Assembly: GCA_004296455.1 (NCBI GenBank)
Contig: AP018280.1
Coordinates: 4,650,001 to 4,714,000 of the forward strand
Length of the DNA: 64,000 bases
Reading direction: 5' to 3'
Source of the DNA: Calothrix sp. NIES-4101
Lineage (GTDB): Bacteria > Cyanobacteriota > Cyanobacteriia > Cyanobacteriales > Nostocaceae
Part shown: in pieces, positions 1 through 64,000 of the stretch
Numbering within the stretch: position 1 is the first letter of the stretch
Layout: each line of letters opens with the position of its first letter
The notes under the pieces: generated by a model
Database searches by the model: none
Seen by the model: the letters and a program-made list of their open reading frames with translations, nothing else
What the model was told of the DNA's origin: nothing
Made by a program: the position numbers and the translations under genes

Positions 1-1479
1 AGTGGCATCCGCTCTGAAGGCTTGAATACTGGCGCAGGTTCACCCATCCGTATCATTACTCCCCACTTAACCATCTCCCAAGGAGCAGGAGTCAACACAA
101 ATGCTTTTGGATTGGCAGCCAGTGGTGATATTCTGATTGATGCCGGGACAGTGGAGTTATCTGGTTTCTCTCCCATCAACCCCACAGGAGTAACCTCCCT
201 GACTACCTCTTCCCGAACAGCTAAGTCAGCAGGCAATCTCTCTATTAACAGTAATAATCTACTAGTTTCTCAGGGAGCAGCCATCTCTTCAGTGGCATTA
301 GCGAGTGGTTCCACAGGGCAAGTAACTATTCGCAGTAAAAATACAACTGTCACAGGAGACAATCCGGCAGGACTCTATAGCAACATTAGTGCAATCACCT
401 ATGGCACAGGCGATGCCCAAACCTTAACGTTAGATACAAACCGATTACAACTGCTCAATGGGGGAGTGGTTAGCACCACATCCTTCTTGATTGGTAAAGC
501 TGGAAATTTAAACATTAACGCGACGGAATCGATTCTGATTGACGGACACAGCCAGGCTAACAATAGCAGTATTAACTCAGCCGTTCTTATCCCTCCATCA
601 TTACTCCAAAAGTTATTCAATTTGCCCAATATTCTGTCGGCGAACGCCGGAACTGTGAATGTAAGCACCCCTAACTTGACTTTAAAGAATGGCGGTGTAG
701 TTAGTGTTACCAATCAGGGTACGGGTGATGGTGGCAATATCAAAATTGCTGTTAGTAAGATGTTCTTAGACAATCAAGGTAGCATTCAAGCTCAAACGAC
801 ATCGGGTGAGGGAGGTAATATTACCTCACAAGTTAGCGAACTGTTGTTACTACGTCACAATAGCTTGATTAGTGCAACATCAGCAGGTACGGGTAATGGC
901 GGTAATATTAACATCAATGCTCCAGTAATCGCTGGGCTAGAAAACAGTGACATTGTTGCTAATGCAGTGAAAGGAAGAGGTGGCAATATTGATATCACCA
1001 CACAAGGTATTATTGGTCTAGAATTCCGCAATACTCTGACTCCAAGAGTTGACCTCACCAATGACATTACCGCTAGTTCCGAATTTAATGTTAATGGCAC
1101 AGTTCAAGTCAATACTATTGGTGTTGACCCTAATTCTGGTTTAGTCGAACTACCAGCAAATATAACCGACCCGTCACAACAAATTGCTACAGGTTGTGCA
1201 GATAGCAGTGGTAGTAGTTTTATCGCCACCGGAAGGGGTGGAATACCACAAAATCCCAATCAAGATGTAAAGAGCGATCGCACTTGGTCTGATGTGCGTG
1301 ATATCTCTGCATTCCGCCAAACTCAGCCAGTACAAGCGAAAATCCCCACCACCCCAGAAACACTTGTGCAAGCTACTTCTTGGCATCGAAATGCTCAAGG
1401 AAAAATTGAATTAGTTGCAGATAAACCTTCTACTCCAGTGCAACAACAATTAACCTGTGCTGCTGTTCCCAAAAGTTAG
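1..1479 (+). CDS. C-terminal part of a TpsA-like secreted haemagglutinin-repeat protein (5' end outside window)
   Basis: The reading frame is already open at base 1, so the gene starts upstream of the window and only about 490 C-terminal residues are seen. The protein is rich in G, N, S and T, with recurring short beta-helix-like units such as GxGGNI(N/D)I, typical of filamentous-haemagglutinin exoproteins secreted by two-partner secretion. The last roughly 180 residues (GIIGLEFRN to the end LTCAAVPKS) are nearly the same as the C-terminus of the complete paralogue at 6650-9115, including a cysteine-containing block (ATGCADSSGSSFIATGRGG). From the family, a surface-exposed or released adhesin is likely. 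No TpsB transporter gene is present in the window. The exact ligand is unknown. Confidence 0.8.
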   Translation, partial: SGIRSEGLNTGAGSPIRIITPHLTISQGAGVNTNAFGLAASGDILIDAGTVELSGFSPINPTGVTSLTTSSRTAKSAGNLSINSNNLLVSQGAAISSVALASGSTGQVTIRSKNTTVTGDNPAGLYSNISAITYGTGDAQTLTLDTNRLQLLNGGVVSTTSFLIGKAGNLNINATESILIDGHSQANNSSINSAVLIPPSLLQKLFNLPNILSANAGTVNVSTPNLTLKNGGVVSVTNQGTGDGGNIKIAVSKMFLDNQGSIQAQTTSGEGGNITSQVSELLLLRHNSLISATSAGTGNGGNININAPVIAGLENSDIVANAVKGRGGNIDITTQGIIGLEFRNTLTPRVDLTNDITASSEFNVNGTVQVNTIGVDPNSGLVELPANITDPSQQIATGCADSSGSSFIATGRGGIPQNPNQDVKSDRTWSDVRDISAFRQTQPVQAKIPTTPETLVQATSWHRNAQGKIELVADKPSTPVQQQLTCAAVPKS

Positions 1480-1632
1480 TTAAATGTCTAAGGTGACACG
1501 AATACTTTGATGTGAAGAGAGAATCAAATATGGAAGGTATGAGCTTTTAAGTAATGTTTGGGATGTATTCTTTACTGTTAATACTATATATAGGAAAAAG
1601 AATAATATGACCTAAAAAATATATAGCTAAAA

Positions 1633-4011
1633 ATGAAATTACCTTTATTTAGTTTATTTCCAAGTTTAAGTCTTGTTCTTTGTCTGACTTTAATGCCAAA
1701 TGTAAGAGCAAACGCGATCGCAAACCAGCAAAATCAACAAATATCAGTACAAGAAATAGCGACAAGAAAGGAAATTAGAACGCTGTTAGGTTCAGTCGGT
1801 CGTGCACAACAAGCACATTTTCTAGAAAATCATCGTTTTGCAACCCAGATTAAACAGTTAGGCTTGGGTGACGACATCCAAAATAGCATTCCAGGTTATC
1901 AATGGCAAGTATTTACTGATAAGAAAGCCGAAATAGCTGCGATCACGGTATTATCACCAAAGCAAAGTGGCTCACGAACATATGTTAATTTTGTTAACCT
2001 AGCGATATCAAGCGCAGGAGAGAAAATCACAATAACAACATTGTGTGAAAGTAAGCAAAATCAGCGCATAATTCCCAAGGTACCTACTAAAATTTTAAAA
2101 AATCAGGATACGATGAAATGTCCTTCTGGTTTTAGAAAATTTGAATTGAGTCAGGATGAAGAGAAAATATATGAGCAAGTAAAGAAAGAAAAAGAGCTAG
2201 TTAGCGTTGTCGGTATATTTAATTCTCTACAAAAACAATATTATTCTCAAAATCAAGTATTTGCTGATAGAAATGAAGAACTTCTGGGTTTTGACATTAA
2301 TAAAATTCAGCCACAGTTAAAATCTAGCTTCAAATTATTGCCAATACAGGATACAAAGCAAGGAATTATTACCATAGCGACTTTCCCCAATCAAAATTAT
2401 AAAAGTTATTTAGGTATAGTCAAAACTACAGAGAAAACATCAGGTAAAGTAGAATCTCTGATTTGTGAAGTCCCGCAACAAGAGTCTATAGATTTACAAA
2501 AATTGAAAAAATTATCTCTCAATATTTTACTCAATTGTCCTCCAGGTTCTAAAGAAGTGAGTCTGAGTTCTGAGGAAATTGCATATGTAAATGAAGGAAA
2601 GGAGAAATTACAAAACTATAAAGCAGAAATTGCAGAAATCAAACAGCCAAAAAAGACACCATTTTTAAAAGCTGCGGATAAATTAGCTCAAGAAGGGAAA
2701 TATTTAGAGGCTCTAGAAAAGTATTATTTGGCATCAGGAGCTTTAGGAATTAATGAATATGATATTTTATTAGAGTTTAGTGGAGAATCTACTTTTAATC
2801 CAACTCGGGATGCTTTATTTAAAAAAATAGAACTAGTTTTACAAGCTGCAAAACCACTGATAGAACAACAAAAAAAAGAAATCCAGTCAGAAATGTATAG
2901 TGTATTTGACAGATTTCCGAATGAAAAAAATCACACAGGACAAAAAATTAAAGAAATAGCAGCTTCGCAGTTAGGTTTTAATATTTTAACTACTCCTCAA
3001 CAAGAATTAAAAATTCCTGCAAATAAAAGTGAAGAATTCTCAGAGATTGCGGAATCATTGAGAGAGTATTTTAATGATAAGTCAAAAAAACCTAATCAAA
3101 AATTGTCTGATAATTTACGCAAATACACAAACAAAAATAGAAGGGCGATCGCGACAATTCGCGACTTATTACTAAATGGGGAAATACCACGTTGGGGTAC
3201 AGACTATAAATGGGTTAAAGAGGGAGATTTTGCTGCTTCTGCTCCCAGCTATCTGAATATTGTCAATTTACAACGTTTGCTAGCAATTGATATTTTAGAT
3301 CAACAGCAACAAGGTAATAATCCAGAAATGCTAAAATCATTAGAAGCTTCTTGGAGACTGAGCGAATCATTACAAAATGACCCATCTTTACTTGGTCAAC
3401 TTGTGAATATAATTATTAGGCGATCGCAAATCCAAGTTATGGAGAAACTGGACAATTTACCTGTAGTATGGCAGCAACGTTTGCTAGCATACGATTATAC
3501 AAAATCAATGATACAGGCATTAAAGGTTGAAGCCTTCTCTCAGTTACAAGGTTTAGACAAAATTATTACTCCAGAAAAAGATACAGCTATAGCTAAGTTA
3601 TATCGGAATTGGTATGGAGTCAATACATACAAATTAAACCAGGCATTTTACGCAGAAGTAGAACGGCAACAAAACAATCTTTGTTCAGTTGATATAAAAG
3701 CTCTAGAGAAACAGTATTTCAATTCTGAATCCTCCATTAGTCCTAGCTATGTTAATCAAATTTTGAAAGCACAACATTTGATGCTGGAATCAGAAATGAT
3801 GCAAAAAGTTTTACAAATTAAAGCAGAAATTGCTCAAGGAAAAACTGTACCAAATTATCTCCTTAATATTCCTTCAAGTATTTGTTCAACTAATAAATGG
3901 GTCTATAAATCTTTCCCTAATGCTAAATGGTCTATTTCTCTAGACAAACAACCTACTTGGCAATCTCGAATTGCGAGATCGCCTCTAACTTACACTGGCG
4001 ATCGCCCTTAA
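1633..4011 (+). CDS. Secreted protein with two tandem type IV pilin-like (G/H family) domains and a long C-terminal region
   Basis: A 792-residue protein with an N-terminal hydrophobic signal segment (LFSLFPSLSLVLCLTL, cleavage probably after ANA). Residues about 45-165 resemble the cyanobacterial type IV pilin-like G/H family (EIRTLLGSVGRAQQAHFLENHRFA, then a Cys-containing end with CPSG). Residues about 185-325 repeat the pattern (VGIFNSLQKQYYSQNQVFA, ending CPPG), so the domain is duplicated. The pilin N-terminal prepilin helix and GFTLxE signal are absent, so it is unlikely to polymerise as a normal pilin. Residues about 335-790 are alpha-helical, charged and not recognised. It lies between an adhesin and a repeat-protein gene in the same direction, suggesting a cell-surface role. 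Confidence 0.6.
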   Translation: MKLPLFSLFPSLSLVLCLTLMPNVRANAIANQQNQQISVQEIATRKEIRTLLGSVGRAQQAHFLENHRFATQIKQLGLGDDIQNSIPGYQWQVFTDKKAEIAAITVLSPKQSGSRTYVNFVNLAISSAGEKITITTLCESKQNQRIIPKVPTKILKNQDTMKCPSGFRKFELSQDEEKIYEQVKKEKELVSVVGIFNSLQKQYYSQNQVFADRNEELLGFDINKIQPQLKSSFKLLPIQDTKQGIITIATFPNQNYKSYLGIVKTTEKTSGKVESLICEVPQQESIDLQKLKKLSLNILLNCPPGSKEVSLSSEEIAYVNEGKEKLQNYKAEIAEIKQPKKTPFLKAADKLAQEGKYLEALEKYYLASGALGINEYDILLEFSGESTFNPTRDALFKKIELVLQAAKPLIEQQKKEIQSEMYSVFDRFPNEKNHTGQKIKEIAASQLGFNILTTPQQELKIPANKSEEFSEIAESLREYFNDKSKKPNQKLSDNLRKYTNKNRRAIATIRDLLLNGEIPRWGTDYKWVKEGDFAASAPSYLNIVNLQRLLAIDILDQQQQGNNPEMLKSLEASWRLSESLQNDPSLLGQLVNIIIRRSQIQVMEKLDNLPVVWQQRLLAYDYTKSMIQALKVEAFSQLQGLDKIITPEKDTAIAKLYRNWYGVNTYKLNQAFYAEVERQQNNLCSVDIKALEKQYFNSESSISPSYVNQILKAQHLMLESEMMQKVLQIKAEIAQGKTVPNYLLNIPSSICSTNKWVYKSFPNAKWSISLDKQPTWQSRIARSPLTYTGDRP

Positions 4012-4069
4012 CCTGTGTGGCTATTCCTCAACAGCGATTAAGTTAATTGATTGGTGTACAAAGTAACGA

Positions 4070-4750
4070 ATGGTGGAATTGATGCAAGTTAGTAATCAAG
4101 TAGCAATTACAGCCGCAAATAGCATCCATACAGCACCGGAATTATTAACAGAATTGGCTGGACATGAAGATATACAAGTTCGTCAAGCTGTGGCAGGAAA
4201 TCCTAATACTCCAACAGATGTGTTACTTCAACTTGCAGAAGAATTTCCGCAAGAGTTTGTTAAAAATCCCGTTTTACCTTTATTACAGTTAGAAAATCCT
4301 GAATTTCATAAACTAATTCCATATTCGGTCATACAGAATATTTTAGCTTGTGAAGGTGCTCCTCAAGAGTGGTTAAGATTGTTTGCTACTTATGTATGTT
4401 ATGACTATTTATTGGCAATTGTTCACAATCCTCAAGCCAGCAAGCAAGTGCTGCAATTAGTTGCAGAAAATGAATATTGCGGTGCTGTTATTCATGAATT
4501 GATAGAATTGCATGTAAATATTGCCGGAGAAATGAAGTCAGGCTGGCAAGAATATGCAGATAATAAGTTACAGTATATTCAAGATATTCTTAAATCTGAA
4601 TATTATCATCCTAGAGATAAAGGACAATATTATAAATTCACCTTTTGGGAATTGGGCCTGAGTTGCAACTTCGTAAAACTTCAGAATATGTACGAGAGAC
4701 TATCGCTAAATGTACCGACTCTCCACCAGAAAAATTACGGGAATTATTAA
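4070..4750 (+). CDS. Leucine-rich-repeat-variant (LRV/HEAT-like) protein, N-terminal part; probably one gene with the next ORF
   Basis: A 226-residue ORF. Residues 10-75 contain LRV/HEAT-like helical repeats (APELLTELAGHEDIQVRQAVAGNPNTPTDVLLQLA), and a second repeat lies near residue 118 (HNPQASKQVLQLVAENE). Its last 35 residues overlap the next ORF, which carries the same repeat type in another frame (codon phase 2 to phase 1). The overlap zone 4645-4750 encodes in phase 1 a much more family-like sequence (PELQLRKTSEYVRETIAKC) than the phase 2 tail. The simplest reading is one gene broken by a single-base loss near 4640-4660, or a sequencing error; overlapping genes are the alternative. Function unknown; such repeats bind proteins. 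Confidence 0.6.
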   Translation: MVELMQVSNQVAITAANSIHTAPELLTELAGHEDIQVRQAVAGNPNTPTDVLLQLAEEFPQEFVKNPVLPLLQLENPEFHKLIPYSVIQNILACEGAPQEWLRLFATYVCYDYLLAIVHNPQASKQVLQLVAENEYCGAVIHELIELHVNIAGEMKSGWQEYADNKLQYIQDILKSEYYHPRDKGQYYKFTFWELGLSCNFVKLQNMYERLSLNVPTLHQKNYGNY

Positions 4751-6501
4751 CTTTAAAAATTAAGATTACCACTATTGTTGAGGTTGCTAAAAACCCCAAA
4801 ACTCCTATTGATTGTTTAATTGAACTTGCCAATCATAATAGTAGGATAGTACGGGAAGCTGCCATGCGGAATCCTAGTTTACCACGGTCAATAGTTAATA
4901 ATTTTTTTCAAGAACGATTTTTAGCGACAAATCCGCATACAGAGGTAGAAAAGTTACGGGAACTATGTGTGAGTAAATGGTCATTTATTCGAGCAAGAGT
5001 TGCAAAACATCCTAATTTAGAGTTAAGTGATTTGAAAAAATTAGCGCGATCGCCTGAATTGAAAATACGGGTAGCTGTTGCTAGTCATCCTCGTGCGGAT
5101 GTACGCATACTCAAACATCTAACTGGAGATAGAAGTATTCTAGTTCGTCGAGCAGTGGCCTTAAATAGCCAAACACCTCAAGAATGTCTGGAGATATTAT
5201 CGCGCGATCGCAATGTATATGTGCGTGCTAATGTGGCTAAAAATCCTTGTACTCCACTAGAGATTTTACTACTTCTTTCCCAAGATAAAGATAGTCGTAT
5301 AGTTAAAAATATTGCTTTTAATCCTGCTATTCCCCAAGAATTGCGATCGCAATTACAGTTAGAAATTCCTCAAAGGGAACCTGAACACATTTACTTATGG
5401 CGAAGGCTTTTTAGCGGCCCATACGAATATAATGGAATTCCGATAAAGGAACTATGGAGTCAAGAACAATACGACCTAGCAGCAAGTGCAATTACACCAA
5501 TCCCTCAATTATTAGAACTGATTAAAATCACACCAAATGATATTTATTGGGAGGCAGTACATAATATTTGTCAACAAGTAATTTGTAATCCCGATATATC
5601 ATCAGAATTATTACTAGAAATTTTGGATATTCGTAGTATTGATATATATGCAGCAGTAGCTTCTCATCCTCATATCTCTGATGCAGTTTGCAACAGAATC
5701 GTTAATAACGAATTCAGAGACTATAGACTAAGTTTACTGATGCTGCAAAATTCCAATATATCTTTAGACTTTATAGAAAAATTATTATCACATAGAAAAT
5801 CGGAAGTTCGCCAATTTGCATTAAAGAAACACCAACAAATATTCGCGGATAATGACATTAAAAACATTTTTTTGACTCAATATAATGCAGCTACCTGTGA
5901 GCAAACTCCACTCGAAAAATTAACTCAACTATCCAAGCATAAATCTGTACTTATTCGTGAAGCTGTTGCCAAAAATCCTCGTATTATAAAAGCATATAGT
6001 TTTTGTACAAAGATTAGAACTTGCCTAGAAAGACTAGCAAAAGACAAAAATCAATCTGTGAGGATAGCTGTTGCTAACAACATCAATACTCCAATTCATA
6101 TCCTAGAAATTCTGGCTAAAAGTTATCAATATGAACCCGGTGTACATACTCGTTATCAACGTCACCATAACCGTAAAGAACATAAAGTTTTTGTAATAGC
6201 AGTCAAAAAATTAATGCAAATTGCTCCAGAAATTGCCAGTAAATATCTAGTTCAGTATATAGAACCAAATTGTCATACACTCGATTCAATTCCATTTCGT
6301 TTGGCTATTCTGCAAAATTTCCCAGTACCTATCGAATATTTAGCTAAAAAAATAAAAACATTACATTTATTTCCTTGGTATGAACGTTATCTCATCGTCC
6401 AAAATCCTCAAGCATCAACAGAAATTCTCCAAATGTTCTTGAAAGATGTGAATCGAGTTGTACGAGCAGCAGCAAAAGCGAGATTGACTGAAACACAATA
6501 G
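4645..6501 (+). CDS. Leucine-rich-repeat-variant protein, main repeat domain
   Basis: A 618-residue ORF made largely of about 24-residue helical repeats of the form RVAVAxHPxxxxxxLxxLAxD: for example VREAAMRNPSLP, IRVAVASHPRADVRIL, VRRAVALNSQTPQECL, VRANVAKNPCTPLEIL, IREAVAKNPRII and VRIAVANNINTPIHIL. These match leucine-rich-repeat-variant (LRV) proteins known from nitrogen-fixing bacteria and cyanobacteria. There is no signal peptide or transmembrane segment. The only start codon at the 5' end is TTG at 4645, without an obvious ribosome binding site, which supports the idea that translation normally arrives from the preceding ORF by way of a lost frame. Biochemical role unknown. Confidence 0.7.
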   Translation: MGIGPELQLRKTSEYVRETIAKCTDSPPEKLRELLTLKIKITTIVEVAKNPKTPIDCLIELANHNSRIVREAAMRNPSLPRSIVNNFFQERFLATNPHTEVEKLRELCVSKWSFIRARVAKHPNLELSDLKKLARSPELKIRVAVASHPRADVRILKHLTGDRSILVRRAVALNSQTPQECLEILSRDRNVYVRANVAKNPCTPLEILLLLSQDKDSRIVKNIAFNPAIPQELRSQLQLEIPQREPEHIYLWRRLFSGPYEYNGIPIKELWSQEQYDLAASAITPIPQLLELIKITPNDIYWEAVHNICQQVICNPDISSELLLEILDIRSIDIYAAVASHPHISDAVCNRIVNNEFRDYRLSLLMLQNSNISLDFIEKLLSHRKSEVRQFALKKHQQIFADNDIKNIFLTQYNAATCEQTPLEKLTQLSKHKSVLIREAVAKNPRIIKAYSFCTKIRTCLERLAKDKNQSVRIAVANNINTPIHILEILAKSYQYEPGVHTRYQRHHNRKEHKVFVIAVKKLMQIAPEIASKYLVQYIEPNCHTLDSIPFRLAILQNFPVPIEYLAKKIKTLHLFPWYERYLIVQNPQASTEILQMFLKDVNRVVRAAAKARLTETQ

Positions 6502-6649
6502 GACTATAACTATCGCCCAAGTCTTCATAGCCGATAAATTTTCTACTCAAATACAACCAGAATTAAGCTGCGACTTCTCAGAGTTACTAATGTTACAAAA
6601 AATACTTTTTTGGGTAACTTATATACATAGGGAAAAGGGAGATAGGTTA

Positions 6650-9115
6650 ATGAGAGTAACTTTTACTTTGCTTGGTTTAATCGGTGGAATGTTAGTATGT
6701 GCTATTTGTAACAATTATGTTAAAGCTCAAGTAATTCCCGACGGAACCCTCAAAACTACTGTTTCCCAGAGTGGTAATAACTTCACCATTACAAATGGCG
6801 ATCGCATTGGGAATAACCTATTTCATAGCTTCAGCCAATTCTCTGTTCCTAGCCAAGGTTCGGCATTCTTCAACAACGCTTCAGACATCCAAAATATTTT
6901 TAGTCGTGTCACTGGTGGTAGTGTTTCCAATATTGATGGTTTAATTAAAGCTAATGGTAGTACTAATCTATTTTTGCTTAACCCTAGCGGCATCATTTTT
7001 GGTGCAGATGCCAAACTGAATATAGGTGGTTCATTTGTTGGAACAACTGCTGAAAGTATCAAATTTGCCGATGGGAATGAATTTAGTGCCATTAATCCTC
7101 AAACTCAGTCGTTATTAAGCATGAATGTTCCCATTGGTTTACAAATGGGTAGTAATCCAGGTGCGATCGCTGTTCAAGGATTGGGACATAATGCTCGATT
7201 AAGCGACTCGTTTCAGGTTTCTGGACTAAACATTGAGACGAGAGGACTACAAGTGCAACCAGGGAAAACACTAGCACTAGTAGGTAGAAATGTTACTTTA
7301 GATGGAGCTTTACTCTCTGCACCAGGAGGACTCATAGAACTAGGTAGTATCGCTAGTGGAAACGTTGTTCTCAATTCAGTTCCTCAAGGATTTGCGTTCT
7401 CCTATCCCAATACTTCCAGCTTTAGCAATATTCAAATAAGGCGAAGAGCTTTAGCATCTACACGTAATTTAAATGGAGGTAATGGAGGAGCAATCCAAAT
7501 TCAGGGGAAACAGATCAGCATCCAAGATGGTTCCCTGGTATTAGTACAAAATCGCAGTAACCAAACTGCTGGTGATATTAGAATCAGTGCCACGGAGTCC
7601 TTAGATATTATTGGCAAGTCTCCTGATTTTCAGAGTTCCAGTAGTTTAGTGAATGAAACTATCTCCTCCGGTGCAGCAGGGAATATTATTATTAATACTC
7701 CACAACTCAATATTGACCGGGGTGGGTATATTTTCAACCGTACTTTTAGTGCAGCACCGGGTGGCAATATTCTAGTAAATAGTGATAACGTGCGGGTTAA
7801 CGGTTTTGCATCTGGTGATCCTTCTGCTTTTCGAGCAATCAGCCAAATCTTAGCTTCTTCCTATGGGAATGGAAAGGGTGGAAATATTTTTGTTTCTACT
7901 CAAAACCTGTCTGTTTCTGCCGGAGGGAATATCGCAGCAAGACCCTATGCTTCGGGTAATGGTGGTGATGTTAATGTCAAGGCAGATACTATCGAGGTAA
8001 GCAGCAGAGGAACTCCAAATGGTAGTTATTTTAGTCTTATTTCTACTGCCACATTCGGGGCTGGTAACGCGGGAAATCTAGCGATTAACACTCGTAAGCT
8101 GTCAGTTCAAGCTGGTGGGAGAGTGTCTGCTTCTAGCATAGTTTTAGGAAATGCGGGTTCACTTAATATTAATGCTTCTGAATCGATTGATGTAAGTGGG
8201 ATAAAGGATGCAGCTAATCCAAGTTACATTGGTACTGCTGTTCGTCCTGTTGGTTTATTTGCCCAAATTTCTCGGGCTAATGCAGGTAACACCACCATTA
8301 ACGCACCAACTTTGAATATTACTGATGGTGCAACGGTTTTTGTTCAGAATACTGGTTCTGGTACTGCTGGGGTTCTGCAAATTAATGCCAATACCCTCAA
8401 ACTTGATAATGAGGCAAGTATTTCGGCATCCACAACGGCGGGAGAAGGAGGCAACATTAACCTACAACTGCGGGATTTATTATTAATGCGTCATAGTAGC
8501 TTTATTAATGCAGAAGCTGGTGGTAGTGGTAATGGTGGTAATATTACAATTAACGCTCCCAACATTGTCGGCTTAGAAAATAGTGATATTATCGCTAATG
8601 CAGTGCAGGGAAAGGGTGGGAATATTCAAATAGCAACTCAGGGAATTATTGGCTTACAGTATCGTGACCTCCTCAATCCTAGAGAATTGCTTACCAATGA
8701 CATTACTGCTAGTTCGCAATTCAACCTTAGTGGTACAGTCAAAATTAATAATATTGGTGTTGATCCCAATTCTGGTTTAGTTGAACTACCTGCAAATTTA
8801 ACCGATCCATCACAAAAAATTGCTACAAGTTGTGCAGATAACAGTGGTAGTAGTTTTATCGCCACAGGAAGAGGTGGAATCCCGCAAAATCCCAGTCAAG
8901 AATTGAGGAGCGATCGCACTTGGTCAGATATTCGGGATATATCTGCATTCCGTAAAAATAACTCAGTCATTGGGGAAATCCCCACAACCCCAGAAACCCT
9001 TGTCCAAGCGACTTCTTGGCATCGCAATGTCCAAGGGAAAATTGAGTTAGTTGCAGATAAACCTTCTACTCAAATGCAACAACAATTAACCTGTGCTGCG
9101 GTTTCTAAAAGTTAA
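6650..9115 (+). CDS. TpsA-like filamentous haemagglutinin N-terminal domain protein (complete)
   Basis: The ATG at 6650 is chosen over the longer frame from 6590. It follows a purine-rich site (AAAGGGAGA) and gives a good signal peptide (MRVTFTLLGLIGGMLVCAIC, cleaved near VKAQ). After the signal comes the haemagglutination activity (TPS) domain, residues about 25-160: VIPDGTLKTTVSQSGNN, FHSFSQFSVPSQGSAFFNN and NPSGIIFG, the hallmark NPxGI motif. The rest is a repetitive G/N/S beta-helix. The C-terminus ends LTCAAVSKS, almost the same as the partial paralogue at 1-1479. It is likely exported by Sec and then by a TpsB outer-membrane pore, acting at the cell surface. No partner gene is visible here. 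Confidence 0.85.
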   Translation: MRVTFTLLGLIGGMLVCAICNNYVKAQVIPDGTLKTTVSQSGNNFTITNGDRIGNNLFHSFSQFSVPSQGSAFFNNASDIQNIFSRVTGGSVSNIDGLIKANGSTNLFLLNPSGIIFGADAKLNIGGSFVGTTAESIKFADGNEFSAINPQTQSLLSMNVPIGLQMGSNPGAIAVQGLGHNARLSDSFQVSGLNIETRGLQVQPGKTLALVGRNVTLDGALLSAPGGLIELGSIASGNVVLNSVPQGFAFSYPNTSSFSNIQIRRRALASTRNLNGGNGGAIQIQGKQISIQDGSLVLVQNRSNQTAGDIRISATESLDIIGKSPDFQSSSSLVNETISSGAAGNIIINTPQLNIDRGGYIFNRTFSAAPGGNILVNSDNVRVNGFASGDPSAFRAISQILASSYGNGKGGNIFVSTQNLSVSAGGNIAARPYASGNGGDVNVKADTIEVSSRGTPNGSYFSLISTATFGAGNAGNLAINTRKLSVQAGGRVSASSIVLGNAGSLNINASESIDVSGIKDAANPSYIGTAVRPVGLFAQISRANAGNTTINAPTLNITDGATVFVQNTGSGTAGVLQINANTLKLDNEASISASTTAGEGGNINLQLRDLLLMRHSSFINAEAGGSGNGGNITINAPNIVGLENSDIIANAVQGKGGNIQIATQGIIGLQYRDLLNPRELLTNDITASSQFNLSGTVKINNIGVDPNSGLVELPANLTDPSQKIATSCADNSGSSFIATGRGGIPQNPSQELRSDRTWSDIRDISAFRKNNSVIGEIPTTPETLVQATSWHRNVQGKIELVADKPSTQMQQQLTCAAVSKS

Positions 9116-9192
9116 TGATGTTAGGAACAATAGATATCTACGAAAATATTTTATTTGCAATTCAACTACTAAAGCTAAAGCAGCCAAGGTTG

Positions 9193-9591
9193 GTTTCAAT
9201 CCCTGATAGGGATTATTTTTAATTGCAATATAATCTAAATCTTTATTTAATTTAGAAAATAAGTTTCAATCCCTGATAGGGATTATTTTTAATTGCAATA
9301 GAAATTAAAGACAGTTTATTGTCTTTTCTTCCTGTTTCAATCCCTGATAGGGATTATTTTTAATTGCAATAGACACGCGATCGCAACGTAACTCTAAGAG
9401 AATGGAAGGTTGGTTTCAATCCCTGATAGGGATTATTTTTAATTGCAATAATGAATCACGCACAGATGATGCTTTCTTAGGCAGTTTCAATCCCTGATAG
9501 GGATTATTTTTAATTGCAATTTTTTATTGCCGAATAATATTCTTAGGGATAGCCGTTTCAATCCCTGATAGGGATTATTTTTAATTGCAAT
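9193..9591 (+). CRISPR. Orphan CRISPR array, six 37-bp repeats and five spacers
   Basis: Six identical 37-bp repeats start at 9193, 9263, 9334, 9413, 9484 and 9555. Each begins GTTTCAATCCC, contains the dyad AATCCC-TGATA-GGGATT and ends AATTGCAAT. Spacers are 33, 34, 42, 34 and 34 bp. The 3' end ATTGCAAT resembles the 8-nt handle left by Cas6 in type I and III systems, which suggests crRNA is read from the + strand. The dyad-plus-tail design is common in Nostocales. No cas gene occurs anywhere in the window, so processing must be in trans or the array is a relic. All repeats are perfect, so no degenerate trailer end marks the leader side. Confidence 0.96.
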
Positions 9592-10116
9592 AGCTCGCCA
9601 CAGAACGCTTACTATATTTAGTTTTCAAGGTGCAGTTGCGCTGATATCATCCAAAATAATGTTTCAGCTGCTCACTTGTCAAGATATAAACTAAACAAAA
9701 TATCCCAAACCCAGCGATAGTAAATGTTTTGGGAATCGCGCCAACCTCAAAACCGAGAAAAAACCTTCAAACTCATGCCCAGTAAATAATCCAACCGCAA
9801 AAATGAATTATTCTTTTTCTACACCTTATGGTTAGCGCAGCTAGAAGAGGAAATATCCAGAAATCACTAAATGAACCTGCGGTATTTGCCAAAGAATTAA
9901 TCGTTTCAGCCAAAGATGCAATACTCACGATGAAGTATTCCTGATGTAATGCGATCGCATTTGCTGAAGTTTTATTTTTGATTATGCATGAAAACTATTT
10001 TAACAAGTCGTGTCTTGAACCTGTTAAAGAAATTCATGTTACGGGAATACTTAGACCAAGAATCTATATTGAAAAATGTATCGGGATTTGATTTGTACTC
10101 AGTAGCCTAGAAGACA
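9592..10116. other. CRISPR-flanking gap of about 525 bp
   Basis: No intact gene is visible between the array and the next ORF. The first about 60 bases (including TTAGTTTTCAAGGTGCAG) directly follow the last repeat and could be a leader or trailer. The rest carries a possible gene relic on the minus strand (separate entry) and one HIP1 octamer near 9950. Confidence 0.5.
9691..9972 (-). pseudogene. Possible relic of a membrane-protein gene
   Basis: Reading the minus strand from about 9972 gives an open stretch with a hydrophobic segment (FSDFWIFPLLAALTI), ending in a stop at 9774. A second frame continues with another hydrophobic, gene-like stretch (AVGLFTGHEFEGFFSVLR, then LLSLGLGYFV) to a stop at 9691. 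One frame change would join them. There is no good start codon and the family is not recognised. It could also be chance coding-like sequence. Confidence 0.3.
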
Positions 10117-10647
10117 ATGAAGAAAATAATACCATTAGATAATTTTACGATTTTGACACCTGACACTACAGATGTAGTTCAGCAAAACTTGAAACAATGC
10201 CTATTCTACCGAGGAAGCATTTCCGAACAAGGCTTTAAAATTACTCGCAATTTATACCGTTCTGTATTTACACTGATAAAAGGACGTTTTGAAGCACAAT
10301 CTCATCAAACTGCTGTTCACATACAAATAAGCCTACACCCTTTTTTAATTGCACCTTTAGGGTTATTTTTTTTGTTTTGGTATGGAATCGCTGTGCCGGG
10401 TATGTTTGAATCTGCAAAGTATATCTATGCAAAACCACCGCGTGTCACGATTCCTGACGATGGCAATGTCGCTCAAAGCGCAATTGCAGCAATTAGTTCT
10501 GCTCCTGAAGGTACTATGCCTACTCATTTAGCGGCGATATATTTAGGACTCCCTATCGTGCTGCTGATTGTATTTGTGGTGTCTTTTTGGGTAGATGCAA
10601 AACAAATTCGACGTGAATTGACTCAAATTATTCGGGGAAAAATCTAG
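10117..10647 (+). CDS. Hypothetical membrane protein, two transmembrane segments
   Basis: A 176-residue protein, family not recognised. The N-terminal 85 residues are soluble and charged (residues 45-60 are FTLIKGRFEAQSHQTA). Two hydrophobic segments follow, at about residues 73-93 (FLIAPLGLFFLFWYGIAVPG) and 140-162 (IYLGLPIVLLIVFVVSFW), separated by a hydrophilic loop. The end is a basic cytoplasmic-looking tail (DAKQIRRELTQIIRGK). It stands alone between the CRISPR array and the convergent phnW gene, with a hairpin terminator just downstream. Confidence 0.55.
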   Translation: MKKIIPLDNFTILTPDTTDVVQQNLKQCLFYRGSISEQGFKITRNLYRSVFTLIKGRFEAQSHQTAVHIQISLHPFLIAPLGLFFLFWYGIAVPGMFESAKYIYAKPPRVTIPDDGNVAQSAIAAISSAPEGTMPTHLAAIYLGLPIVLLIVFVVSFWVDAKQIRRELTQIIRGKI

Positions 10648-10688
10648 TACGTGAAGGCAGAAGTAAGAAGGCAGGAGGCAGAAGGAAT

Positions 10689-10709
10689 AAAGCCCATAAA
10701 ACAGGCTTT
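10689..10709 (+). terminator. Rho-independent terminator after the membrane-protein gene
   Basis: The hairpin AAAGCC...GGCTTT (10689-10694 with 10704-10709) is followed by a T run (TTTTTGTCTATTTG). It lies 42 bases past the stop codon at 10647. Confidence 0.55.
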
Positions 10710-10736
10710 TTGTCTATTTGCAATGGTTGGTTTATT

Positions 10737-10835
10737 TCCGCCGACCTGTACTAGTGAGATCATGTTAGGCTAATCACTTACAATTAAAGTTTCTCCGCGT
10801 CACTCTTAATAATCAGTATTCAACCGGACATGATA
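10737..10835 (-). repeat. Dispersed intergenic repeat, uninterrupted copy
   Basis: Read on the minus strand, this stretch (TTGAATACTGATTATTAAGA, then ACGCGGAGAAACTTTAATTG, TAAGTGATTAG, then CCTAACATGATCTCAC) matches in order the two flanks of the insertion sequence at 19242-20706. Here it is continuous, with a single TTAG. It therefore represents the empty target site of that element. Confidence 0.6.
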
Positions 10836-10842
10836 TAAAACC

Positions 10843-10869
10843 TGTCCCTATCCGAGTCAGGGAGGGACA
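10843..10869 (-). terminator. Possible terminator for phnW
   Basis: A 7-bp stem TGTCCCT/AGGGACA lies 21-47 bases downstream of the phnW stop. The following minus-strand bases are only moderately T-rich (GGTTTTATATC), so the call is tentative. Confidence 0.35.
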
Positions 10870-10889
10870 AATTTATTCCTTGATGTTTC

Positions 10890-11969
10890 CTAATAGCGAT
10901 TCAACATTTTTTTAATTACTTCTAAAAAACGTTCCATATCTGCTTGACAAATTGCTCCCATTGTGGAGACTCGAAAGATTGACTTTGATAAATTTCCTTG
11001 TCCAGCATAAATTATATAGCCTGCTGATTTGAGGCGATCGTGGAATTCTTCGTAGGTGAAATTTTTAGGCAATTTATAGGCGTTAAGGACTATAGATGAG
11101 TCTTCTTGTGGAAGTATTGGCTCAATTCCTATTGCCGTCAGTCCTTCTCGTACAAGGTTTGCAAGTTGGGTATAATGCGCCTTTCTGGCTCGCCAACCGC
11201 CTGTTTCTTCCAGTTCTTCTAAAGCTTCTGCGAGGGCGTAAAATATTTGTGGAGATTGGGTAAAAGGAGTTCCCCCGGCATCTTGTTGACGGCAATAGGT
11301 TCCTAAGTCTAAGTATAGGGTGCGGGGTACTATTTCAATTGGTGGTAAGGCATTACGCTTTAAAATTACAAATGCTGTACCAGGAACCCCATGCAAACAT
11401 TTATTTGCTGTAGCTGCACAAGCTGTAATTCCCCAAGCAGCAAAATCAATTTCTTCGGCACCAAAACTACTGACGGCATCGACTAAGATTTTAATATGGC
11501 GATCGCGGCAAATTCGAGCTAGTTCTTTTAAATTATTTAACCGTCCTGTAGTGGTTTCGTGGTGGACGACAGCTAGATGGGTAATATCAAGATGACTATC
11601 AAGAAATTCTGTTAATAGTTGAAAATCTATTGCCTCTCCCCAAGGATGATGGACAATACTGTAATCTAAGCGGTGTATTTGGGCGATTTTTGCCATCCTT
11701 TCACCATAAACACCGTTTTCTACCACCAATAATCTACCACTCCTGGGAACTAAGCTTGTTAACATTGCTTCTACTGCTGCTGTTCCTGAACCAGTGAGTA
11801 ATACGGTTACCCAATGTCTTGCTTGTAACCCGTATATTTGCAGTAATTTCTCCCGAATTTTGGTTTGCAGTTGGGAAAATTCAACTTCACGGTGACACAA
11901 ATCAGGCTGGAGAAGGGCATTGCGAACGCGATCGCTTAAAGTAACTGGTCCTGGATTGAGTAAAATCAT
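10890..11969 (-). CDS. phnW: 2-aminoethylphosphonate--pyruvate transaminase (PhnW-like)
   Basis: A 359-residue class V PLP-dependent aminotransferase. The N-terminus MILLNPGPVTLSDRVRNALL followed by PDLCHRE is the PhnW signature. The PLP-binding lysine is in TANKCLHGVPG, and the aspartate contacting the PLP ring is in LVDAVSSFGAE. Known PhnW enzymes interconvert phosphonoacetaldehyde + alanine and 2-aminoethylphosphonate + pyruvate. The gene lies 73 bp after the phosphonopyruvate decarboxylase gene on the same strand, so the synthetic direction is likely here. A related alanine-glyoxylate aminotransferase is the main alternative, but the neighbour argues for phosphonate metabolism. Confidence 0.85.
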   Translation of the reverse strand: MILLNPGPVTLSDRVRNALLQPDLCHREVEFSQLQTKIREKLLQIYGLQARHWVTVLLTGSGTAAVEAMLTSLVPRSGRLLVVENGVYGERMAKIAQIHRLDYSIVHHPWGEAIDFQLLTEFLDSHLDITHLAVVHHETTTGRLNNLKELARICRDRHIKILVDAVSSFGAEEIDFAAWGITACAATANKCLHGVPGTAFVILKRNALPPIEIVPRTLYLDLGTYCRQQDAGGTPFTQSPQIFYALAEALEELEETGGWRARKAHYTQLANLVREGLTAIGIEPILPQEDSSIVLNAYKLPKNFTYEEFHDRLKSAGYIIYAGQGNLSKSIFRVSTMGAICQADMERFLEVIKKMLNRY

Positions 11970-12042
11970 CGAATGTTTGGAGTTAAGCTTTGAGCATTGG
12001 AGGTGACGGAGTAAGGAGTAAAAAAGATTACATATTACCCTG

Positions 12043-13215
12043 TTATTTTTCCCTTTTCCTATGAATATGATTCATCAAACGTTGTAAGACGGCTGCTGGT
12101 GACATATTTGGACGGGGTAGGTTCTCAAGCGTGCCGGGACGAATTTTGAGATGGGCAAATTTTGGTCGATTTTGAGTTTTTTCCATAAATAATGCCTCGA
12201 TTAGACCTAATTCACTCCCCATCAAAGTAGTTCCATAACTACACGCCTCAGCGATTTTAGCAAAGGATACGCCCCGTGATACAGTCGCTTGTGCCCCTGT
12301 GGAATCATGGACTTCATTATCTAACAAGATATGGATAAAATTAGCACCTGCATAAGCGCCAATAGTAGCAAAGTTACCCATTCGCATTAATGCTGCTCCA
12401 TCACCATCAATGACTACAACTGTTAAGTCGGGACGTGCTAAAGATAGCCCCAAAGCCAAGGAGGAGGCACAACCCATCGAACCGACAACATAAAGATGAT
12501 TTGGGCGATCGCTCAAAGCAAATAATTCTCTACCTGTATATCCAGTTGTGGCAATTATTACTGTATCTTCTGGGTTGGTTTGTTGGACAATTGCCTCTAA
12601 TGCCTGATGTCTAGTATTTAAAGAGTTTACAGATTGAGATAATCCCACCTCTCCCCCTCTCCCCATCCCCCCCTCTCCCCATCCCCCCACTCCTTCTTTT
12701 GTTTGCAAAGCATGGGGTGCTACAGTTCCTTTTCGCATAATTAACGCATAGGGGCGATGCTCTTGCTGCATATAATTATGAGCACGTTGTAGTACTGCTG
12801 CAATTTCGCTGGCCTTGTCAGGAAAATATTCCCAAGGAATCCCCATTGTTTCCAATAATTTGTCGGTAATTTGTCCCATGAGTTCATGCTGCGGTTCGTC
12901 TTTGAGGTTCACGTCTCCCCGCAAGGTGCAAATTATTAATACTGGGATTTTAAAGATGTAAGTTAGCGAAGTTAAAGGACTAACAGCATTTCCCAAGCCG
13001 GAATTTTGCATCATCACCACAGCCCGTTTGCCACCAATCACCACACCTGCTGCTGTTGCTAATGCATCACCTTCGTTGGCTGATGAGATGTAAGTTAATT
13101 GAGTATCATTAATAACGTAATTAATAAACGGAGTCAGAAAAGAACAAGGCACTCCTGTATACCATTCAAAGCCTAATTTTCGGGCTGCTTCAACAAATTG
13201 TTCGGCTTGAATCAT
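12043..13215 (-). CDS. aepY: Phosphonopyruvate decarboxylase (ThDP enzyme)
   Basis: A 390-residue thiamine-diphosphate enzyme. The N-terminal pyrimidine-binding part has GVPCSFLTPFINYV, SSANEGDALATAAG (the catalytic Glu) and MMQNSGLGNAVSPLTSL. The C-terminal part has the ThDP/Mg motif VVIDGDGAALMRMG ending in LLDNEVHDSTG. It converts 3-phosphonopyruvate to phosphonoacetaldehyde, which drives the unfavourable PEP mutase step in phosphonate biosynthesis, and it feeds PhnW encoded next. No pepM gene is near. Oddity: residues about 175-191 are a Gly-rich insert (EGVGGWGEGGMGRGGEVG) encoded by a CCCC/CTCC repeat at 12643-12693 that looks like an intergenic repeat captured in the coding frame. Confidence 0.88.
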   Translation of the reverse strand: MIQAEQFVEAARKLGFEWYTGVPCSFLTPFINYVINDTQLTYISSANEGDALATAAGVVIGGKRAVVMMQNSGLGNAVSPLTSLTYIFKIPVLIICTLRGDVNLKDEPQHELMGQITDKLLETMGIPWEYFPDKASEIAAVLQRAHNYMQQEHRPYALIMRKGTVAPHALQTKEGVGGWGEGGMGRGGEVGLSQSVNSLNTRHQALEAIVQQTNPEDTVIIATTGYTGRELFALSDRPNHLYVVGSMGCASSLALGLSLARPDLTVVVIDGDGAALMRMGNFATIGAYAGANFIHILLDNEVHDSTGAQATVSRGVSFAKIAEACSYGTTLMGSELGLIEALFMEKTQNRPKFAHLKIRPGTLENLPRPNMSPAAVLQRLMNHIHRKREK

Positions 13216-13592
13216 AGTTCTTTTACATTTCTACGAATGTTCTTTTTTTATCAATGCAGGAGTCAGGAGTCAGAATTAAGCAGGGGATTATGTAACTTTG
13301 GCTGCAAATTTCCCTAATTTAGAGTCATGCTACTGGAGATGATATAAAACATCAATTTTTATCATTAATCAAGTTTTATTTAAATTAATTATTATTTAAA
13401 TGCGATCGCAATCTCAAATTATACTGGTACACTAGTTCTATACGATATTTATGGATAGTGTTTGTTGTAGAAGGTGCAGCCAGTATTGATTGTAATACCT
13501 CTAGAAAAATGGGATACTGTTATTTTCCATCAAAAGAAAGCGTTTCGGATACAACTTTTCAAAACCCAAAATCTAATTGACAAACGTCTAAT
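13216..13592. other. Intergenic region, AT-rich
   Basis: Upstream of both the decarboxylase gene (leftward) and the next gene (rightward), so it must hold both promoters. It contains an AT-only near-palindrome around 13374-13400 (ATTTAAATTAATTATTATTT) and a HIP1 octamer near 13403. No gene is seen. Confidence 0.4.
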
Positions 13593-14504
13593 ATGAAAGC
13601 ATCTGCAAAATTCGACTTCGAGGATGAAAGATTTAATGCACCACCCTCTCAAGTCATACCTTGGTGCCAGATGATTAATCCGCGATATAACGATGATGGG
13701 GTACAATCCCACGGATTAGCGATTAAACTCGATAATGCTCAAGCTGTGGGATTTGAACCAGATGATAATTGGCAAGAAGTTGAGCATGAATTTTCATCTG
13801 GAGTCGAAAAAGTTTATTTAAGCACTACTCCTAAGATAGTTATAGTGCGTCGAGGGCCACTATCGGTAAAAGATAGAGAAACTGGAACGAAATTAGGGAC
13901 ATTACGCGATAATTACGATGCATTTTTAGCAGACAAACTCAAGTTTAAAACTTTTACTCGCTATCTGATTTTTTTGGTGGGTGAAAATAAGAAGTTTTTG
14001 CATGAATCACCATTACAATTAACATTACATGGTGCAGCCGGAGCCAGTTTTAGTAAAACCTATTGCGAATATCAACAAGGAAGAGCATCGGGTGGGTTTG
14101 TTGTCGAACTTGAACGTGCATATGCGAGTTTTCGGAAACAGCCATTTATGCCCAAAGGCGCTTTATTCCACGCCCACGGGATATTTTGTCCCATAATTGA
14201 ATCTGAAGAAAGAGGGATTCATCCGAATACTGTTTTAGTGGCTTCTACAGTTGACTATAAACATCCTACAGTCTCCACTTTAACCCAGTATTTAATTGCT
14301 TCCGACTCTCCCGAATCGGCGCTGATTACGAGAGCATTTGAAGATTACAAAGAATTTGGCAAAGAACAAGTCCGCACTGAAGCTAACGGGAATAGTGGCA
14401 ATAACGCCAATAATGGGAATTATAACAAAATGGCGATCGCAGGAGTTGCTAGTTCTTCCTATGTTTACGCCGATGATGATGACTTTGCCTATCCGCCTTA
14501 TTAA
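13593..14504 (+). CDS. Conserved cyanobacterial protein, DUF5895-like
   Basis: A 303-residue soluble protein without signal peptide or membrane segment. The start region (FDFEDERFNAPPSQVIPW, then CQMINPRY) and the block LTLHGAAGASFSKTYCEYQ recall a cyanobacterial family I know as DUF5895, whose function is not established; the assignment is from memory. The C-terminal 50 residues are low-complexity (NGNSGNNANNGNYNK, then YVYADDDDFAYPPY), a flexible acidic tail like those of single-stranded-DNA-binding or phage replication proteins. That comparison is only by appearance. It stands alone, convergent with the phosphatase gene. Confidence 0.5.
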   Translation: MKASAKFDFEDERFNAPPSQVIPWCQMINPRYNDDGVQSHGLAIKLDNAQAVGFEPDDNWQEVEHEFSSGVEKVYLSTTPKIVIVRRGPLSVKDRETGTKLGTLRDNYDAFLADKLKFKTFTRYLIFLVGENKKFLHESPLQLTLHGAAGASFSKTYCEYQQGRASGGFVVELERAYASFRKQPFMPKGALFHAHGIFCPIIESEERGIHPNTVLVASTVDYKHPTVSTLTQYLIASDSPESALITRAFEDYKEFGKEQVRTEANGNSGNNANNGNYNKMAIAGVASSSYVYADDDDFAYPPY

Positions 14505-14574
14505 TATCTACCTTTTTAAATGAGGGAAGGGAGAGGAGAAATATGTAATTTCTAAGTCTCCCTGCCTATTTCCT

Positions 14575-15921
14575 TTACTTTTCTTTACGATAGGGTGCTA
14601 TTTCTTTACCAAAGAGAGTTCGGTACATGAGCCGATAAATATCGGTATTGTCGAGAGTACTCGGCAATTTATCAGCATTTAATCCTTGCGCTTTAGAAAC
14701 GATTGCACCTACATTATCGCCTCCACTTGACCAACCAATCGCAAATGGAAAACTTTTTCCTTCTTGATTTGCTGCCGAAACGAATGGAGGTGTTGATGTT
14801 CCTTCTTTACCATCCCAAGGTGCGCCATTGTTACTTTTTGCGGGAATTGGTTTGTTAAGGGGAAAATCTTTTTCTGTCACCCCAATTACTTCTAAACCTC
14901 CAGCATCACTATCGGCGGCGGTAAGTAGTAATGTATTTGGGTTGTTCTCGATATACTTCATCGCTATACCCACGGCATCATCTGCACGTTTCATTGCTTC
15001 TATCGTACCTGGAGCATTATTGTAGTTAGCAAAATTATCGGTACCTTCTTCCTCCAAAACCACAATAAAGTTTTTGTTTTTCGCCGACAAAATCTTTAAC
15101 GTTACATCCAACATTTCTGCAACAGTTGGCGCAGTGGGAACATAAAGAGGTAAATTATCCTTTTTTAAATCTTCCTCCGTCGCATCATTGTAGGTGTCAT
15201 CTGCGGCGAAAACACCCAATACTTTTTTTGTATTTGCAGGTAGTTTTAATAATTCTTGGCGAGTATATACAACCGTATAACCCTTTTTCTTGGCAACCTC
15301 AATTAAATTCACACCATCAGTACGCTGACTTTGTTGTGCTGTGCTGTGTTTTCCCGCAGTTCCTTTGGGAAGATACCACATTTCACCACCACCCAAAATC
15401 ACATCAACATTCGACTCGACTATTTGCTTAGTAATTTCCGCAAATTGACGACGATTGGGCTCTTTCGCCACAAAAGCCGCTGTACCTGGTTCATGAATCA
15501 TTCCCGAATTAATGATAGCAGTACCTTTTCCAGATGCGATCGCTTCTTGAATAATTGTTTGGGTTTTACCAGAAGCCGCGACAACAGGTTGTAGCTTTTC
15601 ATCCAAACCAAACGAATCAGCATTGACTTTGACTCCAGTTGCATGAGTCACCGCACCACCGTTGGAAGTCGCCGTCAGTTGGTTTTTCATATGTCCCAGG
15701 TAAACACCCATGTGGGACATCTTATCCCAATTCAATCTACCATCTGGGCCATAGTGTAACATTCTTGCCGCACCCCAGTGAGAAGGGCTTGTACCATCGG
15801 GATGGATAAAGATAACATTTCCTTGCTGGGAGTTGCTGGCATTGCTATAAGCTTCACCACAACTAGTAATTACAACTAAACTCAATGCTGCTAGACTGAT
15901 AAACTGACATAAGTGACGCAT
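14575..15921 (-). CDS. Divergent PhoA-type alkaline phosphatase, lipoprotein; metal-site histidines replaced
   Basis: The ATG at 15921 (MRHLCQFISLAALSLVVITSC) is preferred to the in-frame ATG at 15942 because it directly begins a lipoprotein signal with lipobox VITSC. Numbered from the longer start (455 residues), alkaline-phosphatase landmarks are recognisable: HPDGT (D49, like E. coli D51), TSNGGAVTHATGVK (S93 in place of the nucleophile S102) and EEEGTDNFANYN (E297, D302). However, positions equivalent to the three zinc-binding histidines H331, H370 and H412 are N306, S345 (TAADSDAGG) and S405 (GWSSGGDN). Family membership is clear; the metal content and even the activity are uncertain. 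Expected outside the cytoplasm, membrane-anchored. Confidence 0.75.
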   Translation of the reverse strand: MRHLCQFISLAALSLVVITSCGEAYSNASNSQQGNVIFIHPDGTSPSHWGAARMLHYGPDGRLNWDKMSHMGVYLGHMKNQLTATSNGGAVTHATGVKVNADSFGLDEKLQPVVAASGKTQTIIQEAIASGKGTAIINSGMIHEPGTAAFVAKEPNRRQFAEITKQIVESNVDVILGGGEMWYLPKGTAGKHSTAQQSQRTDGVNLIEVAKKKGYTVVYTRQELLKLPANTKKVLGVFAADDTYNDATEEDLKKDNLPLYVPTAPTVAEMLDVTLKILSAKNKNFIVVLEEEGTDNFANYNNAPGTIEAMKRADDAVGIAMKYIENNPNTLLLTAADSDAGGLEVIGVTEKDFPLNKPIPAKSNNGAPWDGKEGTSTPPFVSAANQEGKSFPFAIGWSSGGDNVGAIVSKAQGLNADKLPSTLDNTDIYRLMYRTLFGKEIAPYRKEK

Positions 15922-16130
15922 TGTTTTCAAACCCCACTCCATTTTAGATTTCGAGATATATTACTGACTTTAGGAATAACGCAAATATTTTTAGCAAAAA
16001 TATCGATAATTTAACAAGGATTGATGGAAATTAACATCACACTACTAAGCCATGATTAAAATTTGGTTAACTATTTGTGTGAGTTAAGGATGGAACATAT
16101 AGGTAAACTTGATTCTGAACCTGGAAAAAT

Positions 16131-17576
16131 ATGACAACAGCTAGTAATCCAATTTCAAGCCAGAATGCATGGGCAAAACCCATTCTGGAAACTGCCAAAG
16201 AGTTTCCCCACACACCCATAACAACTAAGGAGGGTAAAATACCTAGTGGATTACGAGGTACATTATATCGTAACGCTCCTGGTAGATTAGAGCGTAGTGG
16301 TATCCGCATGGGACACTGGTTTGATGGCGATGGAGCAATCTTAGCGGTAAATTTTGCTGACAATGGTGCCAGTGCAACTTTGCGCTACGTACAAACCAAG
16401 GGTTACCAAGAAGAAGCAGCCGCAAATCAACTTATCTATGGGAATTACGGCACTGTCGCACCAGGTTCAATATTCAATAAATTATTCAAAGGTACCAAAA
16501 ATTCTGCGAATACCTCAGTCCTCGCACTTCCAGATAAACTTTTGGCACTATGGGAAGGTGGGAAGCCTCATGCTTTGAATTTACAAACTTTGGAGACTTT
16601 GGGCGAAGATGATTTAGGTATGCTCACCAATGGGTTAGCTTATTCTGCACATTACAAACAGGATACACAAACAGGTGAAATATTTAATTTTGGTATTAGT
16701 CCCGGTTTAAATGCAACTCTGCATATCTACAAGAGTACAGCTAGCGGTGACATCATCCAAAAAGCAGTTCATCAACTCGATGGCATCTCTTTAACACATG
16801 ATTTTGTCTTAGCAGGGCAATATTTAATCTTCTTCCTGCCTCCCCTGCGTTTAAACTTGCTATCTGTAATTACAGGTAAAAGTTGCTATTCTGACGCTTT
16901 TAGATGGCAACCCAGCAAAGGAACACAATTTTTAGTGATTGACCGTGAAACGCTAAAACTAGTTAGCCGTGGGGAAACTGAACCTTGGTTTCAATGGCAT
17001 TTTTGTAATGGGTATGTAGATACTAGCGGTACAGTGATAATTGATATTGCCCGCTATGAAGACTTTCACACAAATCAATTTTTAAAAGAAGTCGCAACAG
17101 GAAAAACCCACACCATTGCCAAAAGTCATCTATCGCGGGTTTATTTAAATCCCCAAACTGGAAAAGTCCTCAAAATTGAGAAAATCTTCGATAATCACTG
17201 TGAATTTCCCAGTGTACCCCCAGAAAATGTCGGTAAAGAATCACGCCACGCATATTTATCAACATTTCGCAATCCAGCAGAGATGAAAGGAGAATTATTG
17301 AATGCGATCGCTCATTACGATTACAGTAAAGATGTCCTTACCATTGCTAACCTCGGCAGCAATCACTATCCATCGGAACCTATTTACGTCCAAGATAAAG
17401 AAAATCCATTGCAAGCTTGGATTCTAACTGTCGTTTACAATGGTACAGAGGATGGGAGTGAAGTTTGGATTTATGATGCCCAGAAGTTAAATGAAGAACC
17501 CATATGCAAACTTAAATTACCAGACGTGGTTCCCCACAGTTTTCACGGTACTTGGAAACAATCTCTCACTAAGTAA
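16131..17576 (+). CDS. Carotenoid cleavage oxygenase (apocarotenoid oxygenase family)
   Basis: A 481-residue member of the RPE65/carotenoid oxygenase family, near the usual length. The four iron-binding histidines are visible: H174 (YSAHYKQD), H223 (LTHDFVLAGQY), H290 (WFQWHFCNG) and H472 (PHSFHGTW). The family N-terminus is also clear (GKIPSGLRGTLYRNAPG, HWFDGDGAI). Such enzymes cleave a conjugated double bond of carotenoids or apocarotenals with molecular oxygen; cyanobacterial homologues make retinal-type products. Substrate cannot be told from sequence. It is transcribed divergently from the alkaline phosphatase with about 190 bp between them. Confidence 0.9.
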   Translation: MTTASNPISSQNAWAKPILETAKEFPHTPITTKEGKIPSGLRGTLYRNAPGRLERSGIRMGHWFDGDGAILAVNFADNGASATLRYVQTKGYQEEAAANQLIYGNYGTVAPGSIFNKLFKGTKNSANTSVLALPDKLLALWEGGKPHALNLQTLETLGEDDLGMLTNGLAYSAHYKQDTQTGEIFNFGISPGLNATLHIYKSTASGDIIQKAVHQLDGISLTHDFVLAGQYLIFFLPPLRLNLLSVITGKSCYSDAFRWQPSKGTQFLVIDRETLKLVSRGETEPWFQWHFCNGYVDTSGTVIIDIARYEDFHTNQFLKEVATGKTHTIAKSHLSRVYLNPQTGKVLKIEKIFDNHCEFPSVPPENVGKESRHAYLSTFRNPAEMKGELLNAIAHYDYSKDVLTIANLGSNHYPSEPIYVQDKENPLQAWILTVVYNGTEDGSEVWIYDAQKLNEEPICKLKLPDVVPHSFHGTWKQSLTK

Positions 17577-17933
17577 AGATTCTTAATGATGTGTAGTTAG
17601 GGGATGATTTCAGAACTTGTCTTAAAAATCATCCTCCCATCAATCTAAAACTATCCCTATTATTTAGTCACACCACAATTAATATTTCGGAAATCTGGAA
17701 AATATTTTTTGCATACTTTTATTAAAAAATAAATATTAAAAAATGGATAATTATCATCATAATTTTTATCTCTCCCTTACCAACTTTGTCATCTAAACCT
17801 CATTACATGTTTTTTGGATAAGTTTTGATAATAATTATTAACGAATACATTAATTATCGACGGTTACATGTAATACATAAGTAAAGATTTTAAGAGAATA
17901 CAGTTTCAACTCAAATTGTAAAAAGTAGGTAAT
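17577..17933. other. Intergenic region with a hairpin after the oxygenase gene
   Basis: A hairpin GGATGATTT/AAATCATCC (17602-17610 with 17626-17634) lies 26 bases past the oxygenase stop and may end transcription, though it has no T run. The remainder is AT-rich and shows nothing recognisable. Confidence 0.4.
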
Positions 17934-18245
17934 ATGGCATCAAATAAAAATTTTTTCTCACAATTATTTGATTTTTCTTTTTCGGAATTCCTTGCCCTGA
18001 AAATTGTCGGAGTTCTTTATGGAATCGGCATGTTTTTTGCGGGGATATTTACCCTGGGAATCGCCGTCAACTCTTTTAGAGTGGGTTTTGCTTCTGGTGT
18101 TGTTGGTTTAATACTTGCTCCGATTATATTCTTGCTGTATATTCTCTTCATTAGAATTGCTCTAGAAGGTATGATTGTTGCCTTTAGAACTGCTGAAAAT
18201 ACTGCTCGGATTGCAGAAAACACCAAACATTTGCGAAATCCCTGA
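17934..18245 (+). CDS. DUF4282 small membrane protein
   Basis: A 103-residue protein matching the DUF4282 pattern: two transmembrane helices (about residues 24-47, IVGVLYGIGMFFAGIFTLGI, and 58-82, GVVGLILAPIIFLLYILFIR), then the conserved amphipathic tail (LEGMIVAFRTAENTARIAEN). Function unknown; a plasma-membrane location is expected. It has its own upstream spacer and is convergent with the next gene. Confidence 0.75.
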   Translation: MASNKNFFSQLFDFSFSEFLALKIVGVLYGIGMFFAGIFTLGIAVNSFRVGFASGVVGLILAPIIFLLYILFIRIALEGMIVAFRTAENTARIAENTKHLRNP

Positions 18246-18437
18246 TGTAAGATTAATAGTTAGAAACAAGGTCGGTATCAATAAACGATCGCAGGTTCAA
18301 TAGTTCCATTATCATGATTAAACTCAGCACAATATTTCCAAGCTCAACTTATTCATACTGACCTGTTTCTTCAACTCAATTCAAGTTTTACATTCAGCTT
18401 TTAAGTAGAATTGTTAATTAAATTAAATGAAATTCAC

Positions 18438-18923
18438 TTAATTACTGATGGACAACGCTGGCGCAGCCATAAAAAGCTGAACATTTTCTCTGTTTGTAGC
18501 AAATTTCAAGTATTTAGATGTCATTTGCGGAGTCAAGAATTCAATCATTAACCTGTTTTCTACCCAGAACTCAATTACGTCAAAGAAAGACTCGCGATCG
18601 CAATATACCACACGCCAGCCTTCCCGTTTACCAATCTCCTCAATTTCCTCGCGGCTAACTGGTACAGAAATTGCTGCATGAGTAGCTGTAAATTCCGAAG
18701 CGCGATCGTTTATTCTAAAGTGACATTGTTCATCAGCGTCACCAGGTAATATTTCTGAGCCTAAAGGATAAACCTCAATTGCCGTTCCCTGTTCATCAAA
18801 AGGAATCACCAAATAGCTACCGGGATGAGGAGGAAAGGGCGTAACGTTGGCTTTTAAAACTTCAGCTAATACTTGAGCAACATGCTGGGGTTGGCGAGCA
18901 GCAATGGAAATGTGATGAATCAT
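18438..18923 (-). CDS. VOC/glyoxalase-like protein
   Basis: A 161-residue soluble protein starting MIHHISIAARQPQHVAQVLAE, the beta-alpha opening of the vicinal-oxygen-chelate fold, with a possible metal His near the N-terminus and Glu in TAIEVYPLG. The middle contains THAAISVPVSREEIEEI, typical of the second half-module. Substrate unknown; dioxygenases, glyoxalases and antibiotic-binding proteins share this fold. No co-directional neighbour is close. Confidence 0.55.
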   Translation of the reverse strand: MIHHISIAARQPQHVAQVLAEVLKANVTPFPPHPGSYLVIPFDEQGTAIEVYPLGSEILPGDADEQCHFRINDRASEFTATHAAISVPVSREEIEEIGKREGWRVVYCDRESFFDVIEFWVENRLMIEFLTPQMTSKYLKFATNRENVQLFMAAPALSISN

Positions 18924-19241
18924 AATTTATGTAACCTCTGTTACTGTTTGCATGACAAATTAGGAAACACTCTGATGCAGAGCTTTTCCGCATAATTTCT
19001 TGAGTGAAAACTAAAAGTATTGTTACGCAGAACAGACACACAAGTACTATAAAATACTAGTACATCGTCAAAGATGTCTGCAATCCAGATTGTTGCGTTT
19101 CTGACCTTGACAAGCGACGTATATAACATTACTCACAGGTCTAGTGCGATCGCATCGAACTCATGTCCTGTCCAGTTTAATACTTATTATTAAGACTTAG
19201 AGGTGCGGGGACGCAGAGAAATTTGAATTGTAAGTGATTAG
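18924..19241. repeat. Intergenic region with the left half of a dispersed repeat split by the IS
   Basis: From about 19160 to 19241 the sequence (CATGTCC, TTTAATACTTATTATTAAGA, ACGCAGAGAAATTTGAATTG, TAAGTGATTAG) matches the minus-strand repeat at 10737-10835. The match resumes at 20707 after the insertion sequence (TTAGTCCAACACGATATCAC). No gene is seen in 18924-19160. Confidence 0.55.
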
Positions 19242-20706
19242 TCAATACCTTCGCCAAAATAAAGAGGGCTTTCCGTAGTAGAGTTATTGTTTACCACAAC
19301 CACAACTCAAGAAACACAGAAAGCCCATGCCAGATATATTAGCACTGTTGGAATGCTTGCAACGATATACGACCAGAACAACTTTGAGGCGTTGGAGCAG
19401 AATTATATCAGCAATGCTAGCAATGAGTGGAAGAATAACAATGCTGGGCATATCACGGTGGTGTGGAAAGGGCGGAAGCTATAGAACAATACAGCGATTT
19501 TTTGCTCATTCATTACCTTGGGCAGGGTTATTTTGGGTATTTTTTAGAGAACATATATTTTGCCAAAAAGAAACATACCTATTAGCAGGAGATGAAGTAG
19601 TAGTAAGCAAAGCAGGAAAAAAAAGTTATGGGGTCGATAAATTTTATTCATCTTTGCATGACAAACCAATACAGGGATTATCATTTTTTGCATTATCCTT
19701 GGTCAGTATTGAACAAAGGAAAGCATTTCCTATCAGGATTGAACAAGTAATCAAACCAAAAGTTGAGAAGCAAGCAAAATTAACAGAAGAGACAAAAAAG
19801 CCTAAAGAAAAACCAAATCAAGAAGTCCCAAAAAAGAAGGGCGGGCGACCAAAGGGAAGTAAGAATAAAGATAAAACAGAAGTAGTTTTTACCTCAGAGC
19901 TTCTACGTATTCGTATTCTAATTCAGGACTTGCTCAAAAAATTAAGTAAATTTTTACCGCTAACTTACTTGGTATTGGATGGTCATTTTGGAAATAATAA
20001 TGCCGTGGTTATGACTCGGCAAATGGGCTTACAACTAATTTCTAAGATGCGCTACGACTCTGCCTTGTATATCCCCTATGAAAATCCAGACCCTAGTCGT
20101 AAATGCCGTCGTAAATACGGTGATAGAATTGACTATTCATTTATACCAGATAAATTTCTCAAAAAAACTGAGACTGTTGAGAATATTCGTACAGATTTTT
20201 ATCAAACTCAACTTCTCCATAAAGAATTTTCTCAAACATTAAATGTTGTAATTATAGTGCGGACAAATATTGTAACATCACATAGAACTCATGCTGTTTT
20301 ATTTTCAACTGAGTTGAGTTTAAGTTATGTGCATGTGATTGATTATTACAGTTTGAGATTTCAAATCGAATTTAATTTTCGCGATGCTAAACAATTTTTT
20401 GGACTCGAAGACTTTATGAATGTTGGGAAAAATGCAGTAACAAACGCTGCAAATTTGGCATTTTTCATGGTTAATATTTCGCAAGTTTTGCTTTCTCACT
20501 TCCGTAAATTTAACCCTGATTTTAGTATTACAGACCTTAAGGCAATCTTCCGAGGTTATAAATATGTTGAGGAAACTATAAAACTCCTTCCGGAAAAACC
20601 TGACCCAGTTTTACTCGCAAATATTTTTCACAGAGTTACCAATTTAGGACGTATCCACCCTGCCGATCCTTGTTCTAGCAGTTCATAATTTTGGCGAAGG
20701 TATTGA
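19242..20706 (+). mobile_element. Complete insertion sequence with IS701-like TTAG target duplication (IS4 superfamily)
   Basis: The 1465-bp element is bounded by perfect 19-bp inverted repeats, TCAATACCTTCGCCAAAAT at 19242-19260 and its complement at 20688-20706. Both ends are flanked by TTAG (19238-19241 and 20707-20710). This 4-bp duplication fits the YTAR preference known for the IS701 family. It carries a single intact transposase gene, so it may be active. The interrupted target is a dispersed repeat with an intact copy at 10737-10835. Confidence 0.92.
19327..20688 (+). CDS. DDE transposase of the 19242 insertion sequence
   Basis: A 453-residue DDE transposase with candidate catalytic residues in LAGDEVVVSKAGK (first Asp), LVLDGHFGNNN (second Asp) and the C1-type end YYSLRFQIEFNFRDAKQFFG (Glu). 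A basic, lysine-rich insert (about residues 140-180, including KKKGGRPKGSKNKDK) may contact DNA. The stop codon touches the first base of the right inverted repeat. The intact length and intact ends suggest recent insertion. Confidence 0.88.
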   Translation: MPDILALLECLQRYTTRTTLRRWSRIISAMLAMSGRITMLGISRWCGKGGSYRTIQRFFAHSLPWAGLFWVFFREHIFCQKETYLLAGDEVVVSKAGKKSYGVDKFYSSLHDKPIQGLSFFALSLVSIEQRKAFPIRIEQVIKPKVEKQAKLTEETKKPKEKPNQEVPKKKGGRPKGSKNKDKTEVVFTSELLRIRILIQDLLKKLSKFLPLTYLVLDGHFGNNNAVVMTRQMGLQLISKMRYDSALYIPYENPDPSRKCRRKYGDRIDYSFIPDKFLKKTETVENIRTDFYQTQLLHKEFSQTLNVVIIVRTNIVTSHRTHAVLFSTELSLSYVHVIDYYSLRFQIEFNFRDAKQFFGLEDFMNVGKNAVTNAANLAFFMVNISQVLLSHFRKFNPDFSITDLKAIFRGYKYVEETIKLLPEKPDPVLLANIFHRVTNLGRIHPADPCSSSS

Positions 20707-20841
20707 TTAGTCCAACACGATATCACGTCTTCACGAAGGGCAGAAGCAAACACATTTTTTCTTCTGCTTCTGCCTTAACCCATCTAAAAAGAACCTAGAC
20801 AAACCTAATAGTGTGCGATAATGTAGGCAAAATCGCCGCAG

Positions 20842-21513
20842 TTAATCATCCCGGCGGAACAATCCAAACATCGGGCCAAGAATAATACCAAAGACGAAGC
20901 CACCTATGTGCGCCCAATAAGCAACTCCTCCACTTTCAACACTCATATTGGCAGCAGCTTGTAAACTCGCTAATCCCGATACAACATTTTGTACAACAAA
21001 AAGTCCGATTAGCAACATTGCCGGGACTCGGAAAGTAGTAACAAAGAAAAACAGAAATGCTAACGTCATTACCTGTGCTTGGGGGAAACGGATGAGATAT
21101 GCACCTAAAATGCCTGATATCGCTCCACTAGCGCCCAAAGAAGGAACAATTGAATTAAAATCGATGAAACATTGGCAAAGCGCAGCTAAAGCACCACAAC
21201 TAAGATAAAAAATTAAATATTTAAAATGTCCCATCCGGTCTTCGATATTATTACCAAACACCCATAAATACAACATATTTGATAATAAGTGCCACCAACC
21301 ACCATGTAAAAATTGTGAAGTGAAAAGAGTAGTCCACTCACCAGCAAAGTTATTTTTCAGTTCAGCCGGAATTACCGCGTATGTCTGAAAAAATGGCTCA
21401 ATTTGTCTACCTAAGCTCAGTTCGTGAAAAAAAATCAAAACATTCATACCAATCAAACCATAAGTCAGGTATGGAGTGATTCGTGTGGGATTTTCATCGT
21501 ATAGCGGAAACAC
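20842..21513 (-). CDS. Rhomboid-family intramembrane serine protease
   Basis: A 223-residue polytopic protein with six or more hydrophobic helices. The catalytic serine is S129 in SLGASGAISGILGAY, the catalytic histidine H202 in YWAHIGGFVFG, and the helix-2 motif HGGWWHLLSNMLYLW is intact (H70, H75, N79). Rhomboids cut transmembrane segments of client proteins within the membrane; the client is unknown. A hairpin GGCAGAAGC/GCTTCTGCC (20739-20774) lies just downstream. Confidence 0.9.
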   Translation of the reverse strand: MFPLYDENPTRITPYLTYGLIGMNVLIFFHELSLGRQIEPFFQTYAVIPAELKNNFAGEWTTLFTSQFLHGGWWHLLSNMLYLWVFGNNIEDRMGHFKYLIFYLSCGALAALCQCFIDFNSIVPSLGASGAISGILGAYLIRFPQAQVMTLAFLFFFVTTFRVPAMLLIGLFVVQNVVSGLASLQAAANMSVESGGVAYWAHIGGFVFGIILGPMFGLFRRDD

Positions 21514-21788
21514 TGGCTGTTTTTCCTAATATTGCTTATAGATGCAATATAACTTGAGAACCTTGTTTATTGTAGAGACTCCTATCGAGTTATCGCGACT
21601 ATAGTTAAGAGTGACAGTAAACTGGAATAATACTGAAAAAGTCTCAAAAGTCAGTATAATTTATATCCAGCGTTAACTCAAGTAATTGTAAATGTTGCAA
21701 GAAATGATTTTTTTAGGTTTAATATAACCCGACTTACTTTTTGCGCGTTTTCCTTTACGCTATCCAAATGACGGCTAGATAAAATCTC

Positions 21789-22196
21789 ATGACAATCTCA
21801 TACTCGGAAACACGAGACATCGAAGCGGCTCAAATTGTCGTACTGTATAAAGTAAATCGTTGGTCTTCAGTAAGAAAACCACAATTACTCTACCAAGCAT
21901 TAATTAATTCCCACTACTTAGTCTCTGCATGGGATGGAAAACGCTTAGTGGGGATAGGTAATGCAATTTCCGATGGACATTTAGTAGTTTACTACCCCCA
22001 TCTTCTAGTTGATCCAGATTACCAAGGGCAAGGTATTGGTACAAGACTAGTAGAAATGCTCATCAAGAGGTATGAGGGATTTCACATGCAAATTTTAGTT
22101 GCAGATAACGAAGCAATTTCATTTTATGAAAAATGTGGTTTTGTTAAAGTGGGGAATAGCCAGCCAATGTGGATTTATGAAGGAAATGAACATTAA
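21789..22196 (+). CDS. GNAT-family N-acetyltransferase
   Basis: A 135-residue GNAT protein. Motif A, which binds the acetyl-CoA pyrophosphate, is clear (LLVDPDYQGQGIGTRLVEML, Q-x-x-G-x-G). The C-terminal ISFYEKCGFVKVG matches motif B. Substrate unknown. It precedes a second, larger gene that also ends in a GNAT domain, 203 bp apart on the same strand. Confidence 0.85.
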   Translation: MTISYSETRDIEAAQIVVLYKVNRWSSVRKPQLLYQALINSHYLVSAWDGKRLVGIGNAISDGHLVVYYPHLLVDPDYQGQGIGTRLVEMLIKRYEGFHMQILVADNEAISFYEKCGFVKVGNSQPMWIYEGNEH

Positions 22197-22399
22197 AGTC
22201 ATTAGTTATCTACCCCTAATTTGGGAAGCTAAAGCTAGTAGTTAGCCAAGCTAAAATTGAATAGTTGAGATTGGCTTGAACATTTTTAGGCGCGCAAAGT
22301 TGCTTTGGTGGATTACTACAGTATGTTAGAGATAAAATAAAAACTATTAGATAAAATATTGATTTTATTTTTTATCTTTATATATAAAGCAGGATAAAT

Positions 22400-23563
22400 A
22401 TGTTTGATAATGCATCATTCGACTTGTTTTCTGCATTTTCTACAGTTTTAACTATTGACACAATTTTACGTTTAGCTAATAACTGGAATTCAGTTTGGGA
22501 TAACTCAATTACATCTAAAGACCGCTTATTGATTCAGCGAACTGCAACTTTTATTTTTATTCCTATTGGTGTATTTTTTCACGAATTAGGACATGCCGTC
22601 ACTACTTTGTTATTTGGAGGAGAAGTTGTTGAATTTCAATGGCGTGTTTTTTGGGGTTATGTAGTTCCTCAGGGGAGTTTTACTCCTGAACAAATTTGGT
22701 GGATTGCCTTTAGTGGCAATTTAATTTCAATTGCCCTTGGCATCTTCGGATTAATCGCCGTATTCTTCGTCAAAAAAGCCGTTATTCAAGAATTACTCTA
22801 TACTTTTGCAATTGTTGAATTAGTTTATTCGTTAATTTTTTATCCTATATTTTCATTTACAGCTTTCAGAGGAGATTGGCTAACAATATATAATTTTTCT
22901 ATTCAGCCGTATGCTCAAATCACTCTGGGATTTCATTTATTATTACTTTTAAATTTATGGTATATCACCAAAAGTCAATGGTTCTTAAAATATCTCAAAA
23001 TTCCGAATTATAACCATAATAGCAAAGATAGTTATCAAAATAATGTAATTATTGAAACACCAAGGTTAATATTATGTGAATTCAGGCGATCGCATGTGGC
23101 AGAATTAGTAGAAATTTTAGGGAAACCAGAGGTCATGCGTTTTTCTCCAACTGGTGTAATATCACCAGAGGAAACAATTACTACAATGCAGTCTTCTCTT
23201 GATTCTTATGTAAAATATGGATATGGGAAATGGGCTGTAATCTATCGTGAGACAGGACAATTAATTGGTTATTGTGGGATTACATTTGCAGAGATAGAAG
23301 GAAAAAGAGAAAACCAATTAGGGTATCGATTAGACCCGGATTTTTGGGGACAAGGTTTAGCCACGGAAGCAGCAAATGCTTGCTTGGAATATGCATTTAA
23401 TACACTAAAATTAAAATCTGTATGGGCAATTGTCGAACCAGAAAATACAGCTTCTATCAGAGTTTTACAAAAGCTGGGCATGGAATTTTTTAAAGAATCA
23501 TTATCCTTCGATAAAGTAGTTCACATATACAGGAAAACTACCAATAATCTTAATAAAACTTAG
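22400..23563 (+). CDS. Fusion of an M50-like membrane metalloprotease domain with a RimJ/RimL-type GNAT domain
   Basis: A 387-residue protein; the ATG follows an AGGA site. Residues 45-200 are polytopic and contain the zinc-protease motif HELGH (H61, E62, H65) within a hydrophobic helix (FIFIPIGVFFHELGHAVTTL), as in M50B-like site-2-protease relatives. A possible third ligand lies in FRGDWLT. Residues about 212-384 are a separate soluble GNAT domain (ETPRLILCEF at its start, DPDFWGQGLATEAANACLEY for acetyl-CoA binding, NTASIRVLQKLGM near the end). There is no stop or frame change between them, so this is a real fusion in this sequence. Partners and substrates are unknown. Confidence 0.78.
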   Translation: MFDNASFDLFSAFSTVLTIDTILRLANNWNSVWDNSITSKDRLLIQRTATFIFIPIGVFFHELGHAVTTLLFGGEVVEFQWRVFWGYVVPQGSFTPEQIWWIAFSGNLISIALGIFGLIAVFFVKKAVIQELLYTFAIVELVYSLIFYPIFSFTAFRGDWLTIYNFSIQPYAQITLGFHLLLLLNLWYITKSQWFLKYLKIPNYNHNSKDSYQNNVIIETPRLILCEFRRSHVAELVEILGKPEVMRFSPTGVISPEETITTMQSSLDSYVKYGYGKWAVIYRETGQLIGYCGITFAEIEGKRENQLGYRLDPDFWGQGLATEAANACLEYAFNTLKLKSVWAIVEPENTASIRVLQKLGMEFFKESLSFDKVVHIYRKTTNNLNKT

Positions 23564-23590
23564 GCAAAAATGTATCTGATTTTTGTAATA

Positions 23591-25249
23591 TTAAGTTTCT
23601 GGTTGTAAATCTTGGCTATAAATGACTTTTCCAGTGAGATTATGCAATGCAACAGTCATGACTTGACTATCAGCATTAATTTTCACCGTCCCAAAAAATT
23701 GTAACTCATCCGCAGGCGATCGATTTGGTTTCATCTCTGATGTAACACTTTGAAATTTTACTTGGGGAGCAAAGGTATTATCTAGTTTGTTGGGACCAAA
23801 AGTACCGGAATTCATCGGGCCAGCAACAAATTCCCAAAAGGGTTTAAAGTCTTGAAACTGGGCTTTATTTGGGTCATAATAATGGGCTGCTGCGTAGTGA
23901 ACATCAGCAGTTAACCAAACGAGATTACGAATATTTTTCTGTTTAATAAATCGTAGTAAATCAGCTATTTCTAATTCTCTACCTAAAGCTACTCCATCTC
24001 CATTACTAATATTCTCAAAATCCACTTTCCCATCAGTTATCATTAATCCTAATGGCATGTCACTCGCAATTACTTTCCAAGTTGCTTTTGAATTGAGTAA
24101 TTTATTTTTTAACCATTTGATTTGGGAATTACCTAAAAACTCTGTCTCTGGACTCATTGCTGGTTGACGATTGGGGGAATTTGGTCCCCGATAACTACGC
24201 TCATCAAGCATGAATATTTCTAGCAACGAACCATAATTAAATGCACGGTAAATTCGCTCTGGATCATCAGCATTAAAGGCTATTGGTGTATATTCTAAAA
24301 AGGCTTTTTTAGCTCTTTTCGCTAATAGCGACACATCCTTAACTTGGTAGCGGTTATCATCAAGAATTTCTCCCGGATACCAATTATTTACGACTTCATG
24401 ATCATCCCATTGCACTAGTTGAGGTATCTCTGCATTAAAACGACGGACATTCTCATCTAGCAAATTATAGATATAATTACCACGAAATTCTTTGAGGGTT
24501 TCAGCAACCTTTGATTTTTCAGGTGTTGTCAGATTTTTCCAAATTCTCCCGTCATCTAACTTCACTTCCGCTTCCAGAGGTACATCAGCATAAATATAAT
24601 CACCAGAATGGATGAAAAAATCCGGTTTTAGTTGTCTAATCGACTCGTATATTTTCATTCCACCCCATTCGGAATTAATACCCCAACCTTGGCCAGCTGT
24701 ATCTCCTGACCACGCAAAAAATATGTCTTTTTTAGTACCTTTATTACTTAGATTAGGAGTATGAAAAGTACCTTGAACTGGAGCGCTATAAATATTAGTA
24801 TTTACGAAATCTTGGAAAAACACGCGGTAAAAAATTTGCTCTCCTTGCGGAAGTCCGGAAAGATTGACTCTAGCGGTAAAGTCGTTTTTTTCGGTAGTAA
24901 ATGCTCCAACTCTTCGGCGTAAATTGCGGAAAGATTCATCTATCGAGTATTCAACAATCATTCGTGATGGTTTATTACTACGACTCCAAATTACGGCATT
25001 ATCGCCATTGATATCGCCACTAGCAACTCCGTAAGGTATTTGAGGGCGAAGTTTTTCGGATGTTACAATTCCTGGTGCTTGAGCAAAAGTAGATTTGGAT
25101 AACAGGTTATTGGTAATAATCGCACCGCCAACGGTAGCAGCTGTTAGCAAAAATTGACGACGGGAAAGATAAGATGAAGAATTGGGTTTCATGTAGCTAA
25201 GTTTCATGCGTGGAAAATTGTCAATAGCAGACTGAATTTTGTCAGCCAT
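23591..25249 (-). CDS. phoD: PhoD-type alkaline phosphatase/phosphodiesterase, Tat-exported
   Basis: A 552-residue protein. Start alternatives exist (Met 1, 15, 20); all keep the twin-arginine signal SRRQFLLTAATVGGA at about residues 29-43, with cleavage near TFAQA. PhoD landmarks follow in order: the N-terminal beta domain (IPYGVASGDINGDNAVIWSR), then metal-site motifs WSGDTAG, HSGDYIYAD, WDDHEVVNNW and LTADVHYAAAHYY. PhoD enzymes use Fe/Ca and act on phosphomonoesters and diesters outside the cytoplasmic membrane. Tat export fits the tatC gene at 46985. Regulation by phosphate is expected from the family, but I could not identify a convincing Pho box. Confidence 0.9.
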   Translation of the reverse strand: MADKIQSAIDNFPRMKLSYMKPNSSSYLSRRQFLLTAATVGGAIITNNLLSKSTFAQAPGIVTSEKLRPQIPYGVASGDINGDNAVIWSRSNKPSRMIVEYSIDESFRNLRRRVGAFTTEKNDFTARVNLSGLPQGEQIFYRVFFQDFVNTNIYSAPVQGTFHTPNLSNKGTKKDIFFAWSGDTAGQGWGINSEWGGMKIYESIRQLKPDFFIHSGDYIYADVPLEAEVKLDDGRIWKNLTTPEKSKVAETLKEFRGNYIYNLLDENVRRFNAEIPQLVQWDDHEVVNNWYPGEILDDNRYQVKDVSLLAKRAKKAFLEYTPIAFNADDPERIYRAFNYGSLLEIFMLDERSYRGPNSPNRQPAMSPETEFLGNSQIKWLKNKLLNSKATWKVIASDMPLGLMITDGKVDFENISNGDGVALGRELEIADLLRFIKQKNIRNLVWLTADVHYAAAHYYDPNKAQFQDFKPFWEFVAGPMNSGTFGPNKLDNTFAPQVKFQSVTSEMKPNRSPADELQFFGTVKINADSQVMTVALHNLTGKVIYSQDLQPET

Positions 25250-25471
25250 AGTTTTTGTATTTTAGAGGGTGTTGAGAAAGGAAAGGTAAAGAAGAAAATG
25301 TAGTAAATGCAGTAAATAAATGGGTATATATTAAAGTAACTTGTTATCTCACCTGGCACTGAGGACAAAATTGCATGAATTTATAGCGATATTTTGGACA
25401 AAGAATCTGTATATGTAAATACTTGCTGGAAAAAGGTTAGTGTCAGCCTGATTGTCGAGTAGGCTGAATGT

Positions 25472-25631
25472 AGGCTGTTGACTTTGTTGAAAATTAGGCG
25501 ATTTTTGGTACTTTTGTTCGTAGCATTCAATCCCTCGTTAAAACCCAAGCAAAATAAAGGTTTCAGCCATTGTGACTATCCACGTTTTTTGCATGAACGA
25601 AATCCCAAAAAGGACACAGAGTCAACAGCCT
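25472..25631. mobile_element. 160-bp MITE with an 11-bp target duplication
   Basis: Inverted ends AGGCTGTTGACTTTGT (25472-25487) and ACAGAGTCAACAGCCT (25616-25631) match at 15 of 16 positions. They are flanked by identical direct repeats AGGCTGAATGT (25461-25471 and 25632-25642). There is no coding capacity. An 11-bp duplication is in the range known for IS4-family transposases. It sits in the 487-bp gap between phoD and the lipid kinase gene; the remainder of that gap shows nothing else. Confidence 0.8.
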
Positions 25632-25736
25632 AGGCTGAATGTGCTTACCTCAGCTCTGCAAAATACTCAGAATTAACGCAAAATTCAACTATTCTCAACC
25701 AACCTCAAGCATCCTCTCACCCTCGGAATCTGATTA

Positions 25737-26696
25737 ATGGGAACTCTATTACCTCCACAACCCCGTGTTTTGATACTATTTAATCCGTTTGCTGGTCAAG
25801 CATATCACCTTAAGCAAACTCTAGAAAGTGCTGCTGATATTTGGCGAAAAAATGGCTGGGATGTTGAATTGCGTGCGACTCAAGCCCCTGGCGATGCAAC
25901 TGTAAAAGCACAGGATGCTGCCAGTAAAGGCTTTGATGTGGTTGTAGCAGCTGGGGGTGATGGTACGGTAAACGAGGTGATGAATGGTTTAGTGGGGACT
26001 AGTACAGCTTTGGCTGTCTTGCCGATTGGAACTGTGAATATTTGGGCGCGAGAATTAGGGTTATCGATGGATTTACGACGTGTCGCAGCAGCTTTTTTGC
26101 AAGCACAAATCGAACAAATCGATGTTGGTAAAGCGGGAACACGTTACTTCCTATTAATGGCGGGAATTGGGTTTGATGCAGCTGTGACAGCGACTATTAA
26201 TCCTAGAGAGAAGAAAATGTTAGGAGCGATCGCATATGTCAAACAGGCTTTACAATTGTCTTTGTGCTTCCAAGGGATCAAAAGCCACATCCGTATCGAT
26301 GGTAAACGGATAAAGGGAAAAATCTTAATGGTGGTAATTGGTAATAGTCAGCTTTATGGTGGTGTTGTGAAGTTGACGGCACATGCGGTGGTGAATGATG
26401 GTTTGCTTGATGTCTGCATCATTAAAGGGCGCAGTATGTTGGTTGCTCCTTTACGCTTGCTGTCTGTTTTTAGACGACGCTATAATCTTGATCCCAAAGT
26501 AGAGTATTATCGAGCGCAGAAAATACAAATTAAAGGAAAAAAAACTTTCCCTGTCCAAATTGATGGGGATTATTTAGGTACTACTCCGATGAATTTTGAA
26601 GTTGTTGTTGGAGGATTGCGGGTTTTAGTTCCTCCTAGTGTTGATAAGTCATTATGGACTGATAGCTATATGGGTGAGGGTAGTTTCAAGTCATGA
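25737..26696 (+). CDS. Diacylglycerol kinase-like lipid kinase (YegS/DagK family)
   Basis: A 319-residue protein with the family nucleotide-binding motif VVVAAGGDGTVNEVMNGLVG (residues about 74-93), the N-terminal VLIFNPFAG and the downstream LPIGTVNIWARELGL (usually LPxGTxNDFAR). Such cytoplasmic enzymes phosphorylate diacylglycerol, sphingoid bases or related lipids with ATP. The exact lipid cannot be told. The stop overlaps the next gene's start (ATGA at 26693), so the two are probably co-translated. Confidence 0.88.
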   Translation: MGTLLPPQPRVLILFNPFAGQAYHLKQTLESAADIWRKNGWDVELRATQAPGDATVKAQDAASKGFDVVVAAGGDGTVNEVMNGLVGTSTALAVLPIGTVNIWARELGLSMDLRRVAAAFLQAQIEQIDVGKAGTRYFLLMAGIGFDAAVTATINPREKKMLGAIAYVKQALQLSLCFQGIKSHIRIDGKRIKGKILMVVIGNSQLYGGVVKLTAHAVVNDGLLDVCIIKGRSMLVAPLRLLSVFRRRYNLDPKVEYYRAQKIQIKGKKTFPVQIDGDYLGTTPMNFEVVVGGLRVLVPPSVDKSLWTDSYMGEGSFKS

Positions 26697-27148
26697 AAGA
26701 TTGGATACAAATCAAAGGTATTGTCAAAAAAGGGTATGGAGTGGCATCAGGGAAATCTGGAAATCCTCGTTTCCCTCAAGGTACTATTGAAATGCAAAAG
26801 CCTTTTTTTCGTGAGCAAGGGCTTGATTTAGATGCATATTTTTCGGGGACGCTTAATGTTTCCATCTATCCATATAAATACGAAATTAAACAGCCGAAAT
26901 ACACATTTAGAAATGTGAAGTGGTCGCCACATGAACCAGCCGAGGACTTTTCATTTTTTAATTGCCAAATTTTATTAAATACAGGTAAATTATTGAGCGG
27001 TTTAATTTACTATCCACACCCAGAAACTAAGCCAGAACACTTTCAATCTCCCGATATTTTGGAGATTATGACACCCTTCATTAGTGGTTTACAATATGGA
27101 GATGAGTGTATTCTTGAAGTCAAGAGTCAGCAGATAAATATTATTTGA
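26693..27148 (+). CDS. Hypothetical protein translationally coupled to the lipid kinase
   Basis: A 151-residue soluble protein, start overlapping the kinase stop by four bases. The opening IKGIVKKGYGVASGKSGNPR, the central GTLNVSIYPY and the end QYGDECILEV give a faint likeness to the archaeal CTP-dependent riboflavin kinase barrel (G...PGTLNV...GDxVxVEV), but I cannot confirm that. Function unknown; the coupling suggests a link to the kinase. Confidence 0.55.
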   Translation: MKDWIQIKGIVKKGYGVASGKSGNPRFPQGTIEMQKPFFREQGLDLDAYFSGTLNVSIYPYKYEIKQPKYTFRNVKWSPHEPAEDFSFFNCQILLNTGKLLSGLIYYPHPETKPEHFQSPDILEIMTPFISGLQYGDECILEVKSQQINII

Positions 27149-27184
27149 ATATAGTTAATATAGTTAAATATGGCTACATATAAA

Positions 27185-27334
27185 GGGAGCATCCCAATTT
27201 TGCAAAAATAAAATTTGTAGTGGGAGCAGCGTTCGACTGAGCTTCGCCGAACATCCGAAGTCTTGCTCCCTAATCTCCAGGAAGCGGGCTAGAAGCCCGC
27301 ACTACAAAAAAACATACACATTTGGGACGCTCCC
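27185..27334. mobile_element. 150-bp MITE with a perfect 9-bp target duplication
   Basis: Ends GGGAGCATCCCAA (27185) and TTGGGACGCTCCC (to 27334) are inverted repeats with one mismatch. They are flanked by identical ACATATAAA (27176-27184 and 27335-27343). Inside are further dyads, for example GCGGGCTAGAAGCCCGC. There is no coding capacity. It lies in the 404-bp gap downstream of the lipid kinase pair. Confidence 0.85.
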
Positions 27335-27467
27335 ACATATAAAACCCGAAGAAAGTGTAGTACTCTCCCACACTCTTTTTATTGGTTTTGATGGTAAGCA
27401 CATACTTGTACATGAGCTTTTTCCCGTTCTCCTGGGCACTGAAAGGGTGAAGAGAGATATCTTAATA

Positions 27468-27525
27468 TGGCAACACATAAAATAAATCTCCGTGTCTCTT
27501 CATCTGTGCCTCCCCGCGTCACCAT
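27468..27525 (+). repeat. Dispersed intergenic repeat (second family), plus-strand copy
   Basis: TGGCAACACATAAAATAAAT, then CTCCGTGTCTC and GCGTCACCAT, recur in inverted orientation at 60016-60078 with small changes. Both copies are intergenic. Confidence 0.6.
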
Positions 27526-27552
27526 CTGTTACTTTCTTTGGGGAAACTGATA

Positions 27553-29031
27553 TTATTGCTGCACCCAAACAGAAACAGAACCACCATGACAGCGAAACTC
27601 ACCCCAACCATCATTATTAGTATAAATTGCTTCCTGGATATGCTCGGTTATATCAACAAACTTGGCATTCCTTTTACCAACTTCCATCCATTTACTACCT
27701 GCTGCACCATCACTCATAATTACAGCCATCGCTTGCGGATGTTGTTCGTCGCCTAATCGTGTCCAACCAACTGTATTAAAATGGTCAAAATACTCATATT
27801 GTGAACCATAGGCATAATGCTGACGGGCGTACAACAACTTATCAATTAACCAGCGATGGGAAGGCATAGATATTTTATAGCGATTACCATCGCGCCCCCA
27901 ATCTTCGTATTCTGCACCGTAATAATCAGCGTAAAAAATACAGGGATATCCTTCCTGACGTAGAAGAATGATGGCATAAGCAAGCGGTTTAAACCAAGCT
28001 TCAACCACCGATTCTAATGCTTGCAATGGTTGTGAATCGTGGTTTTCTACAAAAGTCACAGCATGGGTCGATCGCTGCTGCATTAATGTACCATCTAAGA
28101 TAGTCCGCATGTCATAGTTTCCACCCGCTTTACTGGCATAGTGAAAATTGTAATGCAGAGGTACGTCAAACACGGACATCTTGCCAGCGACTAAATCAAT
28201 ATATCGGTGTATGGAACTGATTTCGGGAACCCAATATTCACCAACAACAAATAAATCTTTCCCAACATGCTTCTCCATGGCATCTAACCACTCAGGGAAA
28301 AACCAAGTTGCAATGTGTTTGATGGCATCTAAACGAAAACCATCTACACCAGTTGTATCAAGATACCATTTACCCCAATGAGTAATTTCTTCGCGTACCC
28401 ATTTATCTTGGAAATCTAAATCACAACCCATCAAATAAGCAAAATTACCCTTTTCTAGGGAAACATAATCGTCAAATTGCTTACCTTCCACCAAGTAAAC
28501 TGTACTGCGATCGCTTCCATTATATTCGTTATAGTCAACGCCATCAAAGTGATACCAGTGCCACTCAAATTGAGAATATTTATTGTCTCTTCCAGGAAAA
28601 GAATAGTGAGTATAGCTTTTGATTTCTTGGAAATTCCCCTTGGGATGTAAACGATTATCCTGGGAAAATGGAGTCGCTTTAAATGCTTCAGTAGAATCAC
28701 CACCCATCCTATGATTTAAAACCGTATCAGCATAGATATTGATTTGGTAATTATGAAGTGATTTAATTGCATCCAAATATTGCTGACGAGTTCCATACTT
28801 AGTCCGAATTGAACCTTTTTGGTAAAATTCACCTAAGTCAAATAAATCATAAACGCCATAGCCAACATCGCTTTTTCCTGCACATCCCTTATATGCAGGT
28901 GGTAGCCATATCGCTGTAAAGCCTGATTTCGCCAATTCTTGAGCTTTTTTGCTGACCTCATCCCACAGATTTCCATTGTCAGAAATATACCAATGGAAAT
29001 ATTGCATGATTGTGCCGTTTATCTGTGCCAT
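27553..29031 (-). CDS. Alpha-amylase (GH13, cytoplasmic type)
   Basis: A 492-residue glycoside hydrolase 13 enzyme without a signal peptide, as in the cytoplasmic AmyA/GH13_5-like group. The start (GTIMQYFHWYISDNGNLW) and conserved regions are clear: YADTVLNHRMGGD (region I), GVDGFRLDAIKHI (region II, nucleophile Asp), FVVGEYW (region III, acid/base Glu) and VTFVENHDSQP (region IV). It hydrolyses internal alpha-1,4 bonds of starch or glycogen and is probably active on storage glycogen or maltodextrins. It is isolated from other glycogen genes here. Confidence 0.92.
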   Translation of the reverse strand: MAQINGTIMQYFHWYISDNGNLWDEVSKKAQELAKSGFTAIWLPPAYKGCAGKSDVGYGVYDLFDLGEFYQKGSIRTKYGTRQQYLDAIKSLHNYQINIYADTVLNHRMGGDSTEAFKATPFSQDNRLHPKGNFQEIKSYTHYSFPGRDNKYSQFEWHWYHFDGVDYNEYNGSDRSTVYLVEGKQFDDYVSLEKGNFAYLMGCDLDFQDKWVREEITHWGKWYLDTTGVDGFRLDAIKHIATWFFPEWLDAMEKHVGKDLFVVGEYWVPEISSIHRYIDLVAGKMSVFDVPLHYNFHYASKAGGNYDMRTILDGTLMQQRSTHAVTFVENHDSQPLQALESVVEAWFKPLAYAIILLRQEGYPCIFYADYYGAEYEDWGRDGNRYKISMPSHRWLIDKLLYARQHYAYGSQYEYFDHFNTVGWTRLGDEQHPQAMAVIMSDGAAGSKWMEVGKRNAKFVDITEHIQEAIYTNNDGWGEFRCHGGSVSVWVQQ

Positions 29032-29144
29032 TATCCGCCACTCATATCAGTATCTTGGCAATCATCATCGACATCATGATATTCGTCAAGCGATTAAGCG
29101 GATGTAAAATTATAGACATGCAAGCACAATATTTACAGGATTAA

Positions 29145-29927
29145 CTAAGCAAGAGCTAAATCAACCTCAAATCTTTCCCAAGGTTGTGGTTCTACAACTT
29201 TTGTCGGCAACTTTTTCTCTGCTATCAAATTACGGAAATCCTCCACAGTACCGGAACCTCGTAATGCAGACACTAAAAGTCCAGAAAAGGAAATATCACC
29301 TCCCGCAGCAGTATTCATAATTATCTGGGGTTTTAACCACTCAATTACTTCCAAAGCATTATTCATGCCCTTAATAAAAGAACCTACGAAAACAATATCT
29401 AAATTCACAATTGGAGTGATAACTACATCAACAGGCGCAAATTCTTTTAGTGTTGGTGAATGATATCCATGTGGCTCGTAGTATAGTGTTGTCTTGTTAG
29501 TTAAATCTCTTAACAAATAGCCATTTTCCACAAGCATTGGACCAATTGGAGAACCAGGAAAAGCCCGAATTTCCAGTTGATTTTCTCCCAATTGATCAGA
29601 AAAATTAAAAGTCTCACCATGTGCCAAGGTAGTCACTTTTGTATAGCCGAGTTTTTGGACAACTTTGGCAGCATTGGGAGAAGCAACAACAGGAATATTG
29701 CGATCGAGTGTTGCTAATGTAGGTGGATGAGCGTGGTCTTCCAAACCCTGAGATAATAATATCAAGTCGATATTCTCTGGTATTTGACGCTGTAGATTTC
29801 GCTCTGCTTTAAAAAACCAAGGAGCCTTACCAAACACTAACGAATCAACCAACCAAGGATCAAGCAGAATTCGCGTTTCTCCCATTTCAATTAGCCAAGA
29901 GTTACTATCGAGCCAAGTTAGATACAT
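29145..29927 (-). CDS. MBL-fold hydrolase-like protein (UlaG-type) with an altered metal motif
   Basis: A 260-residue protein of the metallo-beta-lactamase fold: YLTWLDSNSWLIEMGETRIL, then LLDPWLV at the N-terminus. The usual HxHxDH motif appears as SQGLEDHAHPPTL, so the first two histidines are missing while the DH pair remains. This pattern runs in cyanobacterial and plant relatives as far as I know. The substrate is unknown and the metal content uncertain. It is co-directional with the amylase gene, 113 bp upstream of it. Confidence 0.7.
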   Translation of the reverse strand: MYLTWLDSNSWLIEMGETRILLDPWLVDSLVFGKAPWFFKAERNLQRQIPENIDLILLSQGLEDHAHPPTLATLDRNIPVVASPNAAKVVQKLGYTKVTTLAHGETFNFSDQLGENQLEIRAFPGSPIGPMLVENGYLLRDLTNKTTLYYEPHGYHSPTLKEFAPVDVVITPIVNLDIVFVGSFIKGMNNALEVIEWLKPQIIMNTAAGGDISFSGLLVSALRGSGTVEDFRNLIAEKKLPTKVVEPQPWERFEVDLALA

Positions 29928-30033
29928 TTGGTTATGGTTTATTTTTTTGGAAGTAGTGTAACTATATATTAAGTTCAGTATACAACGTCAAACCACTATC
30001 CCTAACTTCCTTAAGGAAGCCGGGATATGAGAT

Positions 30034-30663
30034 TTAGAAGTTGTAACCAACTCCTAATGACAAACCAACTTCTGTATCATCGATAAAACCAACATTAATA
30101 GCTGCATTGGCGGTAAATTGAGTCGATATAGGCACGTCAACACCACCAGTTAGCAGAAAGCCAACATCTGTATCATCACCTGTGGCAATTGCGACACCAG
30201 CACCAAGATAAGGTGCAACGCTAATTCGTTGAGTGCCTGTGTCTGTGACTGATTCCACCGGAAAATCTACTGTTACCGGAATCAGAAAAACGGTGTTGTC
30301 ACCAATGACAGCAGAGGGACGTAAGGAGAAATTACGAGTTAAACCAATTTTGCTAATGACTGAAAATGCACCTTCACTAAGTGCAGTATCACCACCAAGT
30401 CCAATATTACCACCAACACCTATATAACTTGGACCTCCACGGGTTGCCGTACCAGGTGATATTGTTGGGGCTGTTTCTTGAGCAATAACTGTAGGTTCAG
30501 GTGAAGAAGTTGTAGTATTTTCTAGTGTAGAATTTGTGGAAATTTGTAAATCTGCGGCTTTATTACTGATTGTTTGGGCGGTGGCGCTAGAATTTGTCAA
30601 GCTAAAAATACCAGTTGCTAAACTGAATAAAATTACTATCTTTTGCAAAAATTTAGATTTCAT
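30034..30663 (-). CDS. Secreted outer-membrane beta-barrel-like protein
   Basis: A 209-residue protein with a Sec signal (LQKIVILFSLATGIFSLTN, cleavage near ATAQ), a Thr/Ser-rich linker (residues 35-75) and then about 130 residues of alternating, glycine-rich strands ending GLSLGVGYNF. The aromatic final residue is typical of small outer-membrane barrels. No specific ligand or channel function is recognisable. Confidence 0.6.
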   Translation of the reverse strand: MKSKFLQKIVILFSLATGIFSLTNSSATAQTISNKAADLQISTNSTLENTTTSSPEPTVIAQETAPTISPGTATRGGPSYIGVGGNIGLGGDTALSEGAFSVISKIGLTRNFSLRPSAVIGDNTVFLIPVTVDFPVESVTDTGTQRISVAPYLGAGVAIATGDDTDVGFLLTGGVDVPISTQFTANAAINVGFIDDTEVGLSLGVGYNF

Positions 30664-31295
30664 AATTCCTTCCTTGGTTACAAATATAAACGTCTAAGAT
30701 TTGAGAGTAGAAATGCCTAATCTGCTATGGCAATATTAGTAATCACTCTCCTAATTCAATCAAACTAAAGATTTGCTTTTAAATAGACATTCTCTGGTTA
30801 TATATGTGTTGCTATCTTTAGATATAATTTATTTCTACCTGTAAGTAGATACATAAAATAGACATTAATGCTAAAGATATTTTTGGTAGTAAAAATATGA
30901 CAATAAATAAAATAATTAGAATATTTTATTCACATAAATTAATAAAAAGCAAAAAACTTGATAATATTACTGAATAGATAAAAATTGTTATTGAAAGTTA
31001 GTTGATACCTGATAATTCAAACGAGAAAAAGAAGTACTATTGAGAAATATTCACTGGCGCTGACTTCTTTTTTATCTCTTCTGATATACACAAAATCTTC
31101 AAAAATATGACTAATGATACATATCAGCTTATTTATCTTTGAGCTATCTTAGTTTTGAATTTATACCAACATCAAATGATAAAAATTAATAAAAACTTCC
31201 CAATCTATGCATTCAAGAATACGAAATTTTTCTCAAATAGTTAATAATCTAGTAATGAGCAACTTGCGATCGCAATAGTTAAGTGAAAATTCCTA
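30664..31295. other. Long AT-rich intergenic region
   Basis: 632 bp upstream of two divergent genes. It is strongly AT-rich with many A/T runs. No ORF, hairpin terminator or clear inverted repeat was found. Confidence 0.4.
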
Positions 31296-31679
31296 ATGCA
31301 GATGAAAAATAATATACAAAAATCTCCCATCTCTGAAGTGAATATTAATAGTTCTCATCAGAATGCTCAAAGTACTCAAACTATCCAAACCAAGGATGCT
31401 AATTCTCATCAAATTAAACTGCAAAATACGACTATTGCGTTAGCGGGGAATCTAATCGCATTTATCTTGTTTTGGATGGGTTTCCTGGCAATTGTGTCCA
31501 AAATGAGAGCATCGTTACAAAATCGTAAAACTTCTACAACTCAAGCGACAGATATTAATTTACCCTGTTCTCAGTGTCAGTATTTTTCCCACAATCATCA
31601 CCTGAGGTGTGCGGTGAACCCTTCCACTGTACTCACAGAAGAGGCAACGAATTGTGCAGATTATTGTTCTCGTGAGTAA
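31296..31679 (+). CDS. Small membrane protein with a cysteine-rich C-terminal motif
   Basis: A 127-residue protein. A hydrophilic Gln/Asn/Ser-rich N-terminus is followed by one transmembrane helix (about residues 49-68, ALAGNLIAFILFWMGFLAIV). A C-terminal cluster CSQCQYFSHNHHLRCAVNP with ATNCADYCSRE holds five cysteines, arranged as if to bind a metal or form disulfides. I have seen this tail as a recurring cyanobacterial pattern but know no function for it. Confidence 0.6.
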   Translation: MQMKNNIQKSPISEVNINSSHQNAQSTQTIQTKDANSHQIKLQNTTIALAGNLIAFILFWMGFLAIVSKMRASLQNRKTSTTQATDINLPCSQCQYFSHNHHLRCAVNPSTVLTEEATNCADYCSRE

Positions 31680-31971
31680 TACCAATTTCCTTGAACAATG
31701 CTATAAATCACATAACTAGAAATTGCTATAGGCATAGGAGCCATTTGGGGAGGGGGAAAGAAGAATTTACAATTTTTAATCTTGTATGCTTTCCCAAATT
31801 GCTAGGTACGGGAATTTGGAGTTAAGTTGTGGGGAAATCCATTAATCCATTGTGGTGTTAGATTTGCTAGCTTAAGGATAATGGAAGCAGCACTGATGAC
31901 TAAATGATTTGCTTAAAAATATTGGTGAGAAATATTTTTGTAACCCTTCCCCGCACCCAGGATGTGAAATT

Positions 31972-32472
31972 ATGACTAATTCCCCCAAGCCAACTCGCTT
32001 TTATAGCCAAGAAGATGTGCAACAGATTCTTCATCTGGCGATCGCCCGTCAGGTGGATAATGATGATAAGGAATTTTCCTATGAACAATTATTGGAAATC
32101 GCGAACGAGTTGGAAATAGCACCGGAGTCCCTGAAACTTGCTGAAGGTGATTGGTTAAGCAGACAAAGCGAGACTCAGCAACGTTTGGCTTTCGATGAAT
32201 TCCGGCAAAAACGCTTTCAAAAACGCCTGGGTAATTATGCAATTTTCAATGGATTTCTGATATTAGTTAATTTAATTGGCAGTTTGACTATTTCTTGGTC
32301 ACTCTACCCTGTGTCATTTTTTATACTTTTAATCGGGCTAGATGCTTGGAATACTTTTAATCAAAAGGGTGAAGATTACGAAATCGCATTTCAAAAGTGG
32401 AATCGCAGACACATGATGAAAAAAACCTTTAATAACTTGGTTAACAGATTTTTGAAAGCAGCAATTGGCTAG
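31972..32472 (+). CDS. 2TM-domain protein
   Basis: The ATG at 31972 (MTNSPKPTRFYSQEDVQQIL) is preferred to the upstream start at 31909, whose extra residues look non-coding. The 166-residue protein has an N-terminal segment resembling a DUF1707/SHOCT-like helical unit (EDVQQILHLAIARQ, FSYEQLLEIANELEI). It is followed by the 2TM domain: a basic stretch (RQKRFQKRLGNY) and two helices (about FNGFLILVNLIGSLTISW and YPVSFFILLIGLDAW). Function unknown. Confidence 0.65.
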   Translation: MTNSPKPTRFYSQEDVQQILHLAIARQVDNDDKEFSYEQLLEIANELEIAPESLKLAEGDWLSRQSETQQRLAFDEFRQKRFQKRLGNYAIFNGFLILVNLIGSLTISWSLYPVSFFILLIGLDAWNTFNQKGEDYEIAFQKWNRRHMMKKTFNNLVNRFLKAAIG

Positions 32473-32546
32473 GGGCAATTCGTGGCGGGAAGGAAAACTC
32501 TTCATGCGAGCAAGTAAAATTTATTCCTCGCAATCCTTACCCTATT

Positions 32547-34343
32547 TCATTTATTATTCTTAATAAACTCGACTAACCAATCTTTGACACTGCGGGTAGC
32601 ACGGCAGTCGTCTTCATTGTAGCGTTGAATGATTTCTAGTAAAGTGCGATCGCCTGTTTGTAACCATTGGTCATACCAGTAAATACACTTAGCTCCACTA
32701 GCTTCACTATCACGCCATTCAAACCCCAGCCACTTAGCAATTGCTTTGAGCGCGTAGCTTTCGATAGGTAAGGTGACGCTGGTAATGAGTTTTTCATACA
32801 CATCCACAAAACGACTTAGGACTGGCAAAACCACAGAATAAGGGGTGTGATATAGCTTTGCTAAACGTTTAACTGTATCAAATTCGTAAATGCAGAAATG
32901 GTAAATTGGTGCGTCGGGATACTGATTAACTAAGTGCAAAAACTGCTGCCAAACAAATTTTTCTTCATCAATATTTTCGGCTAAAAAAGAATAAAATTCT
33001 TCTGTTTTTGCTTGTTTATCAACGACTAAAACTCCTAACAAATAATTCAGGTTTAAATCTGGTTGTGCTTCGATATCAAAATACAATTCAATTTGGGAAG
33101 GGACATGAATATCTCTGGCGGCAATTTGATTTGGACGTAGCGAAGATAAACTCACATAACCCACATCCAAATCAGTTTCATCAATTTCTTGCTTTTGTAT
33201 CAGGTTTGGCAGGATAAACGGACGATTTTCAACGATAGATTTAGCCTGCATAACAATTTTTGGTGCAACTAAGGCATCAAATCCTGGCAAATTCTCTAAA
33301 TCAATGGGATTTGTATTGGCAAGAGATTCTGGTGAGGTAATATCTAAATTTTGCAGTTGAGTATAACGAACTGGTGTCACTCCTGGTAATAGTGATAAAT
33401 GTTGTTGTTTTTTAGCAACTTCATGGCAAGTACTATACCAATGGCACAAACTACATTTTTGCCGCGAAATAAATACTTCCGGTGCAGTTTCATTTGTTAA
33501 TGTTTGTACATATTCCCGGAGAATTTGCTGCATTTGGTACATCCATCGCCGCAAATCAACAGGATAACCCGAATCTTTTCCTCGTAAAATTAACCAAGCT
33601 GTCGTCGGTTCGACTTCTTGGACTATTCCCAATACTTGAGCATGATATGCAACAGCAACTTGATATTCTTGTTTAGGACGCTTGCCAAGTTCAATTGATG
33701 CAGGAATATAAGTCCAATCTCCAAATTTTGATTGTCCAGGTTGTTTAATTAATAAATCAGGGCAACTAATTAATGTATATTCTTGTCCAATCTGATTATT
33801 AGTTTGAGTATTATTTAAATTAGGAATAAATGGATTTTTTGATATTGTTTCTACAGATTTTTCCGGAGAAGATGATAAGTTATTTTGTAGTTGAGAATTC
33901 AGATTATCAGAATTATTATAGTTATGAAAAATCTTCGTAGCTGAATTGACAAGATTTTCATTAATCGTAACTTGTAACTTTTCTAGAGAATCAATTTCCG
34001 AGTCGATAGCATTTAAAGATTCCAAGTCTGGAGAAATTGGTAAACTATACCATTCAATATCCGAGAAATTCGCGACAAGAACACCCTGATAAATACAATC
34101 AACACCTTGCTGCATCAATTCACAAGTTGCATTTGCACCCGCACGCCAATTACCCGCATGATAGTTTGGGCGAATGTGGCTTTTACTCTTGAGAATACTT
34201 TTTTGATGGATAATTTTATCTTGTTGAAGTTTAATTAACAAATCAGTCGGTTTATCCCGCAATGTGCGATCGCTATGGGTATCTAAAAACGGTCGGCGTT
34301 TGCAGCGTTGATATTGCAGCAGTAGTTCGGCATTTATTAACAT
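32547..34343 (-). CDS. TM0106-family RecB-like putative nuclease
   Basis: A 598-residue protein. The N-terminus has the hallmark LLLQYQRCKRRPFLDTH and a Cas4/RecB-type nuclease core (PASIELGKRPKQEYQVAVAY). A cysteine cluster, FISRQKCSLCHWYSTC, may hold an Fe-S site with the N-terminal Cys. Residues about 405-595 form an RNase H-like 3'-5' exonuclease domain (IELYFDIEAQPDLN with the DxE pair, YHFCIYEFDTVKRLA, YNEDDCRAT with the final Asp). A role in DNA processing is likely, but the substrate is unknown. Residues about 110-175 are a low-complexity Asn/Ser linker. Confidence 0.85.
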   Translation of the reverse strand: MLINAELLLQYQRCKRRPFLDTHSDRTLRDKPTDLLIKLQQDKIIHQKSILKSKSHIRPNYHAGNWRAGANATCELMQQGVDCIYQGVLVANFSDIEWYSLPISPDLESLNAIDSEIDSLEKLQVTINENLVNSATKIFHNYNNSDNLNSQLQNNLSSSPEKSVETISKNPFIPNLNNTQTNNQIGQEYTLISCPDLLIKQPGQSKFGDWTYIPASIELGKRPKQEYQVAVAYHAQVLGIVQEVEPTTAWLILRGKDSGYPVDLRRWMYQMQQILREYVQTLTNETAPEVFISRQKCSLCHWYSTCHEVAKKQQHLSLLPGVTPVRYTQLQNLDITSPESLANTNPIDLENLPGFDALVAPKIVMQAKSIVENRPFILPNLIQKQEIDETDLDVGYVSLSSLRPNQIAARDIHVPSQIELYFDIEAQPDLNLNYLLGVLVVDKQAKTEEFYSFLAENIDEEKFVWQQFLHLVNQYPDAPIYHFCIYEFDTVKRLAKLYHTPYSVVLPVLSRFVDVYEKLITSVTLPIESYALKAIAKWLGFEWRDSEASGAKCIYWYDQWLQTGDRTLLEIIQRYNEDDCRATRSVKDWLVEFIKNNK

Positions 34344-34432
34344 TCTTCTAAACTAGCAAATAATTAGCATAAATCGGCGTAACTGAGGTGACTAAAGTCA
34401 ATCTAAATGTAACGTAACGTTTCTCAAATTAT

Positions 34433-36034
34433 ATGGACAAGCAAGAACTGATTTCCCAAGTTGTAGTTACAGCGACACAGATGCGCGATATTGAAGGACG
34501 TATCTTTGCCGCCGGGATGCCTGTTGCCGCGCTGATGGAAAAAGTCGCCGGCTTAATTACCCAATGGATAGTCAAGATTGGGGAACAAGGAGATGGAAGC
34601 ATCTTTCCTCGCCCTCTTTTCTCCTCTGATATCGGCATTCTCGTTGGTCCAGGTCATAATGGTGGTGATGCTTTGGTGGTTGCTCGTGAGTTGTATTGGC
34701 GCGGGTATAAAGTCAGGCTATATTGCCCATTTACAAAGTTAAAAGAATTGACTTCGCAACATTTGCAATATGCCCAAAGTTTAGGTATTGTTTGTCACCA
34801 ATCTCTTGATGCTTTACAAAATTGTGATTTCTTAATAGATGGTTTATTTGGTTTTGGTTTAGAACGCAATTTAACGGATACTATCGCGGCTGATATTGAT
34901 ACCGTTAATGCCTGGGCAAAGCCTGTTATTAGTATTGATATACCGTCAGGTTTGCATACGGATACAGGTGAAGTGCTGGGGACAGCCATTCGGGCGACAT
35001 ATACCTTGTGTTTGGGTTTGTGGAAACTCGGTTTATTGCAAGATCGAGCTTTAGAATATATTGGCAAAGCTGAATTAATCGACTTTGATATTCCTTGGGC
35101 AGATGTGGAACATGTTTTAGATAACACAAGTAACAGCATCAGCAAAATTCATCGTATCACTAGGCAGGCTGCTCTTTCTAGTTTACCTTTGCCCCGCCCA
35201 GCAGTTACACATAAGTATAAAGAAGGACATTTACTCTTAATCTGCGGTTCGCGAAGATATGCAGGAGGGGCAATTTTAACTGCTTTGGGTGCTAGGGCAA
35301 GTGGTGTGGGAATGCTTTCTGTTGCCGTACCGGAATCTCTCAAACTTTTGCTGGTGGCGGAGTTACCAGAAGCCTTGATTATTGGTTGTCCGGAAACAGA
35401 AACGGGAGCAATTTCTCGATTAGAATTGCCAGCTAATACCCGTTTGGATGCATTTAGCGCGATCGCCTGTGGTCCCGGTTTAACAACTGATGCAGCTACT
35501 GTAATCGAGCAAGTATTAGAAAGTCATGATCCCTTAATTATTGATGCTGATGGATTGAATATTCTGGCAGCGATGGAAGTTGCTCAGGGGGGAGCAATAA
35601 GAGCGTTACAAAAAAGACAATTTAAAACAGTAATTACACCGCATACAGGAGAATTTAAACGCTTATTTCCCCAGATTCCCGACGTAGCTAATAATAGAAT
35701 AGAAAGCTTACGTGAAGCCGCAAAACAAAGTGGGGCAATCATTTTATTAAAAGGAGCACGAACTGCGATCGCGAATGCTGATGGCAGTATTTGGATTGTG
35801 CCTGAAAGCACCCCTGCTCTTGCCCGTGGTGGTAGCGGGGATGTGTTGACTGGGTTGCTTGGTGGCTTGATTGCACAGGGAATAAATAAAGACGGGGTTG
35901 AACAAATCGTCGCTACAGTAGCTTGGTGGCACGCCCAAGCGGGGATTTTGGCAGCCCAGGAACGAACGGAGTTAGGTGTGGATGCTTATACACTGACGCA
36001 GTATTTATTGAGAGTGCTGAGGATGGAATATTGA
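34433..36034 (+). CDS. nnr: Bifunctional NAD(P)H-hydrate epimerase / ADP-dependent dehydratase
   Basis: A 533-residue fusion repairing damaged NAD(P)HX. The N-terminal epimerase half (residues 1-235) has MRDIEGRIFAAGMPVAALME, GPGHNGGDALVVAREL and IDGLFGFGLER. The C-terminal ribokinase-like dehydratase (about 245-530) has HKYKEGHLLLICGS, ACGPGLT, LIIDADGLNIL, TPHTGEFKRLF and ARGGSGDVLTGLLGGL with the catalytic Asp. It is oriented head to head with the nuclease gene, 89 bp apart, so the two promoters share that gap. The length is typical of the fused form. Confidence 0.93.
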   Translation: MDKQELISQVVVTATQMRDIEGRIFAAGMPVAALMEKVAGLITQWIVKIGEQGDGSIFPRPLFSSDIGILVGPGHNGGDALVVARELYWRGYKVRLYCPFTKLKELTSQHLQYAQSLGIVCHQSLDALQNCDFLIDGLFGFGLERNLTDTIAADIDTVNAWAKPVISIDIPSGLHTDTGEVLGTAIRATYTLCLGLWKLGLLQDRALEYIGKAELIDFDIPWADVEHVLDNTSNSISKIHRITRQAALSSLPLPRPAVTHKYKEGHLLLICGSRRYAGGAILTALGARASGVGMLSVAVPESLKLLLVAELPEALIIGCPETETGAISRLELPANTRLDAFSAIACGPGLTTDAATVIEQVLESHDPLIIDADGLNILAAMEVAQGGAIRALQKRQFKTVITPHTGEFKRLFPQIPDVANNRIESLREAAKQSGAIILLKGARTAIANADGSIWIVPESTPALARGGSGDVLTGLLGGLIAQGINKDGVEQIVATVAWWHAQAGILAAQERTELGVDAYTLTQYLLRVLRMEY

Positions 36035-36287
36035 ATTGAATCTGAATTTCAAAGTTGACTCTTGGGGCGCGATGCTTGCGCCCTGAGATAGTTTTGCCTA
36101 TGTCTAATTTATTCCGGAACACGGCTGCCAGTATTTGTAGTTATGGGTGTTCCTCAAATAAAACATACACATGTGGGAACAAGAAAAATGCATAACCTAG
36201 AAAAGCCAGACGTATATATATATTGAAAGGGTTCAAACCCTAAGCCAACAAACTTTAATTACTATTTAAAACCATAAGGTGACTGCC

Positions 36288-36575
36288 ATGACAAGCTTTA
36301 CTCAATTACAACCACAAAAAGACATTCTTTCTCCTATTCGCAACTGGTTAGAATCGATTGAAATTAAAAATCCTAAATTAGCTCATTCCTTATGCCAGTT
36401 AATTCCTTCCCAATGTCCATTTGAACGCGATATCGTTGTATTTGGTAAGAAATTATTTCATATTCCACCAATGTGCAAGTTAAATCCTTTCTACGAACAA
36501 GTGGTTGGCTTGCGATTCAAAGCTCTCTGCTATCTGGCAGATGTTTGCGGTGAAGATGTTACAGCTTATTGCTAA
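36288..36575 (+). CDS. Mo-dependent nitrogenase C-terminal domain protein
   Basis: The ATG at 36288 follows an AAGG site at 36276-36279; an in-frame GTG at 36279 is less likely. The 95-residue protein matches the small family named after a C-terminal region of Mo-nitrogenase proteins: PIRNWLESIEIKNPKLAHSL, LCQLIPSQCPFERDI, HIPPMCKLNPFYEQ and ALCYLADVCGEDV. Its four conserved cysteines are visible. The family is common in nitrogen-fixing cyanobacteria; function is not established. It stands alone, not next to nif genes. Confidence 0.8.
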   Translation: MTSFTQLQPQKDILSPIRNWLESIEIKNPKLAHSLCQLIPSQCPFERDIVVFGKKLFHIPPMCKLNPFYEQVVGLRFKALCYLADVCGEDVTAYC

Positions 36576-37113
36576 TAAGAATTTCGCTAGCGATATTAAT
36601 TTTTCATTTATTTGGTAACTTTAAACTGAGCCTAGTATCTTCCACCACATTAGACTAAATTGAGAATTCTCAGATATTAAGCTTTGACAATTATTCCCGA
36701 AGATTTATTTGAACTAAAAACTGAGTTAATCTTGGTAAAATATCAGTTTTAATTGGTTCACAATTTTACAAAATTAAACGCAGAATTGATTATTTTGCCT
36801 GTTACTGAATCCTACTACAGAAATCCGGTTTGATTGATGAAAAAATTAAGTATTGTAGGATGCGTTAGGATGAAATCTGTAACGCATCCTTATTAAGGTT
36901 TTGGTGTGTTACGCTACCGCTAACTCACCCTACGGTACTAAATATAAATGTAAATTTTAGATTATTTTAAGCTTTAGCAATCGGATTCTGTAAAAATCGC
37001 CTGTATAAAGTCAATCAGAGACATATACAAGTAAAAACAAGACTACAGACAAGTTTCTTTGTCATTGCGAATTTTGCGTATTATTCTTGAAATAATTAAC
37101 TAATTGAAAATTG
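36576..37113. repeat. Intergenic region with two palindromic repeat units
   Basis: A perfect 11-bp stem AGGATGCGTTA/TAACGCATCCT (36857-36867 with 36880-36890) is followed by a second imperfect dyad, GTGTGTTA...TAACTCAC (about 36904-36927), ending CCTACGGTA. These resemble the GTGCGTTACGCT-type dispersed palindromes of cyanobacteria. No gene is seen in the 538 bp. Confidence 0.55.
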
Positions 37114-37788
37114 ATGTCACCGCACATACTATTAGTAGAAGATGAAGTCAAACTTGCTCGTTTTGTGGAGCTAGAGCTTGGCTATGAAGGGTATAAAGTG
37201 ACGATAGTACATGATGGATTAGCTGGCTTGGCTGCTGCCAAAGAGTCACAACCAGATTTACTGATTGTAGATTGGATGTTACCGAGTTTATCAGGCTTGG
37301 AAATTTGCCGCAAATTGCGAACAACTGGAGACCAAGTACCTGTAATATTATTAACAGCAAAGGACGCAGTTAGCGATCGCGTTGCCGGATTGGATGCGGG
37401 AGTCGATGACTACGTTGTCAAACCCTTTAGTGTGGAAGAATTATTAGCGCGAGTGAGAGCGCATTTACGCCGTACTCAATTAGCTGACCCAGATTTGCTA
37501 CAATTTGAAGACTTGAGTTTGCACAAGCGCACCAGAATTGTGAAACGCGGCGAAAAAAAGATTGAGTTGACAGCCAAAGAATTTGACTTGTTGGAATATT
37601 TACTACTGCATTCACGCCAAGTGATAACACGCGATCGCATTTTGGAATCCGTATGGGGATATGATTTTATGGGGGATTCCAATATTATTGAAGTTTATAT
37701 TCGCTATTTGCGTTTAAAGTTAGAAGCTAACCATGAAAAGCGTCTGATTCAAACAGTGCGAGGCGTTGGTTACGTTCTCCGTGAATAA
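37114..37788 (+). CDS. OmpR-family response regulator, orphan
   Basis: A 224-residue protein from ATG 37114. The receiver domain (1-118) has the acidic pocket (LLVEDE), the phosphorylated Asp in LLIVDWMLPSLSG, Thr/Ala in LLTAKDA and Lys in VVKPFS. The DNA-binding winged helix (130-222) ends RLIQTVRGVGYVLRE. It resembles RppA/ManR-type cyanobacterial regulators, but the target regulon cannot be told. No histidine kinase gene is adjacent and both flanking gaps exceed 500 bp. Confidence 0.88.
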   Translation: MSPHILLVEDEVKLARFVELELGYEGYKVTIVHDGLAGLAAAKESQPDLLIVDWMLPSLSGLEICRKLRTTGDQVPVILLTAKDAVSDRVAGLDAGVDDYVVKPFSVEELLARVRAHLRRTQLADPDLLQFEDLSLHKRTRIVKRGEKKIELTAKEFDLLEYLLLHSRQVITRDRILESVWGYDFMGDSNIIEVYIRYLRLKLEANHEKRLIQTVRGVGYVLRE

Positions 37789-38359
37789 ACAAAATATCTG
37801 CTAGCATCTACCTTTGATTTTCTTAACCAGTTCATCGGCAATTCTCAGCAAAAACTCATAAAACTAAAAGTAAATTAGATTTAAATTAAACTAGGCTCCT
37901 TGGATAGTTAGTTATTTTTATATTGCAGAATCTATACTGGGATAGGTGTTCGCACTTATCACCAGATTTTTTATATATTTTATGATAAAAAGATATACAG
38001 ATAGAAATGCAATCTAGTTTATCAGTTCCTTTTGCAGAAAATTATTGATCAAATGATCCAATTATTGGAGATAACTCACGTTTGATGATAGTACGTACTA
38101 TATACAGTGGCAATCACCAAGATAATGATAAAATTTATGTTAGAGGCTATTTCACAACTAAAGCTTAATACCAAAGAAACTTCATTGCTGGAATTTAAGT
38201 ATCCAGTATAATCCTAATTATTTGCTGATAAACCCACTTTTTCCTGACGGGATTCAGCTTACATGAACACTTGAAAAGTTTCTCTGAGAAGAAGATTACC
38301 CTTGAAATTATTCTTCCAATCCAAAATCTCAAACCTCAAATATCTAACCGAAAATTTCC
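37789..38359. other. Intergenic region upstream of arsM
   Basis: 571 bp of AT-rich sequence. I see no ORF, no strong hairpin and no ArsR-type operator that I could defend. Confidence 0.35.
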
Positions 38360-39328
38360 ATGACTTATCTCGAAACCGCCGCCAACTTCTATAGTGAAGT
38401 CGCCCAAACCCCTCAAATCGGATTATGTTGTGTTCAAAGTACATCCCTTCAGCTACCAGGATTAAAAATTCCTCGGAAAATGCGGGAAATGAATTATGGT
38501 TGTGGTACAACAGTTCATCCTACAGAACTGAGTAACCAACCAACCGTTTTATATATCGGAGTTGGAGGAGGTTTAGAAGCCTTACAATTTGCCTACTTTT
38601 CCCGTCGTCCTGGTGCTATTATTGCGATCGATCCAGTTGCAGAAATGCGCGAAGCTGCTAAAAGTAATCTAGAAATCGCTGTCCCAGAAAATCCTTGGTT
38701 CGACACAAGTTTTGTGGAAATTCGTGCAGGTGATGCTTTTAATTTACCTGTTGCTGATGCTTCAGTTGACATAGTCGCTCAAAATTGCCTTTTCAATATT
38801 TTTGAACCCGAAGATTTAAACCGTGCATTAACAGAAGCATATCGAGTCTTGAAACCAGGTGGACGTTTGCAAATGAGTGATCCAATTTCGACTTGTCGAA
38901 TACCTTCACATTTACAACAAGATGAACGTTTGCGGGCGATGTGTTTATCAGGCGCACTTACCTATGAAGAATATATTCAAAAAATCATAAATGTTGGATT
39001 TGGTCAAGTAGAAATTCGTGCCCGTCGTCCCTATAGATTATTGAATGCTCAAACTTATAATTTATCCGAACATTTACTTTTAGAAAGTCTGGATTCTGTC
39101 TCATTTAAAGTTCCTATACCCAGTGATGGGGCTTGTGTTTTCACTGGGAAAACAGCAATTTATGCAGGTGCAGATAATTACTTTGATGATGGTGATGGAC
39201 ATATTCTCCAGCCTGGACTTCCCTTGTCTGTTTGCGATAAAACAGCCGCCAAATTCGCTAAAAATATGTCAGAACAAATTATGGTTACTGATTCCACGTG
39301 GCATTATGACGGTGGAGGTTGTTGTTAG
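38360..39328 (+). CDS. arsM: Arsenite methyltransferase of arsenosugar synthesis
   Basis: A 322-residue SAM-dependent methyltransferase. It has the cyanobacterial ArsM layout: N-terminal FYSEVAQTPQIGLCCVQST (paired Cys), REMNYGCGTTVHP, SAM motif I VLYIGVGGGLEALQFAYFSR, and AYRVLKPGGRLQMSDP with downstream Cys (STCRIPS, LRAMCLSGALT). A C-terminal extension ends YDGGGCC. It transfers methyl groups from SAM to trivalent arsenic, giving the dimethylarsenic precursor used by ArsS. arsS follows in the same direction but is now 2.85 kb away because of an inserted IS. Confidence 0.92.
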   Translation: MTYLETAANFYSEVAQTPQIGLCCVQSTSLQLPGLKIPRKMREMNYGCGTTVHPTELSNQPTVLYIGVGGGLEALQFAYFSRRPGAIIAIDPVAEMREAAKSNLEIAVPENPWFDTSFVEIRAGDAFNLPVADASVDIVAQNCLFNIFEPEDLNRALTEAYRVLKPGGRLQMSDPISTCRIPSHLQQDERLRAMCLSGALTYEEYIQKIINVGFGQVEIRARRPYRLLNAQTYNLSEHLLLESLDSVSFKVPIPSDGACVFTGKTAIYAGADNYFDDGDGHILQPGLPLSVCDKTAAKFAKNMSEQIMVTDSTWHYDGGGCC

Positions 39329-40505
39329 TAATTGTTAAGTTAGTTGGTTCTTCAGGAAGTTTTATGGAGTAAACAAATTAAATCCTGATTGTAAGATAGT
39401 AAAAATATAAAAGCTAAAGCTGTAATTACTGCTAAATAAGGCTTTAATAAATATAAACTATGTTGTAATAAGCCAATCAAGATATTTTATACTAGAAAAG
39501 TAAAATTTTAGGGGTGGCTATGAAATTTCCTGTAGAACAAATACTAAATCTTCCCGACATGAAAGTATTAGATTTTCAGGAAATAGAAGGGGGAGAAATT
39601 ATTATTACAATAGAAAAAGATGTAAAATACTCGACTTGCCCGCACTGTGGAAAGCCGACTTATAGTATACACCAAAGTCATTGGCGAATGATTCATGATT
39701 TACCTTGGAATAAAAAACCAGTACTGTTAAGAATGAATCGCCGCCAATTTAAATGCCACAAGTGTAAAAAAGTGTTTAGCGAGCAGCTAGATTTTATAGA
39801 CAAAAGTACATGTTATACGAAACGACTAGCACTCGATATAGTTGAGCAAGTATTGAATAGTAACGTTCATAGTGTTGCCAAGAGAAATGGATTGAGTGAT
39901 GACGAAGTAGAGTCAATGCTAAAAAAGCAGGTATCACAGATATTAAATATCAACCTAAGTCAGGTGAGAAGAATAGGAATAGATGAAATAGCATTAGTAA
40001 AAGGGCAAGGTAATTACTTGGCAGTAATAGTAGATTTAGATACTCGTAAACCAATTGAGATAGTGTGTTCGAGGAGAATAGAGGATATCCGCGAAGTGCT
40101 TATCGGTTGGGGAGTTGAGGTATTAGAAAGAATAGAAGAAGTAAGTATTGATCTCTGGAAAGCCTATAAAAACTTAGTAGAAGAACTAATGCCAAATGCC
40201 AATATCACAGCAGACAGATTTCATGTGATGAAACAGGTGAATGAAGAATTAGATAGTATGCGTAAAGCAGAGAAGAAAGCGGCAATGTCTTTAGAAGACA
40301 AATCAGAAAAAGCTCATAAATTAGAAGCTTTAAGTAAAAGTAAATATAGCTTGCTTAAAAACCAAGATGACTTAAATGAAAAGCAAAAAGATAAATTAGA
40401 ATCAGTGTTAAAAGTATCACCAAAGCTTGGAAAAATGCCTGACGGGGCGACAAAACAGTCTAGAAAGCTTATTTGGTAAAGAGTGTAGCGATTCGTGGTA
40501 AGAAA

Positions 40506-40538
40506 AGATAGGTCTAGTTATGTCAAGAAGACCTATCT
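40506..40538 (+). promoter_or_regulatory. Hairpin ending one base before the nested transposase start codon
   Basis: Perfect 10-bp arms AGATAGGTCT (40506-40515) and AGACCTATCT (40529-40538) with a 13-nt loop end immediately before ATG 40540. In a transcript entering from outside, the stem would occlude the ribosome site. This is the known self-limiting arrangement of IS10/IS50-type elements. Function here is inferred. Confidence 0.5.
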
Positions 40539-40539
40539 A

Positions 40540-41688
40540 ATGATAATGTTGCCTGAATTGTACCAAAAACATTTAAAAAGTCAACTCAGCCTTGCGGATT
40601 ACATCTTTCTTAAAATTTTGATTGCCCTGCTGCAATCAATTAAAAAAGTTAGTTTGGAAACCTTAGCTACAGTTCTACCAATTCCAATTACATTTGAAAG
40701 CCGGAGAAAGAGAATACAGAGGTTTCTATCATTACCAAACCTCTCAATTGAAAAAATTTGGTTCCCGATTGTTACCACATGGTTAGAGACAGAATTCACC
40801 TCCGAAAAAATAGTTCATGTAGTAATTGACCGTACAAATTGGGCTTGTGTAAATTTGTTTATGGTTAGTGTTGTTTGGGATAAAAGAGCGTTTCCAGTAT
40901 ATTTTGAATTATTACCCAAATTAGGTAGTAGTAATATTAATGAACAAACAGCAATTATTTCTAAAGTTTTACCAGTTTTCAAAAATCATAAAATTTGCGT
41001 ATTAGGAGACCGAGAATTTTGTTCGATAAAACTGGCAAACTGGCTTAGAGAAAGAAGCATTTACTTCTGTCTTCGTATTAAAAAGAATCATTTAGTTGAG
41101 ATGCAAACAGATATTTGGTTAGAATTAAATGAGCTAGGATTATCTCCAGGTGTCTCTTTCTTTTTGAAAGGAGTAAAAGTTACAAAATCTCAAGGTTTTA
41201 CAAGCTTTAATCTTGCATGTAAATGGAAGCGGAAAATCTTGGGAGTGGCACCCGAAGAAGGATGGTTTATTTTAACAAATTTAGATAGTTTAGAGTCGGC
41301 GATCGCTTACTATAAAAAAAGATTTGATATTGAGGAAATGTTTCGAGACTTTAAGAGTGGTGGTTATAATCTAGAGGGGACTAATGTATCTGGTGAACGG
41401 TTAATTGTTCTAATTACATTGATTGCGATTGCTTACACTTCTGCCACAATTCAAGGACAAGAAATAAAACGTAAAGGAATACAGAAATATGTTGGTCGTG
41501 TTAAAGAATATGGGCGAACCCAAAGGCGACATAGCAGTTTTTATATCGGCTTATACGGCAATAATTGGGTCAATTTTATGGAACCTTGTATAGAATTAGT
41601 AACCGAATTAATGAAATTTAATATCAATAAGCGAAAGTATTATCAACGAGGATTGAGAGCTATGAGGCTTATTTTATCTGCCTCCTAG
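40540..41688 (+). CDS. IS4-type DDE transposase (nested element)
   Basis: A 382-residue transposase from ATG 40540 (MIMLPELYQKHLKSQLSLAD); an in-frame GTG at 40495 would lengthen it through the hairpin region and is unlikely. Catalytic residues: VVIDRTNWACVN (Asp), CVLGDREFCSIKLANWL (Asp) and the YREK-like YYKKRFDIEEMFRDFKSGGYN (Glu). The gene is intact and on the same strand as the interrupted ISL3 gene. Confidence 0.9.
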   Translation: MIMLPELYQKHLKSQLSLADYIFLKILIALLQSIKKVSLETLATVLPIPITFESRRKRIQRFLSLPNLSIEKIWFPIVTTWLETEFTSEKIVHVVIDRTNWACVNLFMVSVVWDKRAFPVYFELLPKLGSSNINEQTAIISKVLPVFKNHKICVLGDREFCSIKLANWLRERSIYFCLRIKKNHLVEMQTDIWLELNELGLSPGVSFFLKGVKVTKSQGFTSFNLACKWKRKILGVAPEEGWFILTNLDSLESAIAYYKKRFDIEEMFRDFKSGGYNLEGTNVSGERLIVLITLIAIAYTSATIQGQEIKRKGIQKYVGRVKEYGRTQRRHSSFYIGLYGNNWVNFMEPCIELVTELMKFNINKRKYYQRGLRAMRLILSAS

Positions 41689-42179
41689 CGATTTTTGTCG
41701 CCCCGTCAGAAAAATGCACGAGCTTAAAGAGAAGTTCCGTGATATATTTCAAACAACTACATCTTGGGGAGATAGCATAACAAAATTATTAGATTGGATG
41801 TGTGAATCCGAATCATACTTTCCAAAAAGTCTAGGTACAATTGTTCGATGGTTTGGTGAAATAGTTGGTTATTTTGACGGTAGAACTACCAGTGGAGTAG
41901 TGGAAGGCATTAACAACAAGCTTAAATTGATTAAAAGACTTGGATATGGCTTTCGTAACTTTAGTAATTTTAGATTACGTAGCCTATTAAATTGGCATTT
42001 TAATGTTAATGCTCCATAAAATAGACCGAAGAACCAGTTAGTTTTAGGTAAAGTGCAATTACTGCTAACTTTCAGAGTTTATCTTCTGTCAAAATTATTT
42101 AGTAGTATTGTATATTTTATCTTGCCGACTTAATCATACTATTTTTCATATGTTTATTAATCAAAGATTCGTTTAAATA

Positions 42180-43169
42180 ATGCAACAAGAAATAGTATTT
42201 ACACCATTTGAGCAAAAAGCGAATTCTCAATTAACCAAACAGCAAATTACAGTTTTGCAGGTGAACTTAGGTAAACGTTGTAATCTTGCCTGTTCTCATT
42301 GTCATGTCGAAGCTAGCCCCCAACGAACTGAAGAATTATCTCCAGAAATATGTGAACAAATAATTGAATTAATTAATAAATTTCCACAAATTAAAATAGT
42401 TGATTTTACTGGTGGTGCGCCGGAAATGAACTATGGCTTTAAACCATTAGTAGAAGCTGCAAGAGAAAATCATAAACAAGTAATAGTCAGGTCAAATTTA
42501 ACTATTTATTTTGAAGCTGGATTTACTGATTTACCCGAATATTTTACCCAGCATCAAGTACGAGTTGTGGCTTCTTTACCCTGCTATTTAGCTGATAACG
42601 TTGATAAAATGCGTGGAAAAGGCGTATTTGATAAATCAATTCAAGCCTTACAATGGCTAAATAAACTTGGCTATAGTAGTAACCCAAATTTAATTTTAGA
42701 TTTGGTATATAATCCTCAACTACCCGTCAATGAAAACTTTTCTTTAACTCCTAACCAGGCAAAATTAGAAAGCGATTACAAAAAATTATTAAAAACTAAC
42801 TTTGATATTGTCTTCAATAATTTATTCACAATTACCAACCTACCAGTAGGTAGAACTAAATTCCACCTAGAACGGACTAAACTTTATCTTCCCTATCTAA
42901 AATTTCTTGAATCCCATTTTAATCCTGTAACTATAGATGGTTTAATGTGCCGCAATGAACTCTCTATTGATTATTTGGGTAATGTGTATGACTGCGACTT
43001 CAACCAGATGATGAACTTAGCCGCAAAAACCTCTAGTGGTGAAATTTTGACAGTAAAAAATTTACTAGCGTTAGGTAGTTTAGATGTCATTGAAAAAATA
43101 CAGACAGCTGCCTATTGTTACGGTTGTACGGCTGGTAGCGGTTCTAGTTGTGGTGGAGCCTTAGTATAA
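42180..43169 (+). CDS. arsS: Arsenosugar biosynthesis radical SAM protein
   Basis: A 329-residue radical SAM enzyme with the cluster motif CNLACSHCHVEA (Cx3Cx2C) near residue 35, the GGAPE motif (VDFTGGAPEMN) and a C-terminal cysteine-rich region (YDCDFNQMMN, YCYGCTAGSGSSCGG) for auxiliary Fe-S binding. ArsS is thought to join the 5'-deoxyadenosyl group to dimethylarsinous acid made by ArsM, the first committed arsenosugar step. The normal ArsM-ArsS operon is interrupted here by the composite IS at 39346-42035, so expression may now depend on a promoter in 42044-42179 or within the IS. Confidence 0.92.
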   Translation: MQQEIVFTPFEQKANSQLTKQQITVLQVNLGKRCNLACSHCHVEASPQRTEELSPEICEQIIELINKFPQIKIVDFTGGAPEMNYGFKPLVEAARENHKQVIVRSNLTIYFEAGFTDLPEYFTQHQVRVVASLPCYLADNVDKMRGKGVFDKSIQALQWLNKLGYSSNPNLILDLVYNPQLPVNENFSLTPNQAKLESDYKKLLKTNFDIVFNNLFTITNLPVGRTKFHLERTKLYLPYLKFLESHFNPVTIDGLMCRNELSIDYLGNVYDCDFNQMMNLAAKTSSGEILTVKNLLALGSLDVIEKIQTAAYCYGCTAGSGSSCGGALV

Positions 43170-43288
43170 ACTGCAGCACCAAACTCCAAATTGGCTACAT
43201 TCAACTTTTAGCGATATACATCTATGTGACAGTTTCACCTGCTCGTTACCAAAATTGTTACGGGCGATCGCTTGCCAATGAATGCGTT

Positions 43289-43364
43289 TAAAATTACCTA
43301 CAGTTATGCTTCTCACATTACCCCGAAAACCGTGGATCCCTCCTAAAAGCCACGGTTTTTATTT
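43289..43364 (+). ncRNA. Yfr1-like small RNA, copy 1 (divergent)
   Basis: A -10-like TAAAAT at 43289-43294 is followed by a short unpaired segment with CTTCTCACATTACCCC (43309-43324). A strong terminator hairpin AAAACCGTGG/CCACGGTTTT (43326-43335 with 43350-43359) then leads into T-rich sequence. The predicted transcript is about 43301-43364, roughly 60 nt. The layout of short leader, single-stranded CUCCUCACA-type core and 3' terminator is that of cyanobacterial Yfr1, but this core deviates by one base. The spacing matches copy 2 exactly. A conserved GTTACCAAAATTGTTAC lies 44 bp upstream of the -10. Confidence 0.55.
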
Positions 43365-43444
43365 TTCGCTTTTATTCCTTGGTTACAGCAAAAAAAACTT
43401 GTTACCAAAATTGTTACCAGGTCTGCTGTCCTCGGAATTGCCTC

Positions 43445-43513
43445 TATGATGATATGTAGTTAAGCTCCTCACATCACACTAAAAGCCGTGAAATATAATT
43501 TCACGGCTTTTTA
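43445..43513 (+). ncRNA. Yfr1-like small RNA, copy 2
   Basis: A -10-like TATGAT at 43445-43450 precedes CTCCTCACATCACAC (43465-43479), close to the ultra-conserved Yfr1 core ACUCCUCACACxxC. A 13-bp perfect terminator stem AAAAGCCGTGAAA/TTTCACGGCTTTT (43481-43493 with 43499-43511) follows and ends in T. The predicted RNA is about 43457-43513, close to the size of known Yfr1 (about 55-70 nt). Yfr1 is a trans-acting antisense regulator that pairs through the core. Copy 1 lies 156 bp upstream with the same promoter-to-core spacing. Confidence 0.68.
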
Positions 43514-43651
43514 CTAATATTAGTTGTCAAATATCCTTATTCTCCCGTTTACCCCTGGGATTTGCACTAAATTTACGAGTCGAAAACGCTAAAGCACAAC
43601 TACGAACAATTTCCTATTGCACCATTCATTTTGCTCTAGATAGTCCACTAC

Positions 43652-43764
43652 CAATACGGTTCAGTTAGGGAGAGGAAGGGTAAGAATAAGACTTAATCAC
43701 CTATACGCTGTTGATTCTAAAAGCTAACCGCTAATAGCCATTTTTGCTTAACCGAACCGTATTG
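43652..43764. mobile_element. 113-bp MITE-like element with a near-perfect 10-bp target duplication
   Basis: Left end CAATACGGTTCAGTTAGG (43652) and right end CTTAACCGAACCGTATTG (to 43764) are inverted with 16 of 18 matches. The flanks AGTCCACTAC (43642-43651) and AGTTCACTAC (43765-43774) match at 9 of 10. There is no coding capacity. Together with the two small-RNA units it fills most of the 787-bp gap between arsS and the next gene. Confidence 0.7.
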
Positions 43765-43956
43765 AGTTCACTACAGTGCTACAGTGCTTAATTTTTGTCA
43801 TAAACCAAATCTGATTTCTATATCTATATGCTTGAGTATAAATCTTGAAATTAGTCATAGAGATTTCCGAAATAATCTAATGGGAATTTGAAGTCATTAC
43901 CATCAACAAAAATATAGACTCATCCAATTTCTCTACTAATTTTCAAGGATATAATA

Positions 43957-44589
43957 ATGGCTTACACTGCTTATATTTCTACCAAAGAAGGTGATAATCT
44001 CAGCGTTCGTAATCGTGCCAATGGCGACGTTGTCACATCTTTAACTAACGGCACAGAAGTAACAGTAATCAGTGAACCTATATTTGCTGGTTCGAGAAAT
44101 TGGGTACAGATTGGCACAAATCGCTGGGTTGCCCATGAATTTTTAACAGTGATTCGGAGTGCAAAATTAGTAGCCAAAAGAACTACAGAAACTATTAACG
44201 GTTTAAGAATATATCAAACTAGATTAATTGATGGCACTGGTAAAGTAATTAATACAGTTCGTGCAGTTTCTGGTCGCGCAAATAAACAAACACCATCGCA
44301 TATAGCCGGTTCACAAACACCCTTACCATTTGGTATTTATAAATTTGATTTTCTTGGTTCAGTTGAATTTAAAGGTGGAGAATTTGGTGGTGTTTGGTCA
44401 CCAGTCACACCAATTTTTAAAACTGGACGTTCGGAAATTGGCGTTCACTACGATCCATCGGCTTTATTAAACAACGCCGATAGTGGTACGGCTGGGTGTT
44501 TTGCCACTCCAACTACTAAAGAAAAAGATATTATGACTAACTTTATTCGTACTTATAAACCGACCCATTTAATTGTTTATGAAGGTTAA
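43957..44589 (+). CDS. SH3-domain protein with an L,D-transpeptidase (YkuD)-like C-terminal half
   Basis: A 210-residue protein. Residues 1-65 look like a bacterial SH3 domain (GDNLSVRNRANGDVVTSLTN, then VQIGTNRWVAHEFL). Residues about 80-208 resemble YkuD: LPFGIYKF, then IGVHYDPSALLNNADSGTAG and CFATPT, giving the His...Ser/Thr-x-GC signature of cysteine transpeptidases. No signal peptide is present, which is unusual for a wall enzyme, so it may act on another substrate or be exported unconventionally. It is preceded by the MITE and faces petA. Confidence 0.6.
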   Translation: MAYTAYISTKEGDNLSVRNRANGDVVTSLTNGTEVTVISEPIFAGSRNWVQIGTNRWVAHEFLTVIRSAKLVAKRTTETINGLRIYQTRLIDGTGKVINTVRAVSGRANKQTPSHIAGSQTPLPFGIYKFDFLGSVEFKGGEFGGVWSPVTPIFKTGRSEIGVHYDPSALLNNADSGTAGCFATPTTKEKDIMTNFIRTYKPTHLIVYEG

Positions 44590-44654
44590 TTCTTCCATAA
44601 TCAATCTAAACCAATAATTCAGTAATTAATAATTTTTTGTGCAGATAATAGGAA

Positions 44655-44675
44655 AGACAGGCAAGATACCTGTCT
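44655..44675 (-). terminator. Hairpin between convergent genes, likely petCA terminator
   Basis: A 7-bp stem AGACAGG/CCTGTCT with loop CAAGATA lies 44-64 bp past the petA stop. On the minus strand it is followed by TTTCCTATT. It may serve both convergent genes. Confidence 0.45.
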
Positions 44676-44718
44676 CACGAAATAATAATTGAACTTAATA
44701 ATTGCACCTGTCCAAAGC

Positions 44719-45720
44719 TTAGAAATTCATCTCAGCAGCTTGGACTTTTTCTACTTGTTTCTTCTTCAAAACTAGCATTATTTGTGCCAGCATAATCAAA
44801 GAAACAAATGCAACTAACCAACCAATGCGACTAGCATCTTGTAATACGATTTCGGCATCTTTTTGACCGAAACCGCCAACATTAGGATTATTAGTGAGTG
44901 CTTCACCAGTTTTTACAGCTTGTCCTTCCGATACAATTAGTTCGGGGCCAGCAGGTATAGTTTCAGTAACAGTTTCTCCAGATTCAGTCTGGATGGTTAC
45001 TGCATACTTAACGTTACCGTCGCTGTCTTCTTCTTTAGCAATTTTGCTAATAGTACCGGCAGCAGAAGCAGTGTATTGATTGTTGTTACTCTTTTCACCT
45101 GTAGGGTAAACCTGTCCGCGTCCGCGATTTGCGCCCAAGTGAACCGAATATTTCCCAAATTGAATACTTTTATCGGTAGCAGGATTGGGGGAAAGAACGG
45201 GGAAAACGATTTCTTGGTATTGCTCACCAGGCAAAGGCCCAACGATAATCACGTTATCTTTACCTTCTCCGTAGGATTGGAAGTAAGTATCGCCTACTTC
45301 TTCCTTTAATTCTTCGGAAATGCGGTCTTCTGGGGCAATCTTAAAGCCTTCGGGAAGCATTAATACTGCGCCAACGTTCAAACCAACTTTAGAACCGTCA
45401 GCACCAACCTGTTGCACCTTAGTATCGTAGGGAATCTTTACAACTGCTTTAAAGACAGTGTCAGGTAAAACAGATTGAGGAACTTCAACTTCAGCTGGTT
45501 TTTGAGCAAGGTGACAGTTTGCACAAACAATCCTTCCTGTCGGTTCACGAGGAGTTTCGGGGTAGGTTTGCTGCGCCCAGAAGGGATACGCTTCGGCGGC
45601 TTGGGGTGATGCGATCGCGCTAGCAAAGAAGAATGTAACAACTGCGATCGCAACTAGCAATGATTTTGCCATTGCTTTCATGGCGGACTGAAACCGCGTC
45701 GTCGTGCAAGATTTTCTCAT
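44719..45720 (-). CDS. petA: Cytochrome f (cytochrome b6f complex)
   Basis: A 333-residue precursor. The signal ends at AAEA, and the mature chain starts [18 protein letters not shown]; its N-terminal Tyr is the unusual sixth heme ligand. The c-type heme motif [11 protein letters not shown] follows. The C-terminal transmembrane helix ([20 protein letters not shown]) ends in [14 protein letters not shown]. It carries electrons from the Rieske protein to plastocyanin or cytochrome c6 in the thylakoid lumen. It lies 36 bp behind petC on the same strand, the standard petC-petA operon. Confidence 0.98.
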
Positions 45721-45756
45721 CTCTATAAGGACTACTATTTTGTCTCTAACTAGTTA

Positions 45757-46296
45757 TTAAGCCCACCAAGGTTCTTCGCCTGTACGGAAGTCGGTTTCTG
45801 TCCAAGGCGTAAGCAGGATTTTGTCATCCTGTACGGCAGCATGGCTCAATGCCAAAGACCTTGGTGCAGGACCGCGAACTACTTTACCAGTTGCATCATA
45901 CTGCGAACCGTGGCAAGGACATTTAAATTTGTTTTCTGCGGCGTTCCAGGGTACAACGCAACCCAAGTGGGTACACACTGCGTTAATACCATAATCTGTA
46001 ATAGCTTCCTTGCTTTCGACGACAATATATGTAGGGTCTCCCTTAAGTCCTTGAACGAGAGTGCGATCGCCTACATTATGGCTATCGAGAAACTTGCTGA
46101 CGAGGACATCGTTACCCAATTCGTCTTTTGCTGTGGCTCCACCACCAGCGCCACCACTAGCAGGGGGAATAAAATACTTAACGACGGGATACAATGCTCC
46201 CAGAGCAACTCCTGTCACAGTTCCGAACGTCAAAAGGTTCATGAACTGCCGTCGCCCCATATCGGGCACGTCCATTGATTCAGAAAATTGAGCCAT
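45757..46296 (-). CDS. petC: Rieske iron-sulfur protein of cytochrome b6f
   Basis: The ATG at 46296 ([20 protein letters not shown]) gives the usual 179 residues; the longer frame to 46494 adds 66 residues not found in the family. It has a twin-arginine signal-anchor ([20 protein letters not shown]), a Gly-rich hinge ([15 protein letters not shown]) and the two cluster motifs [10 protein letters not shown] and CPCHGSQYD. It moves electrons from plastoquinol to cytochrome f. The TatC component needed for its insertion is encoded at 46985-47779. Confidence 0.98.
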
Positions 46297-46591
46297 AATC
46301 CGAGCGTTCTTTGTGTATTTTGTTAACAAATTGGACCAGAGTTCTAGCACTTTTTGAAACTCTTGTCCCAAATTAAAAGATGCCAAGACCCACAAATCCG
46401 CACAGCAGTTGCCACAAAGAAGAGAAACTTCGCAGTTCACTGCCTCTAGAATTTTCTCTTCAGAGATTATGCTCTCTAAAGATATATCTAGCATCTTTTA
46501 TGGTAGCATTACATTTCTTTATATTCTTATCATACTTGAGTTACGCAATTTAACATCATCACGAATTGTAAAATTGTAGTTAGGTAAATAT

Positions 46592-46903
46592 ATGACCGGA
46601 AAAGAATTACGCGAGATGTTACTAGCTAAGTGGGGTCGCTCGTATGATGTACAATTGCGACGCACTCAGGGTAAGATTTTTATGCAAATAATGTGGAAAT
46701 ACTTAGAACAAGCCTCTTTCCCTTTGAGTGAGGAAGAATACCAAGAACATTTGGATAGTGTGGCAAATTATTTGAATGCAATGGGTGGAACATCCCAAGT
46801 TCAGCTATTTATATTACAAACACGCGAGAAACCACGTTTGGGTAAAGCAGTTAGTATCGCTTTAGATTTAGGCGATCGCGCCACAGAATGGTTAGTTGAA
46901 TAA
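46592..46903 (+). CDS. DUF3067 protein
   Basis: A 103-residue soluble protein of the cyanobacterial/plastid DUF3067 family: MTGKELREMLLAKWGRSYDV, LRRTQGKIFMQIMWKYLEQ, FPLSEEEYQEHLD and TREKPRLGKAVSIALDLG. It lies divergent to petC, an arrangement common in cyanobacteria, suggesting a photosynthesis-related role that is not proven. The stop codon lies inside the first copy of a 39-bp tandem duplication. Confidence 0.85.
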   Translation: MTGKELREMLLAKWGRSYDVQLRRTQGKIFMQIMWKYLEQASFPLSEEEYQEHLDSVANYLNAMGGTSQVQLFILQTREKPRLGKAVSIALDLGDRATEWLVE

Positions 46904-46962
46904 CTAATTAAATAGATATCTGAAGAATGGTTAGTTGAATAACTAATTAAATAGATATCTGA
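46885..46962. repeat. Perfect 39-bp tandem duplication at the end of the DUF3067 gene
   Basis: Positions 46885-46923 and 46924-46962 are identical (each starts AGAATGGTTAGTTGAATAAC and ends GATATCTGA). The first copy holds the last codons EWLVE and the stop; the second lies in the spacer before the convergent tatC gene. Confidence 0.95.
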
Positions 46963-46984
46963 CACTGAGACTTTTTATTAATTA

Positions 46985-47779
46985 TTATTTACCTAACAAT
47001 TTCACTAAACCAATACCACCAAAATATAAAAATAAAACTGCTCCTGCTAACAAGGTTTGTGTTAATGGGTCAGTAGAAGGTGTCAGAACTGCACCCAAGA
47101 CAACTGCACCCATAATTACTATTCGCCAACCTGCAAGCATTTGTGCAGATGAGACAATTCCCAGGGCGCCCAACAAGGTTTGAACAATCGGAATTTGAAA
47201 CGCTATTCCTGTTAAAAATAATAAAGATAAAATAAACTCAAAATACTTTTCTATTGACCAAGATTGTTCGACAACTTCTGCACCGTAGTTAATAAAAAAG
47301 TTTAATGCTGCGGGAATTAGTAAGAAGTAAGCAAATACCAAACCACCTACAAACAAGATACTTGAACCAAACACAACAGGGGCAAGCAAGCGACGTTCAC
47401 GGCGAGTCAAGCCAGGAAGTACAAACTGCACAATTTGGTAAAGAATAAAGGGACTAGCAAGTACCAAACCTGTATAACCTGCAACTTTGATCGAGACAAA
47501 GAAAAATTCCCCAGGTGCAAGCTGCAAAAATTTGATTCCGCCTGCGGGGACTTCAAGTAGCTTAACTAGGGGTTTCACACCGATGAAACAAGCAGTTGCT
47601 GACAATGCAACAGCGATTAATGAGTAAAAAATCCGCTGTCTCAGTTCTTCGAGGTGATCGAATAAGGACATTTCGACTTCATCTGGTGTTTGATCGAGGT
47701 TATCGCTGGAGCTTTCGCTGTCAATTTCAGGGGTAGTTGCTGTGTCTGTGTCTGGTGAAGTCGTCATGATTTGGCTCAA
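46985..47779 (-). CDS. tatC: Sec-independent protein translocase TatC
   Basis: A 264-residue protein with an acidic N-terminal extension (residues 1-38) followed by six transmembrane helices. Conserved TatC features: [20 protein letters not shown] (signal-binding Glu), [13 protein letters not shown] with an acidic-to-basic loop, and the helix-5/6 region [20 protein letters not shown]. It forms the receptor for twin-arginine precursors in the plasma and thylakoid membranes. Clients visible in this window are PetC and the PhoD-type enzyme. An alternative start is the Met five residues in. Confidence 0.96.
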
Positions 47780-48155
47780 AGGTTCTTGGCATAGTTTCGT
47801 TAACTATTTTATCTATGGCTGTGGCTGCCACAAACTTTTTTTGCCAATCAACCCAATTTTTATCCGGTTTTACTGGGTTTTATCTGCATAAATAAGTAGA
47901 AAGCCGAATTATAAGTATTTACTACTTATAAAACTGCGAGTTAAAAGTTAGGAACTGATATTTTGTATATTCAGTCATTCACAAGACAGACAATGCTCAG
48001 TTCTCTTAATCATATCTATATAATTGGAATTTAGAAGTCATCATTCAGAAATCAGAGTACAATGACTCGATTTTGACTTGTTATTCCTGTACTATTCAGA
48101 GTTGTTATATCTACCTTAATGTCAATGTCATGAATATTATTTTACTGGGGTTTTT
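47780..48155. other. Intergenic region
   Basis: 376 bp, AT-rich, upstream of tatC and of the following small ORF. I see no gene, strong hairpin or repeat. Confidence 0.35.
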
Positions 48156-48383
48156 ATGAGTAGACTCGTTTACTTGGGCACGATCGCATTATCTATTTGT
48201 GTGTGGTATTTAGGTAGAAATTTTACAGCTAACAATTTGTCTATCTTAAATCAAGATACTACAAAAACAATCAATTCTGCTACACCAACAGCAAATCAAA
48301 CAGTACAGATAAAACCTTATTTAATTGCGGGGCGGAATGAGAAACTAGAAAATTGTATGCGTTCAGGTAATTGCAAAGATTAA
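48156..48383 (+). CDS. Hypothetical small secreted or membrane-anchored protein
   Basis: A 75-residue ORF with an N-terminal hydrophobic segment (VYLGTIALSICVWYLG), then a polar Asn/Thr region and a C-terminal pair of cysteines (ENCMRSGNCKD) that could form a disulfide. No family is recognised. It is isolated between two long gaps, so it could be spurious, but the signal-like start and reasonable codon use favour a real gene. Confidence 0.45.
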   Translation: MSRLVYLGTIALSICVWYLGRNFTANNLSILNQDTTKTINSATPTANQTVQIKPYLIAGRNEKLENCMRSGNCKD

Positions 48384-49204
48384 TACATAATTATTTCTAT
48401 TTCCCCTTTAGAATTGCGGAAATCCTTTTGGTCAAGCATTAAGTTAGAACTGGGCTTGCGTTTGTATTTTTGTTCTGATAAAAATAATTTTTAATTAAAT
48501 ATAATTACTTGTATTTGTGATAAATACTCATAATAAAATTTTTATATGATGCTGGAATGAGATAGCGTTTACTTAGCAAATATACTACATCTCACATCTG
48601 TCTGGATAATTCTTTCAGGATTTAATCTGTACCTCACGGGATATATAAATACCATATAGGTATTCACAAAATTAAATAATGTCAAGGAATATTTTCGTGA
48701 TTTTGAGGCAATTCTCAAGCGAAGATTTATCAAATTTAGGATTTATACATTCACCACAAAGTCGAAACAGGAGGTCTGTTTTCAGGGCTGATACCTTTTT
48801 AAGTTACTTACTGAAATTTCCCGATTTCTACACAATCAAATATGTGATTTATCTCTGATACACAAAAGAAATAATTTGTACAGTGCCTAAAGCCTCAAAT
48901 TTCGTGTGTCTGATTTCCTGTGTTGACAATGGTTACAATTAGTAAGTTGATTGCAGTCATGACATTTTTCCTTCACAAATAATAAATCAAAGCCTAGTTA
49001 TCTAGTACAAAAACTCAGATCAAAATCCGAAAAATAGTGTTTTCGATTTGTTGTCTTGGAATAAATGTTATTAGCAAATGGTTAATAGGTAATAGTAAAG
49101 GGTAATTCTACGGATGTCTCAAAAATGAATCAATAGTCACTAATAATTAGCAACTATTAACCACGAACAACTAACATCAATTATTTTTCCTCAGAGAATT
49201 TGGA
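48384..49204. other. Long AT-rich intergenic region before the ATPase/STAND pair
   Basis: 821 bp without an ORF of note. It contains many short A/T runs. It may hold the promoter of the 49205-55650 gene pair, but no motif stands out. Confidence 0.35.
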
Positions 49205-50554
49205 TTGACTATGCTCCTAGATTTAAACAGATTTTATCAAGCGTGCAATCCGAGCAAACCTCTAATGATGGGAAATGCTGTAGATCGCCAATACTATATT
49301 GATTTTGCTTCGGTGCGGGGTGGCAAAATTATTGAAGCGTTACAGCGCACCATCACACGAATTTCGCCGGAGACACCAACCTGTCAACTTTTTACAGGTC
49401 ATATTGGTTGCGGTAAATCGACCGAATTGTTGCGGCTGAAAGCAGAGTTGGAACAACAAAAGTTTCACGTAGTCTATTTTGAATCTACGCAGGTTTTAGA
49501 TGTTGTAGATTTAGATGTGACTGATATTATGCTAGCGATCGCTGGACAAGTTAGCGAAAGTTTGGAAGCGATTAAAATTCGCCTGAAACCGAAATATTTT
49601 GTCAAATTATTCGGCGAAATCGTCAATTTCCTGCAAACACCACTTGACTTAGAATTACAAGGTGAATTATCAGTTGGTATCGCCAAAATTACCGCAAAAA
49701 CTAAAGAAAGCCCAAATTTACGCCGTCGTTTGCGGGATTACCTCGAACCCCGGACAGAAAATATTCTACAATCAATTAACCAGGAACTTTTAGAGCGTGC
49801 TAATCAAGAATTGAAACAGCAGGGTAAAAAAGGACTTGTTGTCATTGTCGATAACCTGGACAGGGTTGATATTCGGATTTTGACTTCAGGACGTTCTTTG
49901 CCTGAGCATTTGTTCATAGACAGAGGTGAGCAACTTCGTAAACTCAATTGTCACGTTGTTTATACAATTCCCCTAGCGCTAACTTTCTCTAACGATAGCG
50001 TCCACCTCCAGCAACGTTTGGGTGGTGGGGTTGCGCCCAAGGTATTGCCAATGATACCCATTATGCGACGTACTGGGGAAATTTATAACCCTGGTTTGGC
50101 ATTAATGCGACAAATGGTCTTGGCGCGTGCTTTTCCGGATGTCCATCCCATTGATAGACTAGAATTGATTACCGAGGTCTTCGATCATCAAGAAACTCTC
50201 GATCGGTTGTGTCTAATTAGCGGTGGTCATGTTCGGGATTTACTCGGATTATTATTTGACTGTTTACGAGAACAAGACCCACCCTTCGATCGCGAACTTG
50301 TAGAGATGGTAATCCAGCGACATCGGGATTTTCGGGCAAATCCTATTGATAGTCATGAATGGGATTTAATATTTCAAGTCGTCCAGGAGCAACGAGTCAA
50401 AGGTGATATTGAATACCATACTTTGCTACGTAGCTTGTTTGTATTTGAATATCGTGATCAAGATGGTGCCTGGTTCGCCGTCAATCCAGTTTTAGCCGAA
50501 ACGCAGAAGTTTAAATCATGGTTGGAAAGCACCCAGCAGCAGAAGGCATCTTAG
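49205..50554 (+). CDS. AAA/STAND-like P-loop ATPase, first gene of a two-gene unit
   Basis: A 449-residue soluble ATPase. Walker A is LFTGHIGCGKSTELLRLKAE (residues about 62-81); Walker B is GLVVIVDNLDRVD (about 218-230), followed by a sensor-like VVYTIPLAL. The C-terminal third is helical (CLISGGHVRDLLGLLFDCL), as in the winged-helix lid of KAP/STAND-type ATPases. No membrane segment. It overlaps the next gene by 37 bp in another frame, so translation is probably coupled. Function unknown; an accessory or regulatory role with the large STAND protein is inferred from gene order. Confidence 0.7.
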   Translation: MTMLLDLNRFYQACNPSKPLMMGNAVDRQYYIDFASVRGGKIIEALQRTITRISPETPTCQLFTGHIGCGKSTELLRLKAELEQQKFHVVYFESTQVLDVVDLDVTDIMLAIAGQVSESLEAIKIRLKPKYFVKLFGEIVNFLQTPLDLELQGELSVGIAKITAKTKESPNLRRRLRDYLEPRTENILQSINQELLERANQELKQQGKKGLVVIVDNLDRVDIRILTSGRSLPEHLFIDRGEQLRKLNCHVVYTIPLALTFSNDSVHLQQRLGGGVAPKVLPMIPIMRRTGEIYNPGLALMRQMVLARAFPDVHPIDRLELITEVFDHQETLDRLCLISGGHVRDLLGLLFDCLREQDPPFDRELVEMVIQRHRDFRANPIDSHEWDLIFQVVQEQRVKGDIEYHTLLRSLFVFEYRDQDGAWFAVNPVLAETQKFKSWLESTQQQKAS

Positions 50555-53500
50555 CGGCAAATGACCGTGCCTTGAATAGTTTACGTCGGGCGATCGCCTT
50601 CTCGCAAGGTCAGTTTTCGCTCTGTTTGGTGGGTTGCAATTATGGGGTGTTGCGGAAGCAGATGCTACAGCGATTGGAAGAGGTGCTGGGGGAGGAGTAC
50701 CCAATCCATAAGGTAACTTTGTCCAGTAATGTAATTAGTTTATATTCCACTATCCATGCAGAACTTGCCAATAAACAACCAGCAGCCTTAGTGATTTTGG
50801 GTTTGGAATCCGTCGAAGAACTCGATGACTTGCTGCGAACCATTAACCATATCCGTGATGAATTCCGTAAACGCCATCCTTTTCCCATGGTGTTTTGGGT
50901 AAATGATGAACTGCTGCGAAAATTGCGGCGGTTCGCCCCAGATTTTACCAGTTGGGCGGCAACTCCAATTCGCTTCGAGATGACTACTCAGGAGTTGCGG
51001 CAATTTTTACAAGACAAAACCGACACACTGTTTGCACAGATTTTAGATATTGGGAATGTTTCTGATAGCAAGGAAAGCCCCCATAAAACATTAGGTGAAG
51101 TTTGGGACTATAGCAGCTATGAATTTCGCTGTGCTATTCAGGAGTTACAACATCGTGGTATTGATTTAGAACCGGAACTTGACGCTTCACTGGCTTTTGT
51201 TTCTGGTTTAGATGATTATGCCAACGATAAAATTGATTTGGCGATCGAGTTTTTTCAACAGAGTTTAGAGTTTTGGCAACAAGAGAAGACGGAGAAATCT
51301 GCTTTCTCTCCTTCCCTTCCCTTCACATCCTCCATCCCTCCCAATCCCCCACCGCCTCACCTCCTCCGTCAAGGAGCCTTACTTTTTTACATTGGTCTGT
51401 GTTACTTTCGTCTAGCAGAGCGATCACACATCGAACATCGCCAACGTTGGCAACAGGCAAAATCCTATTTTCAACAATGTTTGGATGTATTTGAGAAAGC
51501 ACAACGTCCCGATTTGATGGCGCAAATTATTGGGCTGTTGGCGGAGGTTTTGCAACATCTTAAGGAATGGGATGAATTACAGGTAGTTGCCGATAAGTCA
51601 GAAAAGTTACATCATGCCTTTGGGACTAATTGTCAACTAGCTTACGATTTTGGTTTTTTGGCAAAGGTTGCAGTTGCCCGTGAAAATTGGGGACAGGCAA
51701 GTCAATTAGCGCGGGTGGCGTTATGGCAACTCCATGAAGCGAAGGAAAATAGCTATTCGCCACCAAATTTATTTCCCTTGCTAATGGGACAAGTTTACCG
51801 TTTAACTCTGGCACAGGCATTACAAAATTTGAGCGATGGCGGTAGTAATCCGTTGCCGGAGTATCACAAAATTGCTGGTGAACAGTTGGAGTTGGCGAGT
51901 CAGGAACTCAATGCCGCCCTGGTTGGAAGTGATTTTAATTACGATGTTTATAGATATATTCGCTTATTGCGTTGGTTGCGATCGCTATATTTTGAATCTG
52001 GACTATATTTAGAGGCATTCATTATCCGGCAAAAGCGGCGCTCGGTGGAGCAGCAATACGGTTTGCGAGCGTTTATTGGGGCAGGCAGGTTACAACCACA
52101 ACGACATCCCAAGACACCCGCATTGAGTTCGCCAACATCAAGTGGTAGTGTCGCTTTAGAAATTACCGCTTCCGGGAGACAGCGCGACATTCACAATTTG
52201 ATTGCTAGGGTAAGTCGGGCTGACCACAAGTTAACGATTATACATGGCCCTTCAGGTGTGGGGAAAAGTTCCACGGTGACAGCTGGCTTGGTTCCAGCGT
52301 TGCAACAACGGGCGATTGGTGACCAGATTGCCGTACCTGTGGTGCTGCAAGTTTACACTGATTGGGTGCGGGAATTAGGCAAGGCTTTGGGAAATGCGAT
52401 CGTTGCCACCAAACCCGTGGTGATGCGGAAGGCGGCGCTAGATACTTTACCACCGTATCCGGCGACTCCAATTACTATTGATGGGGTTTTGGAACTGTTA
52501 CAGGAGAATGCCCGCAATAGTATTATTACTGTGTTAATTTTTGATCAAATTGAGGAATTTTTCTCTGGTTGTAGTTTGATACAGCTACAAGAATTTGATC
52601 ACTTTTTATGCGTTGCTTTAAATGTAGCTTTTGTGAAGGTAATTCTCAGTGTGCGCGAAGATTATTTACACAGGCTATTGGAATTTAAACAGCTTTCGGG
52701 ACTGGAAGCAATTAATGAGAATCTTCTCGATAAGAATATTCGCTATCAATTAAATAACTTTTCTCGCGAAGATGCCAAAACTGTTATTCAAGGATTGACT
52801 GAGCGTTCTCAATATCATCTGGAGCCAGCTTTAGTAGATGCTTTGGTGGAGGATTTATCGGCGGAATTGGGGGAGGTGCGTCCAATTGAATTGCAGGTTG
52901 TTGGCGCACAACTCCAAGATGAGCGAATTCTCAGTTTGAGTAAATACGAACAGTTTCGCCCAAATAAGTTAATTGAGAGATATTTAAAGGAATTAATTCG
53001 TGATTGCGGGCCAGAAAATGAAAGGGCAGCTTTATTGGTTTTATATTTATTAACTGATGAAACTAAAAAGCGTCCCTTTAAAACCCGTGCAGAGTTAGCA
53101 GCAGAATTGGCGGAATTAGAAAATGTTGAAAAACTCGAATTAGTCTTAGAAATTTTGGTGCGTTCTGGATTAGTTGTCTTATTTCCAGAAGTGCCGGAAC
53201 GTTATCAATTAATTCATGATTATTTAGTTGATTTGATTCGGATTTTGCAACAAGATGAACTTTCGTTGCAAGAACAAGTTAAAAAACTTCGCCAGCAAGT
53301 ACAGCAAAGCGAGTTAGAAATTTCTCGCCTAAATAGCGAACTGCGTCACAAAAAACAAGCCAAACTCCAAGATAATTACCCGCAAACAGGTTCCGATTTA
53401 CTGGGAGAATTAAAAGAGTTACGAAAACGCGATGAAGTTAGTCGCGTTGAACGCGATCGCCTTTTAAGTGAAATTGAACAGCAAAAACTCCAAGCGGAAC

Positions 53501-55650
53501 TAATTGAAACCGAAAAACAGCGCCAACATCAAACAAGAGTCAATCGCCTCCTCAAAAGCGCTCTCTTTGCTTCATCTATGGGGATGCTATTATTAATAGC
53601 TTCCATTGGCATGGCATTTTACCAAGGACGTAAAGCTGTCATTGCTGCCAGTGAAGCAGCTAGTGTATCCAGTCAAGCCCTATTTACTTTAGGTAAAGAT
53701 ATTGACTCCCTGCGGGAAGGATTACGCGCCGCCAGAAAACTTGACCAAGCAATTTTCCCCCATCCGAAAACCCAGCAAATGGTCAAAACTGCCCTCTACC
53801 AAGCCACCTATGGAATGCGAGTGCGGGAAATTAATCGTTTGGAAGGTCATAAATCTGACATTAATAGCGTGGTAATTAGCCCTGATAATTTATTAATTGC
53901 CTCCGCCAGTAGCGATGGCACTGTGAATTTGTGGGAAAAAAAAGGTAAAAAAATACATGAGCTTAAGGGACACTCCCGCAGAGCCAATAGTGTTGCCTTT
54001 AGTCCCGACAGTAAAATAATTGTGTCGGGGAGTGCCGACGGAACCGTGAGATTGTGGAATATCGACGGCAAACTCCTACAAACGATCGCATCAGGGCAAA
54101 AAATAGTCAACAGCGTTGCCTTTAGTCCTGATGGTGAAATCATCGCTTCGGCTGGCGCTGACAAAACCGTGCGCTTGTGGAATCGTCAGGGTAAGCTACT
54201 CAAAATCTTATCAGGGCACAGTGACGCAGTCTTAAGCGTTGCTTGGGCAGCTGACGGCAATGCGATCGCATCTAGCAGTAGTGATACAACTGTAAAATTA
54301 TGGAGTCGCGACGGGAAATTAATCACAACTTTACCGGGTAGTGGTGAAAAAAATACAGTTCTCAGCGTTGCTTGGTCACCCGATGGTAGGATGTTGGCAA
54401 CGGCAAGCTGGGATCATCTTGTCCGGTTGTGGAGCCGCGATGGTAAATTACTTAACACCCTAACTGGACATAAACACGTAGTCAGCAATGTCGCTTTTAG
54501 TCCCGATGGCAAAACCATCGCCTCAGCAAGTTGGGATAGAACAGTCAAACTCTGGAACTTGAATGGGACGGCTTTAGAAACCCTGAAAGGACATAATGAT
54601 TTAGTTAGTAGTATCAGTTTTAGTCGCGATGGGCAAATGCTCGCATCGGCTAGTCGTGATACAAATATCAAGCTGTGGCGATGGAACTATATGCCATTAA
54701 CCAGCATCAAAGCCCATTCTCAGGAAGTATCTCAATTAAGCTATTCCCAACAAGGTGATTTGCTTGTCTCCGCTAGCGAAGACCACACAGTGAAAATATG
54801 GAGCCGTGATGGTAAATTACTACATCAATTAGTTGGACATCAAAAAGAAGTTTGGGACGCAAATTTGAGCCCTGATGGTCAGTTTTTGGCGACTGCCAGT
54901 GAAGATAATACTGTCAAATTATGGAGTCGTGAGGGTAAATTAATTACTACCTTAACTGGACATCAAGAACCAGTTTTAAGTGTAGATTGGTCACCAAATG
55001 GTGAGAGAATCGCGACTGCAAGTGCCGATGCTACCGTAAAATTATGGAGCCGCGAGGGTAAATTCATTACTACTTTAACTGGACATCAAGATACAGTGAA
55101 TTGGGTCAGTTTTAGCCCCGATGGTAATTCAATTGCTTCTGCAAGTGACGATAAAACAGTAAAAATCTGGAGTAAAGAGGGAAAATTAATTAGAGATTTA
55201 TCTGGTCATAGTCGTTCTGTTTTTGCTGTAGTCTGGTCGAATGATGGTAAATTATTAGCCTCCGCCAGTCTCGATAGTACAGCAAAATTGTGGAGTCCAG
55301 AAGGCAAGAAATTAAAGACTTTGACAGGTAATGGTGAAAGCTTTATAACTGTCAGCTTTAGTCCTGATAGTCAAACTATTGCCACACTCAGCGAAGACAA
55401 AATTCTACTTTGGAATCGTCAAGGTAATGTGGAGTTAGCTGTAAATGCCGAAGATGAAACCTTTACCACTTTAACGTTTACTCCAGATGGAAAAGCTTTA
55501 GTCACAGGTAGCAGTACCGGTAAAGTCGTTTTTCGGGATTTAGCAGATACAGAAATTAATAAATTACTCACTAGAGGCTGCGAATTATTGCAAGATTATT
55601 TGCAGAATAATACCAAAGTCCCCAAAAGCGATCGCTCTTTGTGTTCCTAA
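50518..55650 (+). CDS. Large STAND-type NTPase with TPR-like middle, transmembrane segment and 14 WD40 repeats
   Basis: A 1710-residue multidomain protein. Residues 1-175: AAA-like fold with a degenerate P-loop (LVGCNYGVLRKQM, no GKS/T). About 205-500: TPR-like helices (IEFFQQSLEFWQQ, AKSYFQQCLDVFEKAQ). About 555-915: nSTAND1-type NTPase with Walker A IIHGPSGVGKSSTVTAGLVP (about 577) and Walker B VLIFDQIEEFFSG (about 671). About 917-1010: coiled coil (LQEQVKKLRQQVQQSELEIS). About 1011-1037: one transmembrane helix (ASSMGMLLLIASIGMAFY). About 1103-1700: 14 WD40 blades, enough for two seven-bladed propellers. A Pro/Ser-rich insert at residues 258-280 comes from a CCTTCC-type repeat. The WD40 part is a likely sensor; signalling or conflict roles are inferred only. 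Confidence 0.85.
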   Translation: MVGKHPAAEGILAANDRALNSLRRAIAFSQGQFSLCLVGCNYGVLRKQMLQRLEEVLGEEYPIHKVTLSSNVISLYSTIHAELANKQPAALVILGLESVEELDDLLRTINHIRDEFRKRHPFPMVFWVNDELLRKLRRFAPDFTSWAATPIRFEMTTQELRQFLQDKTDTLFAQILDIGNVSDSKESPHKTLGEVWDYSSYEFRCAIQELQHRGIDLEPELDASLAFVSGLDDYANDKIDLAIEFFQQSLEFWQQEKTEKSAFSPSLPFTSSIPPNPPPPHLLRQGALLFYIGLCYFRLAERSHIEHRQRWQQAKSYFQQCLDVFEKAQRPDLMAQIIGLLAEVLQHLKEWDELQVVADKSEKLHHAFGTNCQLAYDFGFLAKVAVARENWGQASQLARVALWQLHEAKENSYSPPNLFPLLMGQVYRLTLAQALQNLSDGGSNPLPEYHKIAGEQLELASQELNAALVGSDFNYDVYRYIRLLRWLRSLYFESGLYLEAFIIRQKRRSVEQQYGLRAFIGAGRLQPQRHPKTPALSSPTSSGSVALEITASGRQRDIHNLIARVSRADHKLTIIHGPSGVGKSSTVTAGLVPALQQRAIGDQIAVPVVLQVYTDWVRELGKALGNAIVATKPVVMRKAALDTLPPYPATPITIDGVLELLQENARNSIITVLIFDQIEEFFSGCSLIQLQEFDHFLCVALNVAFVKVILSVREDYLHRLLEFKQLSGLEAINENLLDKNIRYQLNNFSREDAKTVIQGLTERSQYHLEPALVDALVEDLSAELGEVRPIELQVVGAQLQDERILSLSKYEQFRPNKLIERYLKELIRDCGPENERAALLVLYLLTDETKKRPFKTRAELAAELAELENVEKLELVLEILVRSGLVVLFPEVPERYQLIHDYLVDLIRILQQDELSLQEQVKKLRQQVQQSELEISRLNSELRHKKQAKLQDNYPQTGSDLLGELKELRKRDEVSRVERDRLLSEIEQQKLQAELIETEKQRQHQTRVNRLLKSALFASSMGMLLLIASIGMAFYQGRKAVIAASEAASVSSQALFTLGKDIDSLREGLRAARKLDQAIFPHPKTQQMVKTALYQATYGMRVREINRLEGHKSDINSVVISPDNLLIASASSDGTVNLWEKKGKKIHELKGHSRRANSVAFSPDSKIIVSGSADGTVRLWNIDGKLLQTIASGQKIVNSVAFSPDGEIIASAGADKTVRLWNRQGKLLKILSGHSDAVLSVAWAADGNAIASSSSDTTVKLWSRDGKLITTLPGSGEKNTVLSVAWSPDGRMLATASWDHLVRLWSRDGKLLNTLTGHKHVVSNVAFSPDGKTIASASWDRTVKLWNLNGTALETLKGHNDLVSSISFSRDGQMLASASRDTNIKLWRWNYMPLTSIKAHSQEVSQLSYSQQGDLLVSASEDHTVKIWSRDGKLLHQLVGHQKEVWDANLSPDGQFLATASEDNTVKLWSREGKLITTLTGHQEPVLSVDWSPNGERIATASADATVKLWSREGKFITTLTGHQDTVNWVSFSPDGNSIASASDDKTVKIWSKEGKLIRDLSGHSRSVFAVVWSNDGKLLASASLDSTAKLWSPEGKKLKTLTGNGESFITVSFSPDSQTIATLSEDKILLWNRQGNVELAVNAEDETFTTLTFTPDGKALVTGSSTGKVVFRDLADTEINKLLTRGCELLQDYLQNNTKVPKSDRSLCS

Positions 55651-55805
55651 AGTTTTTAGATACAGGCTAGCAGTGTTAGTACGTAATCTATCACAGGCGA
55701 TCGCACTCCAAAATTAAATTTATGTACAGATTTGTGTAGTCTAGTAAACCTTGATACTATGTAGCGCTAAAATTTCAGGTACTCGTCCAATTAATAGGAA
55801 GTACT

Positions 55806-56030
55806 ATGGAACTACAGCAAGTAGAGTCCAGTATGGTTCGCGCTGTAGGTTACGATGAAACTTCGGAAACCCTCGAAGTTGTCTTCAGCAGTGGTAAAAT
55901 TTACAAATATTTTCCAGTTCCTAAAAAAATATACGATCAATTATTAGCCGCAGAGTCTAAGGGAAGTTACATGCAAGATGCTGTAATTGACTGCTATCAA
56001 TATCGACAAATTAGAAAGCGGAGTCGATAG
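55806..56030 (+). CDS. KTSC-domain protein
   Basis: A 74-residue protein of the KTSC type: VESSMVRAVGYDETSETLEV, VFSSGKIYKYFPVPKKIYDQ and AAESKGSYMQDAV. Such short proteins occur alone or fused to nucleic-acid enzymes; the role is not established. The ATG follows a GGAAGTACT stretch. It is independent of the large STAND gene, 155 bp downstream. Confidence 0.8.
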   Translation: MELQQVESSMVRAVGYDETSETLEVVFSSGKIYKYFPVPKKIYDQLLAAESKGSYMQDAVIDCYQYRQIRKRSR

Positions 56031-56119
56031 TATTCATCGTAATTAAAAGATGCCTGCTCATCTTTTTGGTAGATATATTATTTAAGGTTAATAGATAGGT
56101 TTATATGAATCCCTATCGC

Positions 56120-57526
56120 CTATTTCCCAATACAAAACTTACTAAATATTCGCTCTAAAACTGATTCTGTTACTTCCTCTCCGGTAATTTCTCCCAATGC
56201 ATGAATTGCCGTACGTAAGTCAATCGTCCAAAAATCAAAAGGTAAATCTTGCTCTATAGTCTTTTGTACTTGTGCAAGTGAGGTTTTTGCTTGTAATAAG
56301 GCTGCGGCTTGACGTTGGTTAATTGCAAAATCTATATTTGCAGCTGTGACTTTTTTGATTTTCACTGTTTCTAAAATAGCTGCTTCTAAATCTTCTATTC
56401 CTTGATTTTTTGCGGCTGCTGTTTTAACTAGTTTATTTATTTCTTGTGGATATATGAAATATTGCGCCTCTATATTTTCTGGAGATAGTAAATCAATTAA
56501 ATCGATTTTATTAATTACTAAAATTAACGGACGGTGCTTTACCTGTTCGTAAATTTCCTGATCCTCAGATGTCCAACCTTGAGAAGCATCAAGAGTAAGT
56601 ATAACTAAATCTGCCGCTTGAGCAGCTTTGCGCGATCGCTCGACACCAATTTTTTCGACTGTATCTTCGGTTTCCCTAATTCCGGCTGTATCTAGTACTT
56701 GTACGGGGATACCACCGACAACTAACTGCGATTCCACCACATCGCGGGTGGTTCCGGGTAAATCGGTGACAATCGCCCTATCTGTACGACTCCAGGCATT
56801 TAACAAACTTGATTTTCCCACATTGGGGCGACCGACAATTGCCACTTTTAAACCAGTTCGCAGTAACTCCCCTGTATCTGCTGTAACAAGAATACGATTT
56901 ATTTCCCCAGAGATTTTGACAAATTCCTGAATGATATAGTTACAATCCAAAGGCGGTAAATCGTCTTCAAAATCGATTCGCGCTTCAATCTCCGCCAAAA
57001 TATCCAAACATTGATTGCGTAATTGACGAATTGGTTGTGCTAATTTCCCTTGCAACCCGGCTAAGGCAGTTTGGGCGGCTTGAGATGATTTTGCTCCGAC
57101 TAAATCTGCAATACTTTCAGCCTGTGTTAAATCCAAACGTCCGTTTAAAAATGCTCTGAGGGTAAATTCACCAGGTTGCGCTAGCCTTGCGCCATTTTCT
57201 ATACATAACTGTAATACTTGTTGCACCGCCATAATTCCCCCATGACAGTGAAACTCCACCACATCTTCGCGAGTATACGATCGCGGGGATTCCATGATTA
57301 ATAATAGGGCTTCATCAATAGTTTGTTGTGTTTGTGGATGGCGAATATAGCCGTAAAGAATGCGGTGACTTTCCCAAACTTGTTTTCCTGGTGCATAGAA
57401 GAGTTTTTGAGCAATGAAAACAGCTTCAGTACCAGATAAGCGCACAATACCTACACTACCTTGTTGTGGTGCGATCGCGGTAGCTATGGCGGCTATGGTT
57501 CCGGTGGTGGCGAATTGTTGGGACAT
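56120..57526 (-). CDS. mnmE: tRNA modification GTPase MnmE
   Basis: A 468-residue protein of standard length. The N-terminal folate-binding domain has [20 protein letters not shown] and [20 protein letters not shown]. The G domain (about 225-385) has [14 protein letters not shown] (G1), DLPGTTRD (G2), [10 protein letters not shown] (G3) and NKID (G4). The C-terminal CIGK holds the catalytic Cys. With MnmG it installs the 5-carboxymethylaminomethyl group on wobble U34 of tRNAs. No mnmG neighbour is present. Confidence 0.97.
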
Positions 57527-57893
57527 TTAAAAGCAAACATACAGAAGTTCAAGTCACCAACTAATTTTAAACTATTAATTGCAATACTTTATGGTCAGGA
57601 ATTAATGTCAACACATGAGAGTTGGTGATTGGTTGAGTTATTTTCGACAATATTTTCCTCTGTTGGCTTTAAAACTTACAATTTTCCCATTTTGTATCTG
57701 AATATTGAATTTGATTTTTGAAACGCCATTAAAATAGCTGAAGATATTTTGTCACACAGATATCATCAATCAACAAACTGAAATATTTTTGTCTTATTTG
57801 CAGATACATATCTAAATTATTGCTAGTAAGTTTGTTGTGGGTATTTTCCGACTCTGAATATCTAAATTTTTGTATATTTATACGTAATCAGAA
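57527..57893. other. Intergenic region between divergent genes
   Basis: 367 bp, AT-rich. It must carry the promoters of mnmE (leftward) and the following gene (rightward). No distinctive motif is seen. Confidence 0.35.
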
Positions 57894-58376
57894 ATGAAAA
57901 AAATACTGTTTTTTTCTACATGGCTCAGTTTGACATTGGCTTTAAATCTAGCGATCGCAAGCACCTCGCCGAATCAAAAAATTACAAACTGCATTCATGT
58001 CACAGAAGATGATGTGAAGACACTATTTGACAGATGGAATAATTCTCTACGCACAAGAAATCCAGATATCGTCGTCAGTAATTATGCCAAAAATGCAATT
58101 TTATTGCCAACAGTTTCTAATCATTGGCGAACAAATAGCACTGAGATTCGTGAGTATTTCGTTAAGTTTATCAAAAATAATCCAGTTGGCAAAATAGACA
58201 ACAGAATAATTAAACTTAGCTGTAACTCAGTCATCGACACTGGGTTTTATACATTTACTTTTACGACTCAAGGTCAAAAGAAAACAGTGCTTGCCAGATA
58301 TTCATTTGTGTATGAATATCTGAACGGGAAATGGTTAATTGTTAGTCATCATTCCTCAAAAATGCCGGAGTCGTGA
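57894..58376 (+). CDS. Secreted SgcJ/EcaC-type (NTF2-like) protein
   Basis: A 160-residue protein with a signal peptide (FFSTWLSLTLALNLAIAST). The mature part is an NTF2-like cone: EDDVKTLFDRWNNSLRTRNP, IVVSNYAKNAILLPTVSNHW, REYFVKFIKNNPVG and FVYEYLNGKWLIVSHHSSKM. This pattern fits the SgcJ/EcaC or CaMKII-association-like family. It is often non-enzymatic or of unknown substrate. It stands alone upstream of chlP. Confidence 0.75.
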   Translation: MKKILFFSTWLSLTLALNLAIASTSPNQKITNCIHVTEDDVKTLFDRWNNSLRTRNPDIVVSNYAKNAILLPTVSNHWRTNSTEIREYFVKFIKNNPVGKIDNRIIKLSCNSVIDTGFYTFTFTTQGQKKTVLARYSFVYEYLNGKWLIVSHHSSKMPES

Positions 58377-58530
58377 AAATGCAGATAAACCACCACAATT
58401 TAGCCACTGATAAAATTTGCAATTTTTGTAAAGTAATATTAAGGACTGTTTCATTTCAGTCATATCTACCACATGAACAGGATAATCAGCCGAAAGTCCG
58501 TGATACTATGCTTTCGGTAACATGTAAAAA

Positions 58531-59766
58531 ATGGGGAGAAAACCTTTGACACTCCGGGTTGCTGTCGTTGGCTCAGGTCCTGCTGGTTCATCTGCTGCTG
58601 AAGTTTTGGCAAAGGCTGGCATTGAAACCTATTTGTTTGAGCGCAAGCTTGATAATGCCAAACCTTGCGGGGGCGCTATTCCCCTATGCATGGTGAGTGA
58701 ATTCGACTTACCTGCGGATATTATTGACCGTCGGGTAAGGAAAATGAAAATGATTTCGCCCTCGAATCGCGAGGTTGATATCAATTTAATAAATCAAGAA
58801 GAATATATTGGAATGTGTCGTCGCGAGGTGCTGGATAGTTTCCTGCGGAATCGTGCAGCAAAATTGGGTGCAACTTTAATTAATGCAACTGTTCATAAAT
58901 TAGATATTCCCAGCAATAATACAGACCCTTATACCATTCATTATGTAGACCATACCGAAGGTGGGGCGCAGGGTATTGCAAAAACCTTAAAGGTTGATGC
59001 CATTATTGGGGCTGATGGTGCAAATTCCCGCATCGCCAAAGAAATTGATGCAGGGGATTATAATTATGCGATCGCTTTTCAAGAGCGGATTCGTATTCCT
59101 GAAGACAAAATGGCGTATTACAACGATTTGGCGGAAATGTACGTCGGTGATGACGTTTCTACCGATTTTTATGCTTGGGTATTTCCCAAATACGACCACG
59201 TTGCCGTGGGAACTGGCACAATGCACGTTAACAAAGCTAGCATCAAGCAGTTGCAAGCTGGTATTCGCGCTCGTGCAGCCGAAAAACTCGAAGGTGGGCA
59301 AATCATCAAAGTTGAAGCCCATCCTATCCCCGAACACCCCCGTCCCCGTCGGGTAGTTGGACGTGTGGCTTTGGTTGGCGATGCTGCTGGTTATGTAACT
59401 AAATCTTCCGGTGAAGGTATTTACTTTGCAGCAAAATCGGGACGTATGTGTGCGGAAACTATTGTTGAGTTTTCCAATGCTGGCGCGAAAATCCCCACTG
59501 AAAACGACCTCAAAGTCTACTTAAAGCGTTGGGATAAAAAATACGGCTTAACTTACAAAGTTCTTGATATCCTACAAAATGTTTTCTACCGTTCCGATGC
59601 GACTCGCGAAGCATTTGTCGAAATGTGTGGAGACCTTGACGTACAAAAGTTAACTTTTGATAGCTATTTGTATAAAACAGTTGTACCCGCAAACCCTATT
59701 ACTCAACTGAAGATTACTGCTAAGACAATTGCTAGTTTGCTTCGCGGGAATGCCCTAGCACCCTAA
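58531..59766 (+). CDS. chlP: Geranylgeranyl diphosphate/chlorophyll reductase
   Basis: A 411-residue flavoprotein. The N-terminal FAD motif is RVAVVGSGPAGSSAAEVLAK, with AKPCGGAIPLCMVSEF, VDAIIGADGANSRIAKEID and RVALVGDAAGYVTKSSGEGI as later signatures. It saturates the geranylgeranyl chain to phytyl for chlorophyll, tocopherol and phylloquinone. The start is ambiguous: ATG 58531 gives MGRKPLTLRVAV, but the TTG at 58546 has a strong GGGGAG site 7 nt upstream (58533-58538), and the conserved sequence begins there. TTG may be the true start. Confidence 0.95.
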   Translation: MGRKPLTLRVAVVGSGPAGSSAAEVLAKAGIETYLFERKLDNAKPCGGAIPLCMVSEFDLPADIIDRRVRKMKMISPSNREVDINLINQEEYIGMCRREVLDSFLRNRAAKLGATLINATVHKLDIPSNNTDPYTIHYVDHTEGGAQGIAKTLKVDAIIGADGANSRIAKEIDAGDYNYAIAFQERIRIPEDKMAYYNDLAEMYVGDDVSTDFYAWVFPKYDHVAVGTGTMHVNKASIKQLQAGIRARAAEKLEGGQIIKVEAHPIPEHPRPRRVVGRVALVGDAAGYVTKSSGEGIYFAAKSGRMCAETIVEFSNAGAKIPTENDLKVYLKRWDKKYGLTYKVLDILQNVFYRSDATREAFVEMCGDLDVQKLTFDSYLYKTVVPANPITQLKITAKTIASLLRGNALAP

Positions 59767-60015
59767 TATAATTAGCCATTCTTTGATTTGCAGTTTTAGG
59801 AAATAGAGTCAGGAGCGTTGATTTTTCATCTTCCAGGCTTTATTTTTCTAAAGCTGCTAATTTTTTTGCTGAAGTTTGGTTTGCGATTCTCCTGCATTGC
59901 GGCGAGGTAATACCAATTCGCAATACTCGCTTTCGCGAGAAGCAAGCTACGCAATTAAAAAACTTAGATGCAGCAAAGCTTTCAGGATTTACATCTGTAT
60001 CAGATTTTTCGTGAA

Positions 60016-60078
60016 ATGGTATGACGCGGTGACGCAAAGATGGAGAGACACGGAGATTTATTATTTTATGTGTTGCCA
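60016..60078 (-). repeat. Dispersed intergenic repeat (second family), minus-strand copy
   Basis: Read on the minus strand (TGGCAACACATAAAATAATA, AATCTCCGTGTCTCTCCATC, GCGTCACCGCGTCA) it matches 27468-27525. Confidence 0.6.
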
Positions 60079-60234
60079 GATTTTGGAGAAACAATATAAA
60101 ACACCCGCATCGGCTAACTGTTTATTTTGACGATATCTTGAGCAAATCTTACCTGACTTTAGGCTGCGACTATCTCTACATCCCTTATCTGTATGTTTTT
60201 TCCTGCAATTCAAATCGTAATATACTCAAAAACT

Positions 60235-60268
60235 AAAAAGCACCCTCCGGAACCGGAGAGCGCTTTTT
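60235..60268 (-). terminator. Rho-independent terminator of psbA
   Basis: Arms AAAAAGCACCCTCCGG (60235-60250) and CCGGAGAGCGCTTTTT (60253-60268) pair except for two positions, with a 2-base loop. On the minus strand the stem ends in a T run, 47 bp past the psbA stop. Confidence 0.85.
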
Positions 60269-60314
60269 AAGTATTATCTAGAACGAACCTAGACTTAGCC
60301 GAAACCAGCAGTTA

Positions 60315-61397
60315 TTAGCCGTTGATTGCAGGTGCAGTGAGTGCAACAGGAGCAGCATCACCAGCAGCCAAGTCAAGAGGGAAGTTGTGAGCATTACGCT
60401 CGTGCATTACTTCCATACCCAAGTTTGCACGGTTGATTACGTCAGCCCAGGTATTGATTACACGACCTTGAGTGTCGATTACCGACTGGTTGAAGTTGAA
60501 ACCGTTCAAGTTGAATGCCATGGTGCTGATTCCCAAAGAGGTGAACCAGATTCCCACTACAGGCCATGCTGCCAAGAAGAAGTGCAAGCTGCGGCTGTTG
60601 TTGAAGGAAGCGTATTGGAATATCAAGCGACCGAAGTAACCATGTGCTGCAACGATGTTGTAGGTTTCTTCTTCTTGACCGAACTTGTAACCGTAGTTTT
60701 GGCTTTCGGTTTCGGTTGTTTCACGTACTAAAGAAGAGGTTACCAAGGAACCGTGCATTGCACTGAACAAGCTACCACCGAATACACCTGCTACACCGAG
60801 TTGGTGGAAGGGGTGCATTAAGATGTTGTGTTCTGCTTGGAAGACCAACATGAAGTTGAAGGTTCCGGAGATACCCAAGGGCATACCGTCAGAGAAGGAA
60901 CCTTGACCGATAGGGTAGATCAAGAAGACTGCGGTTGCTGCTGCTACTGGTGCAGAGTAAGCTACGCAAATCCAAGGACGCATACCTAAGCGGTAGGAAA
61001 GTTCCCACTCACGTCCCATGTAGCAGAATACGCCAATGAGGAAGTGGAATACTACCAATTGGTAAGGACCACCGTTGTACAACCACTCATCTAAGGAAGC
61101 TGCTTCCCAAATGGGGTAGAAGTGAAGACCGATCGCGTTAGAGGAAGGAACAACTGCACCGGAGATGATGTTGTTTCCGTACATCAAGGAACCTGCTACT
61201 GGCTCGCGGATACCGTCGATGTCAACGGGAGGTGCGGCGATGAAGGCAATGATGAAGCAGGTGGTTGCTGCGAGTAGGGTGGGGATCATCAATACACCGA
61301 ACCAGCCGATGTAAAGACGATTGTCTGTGCTAGCTATCCAGCTACAGAACTTTTCCCATACGTTGGCGCTTTCGCGTCTTTGTAAGGTTGCGGTCAT
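60315..61397 (-). CDS. psbA: Photosystem II D1 protein, high-light (E130) form
   Basis: A 360-residue D1 precursor. The sequence is canonical ([20 protein letters not shown] at the start, Mn-cluster ligands near the C-terminus in [17 protein letters not shown]). The C-terminal extension after DLA is [16 protein letters not shown], removed by CtpA. Residue 130, counted from Met1, is Glu ([12 protein letters not shown]). Gln130 marks the low-light D1:1 form and Glu130 the D1:2 form, so this is a stress or high-light-type copy. D1 binds P680, pheophytin, QB and the Mn cluster. A good promoter and terminator frame it as a single-gene unit. Confidence 0.98.
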
Positions 61398-61459
61398 GTT
61401 TTTATGATTGCTTTATTGTGATGAATGATATCGGGTAGGTCTTTCTACCTGATGAGTAA

Positions 61460-61488
61460 ATACTAACGTCTTTATTGAGTTTTGTAAA
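61460..61488 (-). promoter_or_regulatory. psbA promoter, -35/-10 elements
   Basis: On the minus strand, TTTACA (61483-61488) and TAGTAT (61460-61465) are separated by 17 bp, about 63 bp ahead of the psbA start. This leaves a leader of roughly 50-55 nt, which is typical of cyanobacterial psbA. Confidence 0.65.
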
Positions 61489-61577
61489 GTATTTTAATAA
61501 AAAGTTTCTAATTCCGGTTTAGGGTTAATACTGCAAAGGTTTCCAGGTTTCCGAACAATTCCATATCAAAGCGATCG

Positions 61578-61608
61578 CACATTACATATTTGTAGTAAAT
61601 GTAGTGTG
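61578..61608. other. Hairpin upstream of psbA
   Basis: CACATTACAT (61578-61587) pairs with ATGTAGTGTG (61599-61608), one G-T pair, 11-base loop. It lies between psbA and the rhodanese gene, about 90 bp upstream of the psbA -35. It could be an operator or a transcript end; nothing decides between them. Confidence 0.35.
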
Positions 61609-61750
61609 ATATTACTGGATGTATGGTTGTGTCTTATATATATTGTCTGATGCGGTCATTAGTAATTTATGGTTTGCGATCGCACAACTTTTGATGATGG
61701 GATGAACAAGATTTATTAATTGTGCGTGATCGGATTTGAGTTATTGAGGG

Positions 61751-62137
61751 TTAACATCCACAGGCATTAGACTTGGTAGCATCCGAAGAATTCGTTTTGT
61801 AACCATCTCGCTTCCACCAATCCAATCCACCGATAAGTTCCTTCACACGAAAACCAAGTTTAGCCATTTTCATAGCTCCTTTAGTTGAGGCGTTGCAGCC
61901 AATACCATCGCAATAAGTGACCACTAGAGCAGTTCTGTCAAGGTGATTTGTTGTTTCTTCGCTCATTGTTCGGTGAGGAATATTGATAGCTCCGGGGATA
62001 TGTTCTTGCTGATAGGCATCCGAGGAGCGCGCATCAATAACCAAGATATTTTCACCAGATTCTAATGCAACCTTTAAATCCCAAGAGTCTGTCTCAAATT
62101 CAAGCTTAGATTGGTAGTGTTTTATCTGTTCGTCCAT
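61751..62137 (-). CDS. Rhodanese-like domain protein
   Basis: The ATG at 62137 (MDEQIKHYQSKLEFETDSWD) is preferred to the upstream TTG at 62191, because the extra codons contain a promoter-like TATAAT. The 128-residue protein is a single rhodanese domain: LVIDARSSDAYQQEHIPGAI, PHRTMSEETTNHL and an active-site loop VTYCDGIGCNAS (Cys followed by DGIGCN). It ends with GGLDWWKRDGY and a C-terminal CGC. It likely transfers sulfane sulfur or binds persulfide; partner unknown. Confidence 0.85.
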   Translation of the reverse strand: MDEQIKHYQSKLEFETDSWDLKVALESGENILVIDARSSDAYQQEHIPGAINIPHRTMSEETTNHLDRTALVVTYCDGIGCNASTKGAMKMAKLGFRVKELIGGLDWWKRDGYKTNSSDATKSNACGC

Positions 62138-62272
62138 GGCAAAAGTCTCAGTGCTCTCATAAATATAATCATTATACTGAGAGCTTTCCAATAGCTAGTC
62201 ACTTCAATTTATAATCTACAGGCCATAACCCTGTTTAATCACACTAGACAGAGTAAATATAATTGACTTTTA

Positions 62273-62540
62273 CAATACCTTCGCCAGATTTCTGAGTGAT
62301 AATGTAGCATCAAGGCTTCTGGAAGTAAGCTTTTTTCCGTATAAGTGAAACAGGCTTTATAAATTCCAGATAACTTAAAAAGTACTTCTGATATTTCCGG
62401 ACGGCATTTTTATGTTGTAAAGCTTGATTTATAAGGACTCTGGAGCCTTAGTCTAAACAGATAAAGCCGATATTTGTTTTAGCTGAAAACCTTGACGGCA
62501 AAAACGTTTTTGCCATTCATATTTTTGGCGAAGGTATTGT
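62273..62540. mobile_element. 268-bp MITE sharing termini with the 19242 insertion sequence
   Basis: Left end CAATACCTTCGCCAGATT (62273) and right end TTTTGGCGAAGGTATTG (to 62539) reproduce the terminal repeats of the IS at 19242-20706. There is no transposase ORF inside. With the right boundary at 62540, both flanks read TTTA (62269-62272 and 62541-62544). It is probably a non-autonomous derivative moved by that transposase. Confidence 0.75.
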
Positions 62541-62690
62541 TTTAAGAAAAAAATTGCGTTGAGAAGGCAAGACAGTCGAGTTTGTTCAACTGACAATAGA
62601 ATCATTCACCATACTTTATTTGAAGCTGGGAAACCTGATACTACTACACTAGATACGATTTACGAGTTTTATATGCTTTTATAGCGTTTC

Positions 62691-63293
62691 CTATGCTAGT
62701 GAGGTACAGTAACAGCAATGAGTAAACCAATTACGAATTTCATTTAAAGAGACTTTATTAAAAGCTATTTCAATAGCTTGTGCCAAATCTGGGTAAGTTC
62801 GGGCACCAATAGAACGTAGTGTCTCTTTAATTTTTGACCAGCAATTTTCAATTGGTGAAAACTCAGGAGAGTATGGTGGTAAATAAATTAATATAGCTCC
62901 TGCATCTTCAATCAATTTTTCAATATCTTTACCTAGATGAATAGAGCAATTATCCATAACAACACAAGCACCCTTCCAAAGTTTTGGGACTAATTTTTGA
63001 GAAATAAAAGCTTCAAATGTTAATCCATCAGTTGCACCCAAAATACTATATTGAGCAATGAGACCTCTCATACCTATTGCACCAATTAAAGAAACATTTT
63101 TGCTACGTTTATGGGGACGTTTACTATACGCTCTTTTTCCTTTAAGGGCACGAGCATTTTTTCTTATTAAAGACAAATTAACACCTGCTTCATCAATAAA
63201 TATAAGGTTTTCAGGCAGAATGGCTTGAATTCTTAACCAAAACTCTACTCTTAACTTCTGAACTCTTTCAGTTTCTTTTTCCGAAGCGTGCAA
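62691..63293 (-). CDS. IS630 transposase, catalytic part (second frame)
   Basis: A 200-residue ORF with the DDE core: LIFIDEAGVNLS (first Asp), CVVMDNCSIHLGK (second Asp) and PPYSPEFSPIENCWSKIKE (Glu). Upstream in this frame the sequence reads KKTLHASEKETERVQ, the normal continuation of IS630 proteins, but it lacks its own good start. It is +1 relative to the first ORF, joined at a run of nine A residues (minus strand) at about 63296-63304, so expression probably needs frameshifting or transcript slippage there. Confidence 0.85.
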   Translation of the reverse strand: MHASEKETERVQKLRVEFWLRIQAILPENLIFIDEAGVNLSLIRKNARALKGKRAYSKRPHKRSKNVSLIGAIGMRGLIAQYSILGATDGLTFEAFISQKLVPKLWKGACVVMDNCSIHLGKDIEKLIEDAGAILIYLPPYSPEFSPIENCWSKIKETLRSIGARTYPDLAQAIEIAFNKVSLNEIRNWFTHCCYCTSLA

Positions 63294-63645
63294 TGTTTTT
63301 TTTTACCGTGATGCCTATCTTCTTTAACATTCTATCGACTGTTGAGCGACCGATAAGAACACCTGTTTTTTGTTCTAAAGAAATACGAATTTCTGCCAAC
63401 GTAGCATCATTATTTGCTTCTACAATTTCTTCAAGAATTTTTAATTGCTGTTCGTTTAATTTCGGTGGAGTTTGCTCTTCCCTCACTTTCGGAGCAATAT
63501 TTCCTGTTTCTCGATATTGTTTGAGTATTTTTTGAACAAAGCTTAAAGCAACTTTAAATCGAGTTGCAAGCTCGCGTTGTGATATTTTATCTTCGAGATA
63601 GGTATCAACTATCTTCTGGCGTAAGTCAATTGAGTATGGTTTCAT
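63268..63645 (-). CDS. IS630 transposase, DNA-binding part (first frame)
   Basis: A 125-residue ORF with two helix-turn-helix units: YSIDLRQKIVDTYLEDKISQ, RELATRFKVALSFVQKIL and NDATLAEIRISLEQKTGV, IGRSTVDRMLKKIG. The tail IARFGKRN after the A9 run is off-frame. The HTH part binds the element's ends; alone it could act as an inhibitor. Confidence 0.85.
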   Translation of the reverse strand: MKPYSIDLRQKIVDTYLEDKISQRELATRFKVALSFVQKILKQYRETGNIAPKVREEQTPPKLNEQQLKILEEIVEANNDATLAEIRISLEQKTGVLIGRSTVDRMLKKIGITVKKNIARFGKRN

Positions 63646-63712
63646 TTAGAATTTTTACCAGATGCACTACCTGATTAAATATCGTACCTCATCAGACTGA
63701 GAAGCGCTATAT

Positions 63713-64000
63713 CTTTTGTAAGAGATACTTTATTTTATTAGCTTAATAAGTAATTAATCAAAACTAAATATATATTTTCATTACATATTTGGGTACTTGC
63801 AGAGGTCACTAATATACCGAAATTTAGTGTATGAGTATAAGCATAATATTGTAATATCAAGGGTTTTAATTAATTAAACTTGACTTGCAATAGTATCATT
63901 TTTTTGCTCAGTTACCGACATGAAATACTTAAACAATAAAAAATATTTACCTGTATATTTTATGCTCGACTTTATGTTCTTTAGAATACAAACATAAATT
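63713..64000. other. AT-rich end of the window
   Basis: 288 bp after the IS630 element. I see no gene or structured element. Confidence 0.35.

Follow-up and report, generated by a model that had tools for sequence, protein, structure and literature searches.

The window, i.e. the 64,000-nucleotide stretch of the Calothrix sp. NIES-4101 genome that was analysed here (contig AP018280.1, positions 4,650,001 to 4,714,000), carries a tandem pair of short units on the plus strand, each consisting of an upstream repeat, a -10-like hexamer, a Yfr1-like core and a hairpin. The gene directly upstream of the pair is arsS; farther upstream, beyond two transposase genes, lie arsM and the gene for an OmpR-type response regulator. 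The features, in coordinates of the window, are the following.

37111..37788, + strand: OmpR-type response regulator, candidate activator (PF00072, PF00486; closest NCBIfam model NblR, 278.5 bits, below its cut-off of 300)
38360..39328, + strand: arsM, arsenosugar-type arsenite methyltransferase (NF038099, 575.2 bits, cut-off 400)
42180..43169, + strand: arsS, arsenosugar biosynthesis radical SAM protein (TIGR04167, 419.6 bits, cut-off 300)
43245..43261, + strand: upstream element of copy 1, GTTAC-N7-GTTAC, candidate activator site (direct reading and repeat search; kept in relatives)
43289..43294, + strand: -10-like TAAAAT of copy 1, two mismatches to the TATGAT common in relatives
43301..43366, + strand: predicted sRNA of copy 1, about 66 nt, its ends placed from the -10 and the terminator
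43309..43321, + strand: altered Yfr1-like seed CUUCUCACAUUAC of copy 1, predicted to be mostly unpaired
43326..43359, + strand: terminator hairpin of copy 1 with CCCUCC in its loop (repeat search, folding)
43401..43417, + strand: upstream element of copy 2, the same 17-mer as in copy 1
43445..43450, + strand: -10-like TATGAT of copy 2
43457..43512, + strand: predicted sRNA of copy 2, about 56 nt, with ends likewise predicted
43465..43477, + strand: seed CUCCUCACAUCAC of copy 2, predicted to be unpaired
43481..43511, + strand: terminator hairpin of copy 2 with 14-bp arms (folding; stem covariation in the RNA family)

The interval between arsM and arsS (39514-42019, plus strand) contains two transposase ORFs, one of the ISL3 and one of the IS4 type, and an ORF of 101 aa; the latter may be the remaining part of the ISL3 gene, which would point to nested insertions. 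Downstream of the pair (43957-44589, plus strand) is a 210-aa ORF whose match to SH3_3 stays below threshold (24.5 bits, cut-off 27), and elsewhere in the window (9193-9591, minus strand) there is a CRISPR array, six repeats of which exceed the Rfam CRISPR-DR5 gathering score with 54.7 bits each.

The two units are 156 nt apart. Direct reading and a repeat search place GTTACCAAAATTGTTAC at 43245 and 43401, the -10-like hexamers TAAAAT and TATGAT at 43289 and 43445, each 44 nt from the start of the element, and the cores CTTCTCACATTAC (copy 1) and CTCCTCACATCAC (copy 2) at 43309 and 43465, each 20 nt from the hexamer. Hairpin arms follow 17 nt after the start of the core in copy 1 (43326-43335/43350-43359) and 16 nt after it in copy 2 (43481-43494/43498-43511). 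Copy 1 folds with -14.2 kcal/mol (z -2.9 and -3.5) and copy 2 with -18.1 and -17.6 kcal/mol (z -5.6 and -5.0), and in both cases none of 200 shuffles was as good. Direct reading, repeat search and folding therefore bear out the original prediction of two units with these motifs, equal spacings and hairpins, all coordinates of which were correct. With up to three mismatches the element occurs three times in the window, against 0.45 expected, and the two exact occurrences are those of the units; GTTACNAAANYTGTTAC without mismatch is found only at the two units in the entire 7.6 Mb genome, and CTYCTCACATYAC occurs exactly twice in the genome, both times at the units, against once for a control. 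Taken by itself and with two mismatches allowed, the core is no more frequent in the window than chance would give (6 against 4.07; 21/100 shuffles), and simple sigma-70 and terminator scans of 42100-44000 flagged neither unit, so that the evidence for the units lies in the ordered combination of motifs and in its conservation.

The pair had been taken for tandem Yfr1 genes, and a covariance-model search had been proposed as the check. This identification falls, as the Rfam Yfr1 model (RF01116) gave no match to the units, neither at its gathering score (38 bits) nor at E <= 10, and the genome's own Yfr1 was found elsewhere with 61.8 bits (G000:C1:6084705). Yfr1 is defined by two stem-loops with an unpaired stretch between them (PMC2190773, in part). 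The genome's own Yfr1 folds in this way, with an exact ACUCCUCACAC between its stem-loops; the two-stem-loop architecture was predicted in neither unit, each of which folds as a terminator hairpin alone. The ultraconserved ACUCCUCACAC is exact in neither copy, the units reading GCUUCUCACAU and GCUCCUCACAU; compared with the published sequence, copy 1 differs at three positions, not at the single one attributed to it, and copy 2 at two. The guaB-trxA neighbourhood of Yfr1 is likewise not found at the units, which adjoin arsS. With a close seed and a free 5' part followed by a terminator, the units might still be true, duplicated Yfr1 genes; but the missing Rfam match, the missing 5' stem-loop, the inexact 11-mer and a different promoter element have already largely refuted this reading, to which we give hardly any credence. 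The units resemble Yfr1 as short cyanobacterial sRNAs with an unpaired CUCCUCACAC-type core and a terminator hairpin, and differ from it in lacking the 5' stem-loop and the Rfam match, in the two and three changes in the 11-mer and in having an upstream element of their own. They look like members of a separate single-hairpin family, not like extra copies of Yfr1.

Related units are widespread among relatives. A BLAST search with 43200-43530 gave a match in 29 of 60 relatives, and the pattern AGTTAAGN{0,1}CTCCTCACACYAYA, run across named genomes, retrieved 92 stretches, which in every source inspected came from Nostocales-type or uncultured cyanobacteria. Including the window, 117 loci chosen by the window sequence or its seed hold 172 units, which merge to 146 distinct ones, with two units in 55 loci and one in 62; seed frequencies in this set are biased, because the retrieval of loci L034-L125 used an exact pattern of which the CTCCTCACAC seed is a part. 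The common architecture is GTTAC-N7-GTTAC, a -10, a short leader, an unpaired CUCCUCACAC-type seed and a terminator. Aligning 49 units shows conservation of the upstream repeat, the -10, the leader, the core and the stem of the terminator, with variable spacers. The terminator stem covaries: 9 of its 13 pairs are changed on both sides (45 such cells) and 93.0% of cells are paired, a level of covariation reached by 0/500 shuffles, with slid versions of the stem being 43-57% paired. The proposal that spacing and motifs appear selected finds support in this comparison: relatives retain the motifs in their order, the intervening DNA diverges, and covariation is seen in the stem. A mini-ORF from the AUG of copy 1 was set aside, its frame shifting (L005) or stopping at once (L030) in aligned variants, as judged by eye.

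For a wider survey we built a covariance model of 129 positions, the element included (R1), the counts of which are not independent of the motif because its sequences were picked by element and core. Both window units are part of its alignment and hence match by construction (copy 1: 43243-43374, 95.5 bits; copy 2: 43399-43525, 116.8 bits). R1 matches were found in 87 of 388 genomes of the order, i.e. in 60/71 of the window's taxonomic family and in 27/317 others, the latter comprising 17/20 in f15, 6/6 in f12 and one each in f4, f8, f18 and f21. A draw across the class gave matches in 26 of 388 genomes, five of them outside the order and with weak scores (33.9 to 42.5 bits). Two R1 matches are present in 28 of the 60 matched genomes of the window's family, within 1 kb of each other in 24. 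A tandem pair had been considered unusual; with two units in nearly half of the 117 loci and in these 24 genomes, it is not. As units in this family often lie behind arsS, singly or in tandem, the pair is not peculiar to Calothrix sp. NIES-4101. Because many relatives carry the genes, they appear to represent a real and little-described regulatory RNA family, and not additional Yfr1. A third Yfr1-motif unit is present in the same genome (L217, 3980-4102, i.e. G000:C1:3661479-3661601), with CTCCTCACACCACACC and a terminator-like hairpin; it has no GTTAC element, scores 33.5 bits with R1 and has two tRNA genes upstream.

The units fall into types according to their place in a pair. In pairs, the second unit is always of type B (47 distinct) and the first always of type A (41) or A' (6). 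On a tree of 54 units with many weak inner branches, the A' units cluster together (89/96), and two changes are required for each of A and B, which indicates that the copies follow position, not genome. To judge from their sequences, the copies in the window are most likely old paralogues, copy 1 belonging to a variant with C-to-U seed changes.

The upstream GTTAC repeat had been put forward as a candidate activator site, and this proposal is strengthened. Exact copies of the element, GTTACCAAAAYTGTTAC, number 48 across the 388 genomes of the order, and 47 of them lie inside an R1 match; R1 contains the element, but its matches span the whole 129 positions. The lone exception (G153:C7:2573167) has no unit within 300 bases behind it and lies in apparently coding DNA. 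Within one mismatch, the element is present in 80/85 distinct type-B, 20/55 type-A and 6/6 type-A' units and in 30 of the 33 R1 matches outside the window's family; 35/55 distinct type-A units have at least two mismatches. An exact TATGAT is found in 62/85 B, 49/55 A and 0/6 A' units. A genome-wide regulon of the element was set aside, as near matches of GTTACNAAANYTGTTAC (up to two mismatches) are not in excess in the organism's own genome, with 82 sites against 101 for a control pattern. Two binding proteins were also set aside: HLR1/RpaB, since HLR1 has a period of 10 bp and the element one of 12, and NtcA, since its partial consensus GTA-N8-TAC is absent. A GTG-N8-TAC site is mentioned in PMC3610870 (in part).

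Small RNAs with the Yfr1 motif have been reported from Prochlorococcus, Synechocystis and Nostoc, including Syr5 and two transcription start sites of Nostoc PCC 7120 (PMC6778093, in part), and Yfr10, Yfr12 and Yfr18 are published Yfr1-motif RNAs other than Yfr1, Yfr12 having C-to-U seed variants (PMC2518516, in part). In the accessible portions of these accounts, Yfr10, Yfr12, Yfr18, Syr5 and the Nostoc start sites 2515196r and 3750139f likewise carry the Yfr1 motif in a non-Yfr1 RNA, and Yfr12 shares with the window copies C-to-U changes in the motif; Yfr10-like RNAs, however, are described there without such an element or arsS neighbourhood, those of Prochlorococcus adjoining Yfr2-type genes. 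One of the two Nostoc start sites (2515196r or 3750139f) may belong to this locus. NsiR1 is similarly a small RNA from a tandem array in Nostocales, but its array has 12 repeats before hetF (PMC3610870, in part), and it is HetR-dependent. An sRNA behind arsS, the GTTAC element or the tandem pair is not described in the literature searched, which covered passages or sections of the papers and does not prove absence. The units could therefore belong to the loose published group of Yfr1-motif RNAs, with no special shared activation and with the element as an accident of duplication. The occurrence of such RNAs in the same three genera, the C-to-U variants of Yfr12 and the poorly kept element of most type-A units are in keeping with this; the well-kept element of type-B units and of matches outside the window's family, and its near confinement to the units, argue against it, and we consider it unlikely. 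A shared activator acting on the element is the reading that we prefer.

The seed is less constant than the element. Among the 121 R1 matches, the seed is exactly CTCCTCACAC in 70 of 88 matches within the window's family and in 6 of 33 outside it, and it is altered in both window copies; these seed and element counts are biased towards the element, and the contrast between the two is partly built in because R1 includes the element. Of the 18 altered seeds within the family, 16 have C-to-T changes only. Outside it, common seeds are CTCCTCATGC, CTCCTTAGAC and CTCCTTCAG, and the seed is mostly reduced to CUCCU or UUCCU, which is evidence against a single, fixed Yfr1 function throughout the RNA family. 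Loci L197-L213 and L216, which likewise lie outside the window's family, have preserved the element better than the seed, which often reads CUCCUUAGAC, CUCCUCAUGC or CUCCUUCAG. Within pairs, seed and element seem to part company, with A keeping the seed and often losing the element and A' doing the converse, in a comparison where the seeds are biased by the retrieval pattern.

Copy 1 represents the variant (CUUCUCACAU) with an intact element and an altered seed; the seed of copy 2 has one C-to-U change. The A' seed CTTCTCACAT is found in eight genomes of four genera (g1, g20, g30 and g62) with the element within one mismatch in each, and CCTCC is present in the hairpin loop in seven of these eight genomes, against 0/55 A and 0/85 B units. 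A tandem pair with an altered first copy also lies away from arsS in another genus (L223, about 4117-4393, genome G249), near a gene that we take from its sequence to be smpB-like. The calculated binding energies, which compare idealised complements and not real targets, are -26.1 kcal/mol for Yfr1, -23.8 for copy 2 and -18.8 for copy 1 at a site perfect for the Yfr1 core, and -21.1 for copy 1, -12.5 for copy 2 and -8.9 kcal/mol for Yfr1 at a site perfect for copy 1. According to these calculations G-U pairs allow both copies to go on binding Yfr1-type sites, and copy 1 might gain targets while keeping some old ones. The earlier suggestion that the pair serves two target sets is a possible one. 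C-to-U is also the commonest kind of mutation and a re-aiming of copy 1 is therefore suggestive only. The core of Yfr1 mediates repression of most of the targets tested in Nostoc, and a CCUC-to-AAAA change strongly reduces this repression (PMC6974561, in part). Expression or activity of copy 1 may be weak, because its -10 departs from TATGAT and its altered CUUCUC lies where mutation of Yfr1 mattered. The weaker -10, the changed seed and the lower R1 score of copy 1 (95.5 against 116.8 bits) would also suit a decaying copy without function; this is improbable in view of the recurrence of the variant in eight genomes of four genera, with the element kept in all and the CCUCC loop in seven, and we favour a functional variant.

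The first core lies about 140 nt behind arsS on the same strand. Among 91 unit-bearing loci retrieved by the pattern, 10 show no ORF upstream within the stretch viewed; ArsS on the same strand is the closest ORF on that side in 59 of the 81 evaluable loci and not in the other 22. Among up to three upstream ORFs, ArsM is present in 39 loci, a response-regulator cluster in 18 and a PiT-type phosphate permease in 17, the Pfam assignment having been made for one permease. The arsM gene of Nostoc is alr3095 (PMC5258700, in part). As the arsS family cut-off is exceeded in 357 of 388 genomes, the presence of arsS as such is uninformative. Among the arsS matches listed, which cover 41 of the 87 R1-matched genomes, an R1 match lies within 800 nt downstream of arsS in 30/33 genomes of the window's family and in 0/8 outside it, so that the link to arsS is a trait of this family; it may be one of position without function. 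The same-strand position close behind arsS, here and in many genomes, might mean that the units are only intrinsic terminators of arsS read-through, an outcome that the original prediction had named as fatal to it. Against this stand the promoter-like elements of the units, their conserved unpaired core and their occurrence away from arsS, both in the 22 loci and in the eight outside genomes just mentioned, and we regard mere termination of read-through as highly improbable.

Given the motifs, spacing, conservation, stem covariation, neighbourhood and distribution observed here, the pair probably encodes, in tandem, two short sRNAs that act in trans by base pairing, each gene having an activated promoter of its own. 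The anatomy of the units and the example of Yfr1 suggest their transcription, an activator, base pairing and targets. Each sRNA would be made from its own promoter, which has no conserved -35 and in which GTTAC-N7-GTTAC stands about 28 bp upstream of the -10; the most plausible role of this repeat is to bind a single activator common to both copies. From the -10, RNA polymerase would then produce an RNA of 56-66 nt: a short single-stranded 5' part that contains the seed and, behind it, a single terminator hairpin. This seed would base-pair at translation-start regions that are rich in purines (GGAG-type) and mostly lower translation, as the same motif does in Yfr1. By calculation, copy 1 would bind sites closed to Yfr1 and also, because its seed changes are C-to-U, still bind Yfr1-type sites through G-U.

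On the sequence evidence, this is a real, conserved sRNA family that is partly anticipated in print, and the element and the seed-variant copy are its new points. A bolder proposal, which we consider possible but doubtful, is that of an order-wide sRNA family set by its promoter element, with one activator and with seeds free to change, in which copy 1 of four genera (CUUCUCACAU and the CCUCC loop) has been redirected to a further set of targets, linking Yfr1-type control of the envelope with the arsenosugar/phosphate neighbourhood. In Nostoc, the conserved regulator Yfr1 controls envelope genes and is bound by Yfr2 (PMC6974561, in part). If a second, separately controlled family reaches overlapping sites, part of the envelope regulation by Yfr1 would be conditional. 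Since the copies are paired, keep their positions and differ in seed, they are a natural test case for the divergence of sRNA seeds after duplication, and the shared element would provide a concrete bait in the search for a cyanobacterial activator.
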